A stretch of 64,000 nucleotides of DNA from Phascolarctobacterium sp. Lineage in GTDB: Bacteria > Bacillota > Negativicutes > Acidaminococcales > Acidaminococcaceae. Of the stretch, positions 1-64,000 are shown one piece after another (within the stretch, counting starts at the first letter, position 1; every line of letters starts with the position of its first letter). The translations under genes and the position numbers were made by a program. The stretch covers positions 62,001-126,000 of the forward strand of contig JAFUKD010000007.1 of assembly GCA_017467905.1 (NCBI GenBank), given 5' to 3'. The notes beneath the pieces are model-generated. The model saw only the letters and a list, made by a program, of their open reading frames with translations, was not told the origin of the DNA and did not search any database.

Positions 1-1
1 T

Positions 2-181
2 AAAAGTGGCGCTTGGTATTCCTATGGTGATGTGCGTCTGGGACAGGGTAAGGAAAAGGTTAAAGACTTCCTGCGTGAAAACGCAGAGCTGGCTAAGGAG
101 ATTGAAACCAAGATTCGTAATGCAACCATTGCTAAGCTTGGCGCTGATGCAGGCGAGGATGCTGTAAACGATGCAGACTAA
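2..181 (+). CDS. recA: RecA recombinase, C-terminal fragment (5' end outside window)
   Basis: The reading frame is open from base 2 and encodes the last 59 residues before TAA at 179-181. It contains [18 protein letters not shown], the strongly conserved RecA C-terminal core, followed by the acidic tail (EDAVNDAD) typical of RecA. RecA forms the ATP-dependent strand-exchange filament and stimulates LexA self-cleavage. recX overlaps its 3' end, the usual Firmicutes arrangement. Only the end of the gene is visible, so the ATPase core cannot be checked. Confidence 0.95.
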
Positions 182-677
182 GTCATCTCGCATTAAGCTG
201 GATAATGAAGAGCAGGTTTACGCCTACGCAATGAACCTGCTCAATTACCGTGACTATAGTGGCAAGGATATGCTGTTAAGATTATTGGGCAAGGGCGCTG
301 ACGAGAAGGATTCCCAAAGAGTTATCGCCAGATTGAAAGCTAATGGTTTTATCAGCGAAAAGCATTATGCAGAACAGGTGCTTAGGGCTTGGCTTGCCAA
401 AAAGGTTTATGGCAGGCTACATCTGTCAGCAGAGCTGCATCGTAAAAATGTCAGCGAAGATATGATTCCGGAAATGTTAGAGAAATTTACGGATGAGCTG
501 GAAATGCAGAACGCTATGTGCGCGGCAAAGCAATTTATCCAGCGCAACGACAAGAAAATTAAAAACAATGATGAGAAGATAACTGCTGCTGCGGTAAGGT
601 TCATGGCTAATCGGGGCTTTACAGGTAGGCATATACAAGTTCTATTGGAACAAATACGTGCGGAGAACGATATGTAG
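171..677 (+). CDS. recX: Regulatory protein RecX
   Basis: This 168-residue protein has the RecX three-helix repeat pattern: [20 protein letters not shown] near the N-terminus, then the [20 protein letters not shown] block. RecX binds inside the RecA filament groove and modulates strand exchange. The ATG at 171 lies inside recA and the two genes overlap by 11 bp, so translation is probably coupled. No strong Shine-Dalgarno is visible, so a slightly different start is possible. The length is usual for the family. Confidence 0.9.
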
Positions 678-752
678 TAGTAAACTTGACTTTTTTGTCA
701 ATTTTATTTAAAATATAACTATCCAATCGTGTTAAATTCTCAAGTTATTCTG

Positions 753-786
753 AGGCAACACTTTTGAAGTAGTTGCCTTGTTTTTT
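753..786 (+). terminator. Rho-independent terminator after recX
   Basis: An AGGCAAC/GTTGCCTT stem with a 12-nt loop is followed by TTGTTTTTT. It closes the recA-recX unit. The space to rny (787-932) holds a possible -10 (TATAAT near 804) with a weak -35. Confidence 0.75.
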
Positions 787-927
787 GCCCTTTTTCGGAA
801 TTTTATAATACGTATTAACATTCAAATATAGATTAGAGAATTCAATGGAATAAGGACATTTGAGACAGGCGCAGAAATTGAGCCTGTTATTGTTGTGTAA
901 AAAACTTTTTGGAACCATCATTAAATT

Positions 928-944
928 AGGAGGTGAAGACCATT
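928..944 (+). promoter_or_regulatory. Shine-Dalgarno AGGAGG placing the rny start at ATT 942
   Basis: AGGAGG occupies 928-933. The first usable GTG (933-935) begins at the last G of this motif and so cannot be served by it. Eight bases downstream, the window's usual spacing, is ATT at 942. The ATG/GTG/TTG-only rule would call 933; the ribosome site argues for a rare ATT start. Confidence 0.5.
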
Positions 945-2477
945 TTAGCAATTATCAGTACTGCCGTTGTTGTGGGCCTGGCTGGTGGCGCAATTGGCTA
1001 TTTGGTACGTAAGAACGTTGCCGAAAGCAAAATTGCAACTGCTGAAGAGACTGCTATCCGCATTATTCAAGAGGCAGAACAAACAGGCGAAGCAAAACGC
1101 AAAGAAGCCGTTATGGAGGCTAAAGAAGAAATCCATCGTATGCGTTCTGAAATGGAACGTGAAAATAAAGAAAGACGTGCTGACCTGCAACGTCATGAAC
1201 GTCGTTTAGTTCAAAAGGAAGAAAACTTGGATAAAAAGATTGATTCCTTTGAACGTAAAGAAGAAAAACTTGCTTCTAAAGAAGCTCGCTTGAATGCAGC
1301 GCAAGACAAAGTGGATGCTTTGTATCAAAAACAATTGGACGAATTGGAACGTCTTTCCGGTTTGACCAGTGAAGAAGCAAAACAAGAATTGCTGGATTCC
1401 CTTGCTGATGAAGTTAAGCATGAATCTGCTATGCTCATCAAGGATTTGGAGCAGCAAGCTAAAGACGAAGCTGATAAGAAGGCTCGTGAAATTATTTCCC
1501 TTGCTATTCAACGTTGTGCAGCAGACCACGTTGCAGAGACCACTGTTTCTGTAGTTGGCTTGCCTAATGACGAAATGAAGGGTCGCATTATCGGTCGTGA
1601 AGGTAGAAACATTCGTACCTTGGAAACCTTGACCGGTATTGATTTGATTATTGACGATACTCCGGAAGCAGTTATTATTTCCGGTTTTGATCCGGTACGT
1701 CGCGAGGTTGCACGTATCGCATTGGAAAAACTAATCAATGACGGACGTATTCATCCGTCCCGCATTGAAGAAATGGTCGAAAAGGCTCAAAAAGAAGTTG
1801 AGCAGAAAATTAAGGAAGCAGGCGAACAAGCCACCTTTGCAGTTGGCGTTCATGGCTTGCATCCCGAAATGATTAAGCTGTTGGGTCGTTTAAGATACCG
1901 TACCAGCTATGGTCAAAATGTGCTGAACCATTCTGTAGAAGTTGCTAATTTGGCAGGCATTATGGCATCCGAATTGGGTGTTGACGTTATGCTTGCTAAA
2001 CGTGCCGGCTTGCTTCATGATATTGGTAAGGCTATCGACCATGAAATGGAAGGCTCCCACGTGGAAATTGGCGGAGAAATTGCCAAGAAGTTCCGTGAAT
2101 CCGAATTGGTTGTCAACGCAATCGTTGCTCACCATGGCGATGTAGAGCCTAAGAGTATTGAAGCAGTTCTGGTATCTGCGGCTGACGCTGTGTCCGCAGC
2201 TCGCCCCGGAGCAAGACGCGAAACTCTTGAAAGCTATCTGAAACGATTAACTCGATTGGAAGAGATTTCTGAATCCTTTGATGGCGTAGAAAAATGCTTT
2301 GCAGTACAAGCTGGTCGTGAAATCCGTATTATGGTTAAACCGGAAGTTATCGACGACGCTTCTGCAATTTTGCTTGCTCGTGATATCTCCAAGAAGATTG
2401 AAGCTGAAATGGAATATCCCGGTCAAATTAAGGTTGTCATTATTCGCGAAACCCGCGCTGTTGACTACGCAAAATAA
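933..2477 (+). CDS. rny: Ribonuclease Y (membrane-anchored endoribonuclease)
   Basis: The protein is 514 residues from GTG 933, or 511 from the ATT at 942 that I favour. It has an N-terminal transmembrane helix ([20 protein letters not shown]) and a long charged coiled coil to about residue 200. A KH domain follows with [12 protein letters not shown], then an HD domain with the metal motif [12 protein letters not shown] and the downstream IVAHHGD. RNase Y starts mRNA decay at the membrane in Firmicutes. Domain order and length match the family exactly. A stem-loop without a clear U-tract follows at 2492-2520. Confidence 0.97.
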
Positions 2478-2491
2478 TTATGTTTACTTTA

Positions 2492-2520
2492 GAAAGAGTG
2501 GGTTTCTTACCCGCTCTTTC
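2492..2520 (+). terminator. Stem-loop after rny
   Basis: GAAAGAGTGGGT pairs with ACCCGCTCTTTC around a 5-nt loop. There is no poly-T run after the stem, so it may be an mRNA 3' stabiliser or a weak terminator rather than a full stop before rimP. Confidence 0.5.
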
Positions 2521-2567
2521 CGCTTATACAAGCAAATCTTAAAAATTGAATAATGGAGGTGAAAACG

Positions 2568-3044
2568 ATGCAGGCTAAAGAAATAGAAGCACTGATCACC
2601 GATTTGGTAATGCCTGTGCTTGAAGGTACAGATTTAACTTTAGTTGATGTTGAGTATGTACGCGAAAAGGACTGGTACTTACGCATTTTTATTGATAAGC
2701 AAGGCGGTGTCGAAATTGATGACTGCCAGCTGGTCAGTGAAAAGTTAACAACAATACTGGACGAAAAGGACCCTATCAAAGACAAGTATTTTTTGGAGGT
2801 TTCTTCCCCCGGTATCGATCGTCCGCTGAAAAAGGATAAGGATTTTGAAGCGGCGTATGGAACTAAGGTGGATATTATGTTCTACGCTCCCTGGGAAAAT
2901 ATGAAAAACCTGGTTGGCGTGCTGGTATCCCATGATGCAGACTGCATTGAGGTTAAAAAGATTATTAAGGGTAAGGAGTTTAAGAATCCTGTAAAGATTG
3001 AAAGAAAGCTCATTGCTAATATTAGACCGCATATAGATTTCTAA
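2568..3044 (+). CDS. rimP: Ribosome maturation factor RimP
   Basis: This 158-residue protein matches RimP throughout: the N-terminal domain with LVDVEYVREKDWYLRIFID, then VSSPGIDRPLKK and the C-terminal SH3-like part. RimP assists 30S subunit assembly. An ATG at 2553 lies in the same frame, but GGAGG (2555-2559) sits 8 nt before the ATG at 2568, so 2568 is the better start. It opens the conserved rimP-nusA-rnpM-ylxQ-infB-rbfA cluster. Confidence 0.95.
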   Translation: MQAKEIEALITDLVMPVLEGTDLTLVDVEYVREKDWYLRIFIDKQGGVEIDDCQLVSEKLTTILDEKDPIKDKYFLEVSSPGIDRPLKKDKDFEAAYGTKVDIMFYAPWENMKNLVGVLVSHDADCIEVKKIIKGKEFKNPVKIERKLIANIRPHIDF

Positions 3045-3071
3045 AAAATTAAAAAGTGGGAGGCGTAATAA

Positions 3072-4133
3072 TTGAACGCAGATTTTATCTTGGCAATCCA
3101 AGAATTGGGAAAGGAGAAGGGGATTGAACCCGACCTTCTGTTCCAGGCTGTTGAAGAAGCTTTGGTAACTGCTTATAAGAAAAATTTTGGCTCTACTCAA
3201 AATGTTAGAGTGGACATGAATAAGCAAAGTGGTGAGATTCACGTTTATGCTCAACGCACCGTTGTAGATAACGATGTAGTTGAAGCTAATGAAATTTCCT
3301 TGGCTGAGGCTAAAGAAATTGATGTTCGCTACGAAGTTGATGATATTGTAGAAATTGAAGTTACTCCGAAAAACTTTGGCCGCATTGCTGCACAGAATGC
3401 TAAGCAGGTTGTAGTACAACGTATTCGCGAGGCTGAACGTGGAATGGTTTATGAACGCTTCCAAAGTCGTGAACAGGATATCGTTACCGGTATCATTCAA
3501 CGTATGGAGCAAAAAAATGTGTATATTGACCTGGGGAAGGTTGAAGCAGTGCTTACTGTCAACGAGCAGATTCCCGGTGAAATTTATCAATATCACGAAA
3601 GAATGAAAACCTATATCATTGAAGTTAAACGTACCAATAAAGGGCCGCAAATCATGGTTTCCAGAACTCACCCCGGTTTGTTGAAGAGATTGTTTGAACT
3701 GGAAGTTCCTGAAATTCACGACGGTGTAGTTGAAATCAAATCTGTTGCTCGTGAACCGGGTATGCGCTCTAAAATTTCCGTTTACACTCAAGATGAAAAC
3801 ATTGACCCCGTAGGTGCTTGCGTTGGTCACAAGGGTATGCGTGTACAAACCATCGTTAACGAGCTGCGCGGTGAAAAGATTGATATTGTTAAATACAGCG
3901 AAGACCCTGCTCAATACGTTGCGAATGCATTGAGTCCTGCTAAGGTTGTAAGCACCGAAGTTAATATGGAAGAAAAAATCTGCCGCGTTGTTGTTCCTGA
4001 TTACCAATTGTCCTTAGCAATCGGTAAAGAAGGTCAAAACGCACGCTTGGCGGCTAAGCTTACCGGCTGGAAGATTGATATCAAGAGCGAAAGCCAAGCT
4101 GCCGAAGAAGCTTATGCAGAAGGCGAAGAGTAA
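3072..4133 (+). CDS. nusA: Transcription termination/antitermination factor NusA
   Basis: The protein has 353 residues. The N-terminal RNA-polymerase-binding domain is followed by an S1 domain (about 130-200) and two KH domains, including GACVGHKGMRVQTIVNELRGEKIDIV and the second KH around LAIGKEGQNARLAAKLTGW. NusA modulates pausing, termination and antitermination. The start is TTG, placed 8 nt after GGAGG. It lacks the C-terminal acidic repeats of enterobacterial NusA, as is normal in Firmicutes. It ends 2 bp before rnpM, so it is clearly in one operon. Confidence 0.97.
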   Translation: MNADFILAIQELGKEKGIEPDLLFQAVEEALVTAYKKNFGSTQNVRVDMNKQSGEIHVYAQRTVVDNDVVEANEISLAEAKEIDVRYEVDDIVEIEVTPKNFGRIAAQNAKQVVVQRIREAERGMVYERFQSREQDIVTGIIQRMEQKNVYIDLGKVEAVLTVNEQIPGEIYQYHERMKTYIIEVKRTNKGPQIMVSRTHPGLLKRLFELEVPEIHDGVVEIKSVAREPGMRSKISVYTQDENIDPVGACVGHKGMRVQTIVNELRGEKIDIVKYSEDPAQYVANALSPAKVVSTEVNMEEKICRVVVPDYQLSLAIGKEGQNARLAAKLTGWKIDIKSESQAAEEAYAEGEE

Positions 4134-4135
4134 TC

Positions 4136-4408
4136 ATGAAAGTAAAAAAGATTCCGCAGCGCAAATGTGTGGGCTGCAATGAAATGAAGGATAAAAAGGC
4201 TTTACTGCGTATCGTTCGTTCTCCGGAAGGAGAGATTAGCCTGGATTTAACAGGCAAGAAGAACGGTAGAGGTGCTTATGTTTGTCCTTGTGAGGAATGT
4301 ATCACTAAAGCAGTCAAGGAAAAACGCTTAGAGCGCGCTCTGGAAAAGCCTGTTAGCGAAGAGGTTTATCAGAAGCTGCTGGAGGATTTTAAAGATGGCA
4401 AGCAATAA
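4136..4408 (+). CDS. rnpM: RNase P modulator RnpM (YlxR family)
   Basis: This 90-residue protein carries the YlxR signature: RKCVGCNEMKDKKALLRIVR with a CxxC, then GKKNGRGAYVC and a second CxxC-like pair (CPCEEC). The family binds the RNA subunit of RNase P and lowers its activity in Bacillus (established for YlxR). It sits between nusA and the L7Ae-like gene, the conserved position. It overlaps the next gene by 14 bp. Confidence 0.9.
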   Translation: MKVKKIPQRKCVGCNEMKDKKALLRIVRSPEGEISLDLTGKKNGRGAYVCPCEECITKAVKEKRLERALEKPVSEEVYQKLLEDFKDGKQ

Positions 4409-4688
4409 TATTGCCTTTGCTTTAGGATTAGCACAAAAGGCTGGCAAAGTGGCTTCCGGTGATTTTGCAGTGCGTAGCGCCTTGAAGGGTGGGAAGGCTA
4501 AGCTGTTGGTTGTAGCAACGGATGCTGCTCCCAATTCCAAAAAGGATATGTACTATTTGGCAGAAGTAGCTGGTGTGGAAGTAATTGAACTGCTTACCCG
4601 CGATGAGTTAGGTTTTGCCATTGGTAAGGCACAAAGAACTGCGCTGGCGATTACCGATTTGAATTTTGCTAAGATGTTGAAGAAATAA
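4395..4688 (+). CDS. ylxQ: L7Ae-family K-turn binding protein (YlxQ)
   Basis: This 97-residue protein is of the L7Ae/L30e/S12e/Gadd45 fold family, with AFALGLAQKAGKVASGDFAVRSALKGGKAKLLVVATDAAPNSKKDM, the typical YlxQ/RplGA pattern. These proteins bind kink-turns in RNA; the exact cellular role in Firmicutes is not settled. It overlaps rnpM and precedes infB by 33 bp. Confidence 0.9.
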   Translation: MASNNIAFALGLAQKAGKVASGDFAVRSALKGGKAKLLVVATDAAPNSKKDMYYLAEVAGVEVIELLTRDELGFAIGKAQRTALAITDLNFAKMLKK

Positions 4689-4721
4689 ACACCCAATGAA
4701 ACTTTGTCAGGAGGTGGATGA

Positions 4722-7349
4722 ATGGGTAGTAAAAGAATTTATGAAATAGCTAAAGAAATTGGCAAAAGCAGCAATGAAATCATTGATGTTTTGAAGAAAA
4801 ATAATATTGAAAAAACCAATTTTAGCGGTGTAGACGCTAAAGAAATGGAAATCATTACTAAAGCATTTGCGAAAAAACAGGAGGCGCCTGTGAAGAAAGA
4901 ACAACCGAAGCAAGCTGCACCTGTTCAAAAGCAGGAGCAACCCAAACAAGCTGCACAACCCGCAGCAAACAGAAATAACCAACCCCAACAAGCTCGTAAC
5001 AACGATAACCGCGGAGGCCAAAACCGTCCTCAAGGAAATAATAATTTCCGGAACAATAATGGTGGCGGTCAACAAAATCGTAACAATGATAACCGCGGAG
5101 GTCAAAACCGTCCTCAAGGAAACAATAATTTCCGTAACAACAATGGTGGCGGTCAACAAGCTCGTAACAACGAGAATCGTGGTGGCGGTCAAGGCGGTTT
5201 CCGTAATAATAATGGTGGCGGTCAAAATCGTAATAATGATAACCGCGGAGGTCAAAACCGTCCTCAACAAAATCGTCAAGGCGGTATCTTTATCGGGCCT
5301 AAGGGTCAACAGCCTGGTGGTGGACAACGTCAAGGTGATGCACGCCCGCAACAAAGCCGTCCCCAACAACCCCGTCGTGAAAGCCGTCCGGAACCTGCTT
5401 TTGACATGCTCAGCGTAAAACCCAGTAAAGCTACCAATCGCGACCGCGATAAAAACCGTAATAAGGATAAACAACAAGTTAAGGGCTCCTACGCTACTAA
5501 GGAAAGCCGTCCTAATCGTAGCGCAGGTCATCAAATGAATATGAAAAAACGTCCTACCAATAATCCCCAACCTAAAAATGCTCAAGCCGCAGTGGAAATC
5601 GTTAGACCTACCTTCGTAGAGATTGGCGAAACCATCAATGTTAAAGAGTTTGCTACCTTAATTAAACGTGAGGTAAGCGAAGTTATCAAAGCCTTGTTCA
5701 TGCTGGGCATGATGGTTACCATTAACCAAGACATTGATTTTGAAACTGCACAGCTTATTGGTGAAGAGTTTGGCGTAGAAATCGGACAAAAAGCTCCGGA
5801 CGAAGACCCCACTGAGGTTCCGGAAGTTGAAGATGATCCGGAAAAACGCGTTCTACGTCCGCCTGTTATTACCGTTATGGGTCACGTTGACCACGGTAAA
5901 ACTTCCTTGCTTGACGCAATCCGCAAGACTAATGTTACCGCGCGCGAAGCTGGCGGTATTACCCAACATATCGGTGCGTACAAGATTAACTATCAAGGCA
6001 AGCAAATTGTATTCCTTGATACCCCCGGTCACGAAGCGTTCACCGCAATGCGTGCCCGTGGCGCACAAGTAACTGACGTTGCCATCCTGGTTGTTGCAGC
6101 AGATGACGGCGTAATGCCCCAAACTATTGAAGCAATCAACCACGCTAAGGCAGCGAAGGTGCCCATCATTGTTGCAATTAACAAAATGGACCGCGAAGGT
6201 GCAAATCCGGACCACGTTAAGCAACAATTGGCAGAGCATATGCTCATCCCCGAAGATTGGGGCGGCGATACCATTATGGTTCCCGTTTCCGCACATAAAA
6301 AGACCGGTATCAGCGACTTGCTGGAAATGATTTTGCTGGTAGCTGAAATGCAAGAATTGAAGGCTAACCCCAACCTGCCTGCTCGCGGTACCATCATCGA
6401 AGCACAATTGGATAAAGGTCGCGGCCCTGTTGCTACCGTTTTGGTACAACGCGGTACCCTCCACATTGGTGACACCATTGTAGCCGGCACTGCTTATGGT
6501 AAGGTTCGCGCAATGGTTAATGACCGTGGTGAAAAGGTTAAGAAGGCTGGACCCTCTACCCCTGTAGAAGTGCTTGGCTTGAACGACGTTCCCGGTGCTG
6601 GTGACGTCCTTGACTCTACAGATGAAAGAACTGCCCGTAGCGTTGCTGAAAAGCGTATCGCTAAGAGAAAAGAAGACGAAATCAAGCTCAACTCCAAGGT
6701 TTCTTTGGACGACTTGTTCCAACGCATCCAAGAAGGCGAGCTGAAAGAACTGAACATCGTTGTTAAGGCTGACGTTCAAGGTACTATTGAAGCGCTGAAG
6801 GCTTCCCTTGAAAAAATTAAGAATGATGAAGTTAAGGTTGTTGTTGTCCACGCAGGTGTTGGCGCTATTGCTGAATCCGACATTATGCTGGCTTCTGCAG
6901 CTAACGCTCTCATTATCGGCTTTAACGTTCGTCCTGACGCCAACGCTCGTAAGGCAGCAGAAACAGAAAAAGTTGACGTGCGCACCTACCGCGTAATCTA
7001 TGATGCTTTGAACGATGTAGAAGCTGCTATTAAAGGTATGCTTGCTCCGAAATTTGAAGAAGTTATCCAAGGTCGCGTAGAAGTTCGTCAATTGATTACC
7101 ATCTCCAAGCTGCTCATTGCAGGCTGCTATGTAACCGAAGGTAAAGTTACCAATCATTCCAAGGTGCGCGTAATTCGTGACGGTATTGTTGTTCACGAAG
7201 GCGAAATTGAATCCTTGCGCCGCTTCAAAGATGACGTTAAAGAAGTTAACCAAGGCTACGAATGTGGTATTACCCTGGATAAATTCCGTGACCTTAAAGA
7301 AGGCGACCAGTTCGAAATCTTTAGCATGGAAGAAGTTAAAATCGACTAA
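4722..7349 (+). CDS. infB: Translation initiation factor IF-2
   Basis: The protein has 875 residues. An N-terminal IF2 domain (about 1-52) is followed by a long low-complexity linker rich in Asn, Gly, Arg and Gln with tandem repeats. A second IF2_N domain follows (about 295-350), then the GTPase with [25 protein letters not shown] and NKMD, then beta-barrel domains. IF-2 delivers initiator fMet-tRNA to the 30S subunit. AGGAGG lies 7 nt before the ATG. The linker repeats are the only unusual part. Confidence 0.98.
4999..5260 (+). repeat. Tandem coding repeats in the infB linker
   Basis: Units built from words such as AACCGCGGAGGTCAAAACCG and [11 protein letters not shown] recur about three times with small variations. 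They encode a flexible Asn/Gly/Arg-rich linker. Near-identical copies suggest recent slippage or unequal crossing over, so length may vary between strains. Confidence 0.8.
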
Positions 7350-7366
7350 AGTCAAGCAGGTGAACT

Positions 7367-7738
7367 ATGGCTAGACTAAGAGTAGAAAAAGTACAAGAGG
7401 CTATTCAGCACGAAATTAGCAATATGCTCCTTTTTGATGTAAAGGATTCCCGCATTCAGTTTGTTACCATTACCGGTGTAGAGCTTACTGATGACATGAG
7501 CATTGCTAAGGTTTTCGTAAGCCTGTATGGCCCCGAAGAAAAACATGAAGAATGCTGGAAGGCGCTGAACAAGGCTTTGGGTTATATGCGTAGCGAAATC
7601 GCGAAGCGCATTCGTCTGCGTTTTGCCCCCAACCTGATTCTGGTGAAGGATACTTCCATGGAATACAGCGCTCATATCCAAAGCATTCTGGATAAAATTA
7701 AACAAGAAGAAGGCAAAAGCCATGAGCAAGAAGATTGA
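7367..7738 (+). CDS. rbfA: Ribosome-binding factor A
   Basis: This 123-residue KH-like protein matches RbfA: RVEKVQEAIQHEISNMLLFDVKD at the N-terminus and the IRLRFAPNLILVKDTSMEYSAHI core. It helps late 16S rRNA maturation and cold adaptation. It follows infB by 17 bp and overlaps the DHH phosphoesterase gene by 17 bp. Confidence 0.95.
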   Translation: MARLRVEKVQEAIQHEISNMLLFDVKDSRIQFVTITGVELTDDMSIAKVFVSLYGPEEKHEECWKALNKALGYMRSEIAKRIRLRFAPNLILVKDTSMEYSAHIQSILDKIKQEEGKSHEQED

Positions 7739-8672
7739 TTTGCTCGCAACAGGTAATATGCTGCTGGCAGCGCAAAAGATAGTTTTGTGCTGCCACGTTA
7801 GCCCTGACGGTGATACACTTGGTTCTGCACTGGGACTGGCACGCTTTTTAGAGCAAAGGGGTAAGGAAGTAATTGTTTTTGTTGACGATGATGTTAATAA
7901 GAGTATGAGCTTCCTTCCTGGCATTGAAAAGGTACAGCGACCGATTGCAGGCGAAATTGTAGAAGCCGATTTATTCGTGGTTGTAGATGCCAGCTCCTTT
8001 GATAGGGTTGGGATTTGCAATGAAGTAGTGAAGGCGCCTGTGCTGCTTAACATTGACCATCACATTTCCAATACTGAATTTGCTGACTACCTGTATCTTG
8101 ATGCAGAAGCAGCGGCAGCAGGGGAGATTATGTGCGATTTGTTCGAGGCTATGGGCTGGGAATATGATGAGAAGATTGCTATTGCTTTCTACACTGCAAT
8201 TACTACGGACTGCGGTTCCTTCCGCTATTCCAACACTACTTCCAAAACCATGCAAAGGGCAGCCAAGCTTCTTGATTACGGCGTAAAGCCTAATGAAATA
8301 TCAGATTTACTTGATATTCGTAGTCGCAAAACTACGGAGCTATTGGCAAAGGTGCTGCCTTCCTTGACCTTTGATTTTGAAGGCAGGGTTGCCCATATAA
8401 CGATTACCAATGATTTGTATGATAAGGAAGCCCAAACAGATAGCTTCGTTTCCTATCCTCGTTATGTTGAAGGTGTGGAAGTGGCTATTATGTTTAAGGC
8501 TATGGAGCCTGCAGTTACTCGCGTAAGCATGCGTTCCAGTAGTGTGGACGTGGCGCAGGTAGCACTTAGCTTCGGTGGCGGCGGTCACCTTAGAGCAGCA
8601 GGCTGTACCATTTACGCACCTGTGGAGGAAGCAAAGGCTCAGCTTTTGGCTGTGATAGGTAAAGCATTATGA
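7722..8672 (+). CDS. nrnA: DHH/DHHA1 phosphoesterase, NrnA-type oligoribonuclease
   Basis: The protein has 316 residues. The DHH domain shows CCHVSPDGDTLGSALGLARFL, VVVDASSFDRVG and the defining NIDHHISNTEFADY. DHHA1 follows with FGGGGHLRAAGCTI. NrnA degrades nanoRNAs and dephosphorylates pAp. The position between rbfA and truB is conserved in Firmicutes. The ATG overlaps rbfA, and the stop overlaps truB in ATGA, so translation is probably coupled. Confidence 0.93.
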   Translation: MSKKIDLLATGNMLLAAQKIVLCCHVSPDGDTLGSALGLARFLEQRGKEVIVFVDDDVNKSMSFLPGIEKVQRPIAGEIVEADLFVVVDASSFDRVGICNEVVKAPVLLNIDHHISNTEFADYLYLDAEAAAAGEIMCDLFEAMGWEYDEKIAIAFYTAITTDCGSFRYSNTTSKTMQRAAKLLDYGVKPNEISDLLDIRSRKTTELLAKVLPSLTFDFEGRVAHITITNDLYDKEAQTDSFVSYPRYVEGVEVAIMFKAMEPAVTRVSMRSSSVDVAQVALSFGGGGHLRAAGCTIYAPVEEAKAQLLAVIGKAL

Positions 8673-9538
8673 TTGATGGAATCTTTAATGTTTTGAAGCC
8701 TCCCGGAATGACGTCCCATGATGTCATTGCTTTTTTAAGACGTGCGTTAAACACAAAAAAGGTTGGACATGGGGGAACTCTTGACCCTGATGCGGCAGGA
8801 GTTCTTCCTGTTTTTACCGGTACTGCCACCCGCCTGCTGGAATTTGCAGTGGAAGGCAAGAAGCAGTATTTGGTGGAAGTAACCTTGGGCAAGCAAACTG
8901 ATACAGGCGATGACAGCGGTACTGTTGTCAAGGAAATGCCTGTTCCTGCTTTTGACGAAGCTGGTTTGCAAAAGGTGCTGCAAGGCTTCTTAGGTAAGCA
9001 AAAGCAGCTGCCACCCATGTATTCTGCTATAAAAGTTAACGGGCAAAAGCTTTACCAATTAGCTCGCAAGGGCGTAGAGGTAGAGCGGGAGCTGCGTGAT
9101 ATTGAGGTTTATAAATTAGAGCTGCTCCATTTTACGGAGAGCACTCTGACTTTGGCAGTGGACTGCTCCAAAGGAACCTATATTCGTGTGCTGGGTGAGG
9201 ATATTGCCAACGCTCTTGGTACTTGCGGTACTATGAGCTTTTTGCTACGCACCCAAGTGGGCAGCTACACGCTGAATGCTTCTCATACTTTACAGGAAAT
9301 TGCCGCCAACCCCGAAGCCTGCGTTGCCCAGCCTGTTACTGCAGTGGCGCACTTGCCCAAGCTGATTCTTACTGACAATCAAGCGGCACGCATTACCAAT
9401 GGTGTGCGTACTACTGTTGCCGGTACTGCGGAAGGCAAGTATGTACTGATGAGCTTGGATAATGAATTTCTTGGCATAGGTAACTGCGAAGAAGAGAAGA
9501 TTCAGGCTACAAAAATATTCGCAAGAAAATCGTTATAA
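8669..9538 (+). CDS. truB: tRNA pseudouridine-55 synthase TruB
   Basis: This 289-residue protein has the TruB catalytic motif GHGGTLDPDAAGVLPV with its catalytic Asp, KQLPPMYSAIKVNGQKLYQLAR and DCSKGTYIRVL. It makes pseudouridine 55 in the T-loop of tRNAs. The C-terminal PUA-like part is present. The stop TAA lies at the left edge of a dispersed repeat shared with two other sites in the window. Confidence 0.96.
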   Translation: MIDGIFNVLKPPGMTSHDVIAFLRRALNTKKVGHGGTLDPDAAGVLPVFTGTATRLLEFAVEGKKQYLVEVTLGKQTDTGDDSGTVVKEMPVPAFDEAGLQKVLQGFLGKQKQLPPMYSAIKVNGQKLYQLARKGVEVERELRDIEVYKLELLHFTESTLTLAVDCSKGTYIRVLGEDIANALGTCGTMSFLLRTQVGSYTLNASHTLQEIAANPEACVAQPVTAVAHLPKLILTDNQAARITNGVRTTVAGTAEGKYVLMSLDNEFLGIGNCEEEKIQATKIFARKSL

Positions 9539-9585
9539 GCACTGGTATGCTTTGTCGCGGTTTCCGATACTTCTAACGATTTTAG
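9535..9585 (+). repeat. Dispersed intergenic repeat, copy B (internally deleted)
   Basis: Starting at the truB stop, ATAAGCAC...TATGCTTTGTCGC, then TTTCCGATACTTCTAACGATT, matches the two ends of copy A at 63399-63506. The roughly 55-bp middle part is missing. Function unknown. Confidence 0.55.
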
Positions 9586-9602
9586 GTTATGAGGAAATTT
9601 AA

Positions 9603-10526
9603 ATGAAGATAATAAATTCACTTAAACAACTTCATACTTTTACTGAACCCTGCGTTATCGCTTTGGGAACCTTTGACGGACTTCATTTAGGGCACAGGGA
9701 TGTTATAGGCAGCGCCAAGGAATACGCTGATAAGCAAGGTATTAGCTTGGCAGTGTTTACCTTCAGCAATCATCCTTTGTCTTTAATCAAGCCAGAGCTT
9801 GTTCCTGTTGCATTGCTTACCCAAAAACAAAAGCACGCCTGCTTTGAAGCCTTGGGAGTGGATTTGCTGTTAGACATTCCTTTTGACGAAGCTTTGGCGA
9901 ATCTATCCCCCCAAGAGTTTTTGCAGAAGCTAAGTGTACTTCAATTCAATTGCCTTGTAGTGGGTGAAAACTTTAGCTTTGGCAGTAAGGGAGCGGGGAA
10001 TATTCAAACCCTTGCATCCTTTACGCAGGAGCACGCTTCTAAGCTGATGGTGCGTCCCTTGGTGAGCAATGATGGCGTAGTCATTAGCAGTACTGCGATA
10101 CGTAATTTAATTGCAGGCGGCGAGGTGGCGAAGGCGCGTCAAATGCTGGGAAGGGCATATGCATTAAGCGGAACGGTTGTGTATGGCAATCAACGGGGGA
10201 ATACCATTGGCTTCCCCACTGCCAACATCGCCTTGGAAGCTACTAAGATTGCTGTGCCGGCAGGTGGTGTTTACGCTGTTAAGATTTACATCGAAGGCAA
10301 ATGCTACAAAGGCATGGCAAATATTGGAAATAACCCTACCTTTGGTGACGTAAGGGAAGCACGCTTAGAAGTAAATGTCTTTGGCTTTGAGGGGAATCTT
10401 TACGGCAAGGAGATTACCGTTGCTTTTTACCAGCGTATTCGTGGCGAAGTAAAATTCAATGGCGTGGCTGAGCTGATAGCGCAATTACGTAGGGATAGGG
10501 AAGTTATAACAGACTTCTTCAAATAG
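9603..10526 (+). CDS. ribF: Bifunctional riboflavin kinase/FAD synthetase
   Basis: The protein has 307 residues. The N-terminal nucleotidyltransferase has ALGTFDGLHLGHRDVI and VVGENFSFGSKGAGN, with VISSTAIRNLI after it. The C-terminal flavokinase has GNTIGFPTANI and ANIGNNPTFGD. It converts riboflavin to FMN and FAD. GAGGAAATTTAA precedes the ATG. It lies between truB and rpsO, as in many Firmicutes. Confidence 0.96.
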   Translation: MKIINSLKQLHTFTEPCVIALGTFDGLHLGHRDVIGSAKEYADKQGISLAVFTFSNHPLSLIKPELVPVALLTQKQKHACFEALGVDLLLDIPFDEALANLSPQEFLQKLSVLQFNCLVVGENFSFGSKGAGNIQTLASFTQEHASKLMVRPLVSNDGVVISSTAIRNLIAGGEVAKARQMLGRAYALSGTVVYGNQRGNTIGFPTANIALEATKIAVPAGGVYAVKIYIEGKCYKGMANIGNNPTFGDVREARLEVNVFGFEGNLYGKEITVAFYQRIRGEVKFNGVAELIAQLRRDREVITDFFK

Positions 10527-10590
10527 AAGCAAGCCTTACTTTTACGTTAGTTTTTTGACGTAAAGGCTGTAAAATTTTTAACAAAAATAC

Positions 10591-10709
10591 TTGCTTGGAC
10601 ACTTATTGATGTGTTATACTTACATAGTATGTGAACCGAGGCTTGGATGTACGCAACTCCGACGGCGTCTATGCTTTGGGAATTTTAAAATTTTAGGAGG
10701 CAACTAACA
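10591..10709 (+). promoter_or_regulatory. rpsO promoter and structured 5' leader
   Basis: The -35 TTGCTT (10591), an 18-bp spacer and TGT-TATACT (-10 at 10615-10620, extended) form a promoter. The leader from about 10627 can fold: CGAGGC pairs with GCTTTG and an inner ACGC pairs with GCGT (10636-10679). S15 binds its own leader in several Firmicutes, so autoregulation is likely, but this is inference. Confidence 0.6.
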
Positions 10710-10976
10710 ATGTTGACTAGCGAAGCAAAACAATCTATTATCGTTGACAACGCTCGCCACGAAGGCGACACCGGTTCTCCGGAAGTACAAATCGCTGTAT
10801 TGACCGGTCGTATCAAATATTTGACCGAACACTTGAAAGAACACAAAAAAGACCATCACTCCCGTCGTGGCCTGCTGAAAATGGTAGGTAAACGTCGTGG
10901 TTTGTTGAACTACCTGATGAAAAAAGATATCGAACGTTATCGTGCAATCATCGCTAAACTCGGTATCCGTAAATAA
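10710..10976 (+). CDS. rpsO: 30S ribosomal protein S15
   Basis: This 88-residue protein is standard S15, with [38 protein letters not shown] and LNYL. S15 binds the 16S rRNA central domain early in 30S assembly. TAGGAGG precedes the ATG, and a strong terminator follows at 10991. Confidence 0.98.
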
Positions 10977-10990
10977 TTTGGGGAATCGTA

Positions 10991-11021
10991 AGGGCTTGTC
11001 CGCAAGGGCAAGCCTTTTTTT
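10991..11021 (+). terminator. Rho-independent terminator after rpsO
   Basis: AGGGCTTGTCC pairs with GGGCAAGCCT, followed by TTTTTTT. It is one of the clearest terminators in the window. Confidence 0.9.
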
Positions 11022-11081
11022 GTGGTATTCGTGATAATTTTGAGTTACAATAATATGGTACATAATAAAGGGAGTGATAAG

Positions 11082-11729
11082 GTGAAAGAAATTCATTTAT
11101 TACCACGTATTATAATGATGGTAATGGGATTGCTATGTATGACATTTGGTATTGTTTTGTCTTGCAAAGCATATTTGGGAACAACTCCTATTTCTAGCTT
11201 ACCTTTGGTGTTAAGTATGTGTACTCCTTGGTCTTTTGGAGAGGTGACCATAATCTTGAATATTGCATTTGTTGTGGTACAGCCTTTGCTTATGAAGGAA
11301 GTATATTGGCGTGAATTGATTGGGCAAGTGCTTACAACCTTGTTCTTCGGTAATATGATAGATTGGTTTATGAATTTACTGGATGCAGTAGTTCCTGTGA
11401 ATTTATTTGAGCAGTGGGGACTGTGCCTGCTCAGTGTTGTCTTTATTGCTTTTGGAGTATTTTTATGTGTGCGTGCTAAAATTTTTATGGCAGCGGGTGA
11501 GGGAATCGTAATTGCAATAGCTTTTGCCATTAAGAAGGAGTTTAGCTTGATTAAAAACTGCTTTGATATCAGCCTTGTACTTATCAGCATAATTATTTCT
11601 ATTTATGAGTTTGGAACTTTGAGTGGGGTAGGTATTGGAACCATAGCAGGTGCTGTGTTGGTTGGCAGAATGGTTGCTTTATACCAAAACAAACTTAAAT
11701 TTTTTGATAGATGGAGTGTTGAAAATTAG
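11082..11729 (+). CDS. YczE/YitT-like integral membrane protein
   Basis: The protein has 215 residues from GTG 11082, which has GGGAG 7 nt upstream (an upstream in-frame start at 11022 lacks a ribosome site). It has about five to six transmembrane segments, beginning with IIMMVMGLLCMTFGIVLSCK. The motif GIVLSCKAYLGTTPISSLPL resembles the YczE/YyaS/COG2364 family, whose function is not established. It stands alone between two hairpins. Confidence 0.75.
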   Translation: MKEIHLLPRIIMMVMGLLCMTFGIVLSCKAYLGTTPISSLPLVLSMCTPWSFGEVTIILNIAFVVVQPLLMKEVYWRELIGQVLTTLFFGNMIDWFMNLLDAVVPVNLFEQWGLCLLSVVFIAFGVFLCVRAKIFMAAGEGIVIAIAFAIKKEFSLIKNCFDISLVLISIIISIYEFGTLSGVGIGTIAGAVLVGRMVALYQNKLKFFDRWSVEN

Positions 11730-11736
11730 CTTGCCT

Positions 11737-11761
11737 AAGGTAAACTTAAAAAGTTTACCTT
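11737..11761 (+). terminator. Perfect 11-bp hairpin after the YczE-like gene
   Basis: AAGGTAAACTT, a 3-nt loop and AAGTTTACCTT form a perfect inverted repeat followed by a T-rich stretch (TGTTTGCTTGTT). It is probably a terminator. It also lies just before a -10-like TGT-TACAAT (11777-11782), so an operator role for the sialidase-like gene is possible. Confidence 0.6.
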
Positions 11762-11819
11762 GTTTGCTTGTTATGTTACAATACTTGTGAATTTGTGCTT
11801 TGAGGATGTTGATGACTAA

Positions 11820-12827
11820 ATGCAAAAAGAATTTATAATTGCGAAGCTCCCTACAGATTTTTGCCACGCTTCTACTGTTATCGAAACGCCTAATGGTTTG
11901 CTAAGCTGCTGGTTTGGCGGAACCCACGAGGGTAATGCGGACGTTGCTATTTGGAGTAGCCGTAAACTTAATGGTGAATGGACTGCGCCTGTGAAATTGG
12001 CAGATGGGAAAGAGAGTAACTGGAACCCTGTACTTTTTTATAATGGCGAGGGCAGGCTGCACCTGTTCTACAAAGAAGGACAGCAGATTTCTGATTGGAA
12101 AACCTATGTGCTTGTTTCTCAAGATGATGGCGTTACTTGGAGCGAGCCTTCCGAAATGGTAGTAGGCGACGAAAGTGGGGGACGTGGTCCCGTGCGTAAC
12201 AAGCCCATCATTTTAAGTAATGGTTGCGCCGTTGCAGGAGGTTCCATCGAAAAAGGCGAGTGGTCTGCTTTCGTAGATATTAGCAGTGACGAATGCCTTA
12301 CTTGGAAAAAATCTGCACCCATCAGAATTAAAGGCTTGGTTTACAGCGCAGGGGAGAAAACTGCGGAAAGCACCATTGCTGTAAGTGAACAGAGCTTTTA
12401 CGGACGCGGGGTTATTCAGCCCAGCTTGTGGGAAGGCGCTGAAGGCAAGGTGCATATGCTTTTGCGTAGTAGCGAAGGTTATGTTTATCGTAGCGATAGC
12501 GCAGACTATGGCAAAACTTGGAGTGATGCGTATAAAACAGAGCTTCCCAATAACAACAGTGGTTTAGATTTGGTGAAGGCGCCTTTCGACAACTGCTTGT
12601 ACCTGGTTTGCAATCCAGTGCAGGCAAATTGGGGGATGCGCTCTCCTTTAAGCTTGTTTAAATCTGAGGATAATGGGGCGAGCTGGCGCAAGCTTTACGA
12701 TTTGGAAAGCGAGCCTGGGGAATTTTCTTACCCCGCAATTATCGCGAATGACGAAGGCTTGACCATTACCTACACCTGGAACAGAAAAAATATTGCCTGC
12801 GTGAGCTTGACAAAGGAAGAGCTGTGA
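11820..12827 (+). CDS. BNR-repeat sialidase-like glycosidase, cytoplasmic
   Basis: This 335-residue protein is predicted to be a six-bladed propeller of the BNR_2 sialidase superfamily. Asp-box-like turns are visible: SQDDGVTWS (about 103), SADYGKTWS (about 228) and SEDNGASWR (about 282). The N-terminal block HASTVIETPNGLLSCWFGGTHEG is typical of this subfamily. There is no signal peptide or wall anchor, so the substrate should be intracellular. No sialic-acid (nan) genes are near. Sialidase activity is not proven; relatives include glycoside hydrolases of uncertain specificity. Confidence 0.75.
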   Translation: MQKEFIIAKLPTDFCHASTVIETPNGLLSCWFGGTHEGNADVAIWSSRKLNGEWTAPVKLADGKESNWNPVLFYNGEGRLHLFYKEGQQISDWKTYVLVSQDDGVTWSEPSEMVVGDESGGRGPVRNKPIILSNGCAVAGGSIEKGEWSAFVDISSDECLTWKKSAPIRIKGLVYSAGEKTAESTIAVSEQSFYGRGVIQPSLWEGAEGKVHMLLRSSEGYVYRSDSADYGKTWSDAYKTELPNNNSGLDLVKAPFDNCLYLVCNPVQANWGMRSPLSLFKSEDNGASWRKLYDLESEPGEFSYPAIIANDEGLTITYTWNRKNIACVSLTKEEL

Positions 12828-12924
12828 TAATTTACTCTCTTGAGTTTTAAATATTGCCTTTTTCAGTGAAGACATATATAATTTTAAAAGATGATAAAAT
12901 AAAAATTTTAAGGAGTGTACTAAG

Positions 12925-13893
12925 ATGAAAAAGATTCTTGTAGTTCTGATGGCATTGCTGACCATGGCAGTAATGGTAGCAGGTTGCGGCGGCGATTCTA
13001 AAAAAGCTGCTTATCCCGCTGACGGCGACATCACCGTAATTATTCCTAAGGCTCCCGGTGGCGGTACTGATACCTCTGCTCGTGGCGTTATCCAATTTAT
13101 CCAAAAAGAATTGGCTGGCAGCAACTTCGTTCCCGTGAACAAACCTGATGGCGGCGGTGTAACCGGTATGGTTGAAACTGCTAATGCTAAACCTGACGGA
13201 CATACTCTCGGCATGGTAACCGTTGAATTGGCTATGTTCCCCCATCAAGGAAAATGCAAAAATACTTACGCTGACTACTCTGCGATTTGCGCTCCCATCG
13301 CTGCTCCGGCTGCTTTGATCGTTGCTAAAGAAGCTCCGTACAACAGTGTTGACGAATTCGTTGCTTATGCTAAAGCTAATCCTGGCAAAGTAAAAATGGG
13401 TAACTCCGGTATTGGCGCTATTTGGCACGTTGCTGCATTGAACTTTGAAGAAACCTTTGATGTTAAATTCAAACACGTTCCCTATCCGAAAGGATCTGCT
13501 GATATCGCTGCTGCTTTAGCCGGCAAGCACATTGATGCTACCTTGGCTGACCCTTCCGTTTTCAAAAGCCAAGTTGATGCTGGCAACCTGAAACTTTTAG
13601 CTGTAATGGCAGCAACTCGTAGCGAAATCTATCCTGACGTTCCCACCTTCAAAGAATTGGGCCACGATATGACCATCCGTGCTTGGGCAGCTTTAGTTGC
13701 TCCTAAAGGCACCCCGAAAGAAAAACTTGACGTTCTGCGTAATGCAGCTAAAAAAGTTTGCGAATCCAAAGAATTCAAAGATTATTTCATGAAACAAGGT
13801 ATTGACCCCACCTGCATCATTGGCGAAGAATGCGACAAGATGATGAAGGATGACCATGAAATGTACGGTAAGTTCTTGAAAAAAGCAAAATAA
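12925..13893 (+). CDS. Tripartite tricarboxylate transporter receptor (TctC family) lipoprotein
   Basis: The protein has 322 residues. A signal peptide ends in the lipobox VAGCGG, followed by VIIPKAPGGGTDTSARGV, the ligand-binding start of TctC/Bug proteins, and later GMVTVELAMFP and YPKGSADIAAALAGKHIDAT. TctC proteins capture carboxylates for the TctAB membrane pair. No tctA or tctB lies nearby, so the receptor is an orphan here. AAGGAG precedes the ATG, and a terminator follows at 13903. Confidence 0.9.
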   Translation: MKKILVVLMALLTMAVMVAGCGGDSKKAAYPADGDITVIIPKAPGGGTDTSARGVIQFIQKELAGSNFVPVNKPDGGGVTGMVETANAKPDGHTLGMVTVELAMFPHQGKCKNTYADYSAICAPIAAPAALIVAKEAPYNSVDEFVAYAKANPGKVKMGNSGIGAIWHVAALNFEETFDVKFKHVPYPKGSADIAAALAGKHIDATLADPSVFKSQVDAGNLKLLAVMAATRSEIYPDVPTFKELGHDMTIRAWAALVAPKGTPKEKLDVLRNAAKKVCESKEFKDYFMKQGIDPTCIIGEECDKMMKDDHEMYGKFLKKAK

Positions 13894-13902
13894 GTAAAAC
13901 TA

Positions 13903-13937
13903 AGGGCTGGTAGAAATACCGGCTCTTTTGTTTTTTA
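13903..13937 (+). terminator. Terminator after the TctC-family gene
   Basis: AGGGCTGGTA and TACCGGCTCT pair around GAAA, followed by TTTTGTTTTTT. Confidence 0.8.
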
Positions 13938-13946
13938 TCTTGTAAT

Positions 13947-13962
13947 TGTTTCACGTGAAACA
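13947..13962. promoter_or_regulatory. parS centromere site (perfect palindrome)
   Basis: TGTTTCACGTGAAACA is an exact match to the bacterial chromosomal parS consensus bound by ParB/Spo0J. Such sites load ParB and condensin for origin segregation, and lie mostly in the origin-proximal part of the chromosome. It stands in a gene-free stretch (13894-14409) that holds this site, a 166-bp palindrome, a promoter and a second parS-like site. Confidence 0.85.
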
Positions 13963-14132
13963 TTTGGCAGAGGGGGACATGGGGTTATAAAAAAATTTTA
14001 GGAAGTAGTTGTGAGGGTTCGTTAGTTACTACATAATTCTAAGTTACTGCATATTTTTTAGAACAAGGAGCAAAACTTACAGTTTTGTTGAACGCATGGC
14101 AGAAGAAAAAAAGAAAAAGAAAAAAAGAAGAT

Positions 14133-14298
14133 TCACTCTTATAGTTGCCATCGAGATTGAAAAAGTGACGTGATTGCAAGAAAAAATTTTAAAAAGGTTT
14201 TAGGAAAAAGTATTCTTGGACAGTGTCACCTAAATTTTTTTACTTGTTTTAGAAAATTTACGTCACTTTTAGGTTGCTCGTGTCAACTATAAGAGTGA
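14133..14298. mobile_element. 166-bp imperfect palindrome, MITE-like
   Basis: The ends are inverted: TCACTCTTATAGTTG at 14133 and CAACTATAAGAGTGA ending at 14298. A further inverted block inside is AAAAGTGACGT against ACGTCACTTTT. The interior is A/T rich and non-coding. I see no clear target-site duplication. It could be a miniature inverted-repeat element, or a structured regulatory region between the two parS-like sites. Confidence 0.5.
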
Positions 14299-14312
14299 GG
14301 GGCAAGATTTTT

Positions 14313-14352
14313 TGGTATAATATACTCAAGAGTAAATGTTTCACGTGACAGT
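14313..14352 (+). promoter_or_regulatory. Promoter -10 and degenerate parS before the knot-family gene
   Basis: TGG-TATAAT (extended -10, 14313-14321) is followed by a parS-like TGTTTCACGTGACAGT at 14337-14352. The latter matches parS at 13 of 16 positions. A transcript from this promoter would carry the parS-like site in its 5' leader. Confidence 0.5.
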
Positions 14353-14409
14353 GACTGAATGCGTTGCAGAACTTATGAAGATGTACCAGAAGTTGGTGGG
14401 GGAAAAGCA

Positions 14410-14727
14410 ATGAGATTTTTTAGAAGTGCTACTTGCTTATTGATGATGTGCTTATTTGTTTTTGGTAGCGTAACTACGGTAGAAGCAGGAGTTACTCATT
14501 GTAAAGGCATTAAGCTGTGCGGAAAGGTTAAGGTTGTAGAAAGCTTTGCTGATTTGAAGGTGCAGGTTGTTAACAACTTCCCTGACCTGAAAGTGAAAAG
14601 GGTTAAGCATTTTCCTAACGATATTGGCGAGTGGCAGTTTGTTACTCATGGTGAGGATTTCACTATCCAATACGTTGACCGCTTTCCGGATTTAAAGATT
14701 AAGTTTGTAGAGCACTTTCCGGGGTGA
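14410..14727 (+). CDS. Secreted repeat protein, probable 7(1) septoil-knot domain
   Basis: The protein has 105 residues from ATG 14410 (GGTGGGGGAAAAGCA upstream; an in-frame ATG at 14359 would only add a tail before the signal). A signal peptide (FFRSATCLLMMCLFVFGSV) is followed by GVTHCKGIKLCGKVKVVESF and repeating short strands KVQVVNNFPDL, KVKRVKHFPND, TIQYVDRFPDL, KIKFVEHFPG. From memory this resembles the Septknot family, predicted to form a 7(1) torus knot; I could not verify that. It is secreted to the periplasm or outer membrane. A truncated paralog lies at 23163. Confidence 0.55.
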   Translation: MRFFRSATCLLMMCLFVFGSVTTVEAGVTHCKGIKLCGKVKVVESFADLKVQVVNNFPDLKVKRVKHFPNDIGEWQFVTHGEDFTIQYVDRFPDLKIKFVEHFPG

Positions 14728-14764
14728 AAGTACGTGAAAATAAAATTTTAAAGAGCATGTAGAA

Positions 14765-14799
14765 AAGGCACAGACTTGCAAATTGCAGGTCTGTGCCTT
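14765..14799 (+). terminator. Strong hairpin after the knot-family gene
   Basis: AAGGCACAGACTTGC and GCAGGTCTGTGCCTT form a 15-bp stem with one G-T pair. The following bases (GAAATTT) are only weakly T-rich. Confidence 0.6.
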
Positions 14800-14837
14800 G
14801 AAATTTAGAACAATAAAACACAATCACAAAGGTTTGT

Positions 14838-14866
14838 TTGTTTTTGGAAGCGGTTTCTGATATAAT
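14838..14866 (+). promoter_or_regulatory. Promoter of the holin-like toxin
   Basis: -35 TTGTTT (14838-14843), 17-bp spacer, -10 TATAAT (14861-14866) with TGA directly before it (extended -10). The predicted start is near 14873, exactly where AGCCTAGCGA begins. Confidence 0.7.
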
Positions 14867-14913
14867 ATAATTAGCCTAGCGAAGCCGGCTTCCTCTGTGA
14901 AGGAGGTGGTACT

Positions 14914-14988
14914 ATGAGCATTTATGAAGCATTGTCTTTGATGATTATGTTTGCAATGTTGGTAGTTACCATTGTCAAAAAACAGTAA
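14914..14988 (+). CDS. Holin-like type I toxin, 24 residues
   Basis: The peptide MSIYEALSLMIMFAMLVVTI plus VKKQ is a single hydrophobic helix with a basic tail. It matches the pattern of Firmicutes putative holin-like toxins (MSxYEALxLMIxF) related in style to Fst/TxpA/BsrG peptides, which damage the membrane. GAAGGAGG lies 8 nt before the ATG. It has its own promoter, and a convergent antisense RNA covers the end of the gene. Confidence 0.75.
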   Translation: MSIYEALSLMIMFAMLVVTIVKKQ

Positions 14989-15074
14989 AAGCCAGCTAAC
15001 GTGAAGTAGCCGGCTTTTCTGTACTCAAAATACCATGAGGAAAGCTCGGCGGTCTCACTCGCTAGGCTTCCTTG
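14976..15074 (-). ncRNA. Putative antisense RNA antitoxin
   Basis: The predicted transcript runs from the promoter at 15081-15109 to the shared terminator, about 100 nt, covering the 3' end of the toxin mRNA. Its 5' end carries AGCCTAGCGA and GCCGAGCTTTCCTC, near-copies of the toxin mRNA 5' end (14873-14895), so the two ends of the locus are inverted repeats. The convergent overlapping layout is like txpA/ratA and bsrG/SR4. Confidence 0.65.
14987..15018. terminator. Bidirectional terminator of the type I TA locus
   Basis: AAAAGCCAGCTA pairs with TAGCCGGCTTTT. It is followed by T-rich sequence on both strands (TTTTCTGT on plus; TTTTACTGTTTTTT on minus). It overlaps the toxin stop codon, so toxin mRNA and antisense RNA share it. 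Confidence 0.75.
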
Positions 15075-15080
15075 TTTATT

Positions 15081-15109
15081 ATTATAAGGCTAATAATAGG
15101 TAAAGTCAA
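15081..15109 (-). promoter_or_regulatory. Promoter of the antisense RNA
   Basis: On the minus strand: TTGACT (15109-15104), 17-bp spacer, TATAAT (15086-15081). This is close to consensus and stronger than the toxin promoter, as expected for an antitoxin RNA. Confidence 0.75.
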
Positions 15110-15112
15110 TTT

Positions 15113-15772
15113 TTACTTTTTGTACGCTGCGGAAGCGAGGATTTCCATTTTAGCAAACTTTTTCGGAGTGCTGCCTAAATCGAATTTTGCAGAAACCTTT
15201 TCGTTAGCAGGTACGGTTACTGCAAAAAGGCTTCTTGCATAAATGATTTCGCCTGCTTCATCGTAGTAAACTACTTGTGCGGTGCAGTTAAGATTGTTAG
15301 CAGTGCTGTTGATGATTGCTACACGCTCGCGGTCATAGTCCATATTGTAAACTACACCGGATTTGTTATCTTCATCAATACCGGGGACAAGCACTGCAAA
15401 TTGAGAGCGTTCTTGTTTTACCAAGGTGTACTTAATTTTTTCAGTATCTTTCTTAGTAGGGTTTATGGGGACGTAAACGCTTTGCTTTGCGCCAAGGGCG
15501 GTGATGGTGTTGTTTTCGATAGCTTCCAGCCAGAAATCGCCTTTGTCGTAGCAATCCGCCTTAAAGTTTACTTGCACAACGGCGTCGCTGTTATTGGTAA
15601 CGAGCACGCCAAAATTGTCAGAGGTAATTTTTAAACCCAAGATTTTTGCAGAGCGAGTCCATTCTACAGGCTTGAGGACGATGTTTTTATCATCCAGTTT
15701 ACCACAGCCGCTCACAGCGCAGATGGTGAGAAGCATTACAAAACTCATAACGAGAGTAAGAATTTTTTTCAT
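15113..15772 (-). CDS. Lipoprotein of unknown function
   Basis: The protein has 219 residues. A signal peptide (KKILTLVMSFVMLLTICAVSGC) ends in a lipobox with lipidated Cys at about 22-23, followed by GKLDDKN and two predicted beta-rich Ig/FxLYD-like halves (VLVTNNSDAVVQVNFKADCYD; VAIINSTANNLNCTAQVVYYD). The pattern suggests an extracytoplasmic beta-sandwich protein; I do not recognise a function. GGGAGGAAC precedes the ATG. It has its own promoter and lies between the toxin locus and the CRISPR locus. Confidence 0.8.
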   Translation of the reverse strand: MKKILTLVMSFVMLLTICAVSGCGKLDDKNIVLKPVEWTRSAKILGLKITSDNFGVLVTNNSDAVVQVNFKADCYDKGDFWLEAIENNTITALGAKQSVYVPINPTKKDTEKIKYTLVKQERSQFAVLVPGIDEDNKSGVVYNMDYDRERVAIINSTANNLNCTAQVVYYDEAGEIIYARSLFAVTVPANEKVSAKFDLGSTPKKFAKMEILASAAYKK

Positions 15773-15809
15773 AAGATGTTCCTCCCGTGATTAAATTATT
15801 CATAGCAGA

Positions 15810-15838
15810 ATTATAACATTACTGGAAGCGTTGCACAA
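15810..15838 (-). promoter_or_regulatory. Promoter of the lipoprotein gene
   Basis: On the minus strand: TTGTGC (15838-15833), 17-bp spacer, TGT-TATAAT (-10 at 15815-15810, extended). The rest of the gap up to cas9 holds the tracrRNA. Confidence 0.65.
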
Positions 15839-15957
15839 TTAGATTTTGATATTGCGAAGTAATATGAGGTGAACTTGAAAAATTGTACTCAATGTTATAT
15901 ATTAAATTATGTAAAGATAATTTTGTTTAACACTCGTTTCCCTGTTCATTTTAAACG

Positions 15958-15986
15958 TTTACAATTAATGGCAGAAGTGTTATACT
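15958..15986 (+). promoter_or_regulatory. tracrRNA promoter
   Basis: TTTACA (15958-15963), 17-bp spacer, TGT-TATACT (-10 at 15981-15986, extended). The predicted start is near 15993, just before the anti-repeat. Confidence 0.75.
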
Positions 15987-15992
15987 TAACTC

Positions 15993-16091
15993 AATCCTTT
16001 ATACCATACCAAGGATTATTAGGTTACTATGATAAGGTAGTACACCGAAAAGCTCTAACGCTCTGTCTTACGGCAGGGCGTTATCTTTTTT
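15993..16091 (+). ncRNA. tracrRNA of the type II-C CRISPR system
   Basis: An anti-repeat from 16000 (TATACCATACCAAG, then ATTAGG and ACTAT) pairs with the CRISPR repeat as read on the minus strand: 14 perfect pairs, then 6, then 5 with internal bulges. It is followed by ATAAGG...CACCG (the nexus region) and a terminator hairpin, AACGCTCTG/GGCAGGGCGTT with a T-run (16056-16091). About 99 nt. Position upstream of cas9 on the same strand. Confidence 0.85.
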
Positions 16092-16140
16092 ACAGACAAT
16101 TATAAATTTCAAAATAAATGTTATGAAAGGTTGTATGAAA

Positions 16141-19100
16141 ATGGCTTACGCAATTGGTTTAGATGTTGGTATTGCTTCAGTTGGTTACGCTGTTGTAGCT
16201 TTAGATTATGAAGAAAATCCTTGGGGAATTATTCGCATGGGAGCGCGCATTTTTGATGTTGCAGAAAATCCTAAAGATGGTGCGTCTTTGGCGTTGCCAC
16301 GTAGGGAAGCAAGGGCTGCAAGAAGACGATTGCGCCGTCGCCGTCATCGTATTGAAAGAATAAAGAACTTATTTACAGATTCTAAGCTGCTAACAGCAGA
16401 GCAATTGGAAAAACTTTATGATGGTAAGAAATTAGAAGATATTTACAATTTACGTGTAAGAGCCTTGGGAGAAGCAATGAGCAATGAAGAAATAGCTCGT
16501 ATTTTATTGCATTTAGCACATAGACGTGGATTTAAGTCTAATCGTAAGGCAGAAAAAGCTGATAAAGAAAACGGTTTGCTTTTGACTGCGGTAAGTGAAA
16601 ATGCTAAAAGGATGCAAGAGAATAACTATCGTACTATTGGTGAGATGTTCTTTAAAGATGATAATTTTAAGGAATACAAACGCAACAAAGGTGGAAGTTA
16701 TTTAACTACGGTTGCACGAGAGATGGTTACAGATGAGGCTAAGCAAATTTTCACTGCACAAAGAGAATTTGGAAATAACATTCTGACAGAAGAATTTGAA
16801 CAAAGATATCTAGAAATTTTATTGAGTCAACGTAACTTTGATGAAGGGCCTGGCGGAGAAAGCCCTTATGGCGGTGACCAGATTGAGAAGATGATTGGTT
16901 ATTGTACTTTTGAGCCTGGAGAAAAGCGTTGTGCGAAAGCAAGTTATTCTTTTGAGTACTTTAACCTTTTGCAAAAGGTAAACCATTTACGTTTATTGGT
17001 AGATGGTGAAAAGATAGCATTGGATGACAGTCAAAAGAAAAAGATAATTATGCTTGCTAAGACTAAAGCAGATTTAAAGTATAATCAAATTCGTAAAGAG
17101 CTTGGTTTGGGCGAAAAGGTACTGTTTAATGGTCTTGTTTATAATGGTAATGTTGATGAAGTAGAGAAAAAAGCAAAGTTTAATTATTTGCCTGCTTATC
17201 ATCAAATGCGTAAAGAACTTGATAAAGTTTCTAAAGGACACATAGAAACTTTAGATTTAGTAACTTTAAATGAAATTGGTAGAATCTTATCTGTGTATAA
17301 GAGTGATGCTAAACGAGTTGAAGCATTTAGTAAACTAAATCTTGCTAATGAAGATGTTGAAGCGTTACTTAACATCAATGGTTTAAGAAAGTTTGGTCAT
17401 TTATCCTTAAAGGCTTTGGATAAGATAATTCCATATTTGGAACAAGGTTTGATTTATAATGAAGCTTGTGCTGCTGCTGGCTACGAATTTAGAGGTCATG
17501 TTGGTAATGAGAAAACTTTTCTTTTGCCAGGAAAAACTGATGAAATGGAGAACATTACCAGTCCTGTTGCACGTCGTGCAATCTCGCAAACTATTAAAGT
17601 TATAAATGCTATTATACGTGAGCAGGGAGAAAGTCCTTTATATTTGAATATAGAGCTTGCTCGTGAAATGGCAAAAGATTTTGATGAACGTAAAAAAATA
17701 AAAAAAGAGCAAGACGACAACCAAGCTAAAAATGAAAGGCTTTTAGAAAGAATAAGAACAGAGTTCCATAAACAAAATCCAACAGGATTAGATTTGGTTA
17801 AATTTAAATTGTGGGAAGAACAAGATGGCAGAAGTCCTTATTCTGGTAAGACTATTGAAATTAATAGATTGTTTGAACCTGGTTATGTAGATGTAGACCA
17901 TATTGTTCCCTATAGCATTAGTTTTGACGATACATTAAAGAATAAAGTTTTGGTATTCGCTTCTGAAAATAGGGAAAAAGGAAAGAGCTTACCAATTCAA
18001 TACTTAGCAAGGAAATTTGGACAAGAAGCTGTTGATAACTTTAGGGTACGTGTAAACAACGATGTAAGGAACTACAAAAAGCGTCTTAATCTTTTGAAGG
18101 CAGAGGTAACAGAGGAAGACCGTAATAAGTTTAAGGAACGTAACTTACAAGATACTAAAACTATTTCTCGTTTTATGTATAATTACATTAACGACCATCT
18201 GCTTTTTGCAGAATCTGAAACGGGTAAGAAGAAACGTGTTACTGCTGTTAATGGCGCTATAACTTCTTATTTGCGAAAACGTTGGGGGATTAACAAAGTA
18301 CGTGCAAATGGCGATAAGCATCATGCGGTAGATGCTTTGGTTGTTGCTTGTACTACTGATAAACTTATTAAAGATTTGTCTTATCATTCACAGTACCATG
18401 AGGTTGAATATGACCATGGTGAAAAAGAAAGTTTATTGGTAGATAGAGCGACCGGAGAAATTTTAAAACGATTCCCTTATCCATGGGAAGATTTTAGAGC
18501 AGAACTTATGGCTCGTTTATCAAATGACCCAAGTACTGCGTTAAGAAGATTGCAGTTGTTGTTCTATCAAAATAAAGATTTAAATGATATTAAGCCGATT
18601 TTTGTATCACGTATGCCTCGACGTAAGATTACTGGTGCTGCCCATAAAGCAACTGTTAAGGGAGCTCGTCATATTGAACAAGGAATTGTAGTTTCTAAAA
18701 AGAATTTGACTGACCTTAAATTAAATAAGGATGGTGAAATTGAAAATTACTATGCACCCGAAAGCGATAGACTGCTTTATGAAGCATTAAAAGAGCAGTT
18801 GAAGAAATTTAATGGTAATGCCAAAAAGGCTTTTGAACAGGATTTCTTTAAACCCAAAGCAGACGGTACGCTTGGACCGAAAGTAAAGAAGGTTAAGGTT
18901 TATGAAAAATCCACCTTGAATGTTAGCGTACAGCAAGGAACAGGCGCTGCTGATAATGACAGTATGGTGAGGGTTGATGTTTATAAAGTTGAAGGCGATG
19001 GTTATTACCTTGTACCCATCTATGTTGCTGATACTTTGAGGAAAAAGTTACCTAATAAAGCAATAGTTGCACACAAGCCATATGAAGAATGGATAGAGAT

Positions 19101-19437
19101 GGATACTAGAAATTTTGTATTTTCTTTGTATCCAAATGATTTAGTGAAGTTTGTACACAAAAAAGAAGTAGTTTTCAACAAGGTTAATGATGATAGCACT
19201 TTAATTGATTCTTACCAGACTAAGGAAGAAATTGTGTATTATAAAAAAACAGGTATTGCAAATGCTACCGTTAGTATAATTAATGCTGATAACACTTATG
19301 CAATACCGAGTTTAGGTATAAAAACTTTGTTGTCCTTAGATAAATATCAAGTGGATGTACTTGGTAATTATCACAAGGTTGGAAAGGAAACCTTACAAAC
19401 TTTCAGTAGATATCAACAAACGAAAAAGAAGCCTTAA
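16141..19437 (+). CDS. cas9: CRISPR-associated endonuclease Cas9, type II-C
   Basis: The protein has 1098 residues from ATG 16141 (GAAAGG 10 nt upstream; in-frame ATGs at 16135 and 16123 are alternatives). RuvC-I carries GLDVG with D8. The arginine-rich bridge helix is at 54-78. RuvC-II carries NIELARE with E505. HNH carries DVDHIVPY with D586 and H587 plus N610. RuvC-III carries HHAVDALVVAC with H727 and D731. All catalytic residues are present. Size and sequence resemble the Geobacillus/Neisseria-type compact Cas9s. The C-terminus YQVDVLGNYHKV is typical. It cuts DNA guided by crRNA:tracrRNA and a PAM; the PAM cannot be read here. Confidence 0.97.
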   Translation: MAYAIGLDVGIASVGYAVVALDYEENPWGIIRMGARIFDVAENPKDGASLALPRREARAARRRLRRRRHRIERIKNLFTDSKLLTAEQLEKLYDGKKLEDIYNLRVRALGEAMSNEEIARILLHLAHRRGFKSNRKAEKADKENGLLLTAVSENAKRMQENNYRTIGEMFFKDDNFKEYKRNKGGSYLTTVAREMVTDEAKQIFTAQREFGNNILTEEFEQRYLEILLSQRNFDEGPGGESPYGGDQIEKMIGYCTFEPGEKRCAKASYSFEYFNLLQKVNHLRLLVDGEKIALDDSQKKKIIMLAKTKADLKYNQIRKELGLGEKVLFNGLVYNGNVDEVEKKAKFNYLPAYHQMRKELDKVSKGHIETLDLVTLNEIGRILSVYKSDAKRVEAFSKLNLANEDVEALLNINGLRKFGHLSLKALDKIIPYLEQGLIYNEACAAAGYEFRGHVGNEKTFLLPGKTDEMENITSPVARRAISQTIKVINAIIREQGESPLYLNIELAREMAKDFDERKKIKKEQDDNQAKNERLLERIRTEFHKQNPTGLDLVKFKLWEEQDGRSPYSGKTIEINRLFEPGYVDVDHIVPYSISFDDTLKNKVLVFASENREKGKSLPIQYLARKFGQEAVDNFRVRVNNDVRNYKKRLNLLKAEVTEEDRNKFKERNLQDTKTISRFMYNYINDHLLFAESETGKKKRVTAVNGAITSYLRKRWGINKVRANGDKHHAVDALVVACTTDKLIKDLSYHSQYHEVEYDHGEKESLLVDRATGEILKRFPYPWEDFRAELMARLSNDPSTALRRLQLLFYQNKDLNDIKPIFVSRMPRRKITGAAHKATVKGARHIEQGIVVSKKNLTDLKLNKDGEIENYYAPESDRLLYEALKEQLKKFNGNAKKAFEQDFFKPKADGTLGPKVKKVKVYEKSTLNVSVQQGTGAADNDSMVRVDVYKVEGDGYYLVPIYVADTLRKKLPNKAIVAHKPYEEWIEMDTRNFVFSLYPNDLVKFVHKKEVVFNKVNDDSTLIDSYQTKEEIVYYKKTGIANATVSIINADNTYAIPSLGIKTLLSLDKYQVDVLGNYHKVGKETLQTFSRYQQTKKKP

Positions 19438-19463
19438 TTTTGTTCCGCAAAGGAGTGGTGAAG

Positions 19464-20366
19464 ATGGCTTATCGTAATCTACTTATTGAGAGTTGTGCCA
19501 ATTTAAGTTGTAGGCAAGAGCAGCTAATTGTCACTACGGATTGCAAACATTCCATACCGATGGAGGATATCAATTCCATTGTATTAGAGAACAATCAAAG
19601 TACGATTACGATAGCTGCACTTTCAAGGCTTGCACAAAATGGCGTGAGTGTTTTTGTATGTGATGAAAAGCATTTGCCTTGCGCTGTTTTGGAAAGTTTT
19701 GCTCAACATTCACGTAATGTAGGGGTAATGCGTTTGCAGGAAAAGTTATCTTTACCACAACAAAAGCGTTTGTGGAAACAAGTAATTCAAGCAAAAATAA
19801 ATAATCAAGCGGAATGCTTGATGCTTTGTGGCAAAGAAAAAGAATCCACTTATCTAGGTGGTTTAGCTAAAACCGTAGTAAGTGGTGATGCAAAGAATAT
19901 AGAAGCTGTAGCTGCGAATTACTATTTTAAAAATTTATTTGGAGTAGGGTTTTCGCGGGGTGATGACGCTGATGGAAGAAATAGTGCATTAAATTATGGC
20001 TACGCTATTTTAAGAGGTCATATTGCACGATTACTTACCGGTTATGGCTTCTTACCCATGCGTGGTATTCATCATCATAGTGAACAAAATAGTTTTAATC
20101 TTGCTGATGACTTCATAGAACCCTTTAGACCTGTTGTTGATTTATATGTTGCTCAAAATGTAAGTAAACAAGATTTACTTGCACCTATGGTAAAACGAGG
20201 ACTTTATAATTTACTAAATGCGGATATGCTTAGTGGCGGTCAAAGACATAGTGTTGCCTATTCAGCTGAAAGGTTGGTACAAAGCTTTATGCGTTGTTGC
20301 CAGCAAACTACAAAAGAGTTAATGCCACCTAAGTTGGTTGCATTAAAACAACATACTTATGAATAA
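19464..20366 (+). CDS. cas1: CRISPR-associated integrase Cas1, type II
   Basis: The protein has 300 residues from ATG 19464, with AGGAG 8 nt upstream. Type II Cas1 signatures are present: NSIVLENNQSTITIAALSRL, E147 in NIEAVAANYYF, and the metal-site His/Asp in GIHHHSEQNSFNLADDFIEPFRP. With Cas2 it integrates new spacers. It lies 26 bp after cas9 and overlaps cas2 by 8 bp. No csn2 or cas4 is present, which defines subtype II-C. Confidence 0.96.
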   Translation: MAYRNLLIESCANLSCRQEQLIVTTDCKHSIPMEDINSIVLENNQSTITIAALSRLAQNGVSVFVCDEKHLPCAVLESFAQHSRNVGVMRLQEKLSLPQQKRLWKQVIQAKINNQAECLMLCGKEKESTYLGGLAKTVVSGDAKNIEAVAANYYFKNLFGVGFSRGDDADGRNSALNYGYAILRGHIARLLTGYGFLPMRGIHHHSEQNSFNLADDFIEPFRPVVDLYVAQNVSKQDLLAPMVKRGLYNLLNADMLSGGQRHSVAYSAERLVQSFMRCCQQTTKELMPPKLVALKQHTYE

Positions 20367-20679
20367 GTTTATGAGAATGCTTGTATTTTTTGACATACCG
20401 GTAAAGACCGCCAAACAAAGAAGAATTGCAACAGGGTTTAGAAACTTTTTGTTAAAAGATGGATATCATATGGTGCAGTATTCAGTTTACGCAAGAGTGT
20501 GTAATGGATTAGATGCTGTTGCCAAACATAAGGCAAGATTATATTCGTATTTGCCTGATAATGGCTCTGTAAGATTGTTGGTTATAACAGAGAAGCAATA
20601 CGAAACTATTGAAATTCTGGTGGGAAACTATAGTGAAGATGATACACCATTTGTTTGTGAGCAGCTTTCTATTTTCTAA
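20359..20679 (+). CDS. cas2: CRISPR-associated protein Cas2
   Basis: This 106-residue ferredoxin-like protein has LVFFDIPVKTAKQRRIATGFRNFLLKDGYHMVQYSVYAR, the typical Cas2 N-terminus with the conserved Asp. It is the structural partner of Cas1 in spacer acquisition. It ends 99 bp before the first repeat. Confidence 0.95.
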   Translation: MNKFMRMLVFFDIPVKTAKQRRIATGFRNFLLKDGYHMVQYSVYARVCNGLDAVAKHKARLYSYLPDNGSVRLLVITEKQYETIEILVGNYSEDDTPFVCEQLSIF

Positions 20680-20731
20680 AAAAAGAACATTGAACGGTAT
20701 ATTTGTGTTTAATAAATTTGCTTTTTTAAAA

Positions 20732-20770
20732 CAGAAACTCCCAGGAACATAGTGTTTCTGGGAGTTTCTG
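20732..20770. terminator. 13-bp perfect hairpin between cas2 and the array
   Basis: CAGAAACTCCCAG and CTGGGAGTTTCTG form a perfect stem with a 13-nt loop. It ends 8 bp before the first repeat. It can end cas transcription (plus strand). On the minus strand it is followed by TTTTAAAAAAG and can end the crRNA transcripts. Confidence 0.65.
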
Positions 20771-20778
20771 CGTTCCCT

Positions 20779-21870
20779 GTTATACCATACCAAGAAAAAT
20801 TAGGGAACTACAACGCGTAGCTGAAAACAAGGTATGCTTCATCCGTTATACCATACCAAGAAAAATTAGGGAACTACAACCCCGACTAATTGTTTTTTAG
20901 ATGGATTTAAGTTATACCATACCAAGAAAAATTAGGGAACTACAACTTGCACTCTGCTCTGAACGCAGGGCGGTTAGTTATACCATACCAAGAAAAATTA
21001 GGGAACTACAACCTTGTTTCTTCACTGGTAAAGGAAGGGCTGGTTATACCATACCAAGAAAAATTAGGGAACTACAACTCTAAAGGTGGCTTTACTAAGT
21101 CCTTTGTAGTTATACCATACCAAGAAAAATTAGGGAACTACAACATCAGACCTTTTGAAGGAGTACCTTTTTTGGTTATACCATACCAAGAAAAATTAGG
21201 GAACTACAACTCGTAGACCAGACCACTGGCGAAACCTTGGGTTATACCATACCAAGAAAAATTAGGGAACTACAACAGAATAGATGATGTATTGGAAACG
21301 TTCCGTGTTATACCATACCAAGAAAAATTAGGGAACTACAACTTAGCGCCTTTAACCATGTTTGACCAGCCTGTTATACCATACCAAGAAAAATTAGGGA
21401 ACTACAACGGGTGTATGGTAACGCTTGGGTGTCTGGTAGTTATACCATACCAAGAAAAATTAGGGAACTACAACTGTAACCAACACTTCTTATGACGGCA
21501 ATGCGTTATACCATACCAAGAAAAATTAGGGAACTACAACTTCTATGTCAACGGGCGCAAAGCCTACGGGGTTATACCATACCAAGAAAAATTAGGGAAC
21601 TACAACTTTACGCAGCGTCTGAAGAACGATTCACTAGTTATACCATACCAAGAAAAATTAGGGAACTACAACACCCTGTAATGGTAGATGAGATTTTACC
21701 TGGTTATACCATACCAAGAAAAATTAGGGAACTACAACGTAATATCATTGCCACTCAAAAACGGCTTTGTTATACCATACCAAGAAAAATTAGGGAACTA
21801 CAACCCAACGGAACAAGCCCCCACCGAAAAGCAAGTTATACCATACCAAGAAAAATTAGGAAATAATCAT
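20779..21870 (-). CRISPR. CRISPR array, 17 repeats of 36 bp and 16 spacers of 30 bp
   Basis: Repeats start every 66 bp from 20779 to 21835. The first 16 appear identical; the seventeenth (21835-21870) is degenerate over its last 11 bases. All spacers are exactly 30 bp. On the crRNA strand (minus) the repeat begins GTTGTAGTTCCC, like Neisseria and Campylobacter II-C repeats, and ends TATGGTATAAC, an extended -10 (TGG-TATAAC). The tracrRNA anti-repeat fixes this orientation. Thus the array is transcribed opposite to the cas genes, probably from promoters inside the repeats. Confidence 0.97.
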
Positions 21871-21885
21871 AAAGTAGTTCACTTT

Positions 21886-21922
21886 GATTATATCATATAG
21901 AAAAATTTTATGGAACTCTAAG
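21886..21922 (-). repeat. Fossil CRISPR repeat with a consensus -10
   Basis: ATTATATCATAT-AGAAAAATT-TGGAACT aligns with the repeat with a 2-bp deletion and scattered changes (roughly 27 matching positions). It lies 15 bp beyond the degenerate repeat. On the minus strand its end reads TATGATATAATC, a full TGATATAAT extended -10, so it could serve as the array's outside promoter. Confidence 0.5.
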
Positions 21923-22002
21923 ATATGTTATGATAGTAATGGCTGGAGTATCGGATACTTCAAGTAAAATAACAAAACTCTATGCTAAGCTGAACTAAAT
22001 AG

Positions 22003-23025
22003 TTTGCAGAAGAAGCTAAGGCAAAGCTTGAGAGCCTGCGTTACGAATTGGAACTTTTAGATAAAGTATAAGCCAAGCAGATAGACACGTAACAATACGG
22101 CTTCTTGGCAACAAGAAATACACAGCATTGGATTACATGAAAGCTCACCCGGTAGGGTTTGGCGGCGAAGTAGAGCGTGGAGCGTTGGGGCAACCCGTTA
22201 CCAATCCGGAAATTACTTTGGATACCAAGGTTAAGGTAGTTGAAACCAAAAGGATGTTTAAAGACCAAGATTGGTGGGACATTAGAAATGATTTTATAAA
22301 CAAATATCCCGATGTTGTTAACAGATAAGAATGGGAAACATATACCCATAATCAATACTTTGAGTAAAGCCAAAATTGTTTTAAGCAAAGATAGCATAAA
22401 GCATGTACTTTCTGACGTAACCAGTAGCACGAAAGAAGATTCAAGCATTGGTGAATTGCGCAGGGATGTTTACCATTATGAACTCGTGCCAGTTTTGCGT
22501 GAATTGATACAAAATGGTGTCTTGATAGAAGAACATGAAGATAAACACAAGAAAGATAGGAGGGTATATAGATTATTCTGTCCTGTAGAGTTTGATGACG
22601 GTAGCTTTTTTGTAGTCAAGCTAACCATTAAAAAACAAAAAAACAATTATTTGCTTGATGATGACAGCTTTACAGATTTGCGGATATACGATGTGCAACG
22701 CATAAAAAAAGAACCCGTACAACGACCTCAAAGTTCCGGCGAACCGGGGTCCCATGAGGGTAGTCCTACGAGTCTTTCTGGATTAAGTATAGCAGATATA
22801 CTTAAGGATGTCAAAGACAACAACGGAATTCCGTATATTGGTGAAGATGGCAAGCTCAATGTTAATTTTGTAGAAAACACCAACACTTTCAATCAATCTG
22901 CTTGGCACGGAACGCCGCATAACTTTGAAGCTTTTGACTTAGGGGCAATCGGAACTGGCGAAGGCAATCAAGTACATGGCTAGGGTTTGTATAGTGCTAA
23001 AAATAGAAAGATTGCACAAAATTAA
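22003..23025 (+). pseudogene. Decayed phage polyvalent-protein gene (ART-PolyVal-like domain)
   Basis: Fragments in shifting frames are seen. 22128-22328 carries KVVETKRMFKDQDWWDIRND. At about 22320 the frame shifts to DKNGKHIPIINTLSKAKIVL, which continues to 22980. The end SAWHGTPHNFEAFDLGAIGT then GEGNQVHG is the ADP-ribosyltransferase-like domain of phage polyvalent proteins. There a TAG (22981) stands where the family has Trp (HGWGLY), followed by GLYSAKNRK. Two or more disabling changes show it is dead. It is probably a prophage or plasmid remnant. Confidence 0.7.
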
Positions 23026-23162
23026 AGAGAAAAACTTTTGGCGAAATCCATTAACGACAGAACAATAGCGAACAATGGTTGATCAAAACAAAGAGCCAAA
23101 TATAGTACTACATTGGATATTTTTAACTAAAATGTTACGTAAGGAGTCGCTATTGAACGGAA

Positions 23163-23351
23163 GTGGTTGTGCGGTGCAGTTTATGCTGCCATACCTTCAC
23201 ATTAAATTTAGTAACAACTTTAAGTTTATTATTAGCTATCATTTTCAGCGTTCCAATTTACCGCGAGGTAGGTGTTACCCATTGTAAAGGTATCAAGTTG
23301 TGTGGAAAGATTAGAGTAAAATTTGACTTTCCCTTTTGGAATGATTTATAA
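23163..23351 (+). pseudogene. Truncated paralog of the knot-family secreted protein
   Basis: A hydrophobic segment (LVTTLSLLLAIIFSVPIY) is followed by VGVTHCKGIKLCGKIRVK, nearly the same as the gene at 14410, then stops after FDFPFWNDL. The repeated strands are missing. The only in-frame start (GTG 23163) lies 16 nt from the AAGGAG at 23141, too far. So it is probably a remnant, although a 62-residue product cannot be excluded. Confidence 0.55.
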
Positions 23352-23403
23352 TTAAAATACAAAGGGGTACTACCGTTGTAAACGGCTTGCCTAATAGTTC
23401 ATC

Positions 23404-23443
23404 AAAAAGATAACCATTCATTGGCGTGTGCGGTTATCTTTTT
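23404..23443 (+). terminator. Terminator-like hairpin
   Basis: AAAAAGATAACC pairs with GGTTATCTTTTT around a 16-nt loop. It follows the remnant region. Confidence 0.6.
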
Positions 23444-23493
23444 GCATTTGTACCAATTAATATGACACTCACAAATGAGTAAACAAAAAACGA

Positions 23494-23530
23494 GAGGCAG
23501 TTCTTTTTGTATTAGAACTGCCTCTTTTGC
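23494..23530. terminator. Bidirectional terminator at the end of the aminotransferase gene
   Basis: GAGGCAGTTCT and AGAACTGCCTC form an 11-bp perfect stem, with T-rich flanks on both strands. Confidence 0.8.
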
Positions 23531-23545
23531 TTTTCAAATATTATC

Positions 23546-24739
23546 TTACAAAGTATAACCGGGGTAAGCCTTTAATGCTTCGCCCAAAATGTAGATGGCT
23601 TTCTCCAAATCTTCGGATTTGAGAACGTATGCCAAACGAGCTTCGTTTACGCCACGAGCAGGGTCATTGTAGAAGCCATTGCCCGGAGCGAACATTACGG
23701 TTTCGCCGTCGATGTCGAAATTTTCTAAAGTCCAGATAGCGAACTTTTCTGCGTCGTCAACGGGGAGGGAAACCATTACATAGAACGCGCCTTTGGGGTC
23801 GCTTGCTGCAACGCCGGGGAGCTTTGCCAAAGCGGAAGCAATGGTGTTGCGACGTTTTTTATATTCTTGGTTTACTTCTTCCAGATAGGTTGCCGGAGTA
23901 TCGTACAGGGCAGCAGCGCCAACTTGCTCCAAGATGGGGGAGCACAGGCGAGCTTGACAGCATTTAATAATCTGTTTACCAAATTCTTTGTTCTTACTGA
24001 TGACGCAGCCAATGCGCGCGCCACAAGCACTAAAGCGTTTGGAAACGGAGTCTACCATAATCAGGTTGTCATCCAGTTCAGGCATGGTACCAAAGCTGCG
24101 ATAAGCACCGTCGTAAACAAATTCGCGGTAAACTTCGTCAGCAATGAGGGCAAGGTCATATTTCAAAACCAAGCGTGAAATCATTTCCATTTCTTCTTCG
24201 GTGTAAACTACGCCGGTGGGATTACCCGGATTGGTAAGCAGGATGGCTTTGGTTTTGGGAGTGATGTGTGCTTCAATTTCTGCTTCGCTGGGCAGGTGGT
24301 AACCATTTTCTACATTAGTTTGCACTGCGTTGATTACAGCACCAAATTCCTTAGCGAAGGTGGTATAGTTTGCATAGTAGGGTTCGAAAACCATGATTTC
24401 ATCGCCTTGGTCGCACAATGCCATAGCGGCGAAGATAAGCGCCTCACTACCACCATTGGTGATGAAGATATCTTCTAATGCGTAATCGATACCTTTTTCT
24501 GCGTAATATTTTTGGATTGCTTTAATGAGTACGGTTTCGCCCTTGGAATCGCTGTATGCGATTACATCTGCTTTATAATTACGGATGCTTTCCATAAATT
24601 GGGGCGGGGTGGCGATATCAGGTTGACCAATATTTAAATGATAAACCTTTTTGCCAGCTGCTTTCGCGGCGTTAGCATAAGGTGCCAGCTTTCTGATGGG
24701 AGATGTGGACAAGTTTTGTACGCGTTGAGACAGTTTCAT
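23546..24739 (-). CDS. Class I/II pyridoxal-phosphate aminotransferase
   Basis: This fold-type I aminotransferase has 397 residues. It shows LNIGQPDIATP near the N-terminus, TNGGSEALIFAA, NPGNPTGVVY, DEVYREFVYDG, the PLP lysine in SVSKRFSACGARIG, and a C-terminal Arg region (NEARLAYVL). It probably transfers amino groups from aspartate, aromatic or similar amino acids; specificity cannot be read from the sequence. It has its own promoter and terminator and is divergent from leuS. Confidence 0.88.
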   Translation of the reverse strand: MKLSQRVQNLSTSPIRKLAPYANAAKAAGKKVYHLNIGQPDIATPPQFMESIRNYKADVIAYSDSKGETVLIKAIQKYYAEKGIDYALEDIFITNGGSEALIFAAMALCDQGDEIMVFEPYYANYTTFAKEFGAVINAVQTNVENGYHLPSEAEIEAHITPKTKAILLTNPGNPTGVVYTEEEMEMISRLVLKYDLALIADEVYREFVYDGAYRSFGTMPELDDNLIMVDSVSKRFSACGARIGCVISKNKEFGKQIIKCCQARLCSPILEQVGAAALYDTPATYLEEVNQEYKKRRNTIASALAKLPGVAASDPKGAFYVMVSLPVDDAEKFAIWTLENFDIDGETVMFAPGNGFYNDPARGVNEARLAYVLKSEDLEKAIYILGEALKAYPGYTL

Positions 24740-24794
24740 TGTGGACTACTCCTAACATAAAATATTTAGTCAGCCTTGAGGCTATAATATTTAT

Positions 24795-24823
24795 ATTATA
24801 GCTTGCAGAAAGTGTATATGCAA
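24795..24823 (-). promoter_or_regulatory. Aminotransferase promoter
   Basis: On the minus strand: TTGCAT (24823-24818), 17-bp spacer, TATAAT (24800-24795). Confidence 0.65.
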
Positions 24824-24889
24824 ATTTTTTTGAAAATTTAATTCAAATACTGGGAAAGTGTAAAGTTTTTACTATAAATCTCCCGATAA

Positions 24890-24918
24890 TTGACTTTTTC
24901 GTATCGTAGGTTTATAAT
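24890..24918 (+). promoter_or_regulatory. leuS promoter
   Basis: TTGACT (24890-24895), 17-bp spacer, TATAAT (24913-24918), close to consensus. I see no T-box in the short leader. Confidence 0.75.
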
Positions 24919-24968
24919 AATTGAGATAGTTTTATATAAAAATTTATATTGAATTAGAGGTTTTGGAA

Positions 24969-27458
24969 ATGCTTGAAGAAAAATATGCACCCCACGCCAT
25001 TGAGGAAAAATGGCAAAAATATTGGGATGAAAACAAATCTTTCAAAGTAGAAATGGATGAAAATAAACCCAAGTCCTATGTACTGGAAATGTTCCCCTAT
25101 CCTTCCGGTAATTTGCACATGGGTCACGTTCGTAACTATTCTATCGGTGACGTGCTTTGCCGCTTCCGTACTATGAAGGGTTACAATGTGCTCCATCCCA
25201 TGGGCTGGGACTCTTTCGGTATGCCTGCAGAAAACGCTGCTATTAAACATGGCGTTGCTCCGAAAAACTGGACTTTGGAAAATATTGCTAACATGACTCG
25301 TCAATTAAAAGCTTTGGGCTTGGCTTATGACTGGGATCGTGAAGTTGCAACCTGCAAAGAAGATTATTATAAATGGACCCAATGGTTCTTTGAATTGTTC
25401 TATAAAAATGGTTTGGCTGTTAAGAAAAAATCTGCAGTTAACTGGTGCAACACCTGTAACACCGTACTTGCCAACGAACAGGTTATTGATGGCAAATGCT
25501 GGCGTTGCGACAGCGTAGTTGAAAAGAAGGATTTGGAACAATGGTTCTTCAAAATTACTGACTATGCTGACGAACTGCTGAAAGATTTGGACCTTTTGGA
25601 AGGCTGGCCGGAACGCGTTAAAACCATGCAACGCAACTGGATTGGTCGCAGTGAAGGTTTGGAAATGACCTTTGACATTCCTGAACTGAATGATAAGGTT
25701 GCAGTTTACACTACCCGTCCGGATACTTCCTATGGCGTAACCTTCATGGCTTTGGCTGCAGAACATCCCTTGATTGAAAAGATTTGCGAAAACAATCCTA
25801 AGGCTGCAGAAATCAAAGCTTTCTGCGATAAGGTTCGCAACCAATCCGATATTGAACGTACCTCCAGTGAATCTGAAAAAGAAGGTATTTTCACTGGTGT
25901 TCACTGCATTAACCCGTACACCGGTAAAACTGTGGAAATTTGGGTAACCAACTACGTTCTGTACGATTATGGTACTGGCGCAGTAATGGGCGTACCTACC
26001 GGTGACCAACGTGACTGGATGTTTGCAGATAAATACGGTATTGAAAAAATCGTTGTTGTACAGCCCAAGGGCGTAGCCCTGAAGCTGGAAGAAATGACCT
26101 GCGCTTACGAAGAAAAAGAAGGCGAGCTGGTTAACTCCGGTGAATTTGACGGTATGGAAATGCACGCTGCCATGGCTGCCATTATGGATAAAGCAGAAGC
26201 TGAAGGCTTTGGTAAACGTCGTGTAAACTATCGCCTGCGCGATTGGCTGATTAGCCGTCAACGTTATTGGGGTGCTCCCATTCCCATCATCTACTGCCCT
26301 CACTGTGGTGAAGTTCTTGTTCCGGAAGAAGAACTGCCTGTTCGCTTGCCGGAAGACGTTAAGTTTGATGCTGGCGCTAAATCTCCGTTGGCAACTTCCG
26401 AAGCTTTCGTAAATTGCACTTGCCCCAAATGCGGTGCTCCTGCGACTCGCGAAACTGATACCATGGACACCTTCCTGTGTTCTTCCTGGTACTACCTGCG
26501 TTATACTGACCCGAAAAATGACAAGCTTCCCTTTGCTAAAGAAATTAATGGCTACTGGGGACCTGTTGACCAATACATTGGCGGTATTGAACATGCAATC
26601 CTGCACTTGCTCTATTCCCGCTTCTTCCTGAAAGTACTGCGTGATGCAGGCTTGGTTGATTACGACGAACCTTTCTCCAATCTGCTTACCCAAGGCATGG
26701 TAATCAAAGACGGTGCTAAGATGAGTAAATCTTTGGGCAATGTTGTTTCTCCGGAAGAAATTTTGGAAAAATACGGTGCAGATACTGCGCGTCTCTTCAT
26801 CCTCTTTGCTGCTCCGCCTGAAAGAGAATTGGAATGGAGCGACCAAGGTGTTGAAGGTTCCTTCCGTTTCTTGAATCGTGTATGGCGCATCATTTATAAC
26901 TATCTGCCTCAAATCGAGCAAAAGGTTACTGAATATGATGTAGCTAACCTTACCGAAGCAGATAAGGATTTGCGTCGTGCTTTGCACAATGCTATTAAAA
27001 AGGTTACCAGTGATATTGAAACCCGCTTCAACTTCAACACTGCTATCTCCTCTTTGATGGAATTGGTAAACGCACTTTACGCTTACAAGGAAGCTGCTCA
27101 AGAGCTTAACGCAGGTTTGGTATATGAAGCAACCTCTGCATTGGTGCGCATGCTTGCTCCTTTCGTGCCCCACATGACTGAAGAGCTGTGGCAAGCTGTA
27201 TTTGACAACACAAGCAGTGTACACGCACAAAGCTGGCCTGAACATGACGAAGCTGCTTTGAAAGTAGATAACGTGGAAATCGTACTGCAAGTAAATGGCA
27301 AGGTTCGTGGTCGTTTGGTAGTTCCGGCAGAAGCAACTGCTGCTGAACTGGAAAAGATTGCTTTGGCTGACACTAATGTACAAGCACATATTGGCGGCGC
27401 TACCGTGCGCAAAGTGATTTGCGTTCCCGGTCGTCTGGTTAATATCGTAGCAAAATAA
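24969..27458 (+). CDS. leuS: Leucyl-tRNA synthetase
   Basis: The protein has 829 residues from ATG 24969, which has AGAGG 8 nt upstream (a TTG two codons earlier is inside that spacing). It has the class I HIGH motif as HMGH in [17 protein letters not shown] and the CP1 editing domain with [17 protein letters not shown] lies in [17 protein letters not shown]. The length is typical of bacterial LeuRS. It charges tRNA-Leu and edits misactivated norvaline and isoleucine. Monocistronic. Confidence 0.98.
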
Positions 27459-27509
27459 TAACTTTTAAATTAAATATTCTTGTAGTACGATTAGTACTCT
27501 AATTATTCA

Positions 27510-27551
27510 GAGCTGTATGGAATAACTTGTCTATACAGCTCTTTTATTTTT
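27510..27551 (+). terminator. Terminator after leuS
   Basis: AGAGCTGTAT and ATACAGCTCT pair, followed by TTTATTTTTT. No separate promoter is obvious before comEA. Confidence 0.75.
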
Positions 27552-27569
27552 TACAGAGGGGAGAAGTAT

Positions 27570-28073
27570 ATGGACAATTACAAACAAAAACTAATGTTGC
27601 TTTGCACATTGCTTTTAGGCTGCGTGCTGACGAGCCTTGGCGTGGAGTACTTCTCAAATACTGATGAGCCAATACCGGTTCCACCACCTGCCTTTATAGA
27701 ACAGAAGCCTTCAAAAAAAGAGCAGGCTAATACTTTAAAAGCAGGTGCTTCAAAAGTAAATCAGGCTGGGGATTTAGGAAAGAGCAGTTTAAAGAACGAT
27801 AAGGCTTCTAATTTTGAAGAACAGCCTGCAAAAACCAAAGCAACTGCCCTAAAGCAAGGGGAAGCTTCTAAAATGTGTACTGCTTCCATCAACATAAACA
27901 CTGCAAGCATTGCTGAACTGGATAGCTTGCCTGGGATTGGCCCCGTCATTGCCCAAAGGATAGTGGAACACAGAGAGGTGCAGCCCTTTAAAAATGTGGA
28001 GGAGCTGCTGCTGGTAAAGGGGATTGGCAAGAAAAAGTTTGCCAGGCTAAGGGAGATGATTACAGTAGAATGA
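27570..28073 (+). CDS. comEA: Competence protein ComEA, helix-hairpin-helix DNA receptor
   Basis: The protein has 167 residues. An N-terminal membrane anchor (LMLLCTLLLGCVLTSLGVEY) is followed by a Pro-rich then Lys/Ala/Ser-rich spacer (about 40-105) and a C-terminal ComEA HhH domain: INTASIAELDSLPGIGPVIA with VKGIGKKKFARLRE. ComEA binds incoming double-stranded DNA outside the membrane. It overlaps comEC by 4 bp. Confidence 0.93.
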   Translation: MDNYKQKLMLLCTLLLGCVLTSLGVEYFSNTDEPIPVPPPAFIEQKPSKKEQANTLKAGASKVNQAGDLGKSSLKNDKASNFEEQPAKTKATALKQGEASKMCTASININTASIAELDSLPGIGPVIAQRIVEHREVQPFKNVEELLLVKGIGKKKFARLREMITVE

Positions 28074-30514
28074 ACTACATATATATAGGAACAGTTTTGT
28101 TTTTAATAGGCTGTTATGGAAGTTTAGCTTGGTGGAACTTGCAGGCTTGCAAAGGCTTTCTTTTGTTGGCGCTTGTAGCTTTGCTGGTAGCACTTTTTAC
28201 GAAAAGGGTGCATCAATTTTGGAAGCCTGCCATTTGCAGCTGCTTTCTGCTGTTGGGAATGTGGGCTGGCAGTACTGCACCGGAGCATCCCAAAGGGCAG
28301 CTGCAGCCCTACTTTCAAAAGGAAGTGCTTGCTTTCGGAAGTATTGTACCTGACAGCGTGAAGCAGTATCCTTACGGAACCAGCTTTGTCTTGCGTTGCG
28401 AAAGACTGTATGTAAAAACAGGGGAGAGCGTTTCAAATCGGAAGACTGCTTCTGAAAATGAAAGGTCGCTCCGGATTTTGGAAGCTGCTTCTGAAAATGG
28501 AGGGGCGCCTCAAAATTCGGAGGCTGTTTCTGAAAATGAAAGGTCGCCTCAGATTTTGGAAGTAAGCTATCGGCAAAAGCTAAGAGTGTTCACTAAGGAA
28601 AAGAGCTTGCCGCTTATGGGAAAGATTTGGTGCCAAGGCGAACTACTGCCCTTAAACAGCCTGCGTAATCCGGGCGGCTTGGATGGCGAGGGTTGGCATT
28701 ACCTACAGGGCTTAGGAGGTCGTGTGCGTAAAGCGCAGGTGGAGGTTGTAAGCGGTGAAGGAAGTTTGCTGGATGAACTTGCAGTCTTAAATTTACGTTT
28801 GCGTGAAAAAATCTTGCAGGCTTCCGGCGCGGAAGAGGGAGCCTTGCTGTGCGGAATGTTGCTGGGTGGCAGTGCAGGTTTAAGTGAAGAGGTGCGTGAG
28901 GATTTCGCCGCTAATGGTTTAGCACATTTGCTTTCTGTTTCGGGAACACATTTTGCTTTGTTGACAGGCTTCCTGCTTTTGCTATTCAAGCCCTTGCCCA
29001 AGAAGGCACGCAAATTATTAGTACTGCTTTTGCTCTGTGCTTACGCAGTTTTGTGCGGGATGAAGCCTCCCATTATGCGTGCGTTATGTATGAGTGGCGT
29101 GCTGCTTTACGGAGGGAGCGGTGGCGCACGGGGAAATTTACTGTGCCTGACAGCCTTGGTGCTGTTATGCTTTAATCCTGCGTGGCTGCTTGATGTAGGC
29201 TTTCAGCTTTCCTTCGGGGCGGTGACAGGATTGGTTTGGCTTTATCCGAAACTGAAAAATTATTTCTGCAGCTGCTTGCCTGTAATTTTGGGAGAGGCAA
29301 TGGCGTTGACTGTGGCGGCGCAGCTGGCGGTGCTTCCATTTTTGATTGGCTATTTTCATCAGCTGCCTTTGATTTCATTGGTAAGTAATATTGTATTGGT
29401 GCCTGTACTGGAAGTTGCAAGCTTAGTTGCCCTCTTGGGTTTGACGTTGGATTTTGTTTTACCATTACAATTTTTGGAAGGCTGCCTGCTGGTGGCGGTG
29501 TGGCTGGTAAAGCAGGTCTTAGTGCAGGCTAAAGCCTTAGCAGGTTTACCCTTTAGTACGGTGGTGGTTGGCAGCTTGCCTCTGTGGTGCGCAGTAATTT
29601 ATTATTTTGCTTTGGCAGCTTGGGCGGACTTGCCTTGCCTGCAATTTGTACGCAATCGTGAGCGTAGGGTGTTTCTGGTAACGGCAAGCATATTTTTGAG
29701 TGGAGCTTTCCTCTGGAAGAGCTTTGCTCCTGTTCCCTTGACGGCGTACTTTTTAGACGTGGGGCAGGGGGATTGCGCTGTGGTGCTGACGCCGGCAAGA
29801 AAAGTTATGGTTATAGATACAGGTGGCTTGAAAAATTATGACACAGGTAGCAGGGTGCTTGTTCCCTTCTTGCGTAGCTTGGGCAAGAGTAAGGTAGAAG
29901 TGCTGCTGTTAAGCCATGGCGATTACGACCACGCAGGCGGAGCTGCTGCTTTGGCACGGAATATGAAAATTGAACGGATTGTTTTGCCTGCTACGAGCTC
30001 TCTTACGGAAGCGGAAGAGTCTTTGTTGCGTAACGAGAGGCACAGTTTGGTAGAGCGTGCCTGCGTGGGGAAGAGGTACGAGCTTGACGGAGTTGTTCTG
30101 GAAATTGTGGATGTGCCAAGTCCGAAAAATATTTTTGCACCGGAGGGGAACGAGGCAAGCACAGTAGCTTCTATTAAATATGGGGGGCACAGCCTGCTTT
30201 TTACAGGTGATATCAATAGTTATAGAGAGAAGCGCTTGCAAAATATTGGTAGCTACGATGTACTCAAGGTTGCCCACCATGGTTCTAAGCATAGTAGTAG
30301 CTTACAGTTTTTACAAGAAGTACAGCCTAAGCTGGCAGTTATCTCCGTTGGTGGAGGGAACGGCTATGGACATCCTCACCCTGAAACCTTGGCGCGACTG
30401 GCGAGGGTTGGCAGCAAGGTAGTAAGGACGGATGAGCTTGGGGCGGTGAAGGTAGTTTTTGACGATGATGGTATTAAATGGTATAGTTATGTATATAATA
30501 CGAAGCATTTTTAG
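28070..30514 (+). CDS. comEC: DNA internalization protein ComEC/Rec2
   Basis: The protein has 814 residues. N-terminal membrane segments and an OB-like region (DUF4131) are followed by the Competence membrane domain with LLSVSGTHFALLTGF. The C-terminal metallo-beta-lactamase-like domain has FLDVGQGDCAVV, LLLSHGDYDHAGGAA and VAHHGSKHSSS. It forms the inner-membrane DNA channel and may degrade one strand. A three-unit repeat (residues 125-163) is inserted in the OB-like region, which is unusual. It lies in an operon with comEA and is followed by holA. Confidence 0.95.
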   Translation: MNYIYIGTVLFLIGCYGSLAWWNLQACKGFLLLALVALLVALFTKRVHQFWKPAICSCFLLLGMWAGSTAPEHPKGQLQPYFQKEVLAFGSIVPDSVKQYPYGTSFVLRCERLYVKTGESVSNRKTASENERSLRILEAASENGGAPQNSEAVSENERSPQILEVSYRQKLRVFTKEKSLPLMGKIWCQGELLPLNSLRNPGGLDGEGWHYLQGLGGRVRKAQVEVVSGEGSLLDELAVLNLRLREKILQASGAEEGALLCGMLLGGSAGLSEEVREDFAANGLAHLLSVSGTHFALLTGFLLLLFKPLPKKARKLLVLLLLCAYAVLCGMKPPIMRALCMSGVLLYGGSGGARGNLLCLTALVLLCFNPAWLLDVGFQLSFGAVTGLVWLYPKLKNYFCSCLPVILGEAMALTVAAQLAVLPFLIGYFHQLPLISLVSNIVLVPVLEVASLVALLGLTLDFVLPLQFLEGCLLVAVWLVKQVLVQAKALAGLPFSTVVVGSLPLWCAVIYYFALAAWADLPCLQFVRNRERRVFLVTASIFLSGAFLWKSFAPVPLTAYFLDVGQGDCAVVLTPARKVMVIDTGGLKNYDTGSRVLVPFLRSLGKSKVEVLLLSHGDYDHAGGAAALARNMKIERIVLPATSSLTEAEESLLRNERHSLVERACVGKRYELDGVVLEIVDVPSPKNIFAPEGNEASTVASIKYGGHSLLFTGDINSYREKRLQNIGSYDVLKVAHHGSKHSSSLQFLQEVQPKLAVISVGGGNGYGHPHPETLARLARVGSKVVRTDELGAVKVVFDDDGIKWYSYVYNTKHF
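28442..28558 (+). repeat. Three 39-bp in-frame repeats inside comEC
   Basis: Units at 28442, 28481 and 28520 encode KTASENERSLRIL, EAASENGGAPQNS and EAVSENERSPQIL. The 39-bp length keeps the frame. The hydrophilic segment lies in the OB-like part and should loop out. Confidence 0.8.
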
Positions 30515-30522
30515 GAGCTCTC

Positions 30523-31560
30523 ATGATTTTAAAACCCAACGACTTACTGAAAAAACTTCATAAAGCAGAGCCTTTGCCTAATTTATTCATGCTTTTGGGC
30601 AGCGAAGCCTTCTACCGTTCCCAACTGCTGGCGGCAATTCCGGAATACGTTTTCGCAGAAGTTGACCCTGCTGACCGGGAGGTTACTGCCTTTGACAAGG
30701 ATACCAGCCTGAACGAGCTGGAAGGTGTCATTAACAGCTACCCCTTTTTCTGCGGTAAGTCCTTGGTGATTTTGCGGGATGAAAAGCTGTGGGGCGGCAA
30801 GCAGGATAGTGATGCCAAAAAGCAGCAGATGAAAAAGCTTTTGGCAATTCTTTCTGACATTCCCGAATATTGCACTGTAATTTTAAGTGCTACGGAATTA
30901 AAGAAGAGCACTAAATTGTATAAGGATTTGGCGGCGAAGGCAGTGGTGTGCGAGTGCGAAAGCATTAAGCCCAGAGATTTACTGCCCTGGCTACGAGAGC
31001 AGGCGCAGGATTTTGGCGGAGCCTTTGATAACGAAGCTGTTGCTGTGATTATGGAATATCTTGCTGCGGTTGAGAGTGTTCCCCTGCAGCTTTTACGTCG
31101 GGAAATTGAAAAGCTTGCCATTTACGCAGGCGAACGTAAAAAATGGGGAAGAGAAGATGTGGAAAGCACCTTTTCTGCATTGCCGGAGGTTGGCAGCTTT
31201 GCCCTGAACAATGCCATCAGCGTAGGTGACTTGCCCCAAGCGTTGGAGCTTTTGGCGGATAAGCGCAAGAAGGGCGAAAATATTATGCCTGTTTGTGGCT
31301 TCGTCATGAGTAATTTACGTAATATGCTCCGCATTAAAGAAATGCTAAACGCAGGCTACGGTGAGGGAAGAATAGCTGCGGAAACAGGGCTGCATCCTTT
31401 TGTGGTGAAAAAGAACCTGCAAGCTTGCAAAAGGCTTTCTTTAAAATCCTTACAGACTGCGTTAAACGATTTGGCAGAAATGAATATTGCCATCCGTTTG
31501 GGAGGCAGGCAGTACGAGCGTATGGAAGAAATCTTGGTAAAGCTTTTGACAGAAAGGTGA
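30523..31560 (+). CDS. holA: DNA polymerase III subunit delta
   Basis: This 345-residue HolA has LFMLLGSEAFYRSQLLAAIP at the N-terminus, SLNELEGVINSYPFFCGKSLVILRD, the middle FALNNAISVGDLPQALELL and the C-terminal collar domain. It opens the beta clamp in the clamp loader. TAGGAG precedes the ATG. holA after comEC is a classic Firmicutes order. Confidence 0.93.
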   Translation: MILKPNDLLKKLHKAEPLPNLFMLLGSEAFYRSQLLAAIPEYVFAEVDPADREVTAFDKDTSLNELEGVINSYPFFCGKSLVILRDEKLWGGKQDSDAKKQQMKKLLAILSDIPEYCTVILSATELKKSTKLYKDLAAKAVVCECESIKPRDLLPWLREQAQDFGGAFDNEAVAVIMEYLAAVESVPLQLLRREIEKLAIYAGERKKWGREDVESTFSALPEVGSFALNNAISVGDLPQALELLADKRKKGENIMPVCGFVMSNLRNMLRIKEMLNAGYGEGRIAAETGLHPFVVKKNLQACKRLSLKSLQTALNDLAEMNIAIRLGGRQYERMEEILVKLLTER

Positions 31561-31577
31561 TTTTCCTGTAAAGGCAC

Positions 31578-31606
31578 TGGACAAGGAAGAGATTTATTAG
31601 TATAAT
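31578..31606 (+). promoter_or_regulatory. Promoter of the glutamine synthetase gene
   Basis: TGGACA (31578-31583), 17-bp spacer, TATAAT (31601-31606). The start would be near 31613, upstream of the hairpin at 31622. Confidence 0.6.
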
Positions 31607-31621
31607 GGCTTTAGTCAATGG

Positions 31622-31668
31622 AGACTTTTTCAAGTGGGACAAGTGCCTGCGTTGGAAAAGTCTTTTTG
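31622..31668 (+). terminator. Terminator in the glutamine synthetase leader (possible attenuator)
   Basis: AGACTTTTTCAA pairs with TTGGAAAAGTCT, followed by TTTTTGTTTT. It lies downstream of the promoter at 31578 and upstream of the coding start, so transcripts from that promoter must pass it. It may also simply end holA transcription. Confidence 0.65.
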
Positions 31669-31725
31669 TTTTATTAAGCATGAGTGTAGCAACGAAAGGA
31701 GAGCAGCTTTGCTGCGAAGCTATCT

Positions 31726-33633
31726 ATGAACAAGAAAGATTTACTGTACTATATTAAACCAGAACAACAAAATGAGCGTGACCTGCACGCACTGCTTACC
31801 CTGCATCCGGAAATTAAGTTTGTTTCTTTGATGGGTGTGGATTTTGCCGGAAACGATACTGACGAGAAGATTCCCATGAAAATTTTCTTGGAAGACACTG
31901 CCAGCTTCTTGGAAGGCAGCGCTGCTCAAACCGACGGTTCTTCCGTTGTGTTGACAGGCATTGCTACCTTGAACAATGCGCGCGTTGATTTGACTGTAGA
32001 TAAATCTGTAAACTGGTACGTGGATTACAACTACGAGCATTTTGATGCAGAAAGCGGCAAGATGGTAGGTACTCTGCGTATTCCCTGCTACCTCATTCAT
32101 AATGATAACCATGTTTGCTCTCGCTCTATTTTGAAGGACACTCTTGACCATATGGAGCAGGAGCTTTTGCAAATGTTTAAGGAATATCCCGTGATTGCCG
32201 GCTTGGAGCATGTAGACCTTGCGGATATTGAAAAGATTATTTTTACCTGTGCTACTGAGCTGGAATTTTGGGTAAAATCTCCTGCGGAGGATGCTCCCGT
32301 GGAAGCGCTGCACTCTTCTCAAATTATGCAGGAACAATACTGGCAACGTACTCGTGGCAATGTGCGTACCGCTATGGAGCAAACCATCCAAATGTTAGAG
32401 CTTTATGGCTTGGAGCCGGAAATGGGTCACAAGGAATGTGGCGGTGTTAAAGGTCAGATTGATGGCAGCGGTCATATGACTCACGTTATGGAACAGTTGG
32501 AAGTGGACTGGAAATTTAATGTTGGCGTGCAGACTGCGGATAACGAGCTTTTGGCGCGCATCATTGTTAAAGAGGTGTTCCGTATGAACGGCTTGGACGT
32601 TTCCTTCCAGGCTAAACCCATCCCCGGTGTGGCAGGCAGTGGCGAGCACGTTCACGTTGGTATTGCTGCCAAATTGAAGAACGGTAAGATTGTTAACCTG
32701 TTCTCCCCTAAGGATATGCATCAGGATTTCCTTTCCGCAGTTGGCTACGGTGGTATGATGGGCCTTTTGAAAAACTACGAGGTAATCAATCCCTTTATTT
32801 CCTGCACGATTGATTCCTTCAATCGTCTTAAACCCGGCTTTGAAGCTCCTATTTGTATCGTAACCTCCTTGGGTATGAGCCCGGATAATCCTTCCCGTAA
32901 CAGAACTATTCTTGCGGGTTTGATTCGTGACCTTGATAATCCCAAGGCAACCCGTATTGAAATGCGTTCTCCCAACCCGTACACCAATACCTACATCGCT
33001 TTGGCTGCCTTCTACCTGGCAATGCTGGACGGCATCAAGGCTTGCGTTGCTTCCGGTAAGGATTTGAAGGCTTTGGAAGCAGAAATTTCCAAGGAAGCAG
33101 GAGTGGAAGGCTTCTATCTGGAAAAGGATCGTCAGTACCGCACGGAAGAGGACGTGTTTGAAGACTTTACTGCGGAAGAACGCGACAGTCTTTTTGGCAA
33201 GCCTCCTGCAACCGTTTGGGAAAACATGTGCGCTTTCGAAAAGTATCCTGAAAAATTGGCAGTGCTTACCGATAGCGGCATCCTGAAGCCGGAATACGCA
33301 GAGTCCTTCAAGCAGGGCGCTTTGATTCGTTGGCAAACAGAGCTTTTGAATCGTTTGATTCCTGAAAATCATGAGGATGTCGTTAAGGCTAAACGCTTGC
33401 ATAACCAGGACAGCAGCACTGACCTGGATTTGGCACTGTGGCACAAAATCCAACACCTGCGCACCAAATTGGCGAAGGATTCCTTTGAAACTCCCAGCAT
33501 CTTCACCTGTATCCGTAAGGCTATTACAGAAGGGGACTACGACACCGCTTCCAAAAAGCAGGTAGAGATGGCAGAAGTTATGCTGGAGTTGAAGAAGCTT
33601 TATAATGAATATAAACAAAACATCATAGATTAA
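31726..33633 (+). CDS. glnA: Glutamine synthetase, large divergent form
   Basis: The 635-residue protein has the catalytic domain with CATELEFWV (metal Glu), AGSGEHVHVGI (the GSGxHxH-type ATP/Glu motif) and ATRIEMRSPNPYTNTYIAL. It is much longer than classic GSI (about 440-470), with a C-terminal helical extension of roughly 170 residues. It makes glutamine from glutamate and ammonia. The AAGGAG (31698) is 24 nt from the ATG, with a GCAGC-TTT-GCTGC hairpin in between that could bring them together. The assignment to a named GS class is uncertain. Confidence 0.85.
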   Translation: MNKKDLLYYIKPEQQNERDLHALLTLHPEIKFVSLMGVDFAGNDTDEKIPMKIFLEDTASFLEGSAAQTDGSSVVLTGIATLNNARVDLTVDKSVNWYVDYNYEHFDAESGKMVGTLRIPCYLIHNDNHVCSRSILKDTLDHMEQELLQMFKEYPVIAGLEHVDLADIEKIIFTCATELEFWVKSPAEDAPVEALHSSQIMQEQYWQRTRGNVRTAMEQTIQMLELYGLEPEMGHKECGGVKGQIDGSGHMTHVMEQLEVDWKFNVGVQTADNELLARIIVKEVFRMNGLDVSFQAKPIPGVAGSGEHVHVGIAAKLKNGKIVNLFSPKDMHQDFLSAVGYGGMMGLLKNYEVINPFISCTIDSFNRLKPGFEAPICIVTSLGMSPDNPSRNRTILAGLIRDLDNPKATRIEMRSPNPYTNTYIALAAFYLAMLDGIKACVASGKDLKALEAEISKEAGVEGFYLEKDRQYRTEEDVFEDFTAEERDSLFGKPPATVWENMCAFEKYPEKLAVLTDSGILKPEYAESFKQGALIRWQTELLNRLIPENHEDVVKAKRLHNQDSSTDLDLALWHKIQHLRTKLAKDSFETPSIFTCIRKAITEGDYDTASKKQVEMAEVMLELKKLYNEYKQNIID

Positions 33634-33648
33634 AAGGTATTATAAGCA

Positions 33649-33676
33649 CAAAGCAAGTCCTACGGGGCTTGCTTTG
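33649..33676 (+). terminator. Terminator after glutamine synthetase
   Basis: CAAAGCAAGTCC pairs with GGGGCTTGCTTTG around a short TAC loop, followed by TATATTTTTG. Confidence 0.75.
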
Positions 33677-33710
33677 TATATTTTTGTGACAAAAATTTGA
33701 AAGTTAAATA

Positions 33711-33739
33711 TTGAGTTAATAATTCTTTTATGGTAAACT
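33711..33739 (+). promoter_or_regulatory. Promoter of the thioesterase/acyl-CoA dehydrogenase pair
   Basis: TTGAGT (33711), 17-bp spacer, TGG-TAAACT (-10 at 33734-33739, extended). Confidence 0.6.
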
Positions 33740-33792
33740 GTTAGAGATACAATGAGCGCAGTGTTGCGTGCTTTGAAAGAGAGGCGGATTGT

Positions 33793-34233
33793 ATGGTGGA
33801 GCAAGTAAAGGATGTTCCTGCTTATATCCGAGAAATGTACCGTTACAATTCTTTCATGAATCAGTTTGGTGTTGAGATTGGTGAGATTACCTGTGGTGGT
33901 GCTACTGTCAGCATAAAACTGGATCCAATGAAACATTTTAATCATCGTGGCATTTGTCATGGTGGTGTACTCACTGCTTTGGCAGATTCTGTGCTTGGTG
34001 TTACCGGTGCCAGCGTGGGTGCAGCGGTGGCAACTTTGAATTTCAGTATGAACTTTATTAAAAACGTTCATAGTGAAGAGCGCATTTTTGTAAAAAGTAG
34101 TATTAGACATCACGGTCGCACTACGATGGTTATTGAAGCAGAGATGCACGACGAGAATAATCACCTGATGGCGACTATTTTAACCACAATGTTTATTGTA
34201 GGAAGATTTGAAGAAATACCGGAGAAATGGTAA
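33793..34233 (+). CDS. PaaI-type hotdog-fold thioesterase
   Basis: This 146-residue hotdog protein has FNHRGICHGGVLTALADSVLGVTG, the PaaI/4HBT motif with HGG and the catalytic Asp, then the strand pattern ATLNFSMNFIKNV. It hydrolyses acyl-CoA thioesters; the substrate is unknown. It lies just upstream of an acyl-CoA dehydrogenase, so both may act on the same acyl-CoA pool. GAGAGG precedes the ATG. Confidence 0.85.
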   Translation: MVEQVKDVPAYIREMYRYNSFMNQFGVEIGEITCGGATVSIKLDPMKHFNHRGICHGGVLTALADSVLGVTGASVGAAVATLNFSMNFIKNVHSEERIFVKSSIRHHGRTTMVIEAEMHDENNHLMATILTTMFIVGRFEEIPEKW

Positions 34234-34285
34234 ATCCGGGACAATAAAAGCAGCGGAAGACCGCAAAAAATTTAAGGAGGAAAAC

Positions 34286-35425
34286 ATGGAATTTGCACTG
34301 AATGAAGAACAACTTGAATTACAAGAGATGGTGAGGGAGTTTGTAGAAAAAGAAATCACTCCTTATGCCGCTGAAATGGACAGAGAAAACCATATGCGTG
34401 AAGGCTTGCTGGAAAGAGCTGACGAAATGGGTCTCTTGAACGTAATCGTTCCGGAAGAACTAGATGGCCCCGGTTTGGACAGCGTTTCCGTTGCTGCAAT
34501 TTACGAAGAATTGGGCAAAGGCTGCGCTGGTGTAGCAACCTCTTTGGCTGCTAACTCCTTGGCTACTCTTCCCGTACTCATTGCTGGTACTGATGAACAA
34601 AAGCAAATGTACTGCGACGTTCTTAACAATGGCGGCTTGGCTGCTTTTGCTTTGACTGAACCCGGTGCTGGCTCTGATGCTGGCGGCGTTTCCACTCGCG
34701 CAGTAAAAAATAAAGAAGAAGGCACCTACACTCTGAATGGTTCCAAAATTTTCATTACCAACGCTGGTATCGCAGATATCTTCCTAGTATTTGCCAACAC
34801 TCGTAAAACCGGCGGTATCCGTGGCTTGACTGCGTTCATCGTTCCTAAAGGAACTCCGGGCTTGACCATTGGTAAGAAAGAAGACAAAATGGGTATCCGT
34901 CCTTCCAATACCTGCGAAGTTATTTTGCAAGACGTTGTTATCCCCGAATCCTATCGCGTTGGCCGTGAAGGCGAAGGCTTCCGTATTGCTATGAACACTC
35001 TCGACAGCGCTCGTCCTTTCGTTGGCGCTGTATCCGTAGGCATTGCACAAGCTGCTCTTGATTGCGCAGTTAAATATGCAAAAGAACGTCGTCAATTTGG
35101 TCAACCCATCGCTTCCTTCCAATTGGTACAAGGCATGATTGCTGACATGGCTATGAAAGTTGAAACCGCTCGTCTGATGGTTTACAAAGCTTGCTGGATG
35201 CGTGACCAAGGTATGGAATTCTCCAAGGAAGCTGCTATGGCAAAATGCTATGCTGCTGACGTAGCAATGCAAGTTACCACTGATGCTGTTCAAGTAATGG
35301 GTGGTTATGGCTATTCCCGCGAATATCCTGTAGAAAAAATGATGCGTGACGCAAAAATTATGCAAATTTATGAAGGCACCAACCAAATTCAACGCTTGGT
35401 TATCGCTAACAAAATCTTATACTAA
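34286..35425 (+). CDS. Acyl-CoA dehydrogenase (butyryl-CoA dehydrogenase type)
   Basis: The protein has 379 residues from ATG 34286, with GGAGG 5 nt upstream. The ACAD signatures are present: AFALTEPGAGSDAGGVSTRA, YAKERRQFGQPIASFQLVQG, VMGGYGYSREYPVEKMMRDA, and the catalytic Glu in IYEGTNQIQRLVI. It is an FAD enzyme oxidising short-chain acyl-CoA, or reducing crotonyl-CoA with EtfAB. No etfAB is nearby. The preference for C4 is inferred from overall similarity. Confidence 0.92.
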   Translation: MEFALNEEQLELQEMVREFVEKEITPYAAEMDRENHMREGLLERADEMGLLNVIVPEELDGPGLDSVSVAAIYEELGKGCAGVATSLAANSLATLPVLIAGTDEQKQMYCDVLNNGGLAAFALTEPGAGSDAGGVSTRAVKNKEEGTYTLNGSKIFITNAGIADIFLVFANTRKTGGIRGLTAFIVPKGTPGLTIGKKEDKMGIRPSNTCEVILQDVVIPESYRVGREGEGFRIAMNTLDSARPFVGAVSVGIAQAALDCAVKYAKERRQFGQPIASFQLVQGMIADMAMKVETARLMVYKACWMRDQGMEFSKEAAMAKCYAADVAMQVTTDAVQVMGGYGYSREYPVEKMMRDAKIMQIYEGTNQIQRLVIANKILY

Positions 35426-35432
35426 AATTACA

Positions 35433-35540
35433 ATAAGCGCCGCTTAGCTTTTAGGAACTGCGATTGCCTGCTCGACGTGCGCAAAGAACGCTTAGCTACA
35501 CAATCTTGTTCCGTCTTGCTATCCAGTACTTCTTGAAAGT
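35433..35540 (+). repeat. Dispersed intergenic repeat, copy C
   Basis: From ATAAGCGC to CAGTACTTCTTGAAAG. The middle GCTCGACGT...ACGCTTAGCTACACAA and TTGTTCCGTCTTGC match copy A (GCTTGACGT...ACGCCTTAGCTGTACAA, TCGTTGCTTTGC) at most positions. Non-coding, function unknown. Confidence 0.55.
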
Positions 35541-35559
35541 TTATAATTACTTGATGATA

Positions 35560-35595
35560 AGTCCCTTACTTCGAAAGAAGCGAGGGACTTTTTTA
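35560..35595 (+). terminator. Terminator before lspA
   Basis: AGTCCCTTACTTC and GAAGCGAGGGACT pair around GAAA, followed by TTTTTTATT. Confidence 0.8.
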
Positions 35596-35661
35596 TTATG
35601 TATATTGAGGAAAGATATGTTATAATGTAGATTAGATAAGTATATAAAATAGGGGTAGTGT

Positions 35662-36114
35662 ATGAATTTTATAATTGTGGCTTTGTTGGTTATCATTATT
35701 GACCAGCTAACAAAGTATTATGTAGTATCGCACTTTTACTTGGGAGAAAGCGTACCCGTCATTGAAAATATTTTTCATTGGACTTACATCCTCAATCCCG
35801 GCGCAGCCTTTGGGATGCTGGAAGGAAGCCGCTGGTTTTTCGTGGTGATTGCCATTGGCGTACTGGGTGGCATTTGGTATATGAAGGATGAAATTAAAGA
35901 GGGCGGTTGGATGATGCAATATGGTGCAGCGCTTTTTGGTGGTGGTGCCATTGGCAATCTTATTGATCGTGCTCGTAGTGGTCTTGTCATAGATTTTTTT
36001 GACTTTAGAATTTGGCCTGTGTTTAACGTGGCAGATATAGCAATTTGTGTAGGAGTGGCAATGATTTTATGGAAAGTATTGGAAACGGAATTTCTGACCA
36101 ACGAGAAATCTTAA
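35662..36114 (+). CDS. lspA: Lipoprotein signal peptidase (signal peptidase II)
   Basis: This 150-residue protein has four transmembrane helices. It shows IDQLTKYYV, NPGAAFGML, GNLIDRARSGLVIDFFDF (catalytic Asp) and FNVADIAICVG (second catalytic Asp). It cleaves prolipoproteins after lipidation. The extended -10 TGT-TATAAT lies just upstream (near 35622-35627). It overlaps rluD by 46 bp. Confidence 0.96.
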   Translation: MNFIIVALLVIIIDQLTKYYVVSHFYLGESVPVIENIFHWTYILNPGAAFGMLEGSRWFFVVIAIGVLGGIWYMKDEIKEGGWMMQYGAALFGGGAIGNLIDRARSGLVIDFFDFRIWPVFNVADIAICVGVAMILWKVLETEFLTNEKS

Positions 36115-37016
36115 TCGTAACTGAAAACGAAGCTGGACAACGTGCAGACGTTGCCCTTGCCGGAATGTTGGAGCTGACCCGTTCCAATATGCAAAAGCTG
36201 TTAGACGAGGGCAGAGCGGTTAAGGGAAGCAAGGTTTTAAAATCCAATTATAAATTGAAGCTGGGTGATGAAATTGTCGTAACCCTGCCGGAGCCCCAGC
36301 CTCTTGACGTGCAGCCGGAGAACATTCCCTTAGACATCATCTATGAGGATGAGGATGTAGTTGTCGTGAACAAGGCACGGGGTATGGTGGTACACCCCGC
36401 TGCCGGAAATTATAGCGGTACCTTGGTAAATGCCTTGCTGTACCATTGCAAGAACCTTTCCGGAATCAACGGTGTTATCCGTCCCGGTATTGTCCATCGT
36501 CTGGACAAGGATACTTCCGGCATTATGATTTGCGCAAAGAACGATGCTGCCCATGTTTCCCTGTCAGAGCAGATTCAAAGCAAGACAGCGCAGCGTACTT
36601 ATTTGGCAGTTGTTCGAGGCAATATCAAAATGGATGGGGGAATTATTGAAACCCAGATTGCCCGCGACAAGGATGACCGTAAAAAGATGGCGGTTGTTAA
36701 AGAGGGAGGGCGCAATGCCATTACGGAATACGAGGTGGTAGAACGCTTTGGCAAGTACACCATTGTAAAGTGCAAGCTGAAAACCGGTAGAACACATCAG
36801 ATTCGCGTGCACATGGAGCATTTGGGCTATCCCTTGGTGGGTGACCCTAAGTATTCGCCCATGAAGACGCCTTTTTCCATTAATGGACAGGCGTTACATT
36901 CTCTAACTTTAGCTTTTGAGCATCCTCGCACCGGCGAGCGGATGGAGTTCGAGGCAAAAATGCCTGAAGATATGCACAAAATAGTTACCAGACTGCGTTT
37001 AGGGCAGTTTAATTAA
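36069..37016 (+). CDS. rluD: 23S rRNA pseudouridine synthase, RluD/RluA family
   Basis: The protein has 315 residues from ATG 36069 (GGAG about 13 nt upstream; a TTG at 36045 is the other option). An S4 domain (RADVALAGMLELTRSNMQKLLDEGRAVKG) is followed by the RluA catalytic motif GIVHRLDKDTSGIMI with the catalytic Asp, then TGRTHQIRVHMEHLGYPLVGD. The lspA-rluD-pyrR order is common in Firmicutes. The exact target uridines are inferred from family. Confidence 0.92.
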   Translation: MESIGNGISDQREILIVTENEAGQRADVALAGMLELTRSNMQKLLDEGRAVKGSKVLKSNYKLKLGDEIVVTLPEPQPLDVQPENIPLDIIYEDEDVVVVNKARGMVVHPAAGNYSGTLVNALLYHCKNLSGINGVIRPGIVHRLDKDTSGIMICAKNDAAHVSLSEQIQSKTAQRTYLAVVRGNIKMDGGIIETQIARDKDDRKKMAVVKEGGRNAITEYEVVERFGKYTIVKCKLKTGRTHQIRVHMEHLGYPLVGDPKYSPMKTPFSINGQALHSLTLAFEHPRTGERMEFEAKMPEDMHKIVTRLRLGQFN

Positions 37017-37057
37017 ATAGTAATCAGCGCGAGTGCGCAATATATTATGGAAGGTGA

Positions 37058-37612
<555 letters not shown>

Positions 37613-37651
37613 TTAAATTTTACGGCAAATTTTATATACGAGGTGGAGAAA

Positions 37652-38290
37652 ATGGGTGCTTGGATTAAACAACGTAACGAACTGTTAGGTGCTGCTGTTA
37701 TTAAAAATTTGGCAAGACGCAATATTGAAGGCTACTATTGCGCTACCAAGGAAGAAGCTTTGCAAAAGGCTTTGGAGCTGATTCCCGAAACTGACGTGGT
37801 TACTTGGGGCGGTTCTGTTTCCATTGATGAAATTGGTTTGCTGGATGCTGTTAAGAAAAGAAACCCTGTAATTGACAGGGATACTGCAGCTACTTTGGAA
37901 GAAAAGGTTGAGCTGATGCGTAAAGGTTTAACCTGCGACACCTTCCTTATGAGCACCAATGCCATGAGCGAGGATGGTATTCTTGTTAATATTGATGGCA
38001 ATGGCAATCGTGTAGCTTCCCTTATTTTTGGACCTAAGCAAGTAATTATCATTGCCGGTGTTAATAAAATTACGAAGGATTTAGACAGCGCAGTTGCTCG
38101 TGCCCGCGGTACTGCTGCTCCCGTAAATGCGCAGCGCTTTGATGGCATTCGTGTTCCCTGCGCTAAGACTGGCGTATGTGCCAACTGTAATTCTCCTGAT
38201 TGTATGTGCTGCCAAGTGGTAATCACCCGTCACAGCCGTCAGGCAGGACGTATCAAGATTATTCTCGTAGGCGAAAATATTGGCTTCTAA
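37652..38290 (+). CDS. LUD-domain protein (LutC/YkgG-like)
   Basis: The protein has 212 residues from ATG 37652, with GAGG 8 nt upstream. The LUD fold is visible: VTWGGSVSIDEIGLLDAV, TNAMSEDGILVNIDGNGNRV, FGPKQVIIIAGVNKI. A C-terminal Cys cluster follows (CAKTGVCANCNSPDCMCCQ), which could bind metal or an Fe-S centre. LUD proteins occur in lactate utilisation complexes, but no lutA or lutB is nearby, so function is open. Confidence 0.8.
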   Translation: MGAWIKQRNELLGAAVIKNLARRNIEGYYCATKEEALQKALELIPETDVVTWGGSVSIDEIGLLDAVKKRNPVIDRDTAATLEEKVELMRKGLTCDTFLMSTNAMSEDGILVNIDGNGNRVASLIFGPKQVIIIAGVNKITKDLDSAVARARGTAAPVNAQRFDGIRVPCAKTGVCANCNSPDCMCCQVVITRHSRQAGRIKIILVGENIGF

Positions 38291-38312
38291 TTTTAGAAAG
38301 GAGTAGTCGAAG

Positions 38313-39110
38313 ATGGAAAAGCGTTACGCTGCTCCCGATGAAGTTTTATATCACGTTGGCTTTAGTGCTAACGACATTAAAGGTGCTAAGATTGCCATTC
38401 TTCCCGGTGACCCGGGCAGGGTGGAAGGCTTGGCGAAATCCATTAGCGATAAGGTGGAGTACGTTGCCACCCATCGCGAATACACCAGCTGGTTAGCTTG
38501 GTTTGAGGGTGCTCCCATTTTGGTATGCTCTACCGGTATGGGTGGTCCCTCTGTTGGCATTGGCATTGAAGAGCTGGCGCGCTTGGGTATTACCCATTGC
38601 ATCCGCGTAGGGACTACCGGTGCTATTCAGGAAAGCATTAACCTAGGGGAAGTAATTATCAATAATGCAGCGGTACGCCTTGATGGTACCTCCAAGCATT
38701 ATGCTCCGCTGGAATACCCTGCGGTGGCAAGCTTTGAAATTATCTCTGCTCTCGTACAGGGTGCTAAAGAAAATGCAGTGCCCTATCATTTGGGTATTTC
38801 CGCTTCTTCCGATACCTTTTGGCCAGGGCAGGAGCGTTATGATAGCTTTACAGGCTATGTGCCGCGTCACTTCCAAGGCAGCTTGAAGGAATGGCAGGCC
38901 TTGGGCGTGCTTAATTATGAAATGGAAACCTCTGCCCTGTTTGTAATTTGCAAAACCTTCGGGCTGGAGGCAGGCTCCATTTGTGCAGCCGTTGCCAAGC
39001 GTACCGAAAGCGAAGCCGTTGCCAAAGGCGATTACTACGCTAAGGGTATGGAGCGTATTGGTGTTGTTATGAGAAGGGCTTTACAGATTTTGTTATCTGA
39101 AAGCAGGTGA
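38313..39110 (+). CDS. udp: Uridine phosphorylase
   Basis: This 265-residue protein of the nucleoside phosphorylase family I has [46 protein letters not shown] and [14 protein letters not shown]. It splits uridine (and perhaps deoxyuridine) with phosphate to base and (deoxy)ribose 1-phosphate. The next gene, deoB, uses that sugar phosphate. AAGGAG precedes the ATG. Confidence 0.92.
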
Positions 39111-39114
39111 TAAA

Positions 39115-40320
39115 ATGTCACGAACAATTATTTTGCTGATGGATTCCTTTGGTATTGGTTATGCTCATGATGCCGAAAGCTACGGCGACAAGGGCGCAGA
39201 TACCTTGGGACACATCTGTCAATGGTTTAAAGAAAATAATGATAGGCCCTTGTACCTGCCTAATCTTGCCAAGCTTGGACTGCAGGCTGCAGCAGAGCTT
39301 AGTCGTGGAAAAGCCCTGCCAATGGGTCTGGGTGCAAGCTACGAGAAGGGGGCTTATACCTTTGCAGAAGAAGTTAGCAAGGGCAAGGACACTTTAAGTG
39401 GTCACTGGGAAATTACCGGTGTGCCTGTAGATTTTGATTGGGGCTACTTCCCCGAAGTACCCAACTGCTTCCCGAAGGAGCTGGTGGATGCACTTATTAA
39501 TGAAGGAAACCTACCGGGAGTGTTGGGCGAGCGCCACGCTTCCGGCACGCAAATCATCGAAGAATTAGGTGAAGAGCATGTGCGTAGCGGTAAGCCTATC
39601 ATTTATACTTCCGCAGATAGCGTGCTGCAGATTGCTGCCCACGAAGAAGCCTTCGGTTTGGAGCGCTTGTATGATTTGTGCAAGCTTGCCTTTAAATTAG
39701 TGCAGCCCTATAAAATTGCACGCGTCATTGCGCGTCCCTTTGTTGGTACTTGCGCCGCAGATTTTACCCGCACTACCAATCGTCACGACTACGCAGTTCC
39801 TGCTCCCAAGGAAACTCTGCTTGATAAAATAGTAGAAAGTGGCGGCAAGGTGTATGCTGTTGGTAAAATTGCAGATATCTTTGCTCATCGAGGCATTACC
39901 AAGCATTATGCTGCAGGTGGCTTGGATAAAATTATTGACGCTACCAAGCAGGCAATCCTTGATGCGCCAAGTAACACCTTGGTTTTTGCTAACTTTGTAG
40001 ATTTTGACTCTTCTTTCGGACACAGGCGTGACCCGGAAGGCTATGGCAAGGCACTGGAATATTTTGACAGTCGTTTGCCGGAGCTTTTGGCGCTAGTGCA
40101 GGAAGAAGATTTGGTGCTTATCACTGCTGACCACGGCAATGACCCAACTTGGGAAGGCACTGACCACACTCGCGAGAAAATACCTGTACTGTTTTCCGGT
40201 AGCAGGGTGGCAAGTAAACAGCTTACACCCATGAGTACCTTTGCGGATATCGGGCAAACCATTGCTGCCTACATGCAGGTTGAACCTACCCTTACCGGTA
40301 CAAAGGCAAATTTGTTTTAG
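39115..40320 (+). CDS. deoB: Phosphopentomutase
   Basis: The 401-residue alkaline-phosphatase-superfamily protein has [20 protein letters not shown] and [12 protein letters not shown] with the phospho-Thr region. It also has [31 protein letters not shown] and [19 protein letters not shown]. It converts (deoxy)ribose 1-phosphate to the 5-phosphate. It lies 4 bp after udp, forming a nucleoside salvage unit. Confidence 0.95.
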
Positions 40321-40332
40321 GGAGGTGCTCCT

Positions 40333-40902
40333 ATGAAAAAGATATTTGCTTATGTAACCCTGCTTTTAGTATTATTCTTTGGCATTGGCACATCCCAAAT
40401 TGCTCATGCAGATTTTGCAGAGCGACCTGTAGGCTTTGTTATTGTTGACAAATCCGGTGCGGTGGATGGTGCTGTTTACAAGGAGTGGCGTGCAGCGGTG
40501 AAATGGGCTTACCATTTTCCTGATTACCAAATCGTAGACAGCGGCGAGCCCCAAGAAATTGTGGGTAGCGTTTTGCGAAAGAACGTTAAGGTTACCAAGG
40601 AGCTTTTGGCAAACTTGGCTCAGGAAAGCAAGGTGGACGTGCTTGTAATCGCCAAGGTCTACAGCATGAGCGATAACATTGTCAATGGCGGCTTTGGCCC
40701 CTTTGATGATGATGGTCCCTATGTTTTGGTTGACCTTGCCGCAGATTTATATGTTTATAAAAAGGATGGCGACAAATTTTTAAAGAAGCGTTTGCGTGAA
40801 CATCAGCTAAAGGATTTGGGCAATTACGACCGTCCTCAAGAAACCGTGAAGTGGGCGTTGGCAAATCTTGTTAACAAAATGGAAGGCAGACCACAAATTT
40901 AA
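40333..40902 (+). CDS. Secreted protein of unknown function
   Basis: This 189-residue protein has a clear signal peptide (KKIFAYVTLLLVLFFGIGTS, cleavage near AHA-DFA). The mature part has VYKEWRAAVKWAYHFPDYQIV, VLRKNVKVTKELLANLAQES and DVLVIAKVYSMSD. The mixed alpha/beta pattern is not one I can name. GGAGG lies 7 nt before the ATG. It probably rides on the udp-deoB transcript and ends at the terminator at 40925. Confidence 0.8.
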   Translation: MKKIFAYVTLLLVLFFGIGTSQIAHADFAERPVGFVIVDKSGAVDGAVYKEWRAAVKWAYHFPDYQIVDSGEPQEIVGSVLRKNVKVTKELLANLAQESKVDVLVIAKVYSMSDNIVNGGFGPFDDDGPYVLVDLAADLYVYKKDGDKFLKKRLREHQLKDLGNYDRPQETVKWALANLVNKMEGRPQI

Positions 40903-40924
40903 TAATATGCTTAGATATAACAAC

Positions 40925-40953
40925 AAACGGCTCCGAAATCGGAGCCGTTTTTC
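40925..40953. terminator. Bidirectional terminator between convergent genes
   Basis: AAACGGCTCCGA and TCGGAGCCGTTT form an almost perfect stem, followed by TT and T-rich sequence. It serves the plus-strand secreted protein and the minus-strand genes. Confidence 0.85.
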
Positions 40954-40977
40954 TATGAGTGTCTAAAGTTTTTACGC

Positions 40978-41412
40978 TTATAATCCTTTAATGAATTCAG
41001 CGGCGAGAAGTACGCCCTTTTCAGTAGTGGGAGCGCATTTGTCATGGGGTTCAGTGGGTTGGAACTTGCCGCCACGAATGTCGTAGCAAAGCTGAGAGCC
41101 GTAAGCTTCTTCAAATTTTGCTGCAAAGTCTTTGGTTACTTCGTTCAGCTTGGGTCTATCCCAGCCTTGAGCTGCGCCGTAAATACCAAGGAACATTAAC
41201 GCACCCTTGTAAAGACCGCATTGCATACGATAGTCACGGTGTTCCATGATACCGTTGAGTGCATCTAAAACTTGTTTATCCAAAGGAAGCTTGAACAGCT
41301 CGCTCATGCAGTAGAGCATGGTCATACCGCAGCTAAAGGTTTTGCCCATGAACAGTTCGTTAGAACGCTTCTTTAAAAATTCTACTTCTTCTGCTGTCAA
41401 AAGATTTGCCAT
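40978..41412 (-). CDS. C_GCAxxG_C_C family redox protein
   Basis: The protein has 144 residues from the ATG at 41412, with GGAGTG 9 nt upstream. Cysteines are spaced as in the C_GCAxxG_C_C family of putative redox proteins: TFSCGMTMLYC, MQCGLYKGALMFLG, LCYDIRGG and HDKCAPTTEKGVLLAAEF. The function is unproven; it may bind a metal or thiol cofactor. It lies 27 bp after the metal-dependent hydrolase gene, so they are probably co-transcribed. Confidence 0.75.
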   Translation of the reverse strand: MANLLTAEEVEFLKKRSNELFMGKTFSCGMTMLYCMSELFKLPLDKQVLDALNGIMEHRDYRMQCGLYKGALMFLGIYGAAQGWDRPKLNEVTKDFAAKFEEAYGSQLCYDIRGGKFQPTEPHDKCAPTTEKGVLLAAEFIKGL

Positions 41413-41439
41413 AATTTTTCTCACTCCAATAATTTATTT

Positions 41440-42111
41440 TTATTCCAGCTCAATGGTTTCGCCGGGGTTAACAATCAGAACCTTGCTATTAGTAGTTGCT
41501 TCGACATCTGCCTTATAGGCCTCAACGTCTTGAGCAATGGGAGGCCAGGTGTTGTAGTGAACGGGGATAACGTACTTTGCCGCAAGAAGCTTCGCTGCAA
41601 TAGCCGCGTCCTTGGGATCCATGGTGAAGTTGCCGCCAATGGGAAGGATTGCGTAATCGAAGGCATCCAATTGGGGAAGCAGCTGCATATCGCTAAAGAG
41701 AGCAGTGTCGCCGGCAAAATAGAACTTGGTATCGTAAAAATCTACCACGAAACCGCAAGCGTGACCACCGGGAATACCGCTACCGTGGAAGGCAAGGGTC
41801 AAACGAACTTTGCCAAAGGGGAATTTAAAGGTTCCGCCCAAATGCATTGCATGGGCTTTGCAACCGTTTTCTTCTGCAAGGTAGCAGATTTCTGCGGTGG
41901 AGATGATGGTTGCATCATTAGCTTTAGCAATTTCAAAGGCGTTACCGATGTGGTCAAAGTGAGCGTGGCTTACAAAGATGTAATCTACTTTAATGTCTTT
42001 GGCTTGCAAGCCTTCCGGGTTGCCGTCCAGGAAGGGGTCAAAGATGATGGTGGAATTGTTTTTTTCAATGGTAAAGCAGGCGTGGTTAATAAAATGATAT
42101 TTAGCAGTCAT
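41440..42111 (-). CDS. UPF0173 metal-dependent hydrolase (beta-lactamase fold)
   Basis: This 223-residue protein has the metallo-beta-lactamase fold: FINHACFTIE, IFDPFLDGNPEG and the metal motif SHAHFDHIGNA, then FAGDTALFSDM and IPVHYNTWPPI. It matches the UPF0173/YtkL family, whose substrate is unknown. GGAGTG lies 6 nt before the ATG at 42111. Confidence 0.88.
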   Translation of the reverse strand: MTAKYHFINHACFTIEKNNSTIIFDPFLDGNPEGLQAKDIKVDYIFVSHAHFDHIGNAFEIAKANDATIISTAEICYLAEENGCKAHAMHLGGTFKFPFGKVRLTLAFHGSGIPGGHACGFVVDFYDTKFYFAGDTALFSDMQLLPQLDAFDYAILPIGGNFTMDPKDAAIAAKLLAAKYVIPVHYNTWPPIAQDVEAYKADVEATTNSKVLIVNPGETIELE

Positions 42112-42189
42112 CAAAATCACTCCTCAAAATTATTTACATTTATATTATACATTATATTGAAGCGTTTTCGTAGATTTTCTGTGAAAACT

Positions 42190-42218
42190 TTGCACTTCTT
42201 CTAAAAATAAGGTACAAT
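42190..42218 (+). promoter_or_regulatory. Promoter of the glucosaminidase gene
   Basis: TTGCAC (42190-42195), 17-bp spacer, TACAAT (42213-42218). Confidence 0.65.
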
Positions 42219-42252
42219 TTACTCTGTACCAGAATATTTTTAGGAGAAGCTT

Positions 42253-43425
42253 ATGAATTTTTTTAAGTTTTCTGCGGCGCTGGCAGTTGCCAGCTGCTTT
42301 TTTATAAACTCCATAGCGGGGGCTACTGCCAAGGAGGAGCACGAGCTTTTTGATACGAAGCCTTCTGCCTCAAAACAGGAAGCAGCCTTCCAAAATGAGA
42401 AGAAGCCTTCCAAAACGAAGGGCTCTGCTCCAAAACGGGAGGAAGCTTCCAAAACGAAAGACTCTACTTTAAAACAGGAAGCAGCCTTCCAAAATGAGAA
42501 GCAGTCTTCCAAAACGAAGGGCTCTGCTCCAAAACGGGAGGAAGCTTCTAAAAATGAGAAGCAGCCTTCCAAAGCGAAAGGCTCTGCTTCAAAACGGGAG
42601 GAAGCTTCCAAAAACGAGAAGCAGTCTTCCAAAATCGAAAGGAAGCCTGTGAAGAAGGAATACTGGGGCGGTATGGAGCTACCTGCAGATTTTAAAAAGA
42701 TTTCTATTTTCGGAAGCGCTGTTGCTACCAAGGGACAGGCGGTAAATTTAATTAAGCAGACTAATTCTGACGTGAACCTTGAGTGTAGCGTGGAAGAGAT
42801 TGTAGATTTTTACTGGGCAGAGGCAGAGCGCGAGGGGGTGCGCCCCGATATTGCCTTGGCGCAAGCCTTGGTGGAAACCGGTTACTTCCGTTTTGGAGGA
42901 ACGGTGAAGCCCAAGCAAAATAATTTCTGCGGCTTGGGGACTACGGGTAAAAAGGTGCGTGGCGCTAAGTTCGATAATCCGGAGCAGGGAGTGCGTGCTC
43001 ATATTCAGCATTTGCTTGCTTATTCTGCGAAGAAGAAGCCTTCTACTAAAATTGTAGACCCTCGTTACGAATTGGCACATGCCATCCGTAGCGAACGTGG
43101 TTACGTTGATACCTGGTACGGGTTGAACGGGACTTGGGCAATGGGTTCTAATTATTGCGAAAAGATTATGGTTACTTACCAGAGGATGCTGGGAATGGAA
43201 ATGAGTAAGGCAGAACAGGAAGCCTTGCTTGCCAAACAGAGGTTGGAGCAGGAACAACGTGAAACCCAGCTGAAAAAGGACAAGAAGTATCGCAAGCAGA
43301 TGGAAAAGGAAGCCAAGGCTCGTAAGAAAGCTGAGAAGGAAGCTAAGAAGCGTAAGCAGAAGGAAGCTGAACATAAAATGCACGCACGCGTAGATAAAGT
43401 TGTGCGTGAAGAGAATGATAAATAA
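42253..43425 (+). CDS. Secreted N-acetylglucosaminidase-type cell wall hydrolase
   Basis: The protein has 390 residues. A signal peptide (FFKFSAALAVASCFFINSIA) is followed by a Lys/Ser/Glu-rich repeat spacer (about 36-135). The glucosaminidase domain (about 165-315) has IALAQALVETGYFRFGGTVK with the catalytic Glu, NNFCGLGTTG and ERGYVDTWYGLNGTWAMGS. A C-terminal Lys/Glu coiled coil follows. It should cut the glycan strands of peptidoglycan in the periplasm. Confidence 0.85.
   Translation: MNFFKFSAALAVASCFFINSIAGATAKEEHELFDTKPSASKQEAAFQNEKKPSKTKGSAPKREEASKTKDSTLKQEAAFQNEKQSSKTKGSAPKREEASKNEKQPSKAKGSASKREEASKNEKQSSKIERKPVKKEYWGGMELPADFKKISIFGSAVATKGQAVNLIKQTNSDVNLECSVEEIVDFYWAEAEREGVRPDIALAQALVETGYFRFGGTVKPKQNNFCGLGTTGKKVRGAKFDNPEQGVRAHIQHLLAYSAKKKPSTKIVDPRYELAHAIRSERGYVDTWYGLNGTWAMGSNYCEKIMVTYQRMLGMEMSKAEQEALLAKQRLEQEQRETQLKKDKKYRKQMEKEAKARKKAEKEAKKRKQKEAEHKMHARVDKVVREENDK
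42376..42635 (+). repeat. Nested in-frame repeats in the glucosaminidase spacer
   Basis: A 60-bp unit (GAAGCTTCYAAAAAYGAGAA, then GCAG and CTTCCAAA-GCGAAAGGCTCTGC) recurs at 42481, 42541 and 42601. A longer period of about 99 bp links 42376 and 42475. They encode PSKTKGSAPKREEASKNEKQ-like units. Confidence 0.8.
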
Positions 43426-43443
43426 TTTGATGAGGTGTTAGAT

Positions 43444-43908
43444 ATGCATATAGTTTTGTTTGAACCTGAGATTCCCGGTAATACCGGTAATATTGCCCGT
43501 TTGTGCGCTGCCACAGGCTGCCATTTGCATTTGGTGCGCCCTTTGGGATTTTCTGTTGAAGATAAATATTTGAAGCGTGCCGGTTTGGATTACTGGCATT
43601 TGGTTGACATTCATTATTACGACAGCATCCACGAGGTGCTGGAAAAATTTAAGGATAATCCTAAATATTTGCTGACTACAAAGGGGCACAAGTCCTACAG
43701 CGATGTTGCCTATGCTCCTGACAGCGTACTGATTTTTGGCAAGGAGACCGCTGGCTTGCCTGCATGGATGCACCAGGAGTATGCGGAAGGCTGCGTGCGC
43801 ATTCCTATGATTAGCGAGGCACGCTCTTTGAATTTGTCCAACGCTGTTGCCATTGTGGCTTACGAAGCTTTGCGCCAGCAAGAGGGCTTTGCAGGCTTAA
43901 CTGTTTAA
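43444..43908 (+). CDS. trmL: tRNA (cytidine/uridine-2'-O)-methyltransferase TrmL
   Basis: This 154-residue SPOUT methyltransferase has EPEIPGNTGNIARLCAATGC, LIFGKETAGLP and RIPMISEARSLNLSNAVAIV, forming the knotted SAM site. It methylates the wobble ribose at position 34 of tRNA-Leu. The ATG at 43444 has GAGG 8 nt upstream. Confidence 0.93.
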   Translation: MHIVLFEPEIPGNTGNIARLCAATGCHLHLVRPLGFSVEDKYLKRAGLDYWHLVDIHYYDSIHEVLEKFKDNPKYLLTTKGHKSYSDVAYAPDSVLIFGKETAGLPAWMHQEYAEGCVRIPMISEARSLNLSNAVAIVAYEALRQQEGFAGLTV

Positions 43909-43920
43909 ACGAGGTACATT

Positions 43921-44277
43921 ATGATTATTATTAAAGAGTTTGATTTTGATGCTGCTCATTATTTGCCGGCTTACAATGGCAAGTGCGAGCATTTGCATGG
44001 GCATACCTACAAGCTGGTGGTAAAGGTGGAAGGCACGCCTGACCACGAGGGTATGGTTATAGATTTTATTAAGCTGAAAAATTTAGTGAAGGACGAGGTA
44101 CTGGTGCATCTTGACCACGCTTGCTTGAATGATGTGCTACCCGTTCCTTCCGCAGAAAATATTTCTGTATGGGTGTGGAACAAATTGGAAGCGCTGCTCA
44201 AAACGGAGCGTTACCATTTATACGAAGTAGAAGTTTGGGAAACACGTACCAGTGGTTGCGTGTATAGAGGTGACTGA
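43921..44277 (+). CDS. queD: 6-pyruvoyl-tetrahydropterin synthase family protein, probably bifunctional QueD/PTPS-III
   Basis: This 118-residue COG0720 protein has FDAAHYLPAYNGKCEHLHGH and the later DHACLND and CVYRGD. The motif CEHLHGH has both the Cys four residues before HGH (QueD) and Glu three before it (PTPS-III, which bypasses FolB in folate synthesis). The operon has folE2, folP and folK but no folB, so this enzyme probably supplies 6-hydroxymethyl-dihydropterin and perhaps also the queuosine precursor. No other que genes are near. Confidence 0.85.
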   Translation: MIIIKEFDFDAAHYLPAYNGKCEHLHGHTYKLVVKVEGTPDHEGMVIDFIKLKNLVKDEVLVHLDHACLNDVLPVPSAENISVWVWNKLEALLKTERYHLYEVEVWETRTSGCVYRGD

Positions 44278-45044
44278 TGAAGGACGTACAAGGTGAAAAG
44301 GATTTACGTTGCGTGCCCTTAAAACACGTTGGTATTAAAGACTTGCGCTGGCAAATTGAACTGCTGGATAAAACCAAGGGAACCCAGCCTACGGTTGCCA
44401 AGGTTACCTTGGCGGTGGATTTGCCCCACGATATGCGCGGTACTCATATGAGCCGCTTTGTAGAATGCCTGCAAACCTTGGGGCCTGTGGGCTTGCACGA
44501 GGTGGAAGGCATTTTAGATACCTTGAAGGAGCGCTTGCAGGCAGAAAAGGCTTTCCTGCAATTGGAGTTCCCCTATTTTTTGAGCAAGGTTGCGCCTGTA
44601 AGCGGACAGGTGGCGCCCATGGATATTGACTGCATTTACAAGGCAGAAAAGGGCGAGGAGTTTAAGCTGAAAATTTGCGCGGTTATTCCGGTGCAAACCC
44701 TGTGCCCCTGCTCCAAGGAGATTAGTGCCTATGGCGCTCATAACCAAAGAGCTTTTGCCAAAATAGAAATTGTAGCGACTGAATTAGTATGGTTGGAAGA
44801 GCTGGCTGCCATTGCAGATGCAGGAGCAAGTGCTCCGGTGTATGGCTTGCTGAAACGACCTGACGAAAAGTTCGTTACAGAAATGGCTTATGATAATCCT
44901 CGTTTTGTAGAGGATGCAGTGCGTGAAATTGCCCTGCGCCTTGAAGCGGACGAGCGTATTAGCTGGTACCGCTGCGAGGTTGAAAGCGTGGAGAGTATTC
45001 ATAACCACAACGCTTTTGCAGTGGTGGAAAAGGGTTGGAAGTGA
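44277..45044 (+). CDS. folE2: GTP cyclohydrolase FolE2 (type IB)
   Basis: The protein has 255 residues. It shows VGIKDLRWQIELLDK, DLPHDMRGTHMSRFVE, PVQTLCPCSKEISAYGAHNQ (metal Cys) and DNPRFVEDAVREIA. It turns GTP into 7,8-dihydroneopterin triphosphate, the first step of folate and queuosine synthesis. It shares one base (TGATGA) with the PTPS gene, a coupled operon. Confidence 0.94.
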   Translation: MKDVQGEKDLRCVPLKHVGIKDLRWQIELLDKTKGTQPTVAKVTLAVDLPHDMRGTHMSRFVECLQTLGPVGLHEVEGILDTLKERLQAEKAFLQLEFPYFLSKVAPVSGQVAPMDIDCIYKAEKGEEFKLKICAVIPVQTLCPCSKEISAYGAHNQRAFAKIEIVATELVWLEELAAIADAGASAPVYGLLKRPDEKFVTEMAYDNPRFVEDAVREIALRLEADERISWYRCEVESVESIHNHNAFAVVEKGWK

Positions 45045-45048
45045 AACA

Positions 45049-46239
45049 ATGCTTTTGAAAATAAATAAGGAGATGCTTGCAGATGCTCTTGCCAGTATTG
45101 GAGTGCATCAGGCAAGCCTGCCTATATTTGCCAATAAAAATCAAATACTGCCTTTGAAATTATTACAGGTGCGCACTCCCGCGGCTAACATTATTAAGCA
45201 GGAGATGCTTGCTGCCGGCGGCGACGCTGCTGTTCCCACAGGCTGCGTGCTGAATAAGGATAAATATTCTGACGTGCTGCTCTTAGGTACACGCAAGCAT
45301 TACAGGCTGCTTTTGCAAAAGCTGGAGCTGATGCCCTACTTTGGCATGGATAAGATTAAGGTAGAGTTAGAAGCAGTATTAAATGAAGGAAGGTTGCAAA
45401 CCGTCCTTAGAGATGGCAGAGTTTTAAGCTATGACAAGGTGCTTATTATGGGCATCTTGAATATTACGCCTGATTCCTTTTATGCAAATTCCCGCACTGC
45501 TGTTGAAGAGGTGGTGGAGCGGGCTGGACGCATGCTTGAAGACGGGGCAGACATTTTAGATATTGGCGGCGAGTCCACTCGTCCGGGAAGCGAAAGCGTA
45601 AGTGCCCAAGAGGAGCAAGCCCGCGTGCTGCCTGTTATCGCAGCCTTGCGCAAGGCTTATCCTCAAGCCGTTATTTCCATTGATACCTATCGTGCTTCCA
45701 CAGCTCGCCTTGCTATTGGAGCAGGTGCGGACATCATCAACGATATCAGCGCTATGGAAGCAGATGCCGAAATGCTGAACGTGGTGTGCGAGACCAAGGC
45801 ACCCATTATTTTAATGCACATGCGCGGTACACCCAAGGATATGCAAAGCCAATGCGAATATAAGAACGTAGTAGAAGAGGTTGCTGTTTACTTGGCTGAG
45901 CGTGCCAATCTTTTGCGTGAGCGTGGCGTTGGTGCGGAAAAGATTATTCTGGATCCCGGTATCGGCTTTGCCAAGAATGTAGAGCAAAACCTGCTGTTAA
46001 TGCGTGACCTGCACGCGCTGACAAGCTTTGGCTACCCTGTACTGTTAGCTACATCCCGCAAGGGAACCATTGGCAGGGTGTTAGGAGATTTACCTGCGGA
46101 AGAACGCTTGGAAGGAACGCTTGCTGCCAGCTGTCAGGCAGTTTATTCTGGTGCGAACATGGTGCGCGTACACGATGTTAAAGAAAACTGGCGAGCAGTA
46201 CGCATGTTGGAGGCTATTTTATGTCCACAGCATATGTAG
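45049..46239 (+). CDS. folP: Dihydropteroate synthase with an N-terminal extension
   Basis: The protein has 396 residues from ATG 45049. The DHPS barrel begins near residue 135 with LIMGILNITPDSFYANSRT, then DIGGESTRPGSESVS, AVISIDTYRASTARLAIGAG, DPGIGFAKN and ATSRKGTIG. The first 130 residues form a separate region (PLKLLQVRTPAANIIKQEML) found in some Firmicutes DHPS; its role is unclear. It joins p-aminobenzoate to the pterin. It overlaps folK by 19 bp. Confidence 0.93.
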   Translation: MLLKINKEMLADALASIGVHQASLPIFANKNQILPLKLLQVRTPAANIIKQEMLAAGGDAAVPTGCVLNKDKYSDVLLLGTRKHYRLLLQKLELMPYFGMDKIKVELEAVLNEGRLQTVLRDGRVLSYDKVLIMGILNITPDSFYANSRTAVEEVVERAGRMLEDGADILDIGGESTRPGSESVSAQEEQARVLPVIAALRKAYPQAVISIDTYRASTARLAIGAGADIINDISAMEADAEMLNVVCETKAPIILMHMRGTPKDMQSQCEYKNVVEEVAVYLAERANLLRERGVGAEKIILDPGIGFAKNVEQNLLLMRDLHALTSFGYPVLLATSRKGTIGRVLGDLPAEERLEGTLAASCQAVYSGANMVRVHDVKENWRAVRMLEAILCPQHM

Positions 46240-46682
46240 CCTTGGGAAGCAACCTTGGTAATAGGGAAGAGAATTTGCGCACTGCCTTAAAGCATTTGCA
46301 GGAAAATGGCGTGCAGGTGGTGAAGGTGTCTACCTTTATCGAAACGGAGCCTTACGGAGTGACGGATCAGCCTGGCTTCATCAATGCCGTGTGCCAAGTT
46401 GCAACGGAGCTTGCTCCTTTGGAACTGTTGCGCTTACTTTTGAGCATTGAGCAGGAAATGGGAAGGGTACGTTTGCGCCGTTGGGGCGAGCGTAATATTG
46501 ACTTAGATTTACTGCTGTATGAGGATGCGGTGCTGGAAAGCGAAGAGCTGACCCTACCCCATCCCGATATGCACAACAGGGACTTTGTTTTAGTACCCTT
46601 GGCGGAGATTGCGGGGGAGGTAGTGCATCCCTTGCTAGGGAAAAACATTTTTAGTTTAAAAAATGAACTGCTCTCCAAATGA
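46221..46682 (+). CDS. folK: 2-amino-4-hydroxy-6-hydroxymethyldihydropteridine pyrophosphokinase
   Basis: This 153-residue HPPK has VALGSNLGNREENL, RWGERNIDLDLLLYED and LPHPDMHNRDFVLVPL. It activates the pterin for FolP. The start lies in the folP end. Confidence 0.95.
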   Translation: MSTAYVALGSNLGNREENLRTALKHLQENGVQVVKVSTFIETEPYGVTDQPGFINAVCQVATELAPLELLRLLLSIEQEMGRVRLRRWGERNIDLDLLLYEDAVLESEELTLPHPDMHNRDFVLVPLAEIAGEVVHPLLGKNIFSLKNELLSK

Positions 46683-46746
46683 TTGACAAGCAATAATGAA
46701 ATGCTATAATAAAGCACAAACAAAAATTCGATAAAGGGTTAAGATT

Positions 46747-47967
46747 ATGAAGGTTAGTAAAGATTTACTGTTGAAACGTTTTAAGAGGTACGTCCAATTT
46801 GAAACAACTTCTGACGAGAAGGCTACCTGCTTTCCCAGTACGGCGAAGCAGCTGGAGCTGGCTCGTTACCTTGTTGACGAACTGCAAACCATCGGGTTAA
46901 GTGAAGTGGAACTTACGGAGTATGGCTATGTGCTGGCAACATTACCTGCCAATAGGTCAGAAGCTTTGCCTGTGATTGGGCTCATTGCCCACATGGACAC
47001 AAGCAGTGAAGCGAGCGGAGCCAATGTACAGGTACAACTACACCAAGGCTACGATGGAAGAGACCTTGCACTGAGCGAAGGTAATGTACTATCTCCCAAG
47101 GATTTTCCTGAAATTTTAAATTATGTTGGGCAGGATATTATTACCTCCGACGGCACAACCCTTTTGGGGGCAGATGACAAGGCTGGCATTTGCGCCATTG
47201 TCTCTGCCTGTGAGTACCTGCTGGCTCATCCTGAGGTTCCTCACGGAAAAATACGCTTGTGCTTTACTCCTGACGAAGAGGTTGGGCGTGGGACGGAGCA
47301 CTTTCCTTTAGAAAGCTTTGGCGCAGATTTTGCCTATACCGTTGATGGCGGCGAGCTGGGAGAATTAAATTACGAAACCTTTAATGCCTGCAATGCAACC
47401 ATTGTATTCAATGGAGTTTCCGTACATCCGGGAAGTGCGAAGAATAAAATGCGTAACGCAGTGAGCCTTGCTGCTGAATGGCAAATGGCGTTGCCCGCAG
47501 GTGAACGCCCTGAATATACAGAAGGCTACGAAGGCTTCTACCATACCCTGCGTATTAACGGCGGCACCGATAGAGTGGAGATTGATATGATTTTGCGTGA
47601 CCACGATAAAGAGTTGCTTGCTAAACGTAAGCAGGTTGTTCTTGATTTGGCAAGCTTTATGAACGCTAAATACGGAGCTAGTACTGTGGAGTGCAAGCTT
47701 ATGGATTGTTATAGCAATATGAAGGAATATATCATGCCCAAGTACCAGGTGGTTGAGCGTGCGGAAGCTGCTATGGTAAAGGCGAATGTGCTTCCTAAAA
47801 TTGTTCCTGTACGTGGCGGTACGGATGGTGCGCGTCTTTCCGAGATGGGCTTGCCTTGTCCCAACATTTTTACCGGTGGGCACAACTTCCACGGAAGATT
47901 TGAGTATTTACCCTTGCAATCAATGGTGAAGGCAACGGAGGTAGTAATAAATTTAATAAAAGCATAA
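46747..47967 (+). CDS. pepT: Peptidase T (tripeptide aminopeptidase)
   Basis: This 406-residue M20 metallopeptidase shows GLIAHMDTSSEASG, GADDKAGICAIV, CFTPDEEVGRGTEHF, NGVSVHPGSAKNKM and VRGGTDGARLSEMGLPCPNI, giving all metal ligands. It releases the N-terminal residue of tripeptides. It has its own -10 (TATAAT near 46706) and a terminator at 47985. Confidence 0.95.
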   Translation: MKVSKDLLLKRFKRYVQFETTSDEKATCFPSTAKQLELARYLVDELQTIGLSEVELTEYGYVLATLPANRSEALPVIGLIAHMDTSSEASGANVQVQLHQGYDGRDLALSEGNVLSPKDFPEILNYVGQDIITSDGTTLLGADDKAGICAIVSACEYLLAHPEVPHGKIRLCFTPDEEVGRGTEHFPLESFGADFAYTVDGGELGELNYETFNACNATIVFNGVSVHPGSAKNKMRNAVSLAAEWQMALPAGERPEYTEGYEGFYHTLRINGGTDRVEIDMILRDHDKELLAKRKQVVLDLASFMNAKYGASTVECKLMDCYSNMKEYIMPKYQVVERAEAAMVKANVLPKIVPVRGGTDGARLSEMGLPCPNIFTGGHNFHGRFEYLPLQSMVKATEVVINLIKA

Positions 47968-47984
47968 TAAGTTTATTGATGTTG

Positions 47985-48020
47985 AAAAGCTGTGCTTGAT
48001 TGCACGGCTTTTATTTTATT
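47985..48020 (+). terminator. Terminator after pepT
   Basis: AAAAGCTGTGC and GCACGGCTTTT pair, followed by ATTTTATT. Confidence 0.8.
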
Positions 48021-48127
48021 AGGGGCATTTATATTAACTAACGAAGGTTACCATAAAATTGTTTACTTGATATGAACAAGACTTGACTAGGGGGGGACAA
48101 GTGGTAAACTTTTCTCAAAGAATGTTA

Positions 48128-48231
48128 GTATCAATACAAAATTTATTGCTTTCTTGCAATACGTAAACGTTAGGTGAGTTGTTTGGAAAGACAATAAATT
48201 TTGCTCTAACGTTACTTAATGCTATTGATAC
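48128..48231. repeat. 104-bp imperfect inverted repeat upstream of the autotransporter
   Basis: The outer arms GTATCAATA (48128) and TATTGATAC (ending 48231) enclose nested inverted blocks AAAATTTATTG/CAATAAATTTT and AACGTTAG/CTAACGTT. It is the main content of the gene-free stretch 48021-48275. It could be a small mobile element or a structured leader. Confidence 0.5.
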
Positions 48232-48275
48232 ATAGCGTTTGTAATAAAATTTTTTGAGAAAAGAGGCGTATGTAT

Positions 48276-50249
48276 ATGTCTAAAAAGATGATGAAGAGGA
48301 GCTTGGCACTGGGCGCGTTGATGGCGTTTGTTATTACTGGTAGTGCTATGGCGGAAACTCCAAATGGTTGGAATTCAGTGAATTGGGCTACTACTAGTAG
48401 TACAGCTTATGTCTATGTAGCTAAAGAAGATAATACCAGCGGTGATTTAAATGTTACTGTTGACGGTACCAATGTAGTAATGGTTGTAGGTAGAATTACA
48501 GGTAGTAAGGATGGTAGTTATCCACAATCCCAAGGTAACGGAGGCTCTGTTACTATAGGTGAAAATGGTTTCCTTGCAAATAGCATAATTGCTTGTGGCG
48601 GTATGGCTTTTGCAGGAGACGCTAATGATAATAAAGTAATTTTTAGTGGAAGTCATGTTGGTATCATTTATGGCGGTTACGCAATAGCTGGAAATGCTAA
48701 TAACAATGAAGTAATCATAAATGGAGGCAATGTTGCAGATATTTGTGGTGGCATGGTTAGTGGTGGTACTTATAATGCTGATGGTAATAAGGTAACTATC
48801 AATGGTGGTACTGTAACTAGTAGTGTTCGTGGTGCATATGCTACTGGTGCTGCTACAGGATCTAATAACATTATTTCTTTGCAAGGTGACGCGGATGTTT
48901 CCGGTGCTAGAATTTATGGTTTTGAGGGAAATGGTACTGGTAATAAATTAAACATTGATGAAAGTTATACTGGGAGCAAGATTGGAGAAGTAAGCTCTTT
49001 TGACGAAATTGAAATCGAAAAAATGGAATACGGCAAGCCATTAGAAGTTGGTAGTATGTACTATAAGGATACTAATGAAGATGGAACTGGCGGAACTAAA
49101 ATTACTGTTAATAAAATGACTATGTCTGGTAACGAAGAGTTAAGTGAAGGCACTGAATTGCAAATCATTAACGCTGATAGTAATAATCTCAGTAGTGGTG
49201 TAAATAAAGGCGCAATTAGCTCTGATAGCTCTGTAACCATACATAAAGGTGCTTCTGAAATTATTGATGTTACTTTTGGAGGAGAAGATGTTAGTGAAGA
49301 TGGAACTATTAAGATTGATAATGTTTATGCTTCCCGTAACGACCAAGTCCTTGTAATTGGTGAATCTCGTGCAGCTGCAACTGCCTTCGTAAATCAAGGT
49401 AGCGAATTGGTTGAAACTGGTTTAGATGCTCTTGCCCGCGACAACGCTAAAGCAGGGGATACCAAAGCCTTCGCAGCAGTTTATGGCAACGCTAGTGAAT
49501 ACGCAACTGGTAGCCATGTAAAAGTTAATGGTTGGAGTGGTATCGTAGGTGTTGGTAAAACTAACGCTAATGGATTGACCGTAGGTGCCTTTTTTGAAAA
49601 TGGTACCGGTAACTATCGTACTTACAATACCGTGAATAATGATTTCATGCGTGGCGATGGCGAAGCAACCTATAATGGTGGTGGCTTCCTTGTTCGTAAA
49701 GATAATACCAACGGTGTTTATACGGAAGCTTCCTTGCGTGCAGGTAATTTGCAAAACGAACTGCGCAAAGCAGTGCGTGGCAGTGAAGGCTTGACCGGCT
49801 ATGACGTTGATACCTTCTACTATGGTGCGCACGTTGGCGTAGGCAAGATTATTCCTCGTGGTAACGAAGGCGACAGCATTGATGTTTATGGTAAATTTAT
49901 TTATACTCACCACGATAGTGAAAACTTTGAAATTGACGGTTCTGACTTCCACTTTGATAGTGTAGATAGCGAACGTTTGCGTTTAGGCTTCCGTATTAAC
50001 GAAGTACAAAGCAATAAACTTTCTATGTACTATGGTGCTGCTTGGGAATATGAATTCGGTGGCGATGCGGATAACACAACTGTTGGTTATGACCTGAGCA
50101 CTCCGTCCCTTGGCGGTAGCACTATGATTGGTGAAATTGGCATGCACTATCTTGCTAGTGAAAAATGGAGCTTGGATTTGAATGTACGCGGTTACAGCGG
50201 TCAACGTGATGGCTTTACTGGTAGCGTACAAGCTAACTACAGCTTCTAA
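48276..50249 (+). CDS. Type V autotransporter outer-membrane protein
   Basis: The protein has 657 residues from ATG 48276 (GAGG 9 nt upstream). A signal peptide (MKRSLALGALMAFVITGSAM, cleaved at AMA-ETP) is followed by a passenger of Asn/Gly-rich beta-helix turns (VTINGGTVTSSVRGAYATGA and similar, about 90-230). An alpha-helical linker (AAATAFVNQGSELVETGLDA) and a C-terminal autotransporter barrel (about 390-657) ending in aromatic YSF follow. It shows the cell has an outer membrane. The passenger is probably a surface adhesin-like stem; function unknown. Confidence 0.88.
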   Translation: MSKKMMKRSLALGALMAFVITGSAMAETPNGWNSVNWATTSSTAYVYVAKEDNTSGDLNVTVDGTNVVMVVGRITGSKDGSYPQSQGNGGSVTIGENGFLANSIIACGGMAFAGDANDNKVIFSGSHVGIIYGGYAIAGNANNNEVIINGGNVADICGGMVSGGTYNADGNKVTINGGTVTSSVRGAYATGAATGSNNIISLQGDADVSGARIYGFEGNGTGNKLNIDESYTGSKIGEVSSFDEIEIEKMEYGKPLEVGSMYYKDTNEDGTGGTKITVNKMTMSGNEELSEGTELQIINADSNNLSSGVNKGAISSDSSVTIHKGASEIIDVTFGGEDVSEDGTIKIDNVYASRNDQVLVIGESRAAATAFVNQGSELVETGLDALARDNAKAGDTKAFAAVYGNASEYATGSHVKVNGWSGIVGVGKTNANGLTVGAFFENGTGNYRTYNTVNNDFMRGDGEATYNGGGFLVRKDNTNGVYTEASLRAGNLQNELRKAVRGSEGLTGYDVDTFYYGAHVGVGKIIPRGNEGDSIDVYGKFIYTHHDSENFEIDGSDFHFDSVDSERLRLGFRINEVQSNKLSMYYGAAWEYEFGGDADNTTVGYDLSTPSLGGSTMIGEIGMHYLASEKWSLDLNVRGYSGQRDGFTGSVQANYSF

Positions 50250-50308
50250 TTTAGACAGCTTAATATAGGCTTGCCATTCTCCTTTTAGGAGGATTGCTTC
50301 TTTTCAAC

Positions 50309-50341
50309 ACTGCCTCCCTATACACCTTCTGGGAGGCAGTA
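50309..50341 (+). terminator. First terminator after the autotransporter
   Basis: ACTGCCTCCC and GGGAGGCAGT pair around a 12-nt loop. Confidence 0.75.
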
Positions 50342-50350
50342 TTAAAAAAT

Positions 50351-50387
50351 AAAGCACTCTCGGATTGTGAGAGTGCTTTATTTTTAG
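50351..50387. terminator. Second, bidirectional terminator
   Basis: AAAGCACTCTC and GAGAGTGCTTT form a perfect 11-bp stem, with ATTTTT on plus and ATTTTTTAA on minus. It also ends the minus-strand toxin gene at 50406. Confidence 0.85.
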
Positions 50388-50405
50388 GTTTTGTTGATAT
50401 TTAAT

Positions 50406-50891
50406 CTATGATAGTTCTGATAGTAAATAATTTTTTATATCAGTGATGTGTTGCCTAAAATAATTGGGATTAGCGTGTTCATAAGCAAGAACACGACGAA
50501 GCTTACGTTCAAGTTCTCTAATTAAATTTGGGTTTTTGATGATAAATATTTGAGAATTATAACCTAGATATTCACGATTGATATATTTATCAGTAATAGG
50601 GATGACGTCACTGATGAAAAATATAGATTGTGTGGTTGTCTTGCCTAAATGATAAAAACAAGAGGTAATATTCCTGCTATTTGAGTTTATATAACTCATA
50701 ATTCTATTTTTGGCTGATTGGTCTCTATGATTCCAATTACCTACTGGTATGGCCCAATAAAGATTAGGATTCTCAATTGATTTGATTAGGCAAACAATGG
50801 GACGTTCTTTAGTGTCATTCCATTGACCACCAAGTTGTTTTATTAACTGGTAGATACTTTTATCACCGAAATACATACCTTTTTCAATCAT
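50406..50891 (-). CDS. Type III toxin-antitoxin toxin (ToxN/CptN-like endoribonuclease)
   Basis: The 161-residue protein has PIVCLIKSIENPNLYWAIPV, an initial strand block like the ToxN/CptN/TenpN toxins (short basic RNases of about 150-180 residues). It also has DVIPITDKYINREYL and a C-terminal helix rich in Arg (LIRELERKLRRVLAYE). AGAGG lies 6 nt before the ATG. Upstream are a terminator, three exact 40-bp repeats and a consensus promoter, the defining type III layout. Such toxins cut mRNA and their own antitoxin RNA. Family membership is inferred from context plus weak sequence resemblance. Confidence 0.75.
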   Translation of the reverse strand: MIEKGMYFGDKSIYQLIKQLGGQWNDTKERPIVCLIKSIENPNLYWAIPVGNWNHRDQSAKNRIMSYINSNSRNITSCFYHLGKTTTQSIFFISDVIPITDKYINREYLGYNSQIFIIKNPNLIRELERKLRRVLAYEHANPNYFRQHITDIKNYLLSELS

Positions 50892-50910
50892 AATTTACCT
50901 CTATAAATGC

Positions 50911-50932
50911 AAAAACCCCTTGCGGGGTTTTT
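50911..50932 (-). terminator. Internal terminator between antitoxin RNA and toxin
   Basis: AAAAACCCC and GGGGTTTTT pair around TTGC (as read on plus). In type III loci a leaky terminator here sets the ratio of antitoxin RNA to toxin mRNA. Confidence 0.85.
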
Positions 50933-51050
50933 GTTCATTACGATGTTTACAGCGCACATCGTGAAGCGTAATTGTAACTACAATGTTAACGTCGTACATT
51001 GCGAAACGTGATTGTATCATTACGATGTTCAGCGCACATCGCGAAGCGTG
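50931..51050 (-). ncRNA. Type III antitoxin RNA, three tandem 40-nt repeats
   Basis: On the minus strand the units are 51050-51011, 51010-50971 and 50970-50931, each exactly 40 nt. Unit 1 begins CACGCTTCGCGATGTGCGCT. Each can form a stem, CGATGT with ACATCG in units 1 and 3. In unit 2 it is CAATGT with ACATTG, a compensatory change that keeps the pairing. This is the form of ToxI-like RNAs that the toxin cuts into single units and that then inhibit it. Confidence 0.8.
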
Positions 51051-51076
51051 CAAAAGAGTTATGCTCTCCTGATTAA

Positions 51077-51105
51077 ATTATATTTTAAACAGTAGTTTTT
51101 GTCAA
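51077..51105 (-). promoter_or_regulatory. Consensus promoter of the type III locus
   Basis: On the minus strand: TTGACA (51105-51100), exactly 17 bp, TATAAT (51082-51077). Both hexamers are perfect, as expected for a highly expressed antitoxin RNA. The start is near 51070, about 20 nt before the first repeat. Confidence 0.9.
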
Positions 51106-51149
51106 TCGTAGCAAGAATCAAGGATGGATATAATATTCTCTTGCTTTTC

Positions 51150-51374
51150 TTAATCCCAACGCTTGAGCAAATCCTGTATAATCTGCTCCTTGGTTTTATT
51201 AGGTTTACGTTTCTTTTCGAAGTTACGGAAGTTATTGTCCCTGTGGTCCGTAGAATAGTCTGCGTAATCAAAGTCATCATCATTACGCTCGTAGCTACGG
51301 TTGTAATCGCCGTGACCATCATCAAAATAAAAAGGGATGTTATAATTTGGCTGTATCAAAAAAATTTCTTGCAT
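51150..51374 (-). CDS. Small hydrophilic protein of unknown function
   Basis: This 74-residue protein is rich in Asp, Asn, Arg and Tyr (NDDDFDYADYSTDHRDNNFR), with a Lys-rich end and a short helix (KEQIIQDLLKRW). GGAGG lies 7 nt before the ATG, a real ribosome site. An extended -10 (TGC-TACAAT) lies about 30 bp upstream. It sits between the type III locus and ppsA. I do not recognise a family. Confidence 0.65.
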   Translation of the reverse strand: MQEIFLIQPNYNIPFYFDDGHGDYNRSYERNDDDFDYADYSTDHRDNNFRNFEKKRKPNKTKEQIIQDLLKRWD

Positions 51375-51544
51375 AGTCTTTCCTCCAAGCTTTCTGCGAA
51401 TATTGTAGCACGTTTTTCGTTAAGAAAAAAGCGTTTTATAAGGCGCTTTCCGTTGCAGGAAAAAGCTCTTTCGCGCAGAAGTATTATCAACAAAAGGAGA
51501 GGCTTCCTTTTTCAATATGTTGTGATGATTTTAGATGAAAACCC

Positions 51545-51573
51545 TTGAAAGTAAAATATAAATATGATATAGT
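51545..51573 (+). promoter_or_regulatory. ppsA promoter
   Basis: TTGAAA (51545), 17-bp spacer, TATAGT (51568-51573, TGA directly before it). Confidence 0.65.
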
Positions 51574-51630
51574 GTATACTATATTAAGAACTCAGCTTAG
51601 TAAAAGTATATTATAAAGGAGAGTTTCATC

Positions 51631-54012
51631 ATGGAAAAAGAAAAACAGTTCCTACTTTGGTTTGAACAACTGGAAAGAGAAGACGTTGCTATTGTTGGCG
51701 GCAAGTCTTCTTCTTTGGGCGAGATGACCGCTAAGGTTGACGTTCCTGTTCCTTATGGCTTTGCTACCACCGCTTATGCTTACAGATACTTTTTTGAAAA
51801 GAGCGGTTTGGACAATGAAGTACGCGAACTGGTTGGCGAGCTGACCGACGTTGAAAACAGTGCGCTGCTGCGTGACGTTTGCGCGCGTATCCGCCAAGCT
51901 ATCCTTGATAAAGAAATGCCCCAAGATTTGCAAGAGGCTATTGCGGCAGCTTACGAAGAGCTTGGACAAAAAATGAATATTGACCAACCCTATGTTGCAG
52001 TTCGCAGCTCTGCAACTGCAGAGGACTTGCCGGACGCAAGCTTTGCAGGTCAACAAGATACCTATCTGAACGTACAAGGTGCGGAAACTATTATCGCTAA
52101 GGTTAAGGAATGTTATGCTTCCTGCTTTACCGACCGCGCTGTTTACTATCGTGAAAAACAAGGCTTCGACCATTTGGACGTTGCATTGAGTGCAGCAGTA
52201 CAAATGATGGTATTCTCCAAAGCTGCAGGCGTTATGTTCACTGTTAACGTAGCAACCGGCGACGACCAGAATATTTTAATGGAAGCTGCTTGGGGCTTGG
52301 GCGAATATGTTGTTCAAGGCACTGTAACTCCTGACAATTACACTGTTTGCAAAAAAACTCACCAGATTATTGAGAAAAACGTAAATGGTCAAGATGTAAA
52401 ACTGGTTCGTAAGGCTGGCGGCGACTGCGAAGAGCAGATGGTACCCCTTGATGAACAGAACATGCAAAAGCTGACTGATGCACAAATCGTTGAATTGGCT
52501 GGCTATGCTAAAAAGATTGAAGAGCACTATGGCTGCTACATGGATATGGAATGGGGCGTAGATGAACGCGATGGTAAATTGTGGATTCTGCAAGCTCGTC
52601 CTGAAACCGTATGGAGCCGTCGTAATAAAGAAAATGGCGCACCGAAAGAGGAGAAGAAGGCTGTGACTACTGACCGCAAAGTTATCGTAAAAGGCTTGCC
52701 CGCATCTCCGGGTCAAGTTTCCGGCAAAGTACATGTTATTTTGGATCCGTCCCGCATTGACGAATTCAAAGAAGGCGAAATCCTTGTAACAGAAATGACT
52801 GCTCCTGACTGGGTACCGGCAATGAAGAAAGCGAAAGCAATTGTTACTGATAGCGGCGGTATGACCTGCCATGCTTCCATTGTTAGCCGCGAACTGGGTA
52901 TTCCCTGTATCGTAGGTACTAAGAGCCGCGGTGAAGCAGCAACTACTACTATTCCCGATGGTATTGACGTAACCATTGACGCTACTCACGGCGTAGTATA
53001 TGAAGGTATTTTGGAAGAACCTAAAAAAGAGCAAGCTACCCAACAGGCAGCAGTTGTTGCTGAGTACTTCCCGCCCACCGGCACCAAGGTTTATATGAAC
53101 CTGGGCGATCCTGAGCTGGCAGAAAAATATTCTACTTTGCCCTGCGATGGCATTGGTCTTATGCGCGAAGAGTTTATCTGGACTACCTACATCCACGAAC
53201 ATCCGCTGCATTTGATTAAGATTGGTCAACCTGAAAAGGTAGTGGACCAATTGGCAGAAGGTATGCGTCAGGTTTGCCAAGCTATGGCTCCGAGACCTGT
53301 TACCCTGCGCTTCAGCGATTTCAAATCCAGTGAGTATCGTGACCTTAAAGGTGGCGACGAGTTCGAACCCTATGAACCTTCCGCACTCCTTGGCTGGCGT
53401 GGTGCTTCCCGTTACTATGACCCCAAATACATTGACGCTTTCAAATTGGAATGCTTGGCTGTTCGCAAAGTACGCGAAGAGTTTGGCTTGAAGAATTTGA
53501 ACGTAATGATTCCTTTCTGCCGTAACGTGGAAGAATGTGAAAAGGTTGTCAAAATTATGGCTGACTGCGGTTTGGCTCGTGGTAAAGACTTCAAAGTATG
53601 GCTGATGGCAGAAATTCCTGCGAACATTATCCTTGCTGATCAATTCAATAAATATGTTGATGGTTATTCCATTGGCTCCAACGACTTGACTATGCTGGTA
53701 TTGGGCTGCGACCGTGATAACGATACCGTATCCCATATCTATGATGAACGCAATCTTGCTGTTAAGCGTGCAATCCGTCACCTGATTGAGGTTGCTCACA
53801 AGGATGGCAAAACCGTTTCCATCTGTGGTCAAGCACCCAGCGTATATCCTGAATTCTGCGAATTCCTTATTAAGAGCGGTATTGACAGCATCTCCGTCAA
53901 CCCGGACACTGTTAAATTCACCAAGAAGCTTGTTGCTCAAGTTGAACAACGCGTAATGCTTGACGCTCTTACCGGTCGCGGTCGTGCAGAGGTTGAGGAT
54001 TTAACCTGGTAA
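51631..54012 (+). CDS. ppsA: Phosphoenolpyruvate synthase
   Basis: The protein has 793 residues. The N-terminal ATP-grasp domain has VGGKSSSLGEMT, VRSSATAEDLPDASFAGQQD and MDMEWGVDERDGKLWILQAR. The phosphohistidine domain has TDSGGMTCHASIVSRELGIP. The C-terminal TIM barrel has MREEFIW and GSNDLTMLVLGCDRD with the catalytic Cys in SICGQAPS. It makes PEP from pyruvate and ATP. Length and domain order are typical. AAGGAG precedes the ATG. Confidence 0.95.
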   Translation: MEKEKQFLLWFEQLEREDVAIVGGKSSSLGEMTAKVDVPVPYGFATTAYAYRYFFEKSGLDNEVRELVGELTDVENSALLRDVCARIRQAILDKEMPQDLQEAIAAAYEELGQKMNIDQPYVAVRSSATAEDLPDASFAGQQDTYLNVQGAETIIAKVKECYASCFTDRAVYYREKQGFDHLDVALSAAVQMMVFSKAAGVMFTVNVATGDDQNILMEAAWGLGEYVVQGTVTPDNYTVCKKTHQIIEKNVNGQDVKLVRKAGGDCEEQMVPLDEQNMQKLTDAQIVELAGYAKKIEEHYGCYMDMEWGVDERDGKLWILQARPETVWSRRNKENGAPKEEKKAVTTDRKVIVKGLPASPGQVSGKVHVILDPSRIDEFKEGEILVTEMTAPDWVPAMKKAKAIVTDSGGMTCHASIVSRELGIPCIVGTKSRGEAATTTIPDGIDVTIDATHGVVYEGILEEPKKEQATQQAAVVAEYFPPTGTKVYMNLGDPELAEKYSTLPCDGIGLMREEFIWTTYIHEHPLHLIKIGQPEKVVDQLAEGMRQVCQAMAPRPVTLRFSDFKSSEYRDLKGGDEFEPYEPSALLGWRGASRYYDPKYIDAFKLECLAVRKVREEFGLKNLNVMIPFCRNVEECEKVVKIMADCGLARGKDFKVWLMAEIPANIILADQFNKYVDGYSIGSNDLTMLVLGCDRDNDTVSHIYDERNLAVKRAIRHLIEVAHKDGKTVSICGQAPSVYPEFCEFLIKSGIDSISVNPDTVKFTKKLVAQVEQRVMLDALTGRGRAEVEDLTW

Positions 54013-54046
54013 TTTATAAATAGTTTTTCGTCAAGAGCATTAACGG

Positions 54047-54092
54047 CTCCTGTATTGCAGTACCCTTTGCAGTACAGGAGTCTTGTTTTTTA
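54047..54092 (+). terminator. Terminator after ppsA
   Basis: CTCCTGTA...GCAGTA and CAGTACAGGAG form a long stem, then TCTTGTTTTTT. It ends just before the prepilin peptidase ribosome site. Confidence 0.8.
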
Positions 54093-54096
54093 GGAG

Positions 54097-54564
54097 GTGA
54101 AGTTCATTTATTACATTCTATTAGCAATTTTTACAGGCTGCTTGCTCATCCACAGCTACACTGATTACAAGGAGCAGCTGCTTTATGACAAAGTCTCCAC
54201 TGTTTTGATGGTGACAGGTGTAATTTATGCTTATTGCTATGGCGATTTATGGCAGTCAGTTTATGGAGCTATGGCAAGCGTTGGCATTATGTTGGTAATT
54301 TATTGGGTGAGTAGGGGCGGTATGGGCTTGGGCGATGTCAAGCTTGCCTTTACTTTAGGCGTATGGCTGGGCTTGGCGCAAAGTCTTGCCTGTTTGCTGC
54401 TGGCTTTTGTTGCAGGGGGAGTTATTGGCGTAGCTCTTTTGGCGACTGGGCTTAAGAATCGCAGGGATGCCATTCCCTTTGGTCCATACCTTTGTGTAAG
54501 TGGCTGGGTTTGCTTGTTTTACGGTACAGATATCTTGAATTTATATTGGCAGTTATGGCAGTAA
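54097..54564 (+). CDS. Prepilin peptidase (A24 family), catalytic domain only
   Basis: The protein has about 152-155 residues and five to six membrane helices. The catalytic Asp residues lie in IHSYTDYKEQLLYD and GGMGLGDVKLAF (the GxGDxK motif). It lacks the N-terminal Cys-rich methylase domain of PilD. It would cut prepilin leader peptides. AGGAGG (54092-54097) overlaps the GTG at 54097 and lies 8 nt before ATT 54106, so ATT may be the real start, as in rny. It overlaps the PilN-like gene by 10 bp. Confidence 0.88.
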   Translation: MKFIYYILLAIFTGCLLIHSYTDYKEQLLYDKVSTVLMVTGVIYAYCYGDLWQSVYGAMASVGIMLVIYWVSRGGMGLGDVKLAFTLGVWLGLAQSLACLLLAFVAGGVIGVALLATGLKNRRDAIPFGPYLCVSGWVCLFYGTDILNLYWQLWQ

Positions 54565-55463
54565 AAATTTTAGATGAAAAGAGTGTGTTCAAAGTGTATT
54601 CGATGAAAAGTTTTGGGAACAGTTTGTTTAGAATTCCCTCGGAGCAATGTTTAGAAGTAGTATTGCAGGAGGAGCAGGTATTTACCTGTCACTTGGCTTT
54701 GCCTATGATGCCGGCAAGGGAGCTTGCAGAAGCAGTACGTTGGGAGCTACCCTTGCACGTTCCTTTTAATGAAGAAGGCTACCATTATAATTACAGGCTT
54801 GCAGGTAAAAGAGATGGCTTGCAGCAGGTAGAAGTATTTGTTGTAAGTAAAGAGCTTGTTGCTCAATACGATGAGCTGGCAAAAAGCAGGAGCTTGGTTC
54901 TTACGGCGCTAAGGGTTCAAATAGGTAAGGATAACTTGAATTTGCTTATGGATGCTAAAAAACGCATGCGCCCTTCTGCGACGAAGCTTTATAATTTAGG
55001 AACAGCGCTTGCCCTTGGCTTGGGAGTACTGCTTCTTGCAGGAAGCTACTGCTATCGCGAACAACAGCTTGGCAAGCTAAGCGAGGCAGAAGTACGGCTT
55101 CGCGGTTTACAAATTTGGCAGCAACGCTTCGAGGATGGGGAAGCAAGGCAGAAAAAGCTTGACCAGCTGACAACGACGTTGCGTAATTTGGAAGGAGAAG
55201 GCCTTGTGTGGAGCGAGGTGCTTGCCGCTTTAGGTAGCAGTATGCCCAAGGATTGCTGGCTGGCAAGTGTTAAACAAAAGGAAGCAAGCCGAATGCTGGA
55301 AGTGCATGGCAAGGCAAAGGGCGTTCCCCAGGTAAAACAACTGCTACAAAATTTGGAAGCCAGTACTGTTTTTAAACGGGTTACCCTAACAGAAACAGGT
55401 GAGGGCAAAAATGGTTTGTTAAGCTATAAGTTATTATTGGAAGGAAAGGGGGCAGGCAAATGA
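54555..55463 (+). CDS. PilN-like type IV pilus assembly protein with PilM/GspL-like N-terminus
   Basis: The protein has 302 residues from ATG 54555. The first 120 residues hold LAEAVRWELPLHVPFNEEGY, the pattern of the PilM/GspL cytoplasmic domain. One transmembrane helix (146-167, LGTALALGLGVLLLAGSYCY) and a PilN-like periplasmic part (coiled coil then VWSEVLAALGSSMPKDCWLA) follow. It would link cytoplasm and periplasm in the pilus platform. It seems to fuse roles usually split between two proteins. Confidence 0.7.
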   Translation: MAVKILDEKSVFKVYSMKSFGNSLFRIPSEQCLEVVLQEEQVFTCHLALPMMPARELAEAVRWELPLHVPFNEEGYHYNYRLAGKRDGLQQVEVFVVSKELVAQYDELAKSRSLVLTALRVQIGKDNLNLLMDAKKRMRPSATKLYNLGTALALGLGVLLLAGSYCYREQQLGKLSEAEVRLRGLQIWQQRFEDGEARQKKLDQLTTTLRNLEGEGLVWSEVLAALGSSMPKDCWLASVKQKEASRMLEVHGKAKGVPQVKQLLQNLEASTVFKRVTLTETGEGKNGLLSYKLLLEGKGAGK

Positions 55464-56011
55464 AAAAATTAGGAGCTTTACAAAAATTAAAAGGCATGAG
55501 TGTGGAACAGCGTAGCCTAATTGCTTTTGGCAGTGCCTTGGTTTTATTGCTGACGTTGATGTTTTTCGCCTTTGTCCCTTTTATAGAAGAAGCCTTGCTC
55601 GCTAAGGCGAAGGCAGGGCGGTTAGAGGAAAGGCTTGTGGCTTATCAGGAGCTTTCCGAAAAGAAGAACTACCCACAATTAGTGGAGGAACAAAAAATAA
55701 AACTTGTCCACTTGGAAAAGCGCTTGCCTAAAAAATTACAGCAGGCAAGCATTATGGAAGAGCTGCACACTGCGGCGGATAGCTGTGGAGTAAAAATTAC
55801 AGTCTTAAAGGCAGTGAAGCAGGGTAGTTCTTCCAAGCAGAGTATTGCCTTACAAATGGAATGTAAGGGAAATTATATGGAGGTTCTAAAATTTTTACGG
55901 CGGGTTGAAAAAGAGGGCAGCTTCAAAATTTTGCAGGAGTTCGTTGCGAAAGGAGACGAGCGTAACGGAAGCTTAGAGCTTGCAACCGTAGTTTCTGCTT
56001 ATAAAAGTTAA
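55460..56011 (+). CDS. PilO-like type IV pilus assembly protein
   Basis: The protein has 183 residues. One N-terminal membrane helix (LIAFGSALVLLLTLMFFAFV) is followed by a coiled coil and a ferredoxin-like domain (SIMEELHTAADSCGVKITVL). It pairs with PilN. It overlaps the upstream gene by 4 bp. No pilB, pilC, pilT or prepilin genes are in this cluster, so the rest of the machine is elsewhere. Confidence 0.75.
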   Translation: MKKLGALQKLKGMSVEQRSLIAFGSALVLLLTLMFFAFVPFIEEALLAKAKAGRLEERLVAYQELSEKKNYPQLVEEQKIKLVHLEKRLPKKLQQASIMEELHTAADSCGVKITVLKAVKQGSSSKQSIALQMECKGNYMEVLKFLRRVEKEGSFKILQEFVAKGDERNGSLELATVVSAYKS

Positions 56012-56066
56012 ATAATAGGGGCGATTATGTCTTTTTTATGTTTTTTGTGTCAAAACTTTGTCTCTA

Positions 56067-56075
56067 TGCTATAAT
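56067..56075 (+). promoter_or_regulatory. Extended -10 before the RND adaptor gene
   Basis: TGC-TATAAT (56067-56075). A weak -35 (GTGTCA) lies 17 bp upstream. Confidence 0.55.
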
Positions 56076-56109
56076 TATCCCATGATTATTTAAAATTGGG
56101 GGAAGTGTC

Positions 56110-57228
56110 ATGAATTTTCAAGACCGTCGTGTAAAAATTTTAGTAGGGCTGTGCGTACTGCTCGTCGTAGTTGTCGCCTACCGTATTTTTGATAACATCC
56201 AAAAAAATAAGGAGCGCGCTGCCAGAATAAACAAAGGCAGGGAAGTTGCCGTAGAAGTGAGCGTGCCCAAGCGTGTTACTATTATGCCTGAACTTATTTT
56301 TTCCGGTAGTCTTGATCCGGAATGGCAGGCAGAGGTTGCTCCCAAGGTTGATGGACGTGTAGAAAAGGTCTTCGTCAAAGAAGGCGATAAGGTAACCAAG
56401 GGACAAGTGCTTGCAGTTTTAGAGCAAGAGGATACTGATGCAGAGGTCTTGAAGGCCCGCGGCGAATATATCGAAGCTAAAACCAATCTGCGTAAGGCTG
56501 CCCGTGATTTAGAGCGTTATGAAAAACTTTTCCAAGCTGGTGCTGTTTCTGAGCAGACTGTTGATGATTACCGCTTCGCTCACGAAAATGCAGAGGCACA
56601 GTTGGATGCAGCTCTCGGTAATTTGCGTGGCAAGGAATCATCCTTGAGCGGAACTAATATTATTGCGCCTGCTGATGGCATCATTGCTAAGCGTTACTTC
56701 CAGGAAGGCTACTACGCTAAAGCTGGTACTGCGCTTTTTGCCATTGCTGATATCAGCACCTTAAAAACTGTTGTTAATATTCCCGAAGGTCAGATAGCAG
56801 GTGTGGCTGTTGGTAACGAAGCATACATTACTTTGCCTGCCTTTGAAAACCGTAAAATTGTAGGCAAGATTACCAGCATTGCTCCCGTAGCAGATTTGCC
56901 TGCTCATACCTTCTCCACTGAAATTAGTGTAGAGAACCCGGAAAACCTGCGCGCCGGTGTTTTTGCTACCGTAACCTTGGCAGCAGAGCCGCGTGAGAAC
57001 GTACTGACTATTCCTATGCACGCTATCGTTATGCGTGACGACCAAAAGACTGTGTATGTTGTTGACGCAGAAAACAAGGTTAGCCGTCGAGTTTTGGCGA
57101 TTGGCTATTCCAACGAACAATATGCAGAGATTGTCAGTGGCTTGCAGGACGGCGAGGTTATCGTAGTGAGAGGTCAAAATAAGCTGCGTGAAGGCAGTCA
57201 AATTAAATTAGATAAGGCAGGGAAGTAA
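56110..57228 (+). CDS. RND efflux periplasmic adaptor (HlyD/AcrA family)
   Basis: The protein has 372 residues. An N-terminal membrane anchor (VGLCVLLVVVVAYRIF) is followed by a lipoyl half (VDGRVEKVFVKEGDKVTKGQ), an alpha-hairpin (about 115-175), the second lipoyl half (NIIAPADGIIAKRYFQEGYY) and a beta-barrel. It bridges the RND pump and an outer-membrane channel. It lies 2 bp before the pump gene. No TolC-like gene is nearby. Confidence 0.93.
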   Translation: MNFQDRRVKILVGLCVLLVVVVAYRIFDNIQKNKERAARINKGREVAVEVSVPKRVTIMPELIFSGSLDPEWQAEVAPKVDGRVEKVFVKEGDKVTKGQVLAVLEQEDTDAEVLKARGEYIEAKTNLRKAARDLERYEKLFQAGAVSEQTVDDYRFAHENAEAQLDAALGNLRGKESSLSGTNIIAPADGIIAKRYFQEGYYAKAGTALFAIADISTLKTVVNIPEGQIAGVAVGNEAYITLPAFENRKIVGKITSIAPVADLPAHTFSTEISVENPENLRAGVFATVTLAAEPRENVLTIPMHAIVMRDDQKTVYVVDAENKVSRRVLAIGYSNEQYAEIVSGLQDGEVIVVRGQNKLREGSQIKLDKAGK

Positions 57229-57230
57229 AT

Positions 57231-60200
57231 ATGATTGGTACATTCATACGTAGACCCGTATTTACTACCATGTTTGTTTTGATGCTGGTAGTATTCGGCA
57301 TCCGCTGCTATCCTAATATTGGCGTAGACTTAACGCCTGACGTTGACATGCCCTTGGTAAGCGTGCGTGTTACTTATGATGGTGCTTCCCCGCAGGAAAT
57401 GGAAACACTTATCACCAAGCCTATCGAAAACAGTGTCAGCCAGGTTGCTGGTATTAAAACTCTTTCTTCCACTGTTCTCGAAGGCTACAGCGAAACCGTA
57501 CTGGAATTTGACTTTGGTGTTGACCCCCAGGATATGTCATCCGAAGTTCGTGAAAAGGTTGCCCGCGTGCGTCGCCGCTTGCCTGATGATATAGACGAGC
57601 CTGTAGTACAAGCGGTAGACCTGGCATCACGTCCGATTTTGATGTATACCTTCTCATCTGAATCCCGTAGCCGTAGCGAAATTCGTCGCTTTGTGGAAGA
57701 TAACCTGGTTGACGAGCTGTGTATGGTTGAAGGCGTTTCCGAGGTAAATGCTTACGGCGCAAGTACCCGTGCCATTCGTTTGGTTGCCAAGCCGGAAAAA
57801 TTAGCGGAATATAACATCGCCTTCCAAACTGTTTTCGACAAGATTAATGACGGCAACTACAATACTCCCGGTGGTAAGGTAAAGAACAAGGACATGGAAA
57901 TTACCGTCCGTACCATTGGTAAGTATGAAAGCGTTGACGACGTTAAGAAAATAGTTGTTGCCAATAACGACGGTAAACCTGTTTACATAACTGATGTTGT
58001 TGATGTTATTGACGATTGGGCTGACGAAGATACCTTTGGTAGTGCCAATGGCAAACCTTCTGTACTGGTTTTCGTGCGTAAACAATCTAAGACTAACACC
58101 GTTGACGTTATTGATGGTGTTAAGGCGAAGATTGCAGAGATGCAGGAGCGTTCCATTCCTCCCGATATTGAAATTAGCATCGTGCGTGACCAATCCACCT
58201 TTATTCGTGAAAACATTGCTGACGTATGGAATGCGATTATTTTTGGCGGCTTCTTGGCACTGCTCATAACTTATCTGTTCTTGCGAGATTTTAGAGCGAC
58301 TATGTTAGGCAGCTTGTGTATTCCTACTTCCATTGTCGCAACTTTCTTTATGATGAAGGTTTTAGATTTTACCTTCAATAATATGTCCTTGATGGCGCTG
58401 TCCCTCGCCGTTGGTATTTTGATAGACGACGCTATCGTTCTTATTGAAAACGTATTCCGTCATATGGAAATGGGTAAGTCTCCCATTGTTGCGGCGCAGC
58501 ACGCTACAGAAGAATTAAGCCTTGCGATTTTGGCAACGTCCCTATCCTTGCTGGCGGTGTTCGTACCCGTTGGTAACATGGGCGAGGTAATCGGTCAGTA
58601 CTTTAAACAATTTGGTTTGACCGTTGCTTTCGCAATTTCCTTCTCAACCTTGACTGCATACACCTTAACTCCTATGGTGTGCGCCTATTGGTTGAAGCCT
58701 ACTGACGAAGAGCAGGCGCGTAAGGAACGCAATCCCTATTTGCAGAAGTTCTTGGATAAATTTGAAGCAGGCTTCCAATTTGTCCGTAAGCTTTATGACG
58801 AGCTGATGGTTGTGGTAATCAGGAATCCTAAGAAGGTATTGGTTGGTGCTTTCTTATCCCTGTTCCTGAATTTTGGCTTGCTGCCCTTCGTAGGCATGGA
58901 GTACCAGCCTACCTATGACTCCGGCGAATTTACCATTAACTTTAAAGCTCCCATTGGTACCGGTTTGGACAAGACTGTAGAGCTTGCTAAACCCATCCAA
59001 GAAGAAATCTTGGGTTACCCGGAAGTTAAGGTTGTTGCCTTGAACATTGGTGCTTCCCGTAACCCGGTAAACCAAGGCTCCTTTGAAATTCGCCTGCATC
59101 CTTCCAGCGAGCGTGAACGTTCCATGCAGGAAATCATGGACGAATTACGTGCCTTTGTCCGTGGTGTGGAAGGCTTGAATGCCAACGTAGTATCCAACCA
59201 AGGTGGCGGTCGTGGTGATAGCCGTCCGGTACAAGTTGGTTTGCGTGGTAATGATATTAAACAATTGAAAGTTTATGCTTTGGAATTGGCAGAAAGAATC
59301 CGTCAAGTTCCCGGTGCTTCCGACGTAGATATTTCTGACTCTGATGACCAGCCGGAAATCGTAATCAGGCTTGACCAAGCCCGTGCCAGCTCCTTAGGTT
59401 TGGATTCCACCTCTGTTGGTGAAGTTGTAGAGATGGCGTTCATGGGCAAGGATACCGGTAACAGCTATACCATCGGTGATAATGACTACGACATTATTTT
59501 GCAAATGCCTCATGAATGGCGTACCAATATTAACGACGTTAAGAACCTGCGCATCTCTAACGAAGATGGTCAGTTCATCCGCTTAGGTGACGTTGCTGAA
59601 GTAGAATTGAGCAGTGGTCCTACTCGTATTGAACGCGAGGATAAGCGTCGTCAAATCGTAGTATATGCCAACACCGTAGGCACATCCCCCGGTGATTTGA
59701 TTACTGTAATTCAAGACAAGCTCATTCCTGATATGAACATGGAACAAGGCTATACTTACAAGATGGTAGGCCAGGCTGATACCATGGCGCGTACCTTTAG
59801 AGAAATTCGTAACGCAATCCTCTTGGCTATCGTCGTAGTTTACATGGTAATGGCAGCTCAGTTTGAAAGCTTCGTACAGCCTCTCGTAATTATGACATCC
59901 CTGCCCTTTGCGATTATCGGTGCTGTATTGGGCTTGCTGGTTGCAGGTCAAACTGCCAATATGATGAGTATGATTGGCTTGATTATGCTCTTAGGCTTGG
60001 TAACCAAGAACGCAATTCTTTTGATTGACTATGCAAACCAGGCACGCGAACAGGGAGCACCCTTGCGTAAGGCTGTTCTTGATGCCTGCTCTCTGCGTCT
60101 GCGTCCTATTCTGATGACAACCATCTCCACCATTTTCGCAATGCTTCCCATTGCTTTTGGTATTGGTGAAGGTGCGGAGCTGCGTCAATCCATGGGTGTT

Positions 60201-60314
60201 GTTCTTGTAGGTGGCTTGTTTACCTCTACAATTTTAACCTTGCTGGTTGTTCCCAATGTATACATCCTGTTTGAAGACTGGAAAGAAAAACATAATGCAG
60301 GAAAAACGGCATAA
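57231..60314 (+). CDS. RND efflux transporter permease (AcrB/HAE1 type)
   Basis: The 1027-residue protein begins with FIRRPVFTTMFVLMLVVFGI. It has two halves of six membrane helices with porter domains, LAVGILIDDAIVLIENVFRH with the paired Asp in helix 4, and LIMLLGLVTKNAILLIDYAN in helix 10. It exports drugs or other amphiphiles using the proton gradient. Substrate unknown. The cell must have an outer membrane for it to work as a tripartite pump. Confidence 0.95.
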   Translation: MIGTFIRRPVFTTMFVLMLVVFGIRCYPNIGVDLTPDVDMPLVSVRVTYDGASPQEMETLITKPIENSVSQVAGIKTLSSTVLEGYSETVLEFDFGVDPQDMSSEVREKVARVRRRLPDDIDEPVVQAVDLASRPILMYTFSSESRSRSEIRRFVEDNLVDELCMVEGVSEVNAYGASTRAIRLVAKPEKLAEYNIAFQTVFDKINDGNYNTPGGKVKNKDMEITVRTIGKYESVDDVKKIVVANNDGKPVYITDVVDVIDDWADEDTFGSANGKPSVLVFVRKQSKTNTVDVIDGVKAKIAEMQERSIPPDIEISIVRDQSTFIRENIADVWNAIIFGGFLALLITYLFLRDFRATMLGSLCIPTSIVATFFMMKVLDFTFNNMSLMALSLAVGILIDDAIVLIENVFRHMEMGKSPIVAAQHATEELSLAILATSLSLLAVFVPVGNMGEVIGQYFKQFGLTVAFAISFSTLTAYTLTPMVCAYWLKPTDEEQARKERNPYLQKFLDKFEAGFQFVRKLYDELMVVVIRNPKKVLVGAFLSLFLNFGLLPFVGMEYQPTYDSGEFTINFKAPIGTGLDKTVELAKPIQEEILGYPEVKVVALNIGASRNPVNQGSFEIRLHPSSERERSMQEIMDELRAFVRGVEGLNANVVSNQGGGRGDSRPVQVGLRGNDIKQLKVYALELAERIRQVPGASDVDISDSDDQPEIVIRLDQARASSLGLDSTSVGEVVEMAFMGKDTGNSYTIGDNDYDIILQMPHEWRTNINDVKNLRISNEDGQFIRLGDVAEVELSSGPTRIEREDKRRQIVVYANTVGTSPGDLITVIQDKLIPDMNMEQGYTYKMVGQADTMARTFREIRNAILLAIVVVYMVMAAQFESFVQPLVIMTSLPFAIIGAVLGLLVAGQTANMMSMIGLIMLLGLVTKNAILLIDYANQAREQGAPLRKAVLDACSLRLRPILMTTISTIFAMLPIAFGIGEGAELRQSMGVVLVGGLFTSTILTLLVVPNVYILFEDWKEKHNAGKTA

Positions 60315-60360
60315 GAAAGCGAATACTTAATCTAATGCTTTAGAGCGGAGGATTGGGCTC

Positions 60361-61119
60361 GTGACTTTACAGGACGATAAGATTTTAGAAATTATAAATA
60401 TGTATAAAAACCAAGAGCTGCCCCCTGAGGCAGCTCTTGCACAAATTAAAGGTTTGCAGTACACCGATTTGGGTTTTGCCAAACTGGATAACAATAGGGC
60501 AGACCGCCAAGGGTTCCCCGAAGTAATTTACTGCGCGGGTAAAACACCGGAGCAGTGCGGGGAAATTATGTATGCTCTTAGTCTGAACAATGATAATGTT
60601 CTTGCTACCAGAGCAGATGAAAATGTATATGAAGCCATCAGGGCTAAGGTTCCGGACGTGCGCTACCACAAGGAGGCGCGCGTTGTTGTGCTTGAAAGGA
60701 AGCCCTTGCCCAAGGACGAAGCGCGTGTGATTACCATTGTAACTGCGGGAACAAGCGATATCCCCGTGGCAGCAGAGGCGGCGATAACAGCGGAGCTGAT
60801 GGGCAACAAGGTCAATTGCATTTATGATGTTGGCGTTGCCGGTATCCATCGCTTGCTGGATAAATTAGAAGTAATACGTGCAGCCAACGTGCTTATCGTG
60901 GTTGCGGGTATGGAGGGCGCTCTTGCCAGTGTTATTGGTGGCTTGGTGAACAAGCCCGTTGTGGCAGTACCTACCAGCGTAGGGTATGGTGCAAATTTTG
61001 GCGGCCTTTCTGCGCTGTTGGGAATGCTTAATAGCTGCAGTGCGGGCGTTGCTGTTGTGAATATTGATAATGGTTTTGGTGCGGGGCGTTTGGCAAGCAT
61101 CATTAACCATATGAGGTAA
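60361..61119 (+). CDS. larB: Nickel-pincer cofactor biosynthesis protein LarB
   Basis: This 252-residue protein is PurE-like in its second half: VITIVTAGTSDIPVAAEAAI, DVGVAGIHRLL, VVAGMEGALASVIGGL and VPTSVGYGANFGGLSALLGM. LarB carboxylates and hydrolyses nicotinic acid adenine dinucleotide in the first step. GTG start with GGAGG 9 nt upstream. It lies 4 bp before larC. larE and larA are not in the window. Confidence 0.93.
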   Translation: MTLQDDKILEIINMYKNQELPPEAALAQIKGLQYTDLGFAKLDNNRADRQGFPEVIYCAGKTPEQCGEIMYALSLNNDNVLATRADENVYEAIRAKVPDVRYHKEARVVVLERKPLPKDEARVITIVTAGTSDIPVAAEAAITAELMGNKVNCIYDVGVAGIHRLLDKLEVIRAANVLIVVAGMEGALASVIGGLVNKPVVAVPTSVGYGANFGGLSALLGMLNSCSAGVAVVNIDNGFGAGRLASIINHMR

Positions 61120-61123
61120 GAAT

Positions 61124-62497
61124 ATGAAAGCGATTTATTTAGAAACCTTTGCCGGCATTAGCGGTAATATGCTTTTAGGAGCATTGATAGATGCAGGCTT
61201 TCCCATAGAAGTATTACGCAATGAATTAGAGAAGCTAAGTTTAGGTGAATATGAATTGGTGTGTCAGCGTGCTAATAAGCTGGGTATTGATGCGCAGTAT
61301 TTTAATGTGCTGTTGCCCCATGGCCACGAGCACAGTCATAACCATGAGGAACATCATCATCACGAGGAGCATTTCCATTGTCAGGAGTATGCTCATACCT
61401 ATGACCCTTCCCATCACGAGCATCATCATGAAGAACACGCTCATGAGCATCACCACCATCACGATGGAGAACATCAGCACGAGCAAGAACATGCTCACGA
61501 ATTGCCTCACACTCATCACCACCACGAGCACCGCAATTTAAAGGCGGTGATGGATATTATAGAAGCTTCCTCCTTATCTCAAAGCATCAAGGGTAAAGCA
61601 CGCGAGGTGTTTACTGCCATTGCTGTTGCGGAAGCGAAGGTTCATGGCAAGACTGTGGAAGAGGTACACTTCCACGAAGTTGGCGCTATTGATACCATTA
61701 TTGATATAGTTGGTTGCCTACTGGGACTGGAATACCTTGGTATTGAAAGGGTTTATGTGGGTAAGATTACAACGGGCTACGGCTTCGTAAAATGTGCTCA
61801 TGGGTTAATGCCTGTGCCCGCACCTGCCACAGCAGAGCTTTTACAGGGATTGCCACAAATTAAGGGCAGTGTTGCCAAGGAGCTAACAACTCCTACGGGG
61901 GCGGCGCTTGCTAAGGTTTTGGGTACTACTGCTGTGGAGCTGCCTGCTGATTTTATTAGTGAAAGGATTGCCTACGGCGCAGGCACTTGGGATATAGAGA
62001 TTCCCAATGTTTTGCGGGTACATGTTGGCAAGATTGTGGAAGCTGCTATTGACGAAGCAGTTATTGAAGCTGCTTGTAATATTGACGATATGAGCGGAGA
62101 GCTTTTTGCCTATGTTAGAGATAAGCTCTTGGAGGCAGGAGCTCTTGATGCGTGGGCAGAGCCTATATTAATGAAGAAAGGTAGACCGGCATATAAATTA
62201 TGCTTCCTTTCAGAGGAAGAAAAGCTGGACGAATTGTTAGAGATAGTTTTCGCAGAAGCAACTACCTTGGGCGTGCGTTATCACAGAGTAGAACGCAGAG
62301 TTCTTGAACGCAAGAGCGCAGTCGTTGCTACAGCTTATGGTTCAGTGACTGTGAAATACGGCTTGTGTAATGGTAGGGCGATGAATATCGCACCGGAATA
62401 TGAAAGCTGCAAGCAAGTTGCTATGGAAGCGGGCGTGCCTTTGAAAAAGGTTATGCAGTGCGCGCAAGCTTCTGCTGAGGAATTGTTGCATGAGTAA
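61124..62497 (+). CDS. larC: Nickel insertion protein LarC with a large His-rich insert
   Basis: The protein has 457 residues. The N-terminal part (YLETFAGISGNMLLGALIDA) is interrupted at about 66-136 by a segment with about 34 His, such as HEHHHHHDGEHQHEQEHAHE, which can store nickel. The rest has VHFHEVGAIDTIIDIVG and the C-terminal CTP-dependent cyclometallase part (NIDDMSGELFAYVRDKLLEA). It is one continuous frame; the Lactobacillus plantarum enzyme needs a frameshift. It overlaps rnhC by 8 bp. Confidence 0.94.
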   Translation: MKAIYLETFAGISGNMLLGALIDAGFPIEVLRNELEKLSLGEYELVCQRANKLGIDAQYFNVLLPHGHEHSHNHEEHHHHEEHFHCQEYAHTYDPSHHEHHHEEHAHEHHHHHDGEHQHEQEHAHELPHTHHHHEHRNLKAVMDIIEASSLSQSIKGKAREVFTAIAVAEAKVHGKTVEEVHFHEVGAIDTIIDIVGCLLGLEYLGIERVYVGKITTGYGFVKCAHGLMPVPAPATAELLQGLPQIKGSVAKELTTPTGAALAKVLGTTAVELPADFISERIAYGAGTWDIEIPNVLRVHVGKIVEAAIDEAVIEAACNIDDMSGELFAYVRDKLLEAGALDAWAEPILMKKGRPAYKLCFLSEEEKLDELLEIVFAEATTLGVRYHRVERRVLERKSAVVATAYGSVTVKYGLCNGRAMNIAPEYESCKQVAMEAGVPLKKVMQCAQASAEELLHE

Positions 62498-63401
62498 GGA
62501 TTTTACTGTATATTTGGCAGAGCTACGGGAAAAGTTAAATAGCATTGCTCCTGTAAGCTCTGAAAAGGATATTGCCTATGGTCATCAGTTCACTGTTGTC
62601 CGTGGCAATGAAAAGGCAGTGCTTACTGCTTACGACGGAAAGAAGGGACGCCGTCTTGTATGGGGCGGTGCAACCGGAAGCTTGCAAAGTGCTTTACAAG
62701 AGGCGGTAGAAGGTAAGCCGGTTTCCTTTCTGGCTGAAGAGGATACTGTTTGGCAGGGGATGTGGGCAGGCAGTGACGAATCAGGCAAGGGGGATTTCTT
62801 TGGTCCTTTAGTGGTTGCCGCTGTTATAGTTGATGACACTACTGCTGCCAAGCTGCAGGCGGCTGGCGTTAAGGATTGCAAGCTGCTAAGCGATAAGAAA
62901 ATTTTGCAGCTGGAAGACGTTATTAAGGATACTGTTGTGGAAGCTTCCGTTCTGGAACTAAAGCCCCATATTTATAATATGCGTTATGCACAGGTGAAGG
63001 CAGAGGGGGATAATCTTAATCAGCTTTTGGGCTATGGTCACGTTGCTGCCCTAAGCCAGGTGCTGGCTAAGCATGGCGAGTGCAAGGGTGCGCTCATCGA
63101 CCAGTTTACCAAGTCCAATGCTGTGTTGAGAAGCCTACAGGAGAAGTTTCCTGCAATGATATTTAAGCAGCAGCCCAAAGCTGAAAGTGACCTTGCTGTT
63201 GCTGCAGCTTCTGTACTGGCGCGGGCAAGGTTCCTGCGCGCTATGGATGAGCTGGCGGTTTTAGCCGGCGAGGAAGAGCTGCCCAAGGGTGGAGGCGAGC
63301 AGGCTACTGCCTGCGCACAAAGAATAGCGGAGCGTTTGGGGAAGGATGCGCTCAAAAACTTTGTAAAGCTTCATTTTGCCAATTATAGTAGATTGTCATA
63401 A
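62490..63401 (+). CDS. rnhC: Ribonuclease HIII
   Basis: The 303-residue protein has an N-terminal substrate-binding domain of about 90 residues, then the RNase HII/III fold with GSDESGKGDFFGPLVVAAV, the Asp in GALIDQFTKSN and AESDLAVAAASVLARARFL. It cuts the RNA strand of RNA-DNA hybrids. The stop codon is the left edge of dispersed repeat copy A. Confidence 0.93.
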   Translation: MSKDFTVYLAELREKLNSIAPVSSEKDIAYGHQFTVVRGNEKAVLTAYDGKKGRRLVWGGATGSLQSALQEAVEGKPVSFLAEEDTVWQGMWAGSDESGKGDFFGPLVVAAVIVDDTTAAKLQAAGVKDCKLLSDKKILQLEDVIKDTVVEASVLELKPHIYNMRYAQVKAEGDNLNQLLGYGHVAALSQVLAKHGECKGALIDQFTKSNAVLRSLQEKFPAMIFKQQPKAESDLAVAAASVLARARFLRAMDELAVLAGEEELPKGGGEQATACAQRIAERLGKDALKNFVKLHFANYSRLS

Positions 63402-63506
63402 GCACAGTTATGTTTTGTCGCAACTCGTTTGCTTGACGTATATTTAGTACGCCTTAGCTGTACAAGCCTCGTTGCTTTGCGCCTTCCAACACTTCTGACG
63501 ATTGTG
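63399..63506 (+). repeat. Dispersed intergenic repeat, copy A
   Basis: Begins at the rnhC stop (ATAAGCACAG, then TATGTTTTGTCGC), middle GCTTGACGT...ACGCCTTAGCTGTACAA, and ends CAACACTTCTGACGATT. It shares ends with copy B (9535) and its whole length with copy C (35433). Non-coding. Confidence 0.55.
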
Positions 63507-63516
63507 GAGTAAGATA

Positions 63517-64000
63517 ATGCTAAAAAAACTAATCGTAAATGCCGACGATTTCGGTTTACATACAGAAATAAATAAGGGTATCATCAAAGGTTACAGGGAG
63601 GGCTTCATAACAAGCACCTCCTTGATGTGCAGCGCGCCTGCCTTTGAGGATGCGGTGGCTTTGGCACGTCAAAATCCAGGGTTGGGTATCGGTATTCATC
63701 TTACCTTGGTGGGAAGCGTGCCTTCTGTTTTGCCCAAGGAAAAAATAACTACTTTGGTGGATGAAGCAGGCTTGTTTCCTGCAAATTATATAGTTTTTGC
63801 TAAAAAGTTTTACACGAAGCAAGTAAAGATGGTACAATTAGAGTTAGAACTTCGCGCTCAAATTGAAAAGGCTTTGGCGACGGGGTTAAGTATTACTCAT
63901 GTTGATAGTCATCAGCATGCCCATGTGCTTCCGGGAATGACCGGCTTGGTTGTAAGGCTGTGTCGTGAGTATAATATAAAGAGCATAAGGATTCCGCAGG
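63517..64000 (+). CDS. YdjC/ChbG-family carbohydrate deacetylase, N-terminal part (3' end outside window)
   Basis: 161 complete codons are visible. The family motifs are VNADDFGLHTEINKGI (metal Asp), GIGIHLTLVG (metal His) and THVDSHQHAHVLPG. These enzymes remove acetyl groups from N-acetylated sugars. It may belong to the HpnK or ChbG branch; the end of the gene is needed. GGAG precedes the ATG. Confidence 0.85.
   Translation, partial: MLKKLIVNADDFGLHTEINKGIIKGYREGFITSTSLMCSAPAFEDAVALARQNPGLGIGIHLTLVGSVPSVLPKEKITTLVDEAGLFPANYIVFAKKFYTKQVKMVQLELELRAQIEKALATGLSITHVDSHQHAHVLPGMTGLVVRLCREYNIKSIRIPQ

Follow-up and report, generated by a model that had tools for sequence, protein, structure and literature searches.

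A predicted exported protein of Phascolarctobacterium is a relative of the knotted Ureaplasma protein Q9PR55, in a widespread family with self-matching loops

The window, a 64,000-nucleotide stretch of a Phascolarctobacterium contig, carries an intact gene for a 105-residue protein, running from ATG to TGA at exactly the coordinates given in an earlier preliminary description of this DNA (Table 1). An alternative in-frame ATG upstream, at 14359, would yield 122 residues, but the start at 14410 is the better fit to the ribosome-binding site and signal peptide. Read from the sequence, the N-terminus MRFFRSATCLLMMCLFVFGSVTTVEA followed by GVTHC resembles a typical signal peptide with a predicted VEA cleavage site, and the CKGIKLCGK motif lies beyond it, both as first described. 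That description also reported about five short repeated strands; the strands and the xxFPD-type loops between them are present, but AlphaFold2 modelling puts their number at six. A chance reading frame or chance repeat was ruled out, as the genus's other three genomes carry intact orthologs and so do 37 of the 100 relatives searched.

Table 1. Features of the knot-family gene, its product and its surroundings, in window coordinates.
Feature	Coordinates	Strand	Basis
parS site, exact TGTTTCACGTGAAACA	13947..13962		sequence match
Short repeated element, looks MITE-type	14100..14320		repeat copies in same genome
Terminal inverted repeats of element, 18 bp, 94% complementary	14133..14150 / 14281..14298		sequence
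Second parS site, 3 mismatches	14337..14352		sequence match
Shine-Dalgarno-like GGTGGGGG	14395..14402	+	read from sequence
CDS, predicted exported septoil-knot-like protein, 105 aa	14410..14727	+	ORF list, ortholog and PDB sequence searches
Predicted signal peptide, residues 1-26, predicted cleavage VEA/GVTHC	14410..14487	+	read from sequence; most relatives have hydrophobic N-termini
Mature domain, predicted knotted fold, 79 aa	14488..14724	+	AlphaFold2 pLDDT 92.3, pTM 0.78; Q9PR55 match
CKGIKLCGK motif, N-terminal cysteine region	14500..14526	+	sequence
Strand 1, mature 12-16	14521..14535	+	AlphaFold2 model
Strand 2, mature 23-27	14554..14568	+	AlphaFold2 model
Strand 3, mature 34-38	14587..14601	+	AlphaFold2 model
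Long loop 3-4, mature 39-47, VKHFPNDIG, last residue the conserved G of GEW	14602..14628	+	family alignment
Strand 4, mature 48-51, EWQF	14629..14640	+	AlphaFold2 model
Strand 5, mature 58-62	14659..14673	+	AlphaFold2 model
Strand 6, mature 69-74	14692..14709	+	AlphaFold2 model
Probable type I toxin-antitoxin locus	14856..15167	+	Pfam Hol_Tox match
Cas9, cas1/cas2-like frames	16123..21900		Pfam HNH_4, RuvC_III
Remnant of large phage-type gene (NQSAWHGTPHNFEAFDLGAIGTGEGNQ)	22900..23330		sequence
Truncated second copy: signal-peptide-like N-terminus and GVTHCKGIKLCGKIRV, then divergence and stop	23214..23330	+	E 2.9e-7, 49% identity over query 8-46

Both neighbours named in the preliminary description, parS and a toxin locus, are present beside the gene. 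An exact parS site and a second, imperfect one lie upstream, and downstream a 24-residue holin-like peptide (MSIYEALSLMIMFAMLVVTIVKKQ; Pfam Hol_Tox, E 2.2e-9) falls within a sub-threshold BsrG match (E 6.7e-4), an arrangement that probably represents a type I toxin-antitoxin locus. It is the window copy that has parS and the toxin gene beside it; a search for a recurring gene neighbour among cellular relatives of different phyla found none. Between parS and the knot gene is the MITE-like element, with full or partial copies on four contigs of the same genome (C2, C15, C20 and C31). The stretch from 13985 to 14415 differs in close relatives, with two additional small genes in one (L001) and an additional 928-residue gene in another (L002), suggesting an insertion hot spot. 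L001, from a Phascolarctobacterium metagenome-assembled genome (MAG), is the closest locus elsewhere: it is 96% identical, and the TctC neighbour and the following region are kept at 89-92% DNA identity, which places the window in that genus or very close to it. Further downstream lie the Cas9 region, followed by a CRISPR-like repeat array that translates as VIPYQEKLGNYN, and the phage-gene remnant, with the truncated second copy a few hundred bases beyond it.

The window protein is a clear relative of UU089.1 (Q9PR55) of Ureaplasma urealyticum, a solved 7_1 knot and, to our knowledge, the most complex protein knot known. The septoil-knot link first proposed is borne out in substance. Searched with phmmer against all PDB sequences, the protein matched Q9PR55 (8IWA, 8IWB, 8IWC, 8JRM and 8W68) at E 5e-8, and a profile of 51 family members matched it at E 1.6e-14 over residues 26-84. 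This span coincides with the published 7_1 knotted core, residues 27-83 (Brems et al., PMC9278004), of a structure later confirmed by crystallography (PMC13352647). The core scored 56.8 bits, compared with a maximum of 15.0 bits for 2000 shuffles of the same segment. SFPDLKV-type repeats are common to both proteins, as is a long loop joining strands 3 and 4, whereas the signal peptide, CKGIKLCGK and the GEW motif are features of the window copy.

Structure modelling corroborated the kinship. The mature protein was modelled with high confidence as six strands, and a Foldseek search of the PDB with this model returned four matches at E <= 0.001, all to Q9PR55 with probability 1.00. A search of BFVD gave a single weak match (A0A516LIK4, TM 0.45-0.59, E 0.38). 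How well the model superposes on Q9PR55 depends on the aligner. VIA-align paired model 3-74 with chain 15-89, 54 residues at 2.0 A, at a Z of 6.2, a value around 6 being below what the tool's own notes deem safe as sole evidence. Foldseek superposed the model poorly on the crystal structures (10.2 A, TM 0.36) and better on the NMR model (3.6 A, TM 0.56). The poor fit may reflect a repeat-shifted alignment or a genuine difference in winding; topology cannot be read from these figures because the repeats permit a shift by one unit at nearly equal identity.

The knot that the window protein would form is either 7_1, as in Q9PR55, or a simpler 5_1, and we give the simpler form a chance not far short of even. 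Brems et al. assigned 7_1 to Q9PR55 yet predicted 5_1 for P73136, a Synechocystis homologue that shares 48% identity with it (PMC9278004). A cyanobacterial relative in our set (L014), probably P73136-like, shares the predicted export signal, six-strand layout and GEW motif with the window protein; the comparison of the window protein with P73136 runs through this relative. The bad Foldseek superposition on the crystals also favours 5_1, while the profile alignment spans the entire 7_1 core and VIA-align pairs the two chain ends as expected (residue 3 with 15, residue 74 with 89). AlphaFold itself is reported to be able to disregard topological barriers (PMC10672856). That the protein is instead a plain unknotted beta-solenoid with a coincidentally similar motif is hardly credible. 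Its short, regular strand-turn repeats would suit such a fold, and repeats can inflate sequence scores, but homology is significant over the full knotted core under a shuffle control and no solenoid is prominent among the fold matches. We rejected this explanation.

The Pfam family first proposed for the protein proved to be a relative rather than its own family. PF19647, called Septknot in the preliminary description, is DUF6150 in the Pfam release searched, with a gathering cut-off of 27 bits. In the HMM search suggested there, PF19647 matched neither the window protein at E <= 10 nor any of the 51 family members (the window protein and 50 relatives) at E <= 1, nor the Q9PR55 core, and it found nothing in the window's own genome or in four genomes with family relatives. 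The model itself works: in one sample of 99 genomes from the order Bacteroidales it gave matches in 33.

DUF6150 is probably a sister of the window family. Like the window family, it has six strands in the same order and a GxW motif at strand 4, together with a predicted export signal and loop self-matching. A modelled member (pLDDT 96.5) found Q9PR55 as its best PDB match (E 4.9e-3), with 60 residues at 2.0 A by VIA-align (Z 6.5). The profile link is weak to moderate: hhalign gave probability 62 and E 7e-5, and one trimmed setting was weaker (probability 6, E 0.007). The families differ in repeat period, 13 residues with YESQAD-type repeats in DUF6150 against 11, and in their loops, xxxQAD-type against xxFPD. 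We read the shared layout and Q9PR55 fold match, combined with the failure of the HMM to match, as marking what is probably a sister rather than the exact family.

The window family is widespread among bacteria and mostly carries predicted export signals. Each of the four genomes searched in the genus, the window's own included, carries an ortholog, as do 37 of 100 relatives, representing 11 of 49 genera. One scan of species genomes recovered 28 relatives, spread over Negativicutes, Bacteroidales and other Bacteroidota, Ignavibacteria, Myxococcales and Nannocystaceae, a cyanobacterium, Desulfovibrio, Marinicaulis and Marinicella; plasmid records added Burkholderia and Leptospira, for at least nine bacterial groups. 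Outside Negativicutes the family is uncommon, present in 9 of 247 genomes from the phylum to which a Bacteroidales relative belongs and in 11 of 140 from that of a myxobacterial one. By a simple hydropathy rule, 60 of 67 relatives have an N-terminus of the hydrophobic, export type. The mature consensus, G(I/F)KLxGKVKVVxxFPDLKVQVVxxFPDLKVKxVxxFPDxxGEWQFVxxFPDFxIQFVxxFPDIKIxFVxxFPG, is conserved throughout. An NCBIfam search gave no match.

Two cysteines are gained and lost together in the family. Of 67 relatives below 90% identity, 31 carried both the N-terminal cysteine and one ahead of the GEW motif, 33 carried neither, and only 3 were discordant. The pattern points to a disulfide that would tie the N-terminus to loop 3-4, where the co-varying cysteine sits in other phyla. 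In the window protein, as in other Negativicutes, the second cysteine is missing, and the window copy is among the discordant ones.

The loops of a given protein tend to match each other. Across 41 members sharing less than 75% identity, two loops of one protein had the same second residue in 67% of comparisons, against 28% when loops were shuffled between proteins position by position. None of 2000 shuffles reached the observed value, giving a z of 27, which is not a probability because this shuffling leaves relatedness in place. Signatures vary by protein (DAFPD, DTFPD, TIAPD, DHFPD, DYGED, NSFPD), and several distinct signatures show that loops have been homogenised repeatedly. The window copy is one of those with the least homogenised loops (ESFAD, NNFPD, KHFPN, THGED, DRFPD, EHFPG). 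DUF6150 loops behave likewise, with 81% identity at three positions against 33% (z 32).

The family also occurs in phages. The window protein matched the HMM of the virus protein family phrog_6462 at E 1.2e-28, covering almost the whole profile, and a Leptospira phage-type copy did so at 1e-48, making this the same family; the PHROG entry gives neither function nor fold. IMG/VR contained 23 loci with relatives, and a tblastn search of a phage collection returned no family match. Some phage copies (L084-L086) adjoin a minor tail gene, and two (L077 and L081) have no signal peptide.

How the loops came to match, and what the gene does in phages, each admit a second reading. Recent duplication or gene conversion of repeats, rather than selection, is an unlikely source of the matching. 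Codons at matched residues agree slightly more often than local usage predicts (0.51 against 0.47 in the window family, 0.62 against 0.53 in DUF6150), agreement is clearly above usage in a few genes (L135, at 0.84 against 0.45, and L138), and one copy (L028) has an internal deletion between repeats, all of which speaks for such copying. Most genes with identical loop residues nevertheless use different synonymous codons for them (for example L098, L058 and L125). Because synonymous codons agree so little beyond local usage, the data suggest that matching stems mostly, though not entirely, from protein-level selection. That bacteria captured a structural baseplate part from phages is a still less probable reading. 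In Leptospira elements, an annotated L. weilii plasmid among them, the gene sits within the tail module and is co-directional with the genes on either side of it, a small tail-module gene (phrog_5564) and, directly after it, baseplate J; in other phages it lies between baseplate hub genes. Yet in two loci (L079 and L083) it is on the strand opposite to the flanking hub genes, in another (L082) it is next to a spanin and a moron-class gene, most copies carry signal peptides, and phage neighbours are absent around most cellular copies. The opposite strand, the signal peptides and the scatter of positions suggest that phage copies are cargo (morons) rather than structural parts.

The window protein is a genuine, correctly recognised member of the Q9PR55 protein-knot family, and as an overall account we consider it highly probable that it is an intact, exported one. 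Removal of the signal peptide would leave 79 residues in six short beta-strands joined by xxFPD-type turns, the chain wound round itself as a torus-type knot by homology with Q9PR55 (7_1) or P73136 (5_1). The six loops would be under selection to match each other, either packed together or forming one repeated surface. Tentatively, the six turns may be selected for the same residues within a chain and for different ones between species, because they would meet as a ring in the torus knot, making a multivalent scaffold, partly spread by phages as cargo, whose surface changes as a unit. The weakest step concerns function: a role as a very stable accessory module outside the cytoplasm, binding a partner through its loops and moved between bacteria partly as phage cargo, is doubtful.

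Several points reach beyond the preliminary description: the absence of the family from the Pfam release searched, its identity with phrog_6462, its probable sister DUF6150, the cysteine pair and the matched loops. We found no prior statement of them in a partial coverage of the literature. A wide knot family with these links, most of its members predicted to be exported, offers tractable homologues, and its self-matching loops and co-varying cysteines supply testable hypotheses on why the knot is kept and how it folds.

Individual relatives depart from the single intact domain. Selenomonas ruminantium MAGs hold a frameshifted copy (L026:4959-5299) and an internally deleted one in which strand 2 is fused to the C-terminal end (L028:4971-5162), and a Bacteroidales gene of 214 codons (L128; genome G103, contig C325) encodes two tandem knot domains in one open frame.

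Follow-up and report, generated by a model that had tools for sequence, protein, structure and literature searches.

The locus studied here raises the question of whether the repeats of a CRISPR array carry their own promoters and, if they do, which guides those promoters would serve. The window, by which we mean the whole stretch of 64,000 nt analysed, holds a CRISPR-Cas9 locus of type II-C in a genome of the Acidaminococcaceae, the family of Acidaminococcus fermentans and Phascolarctobacterium. Answering the question requires the strand of the crRNAs, the element at the end of each repeat and the two ends of the array, where the oldest repeat is eroded and where the newest is followed by a short complementary flank.

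Composition of the locus and strand of the crRNAs

The gene content is that of type II-C, with cas9, cas1 and cas2 abutting one another and neither csn2 nor cas4 seen, cas4 being judged from the locus only. No frame of at least 70 aa suited to a further cas gene lies between cas2 and the array, the Csn2 model matched nothing in the window's own genome, and the type II-A combination of csn2 with an array codirectional with the cas genes was not found at the locus. The array consists of 17 repeats of 36 nt, 16 of them identical, at a spacing of 66, and the repeat (allowing up to 3 mismatches) is absent from the rest of its genome (41 contigs). Read on the minus strand, the order is ghost repeat, extra repeat, the 16 exact repeats, flank and hairpin (Table 1).

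Table 1. Features of the CRISPR-Cas locus, in window coordinates
Feature	Position	Strand	Details
tracrRNA promoter-like site	15958..15986	+	TTTACA-17-TATACT, TG before the -10; sigma-70 scan
tracrRNA anti-repeat	15999..16029	+	complementary to the repeat apart from its positions 9-10
tracrRNA terminator-like hairpin	16056..16083	+	T tail after it
cas9	16141..19437	+	open frame from 16123; TIGR01865, 814.8 bits
cas1	19440..20366	+	TIGR03639, 279.3 bits
cas2	20359..20679	+	TIGR01573, 78.2 bits
Terminator-like hairpin, predicted end of array transcripts	20732..20770	-	followed by TTTT on the minus strand
Flank past the newest repeat	20771..20778	-	AGGGAAC (20772-20778) complementary to GTTCCCT (20802-20808)
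Newest, cas2-proximal repeat	20779..20814	-	its TGGTATAAC at 20779-20787 reads into flank and terminator
16 exact repeats with spacers	20779..21804	-	TGGTATAAC at the end of each repeat
Oldest spacer	21805..21834	-	
Eroded extra (17th) repeat	21835..21870	-	6 mismatches within positions 1-12; 13-36 exact
Ghost 18th repeat	21887..21922	-	perfect TGATATAAT at 21887-21895

The tracrRNA anti-repeat lies on the plus strand in the same sense as the plus-strand repeat, between a promoter-like and a terminator-like site of its own. Because this tracrRNA is read on the plus strand, its crRNA partner has to come from the minus strand, which settles the strand of the crRNAs provided that the tracrRNA of Table 1 is the one used. 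Transcription of the array against the cas operon, as in type II-C, is thus indicated by sequence alone, through the sense of the anti-repeat and the flanking tracrRNA signals. The preliminary description had argued for the same direction from the anti-repeat, and it was correct in this: in addition to the signals on the plus strand, repeat orientation places all 56 of the analysed arrays antisense to cas9. An anti-repeat upstream of cas9 and on its strand, scoring better than 20 shuffles, was found at 44 of the 56 related loci. Seven of the 12 misses are faults of the search region, from a wrong open frame for cas9 in six (L070, L093, L096, L097, L113, L114) and a cut cas9 in one (L104); at L069, L078, L082, L103 and L121 no anti-repeat was found in the 1500 nt searched.

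The PAM was rejected as an independent test of strand. Comparison of the whole array with phages and plasmids returned only weak or repetitive matches, and a search of IMG/VR with exact 20-mers of 8 of the 16 spacers gave matches for one, whose target is 18-nt-periodic and its PAM unreadable. This spacer (21409-21438) targets a phage gene with an 18-nt period in six IMG/VR contigs (L183-L188; the best match has 1 mismatch, in L184), such that one guide matches many sites per contig.

The extended -10 element at the repeat end

All 17 repeats end on the minus strand in TGGTATAAC, which agrees with the extended -10 consensus at 8 of 9 positions (N counted as free) and lacks the final T. The degenerate motif TGNTATAAY occurs 28 times in the window against 5.15 expected and a maximum of 12 in shuffles, 17 of the copies lying in the array, 1 in the ghost repeat and 10 elsewhere; since the array copies derive from one sequence, the excess counts as one event and not as 17. 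A two-hexamer sigma-70 scan, which requires T as the last base of the -10, detected no site within the array, and no -35 for the repeat-borne element passes it; over 15700-22400 the scan gave 8 sites against 22.9 in shuffles.

Conservation was followed in relatives. Of 203 Cas9 relatives 80 were kept, which with the window and three more loci gave 64 arrays, 61 of them with a 36-nt consensus; L067, L073 and L076, whose consensus was trimmed short, stand outside the 61 and were used later, in the whole-fold test, with start positions set by hand. L034 is the same record as L044, and L038 the same as L100. Five arrays of uncertain orientation or distant relationship (L035, L036, L037, L102, L110) were left out of the extra-repeat, anti-repeat, terminator and own-versus-swapped flank counts. 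A perfect TGNTATAAT ends the repeat in 43 of the 61 arrays adjoining related cas9 genes. The final nine bases, written in crRNA sense, are TGGTATAAT in 33 arrays, TGATATAAT in 10, TGGTATAAC in 4 (the window, L047, L056 and L079), TGAAATAAC in 3, TGATATGAT in 2 and singletons in nine. Over 56 unique repeats the 3' block is kept except at position 30, the N of TGN (G 34, A 19, C 3), and the final base of the -10 is T in 43 and C in 13. The -10 of the window is TATAAC, and that of its two nearest family members TATAAT. The last T of a -10 element is generally its most conserved base. Without this T, which most relatives possess, the repeat promoters of the window may be weak.

For type II-C, promoters within repeats, arrays antisense to the cas genes and 3' growth are already in the literature, as far as the parts of the sources at hand go (PMC12638026, PMC8092290, PMC3936727, PMC8616872, PMC12080349). 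The locus resembles the II-C loci of Neisseria meningitidis and Campylobacter jejuni, in the parts of their accounts available, in its cas9-cas1-cas2 order, in an array set against the cas genes, in extended -10 elements ending the repeats and, presumptively, in growth at the 3' end; in contrast to the TATAAC of the window, the -10 described there ends in T. The proposal that the repeats carry their own promoters holds for the place of the element and its conservation in relatives, and is weakened by the missing final T and the lack of a scan hit; its likeness to the published II-C design also holds. A promoter in each repeat of the N. meningitidis and C. jejuni arrays was reportedly described by Zhang in 2013 and by Dugar in 2013 and 2018.

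On this design, RNA polymerase would start on the minus strand from the extended -10 that makes up the final nine bases of each repeat, at about 7-9 nt into the next spacer (a distance borrowed from the published design), and read towards cas2. Each start would give a crRNA with a shortened guide, the repeat of which would pair with the plus-strand tracrRNA, and the array transcripts would end at the terminator-like hairpin beyond the newest repeat. New spacers would enter beside cas2, so that the distal, eroded repeat would be the oldest. A II-C locus with repeat-borne minus-strand starts that grows at its cas2 end is, as a whole explanation, highly probable in our judgement. Two numerical details of the preliminary description change. 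It had counted 17 starts, of which 16 would be useful: the newest repeat points into the hairpin 8 nt further on, and as transcription from it would set in at roughly the near edge of the hairpin, it would serve no spacer and be a dead end. The promoter of each repeat faces the spacer that follows on the minus strand, which leaves the extra repeat to serve the oldest spacer. It had also held that no upstream promoter is needed, and this could not be upheld, as the ghost repeat (12 mismatches; 0 of 2000 shuffles as good) aims a perfect TGATATAAT at the array and may provide an outside start.

The ghost element allows a different account, in which one long precursor starts from it and is cut with tracrRNA and RNase III, the TATAAC sites in the repeats being weak relics. 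The ghost element does possess the final T that the repeats lack. However, 32 of 37 arrays have no ghost-like site within 150 nt, most relatives have a perfect -10 in every repeat, and the ghost is itself a degenerate repeat that would carry the element by descent, and we consider the single precursor quite unlikely. Most unlikely of all is that the likeness to a -10 is a coincidence, the 3' block being kept only for pairing with tracrRNA or for Cas1-Cas2. Repeat positions 22-35 are nearly always paired with the anti-repeat, so that the block is fully paired with tracrRNA, as this account would have it. Against it, positions 14-21 usually pair as well and yet their letters vary freely, the one free letter of the block is the N of TGN, and position 36, paired in only 13 of 44 systems, is nevertheless T or C in all 56 unique repeats; pairing alone therefore does not explain the block. 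With repeat-borne starts as the preferred reading, the window adds a member to the known II-C design and offers a natural test of -10 tolerance, TATAAC against TATAAT.

Erosion of the oldest repeat

The extra repeat is mutated in 30 of the 37 arrays in which the far end is present, the other 19 of the 56 being cut by a contig end or gap and outside this count. Changes affect 136 of 444 cells at positions 1-12, 25 of 555 at positions 13-27 and 9 of 333 at positions 28-36, and the last nine bases are exact in 32 of the 37 extra repeats. Selection for the promoter was considered as the cause of this pattern and rejected, since the oldest repeats of 12 type II-A arrays, which sit at the opposite end and need no promoter, erode likewise from the outside in, with changes in 38 of 144 cells at the outer 12 positions, 13 of 180 in the middle and 2 of 108 at the inner nine. 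Outside-in erosion thus appears generic; in type II-C it happens to spare the promoter and proves no selection. Erosion at the far end would be compatible with acquisition of spacers on the 3' side of the array as transcribed.

In the portions available of PMC12080349, Feussner and colleagues find the extra-repeat mutations of II-C arrays mostly within the first 15 nt; they propose that extraneous crRNA is thereby suppressed, and note that the promoter has to survive. As in those arrays, the extra repeat of the window is mutated in its first 12 nt and intact in its last half; the terminator, conversely, lies past the newest repeat and not upstream as in that account. Terminator-like sites upstream of the extra repeat were found in just 3 of 37 arrays. 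Because II-A oldest repeats erode alike, suppression of extraneous crRNA is not needed to explain the extra-repeat mutations, and the II-A erosion (L144-L155, L030) bears on the published reading in its own right.

The flank beyond the newest repeat

In many arrays of the clade, the newest repeat is followed by 8-12 nt that are complementary to its middle part. The flank pairs with the newest repeat at a duplex energy of -8.83 kcal/mol compared with -4.88 kcal/mol for the first 12 nt of internal spacers, perfect runs of at least 6 occur in 30 of 63 flanks compared with 67 of 995 internal spacer starts (Fisher p 7e-17, with related arrays not independent), and in 34 of 63 cases the flank scores better than all internal spacers of the array to which it belongs. 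With one array per distinct repeat, as in the own-versus-swapped, whole-fold and flank-versus-spacer tests alike, flanks fit their own repeat better than swapped ones (-9.35 against -7.12, sd 0.23; 51 unique repeats). The 12 nt that come next showed no such gain, nor did the sequence upstream of the extra repeat; at flank nt 41-52 there was a slight one (-4.11 against -3.74, sd 0.17).

Covariation points in the same direction. Two groups of 7 rows each had 3 and 5 pairs changed on both sides and scored 0.392 against 0.176 and 0.680 against 0.361, respectively, with 0 of 500 shuffles as high in either; the groups were picked by eye for register and their counts lean towards structure. The label of the paired register changes 15 times on the Cas1 tree (53 rows), and within one supported clade the window pairs at repeat positions 7-13, A. 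fermentans at 13-21 and Phascolarctobacterium at 17-22. In the window the fold consists of a 7-bp hairpin directly against the terminator stem; its energy of -36.3 kcal/mol (z -6.05) is owed in part to that stem. Whole folds, in which L102 and L110 were included again, as in the flank-versus-spacer test, and from which L174 and L175 (L037-like repeats) were left out, gave 7.08 pairs with own and 6.00 with swapped flanks (sd 0.33; permutations reached 7.13 at most, and 12 of 63 fell in the best tenth), a gain kept modest by the fact that AGGGAAC fits any GTTCCC repeat. A 20-nt flank window was rejected, with 0.91 of own and 0.92 of swapped flanks scoring 10 or more, as the A-rich linker pairs with T runs.

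The signal does not extend to all systems. No perfect run of 6 was present in the first 15 nt of the flank in 24 of 53 tree rows, and in Ilyobacter, Pasteurella and several other distant systems the flank is no better than spacers. Thirteen further loci yielded arrays in eight by script and in one by hand (L180), the latter a Pasteurella plasmid locus with two repeats at cas2 in which no covarying flank was seen. As a pairing control, limited to 13 arrays, II-A leaders gave -5.34 with own and -4.93 with swapped repeats (sd 0.30) over the last 12 nt, and -7.15 and -5.71 (sd 0.50) at nt 34-45.

As complementarity at the presumed growing end, judged from the letters, the flank hairpin is real, and the covarying 3' flank, which may set the window apart from the N. 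meningitidis and C. jejuni loci, is new as far as the literature was searched: no downstream leader-repeat hairpin in II-C was found among titles and abstract openings, subscription papers being mostly outside that scope. The passages of PMC13187072 at hand describe II-A and type VI leaders beside the newest repeat that pair with it. The leader of the window similarly adjoins and complements its newest repeat over 7 bp; it differs from those described in lying 3' of the transcript, so that the paired repeat belongs to the newest crRNA and not to an extraneous one. A hairpin on the extraneous repeat, which would block ecrRNA as in II-A and VI, was not found, there being no signal at the extra repeat. 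Since the complementarity is found where the array presumably grows, and not where extraneous crRNA would arise, leader-repeat pairing may be a property of the growing end itself rather than a part of extraneous-crRNA suppression. In II-A arrays, pairing at the growing end cannot be told from pairing at the extraneous repeat; the flank sets these two readings apart.

What the flank does is less certain. The part of the repeat that it pairs with is also used by the tracrRNA, and by analogy with II-A and type VI the hairpin may slow tracrRNA on the last repeat; as every start reads on to the end, it would hold back the newest crRNA, which would otherwise be overproduced. That the downstream leader is a covarying partial anti-repeat shielding the repeat of the newest crRNA from tracrRNA, or else a two-part 3' end, with leader-repeat pairing belonging to the growing end, is a proposal on which our judgement is evenly balanced. 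The complementarity could instead be a DNA signal for Cas1-Cas2 at the integration site, an idea favoured by its position exactly at the presumed integration end, confined to the nearest 12 nt and lacking upstream of the oldest repeat. Unlike a footprint, however, the paired stretch takes up different repeat positions from clade to clade (7-13, 10-18, 13-21, 14-19, 17-22, 1-7). Moreover, mismatches within the helix on the crRNA strand are G.U in 20 and A.C in 5 cases, compared with 736 and 685 in swapped pairs (rows not independent), an excess that leans towards an RNA hairpin; with a less strict 20-nt test, in which the A-rich linker interfered, the counts were G.U 26 and A.C 35. We regard a DNA signal as doubtful. 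Equally hard to favour is a hairpin that forms, with the following stem, one two-part transcript end acting in termination or 3' stability and of no bearing on tracrRNA. The two helices do abut in the window, where the flank hairpin may be half of a double 3' hairpin, and 30 of 56 arrays have a terminator-like hairpin in the 60 nt that follow, which in 25 of these starts 7-15 nt from the repeat (1 of 280 in shuffles). The terminator pattern is nevertheless absent in 26 of the 56, several of which have flank complementarity. If functional, the flank would give compact Cas9 systems an element that controls their newest guide.

Outside the locus, proteins of 751-812 aa match the first half of the Cas9 model, three of them encoded in the window's own genome (L024:808-3063, L027:688-3126 and L028:751-3114, all minus strand; E 3e-75 to 6e-77) and two in the same genus (L019:814-3072 and L025:751-3114, both minus strand). 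They have no Pfam match and no CRISPR array in the surrounding 11.8-18 kb. Alignment with the Cas9 of the window shows no conservation of the HNH motif or of the RuvC-III His/Asp; at the place of the RuvC-I Asp, three of the proteins have Asp and two have Glu. The presence of three copies in one genome suggests a kept, non-CRISPR role. Elsewhere in the window, the array finder reported three spaced copies of GAAGCAGCCTTCCAAA at 42379-42573, and the Rfam family Fusobacteriales-1 matches 50940-51053 on the minus strand with 97.9 bits, the host genome being of another phylum.
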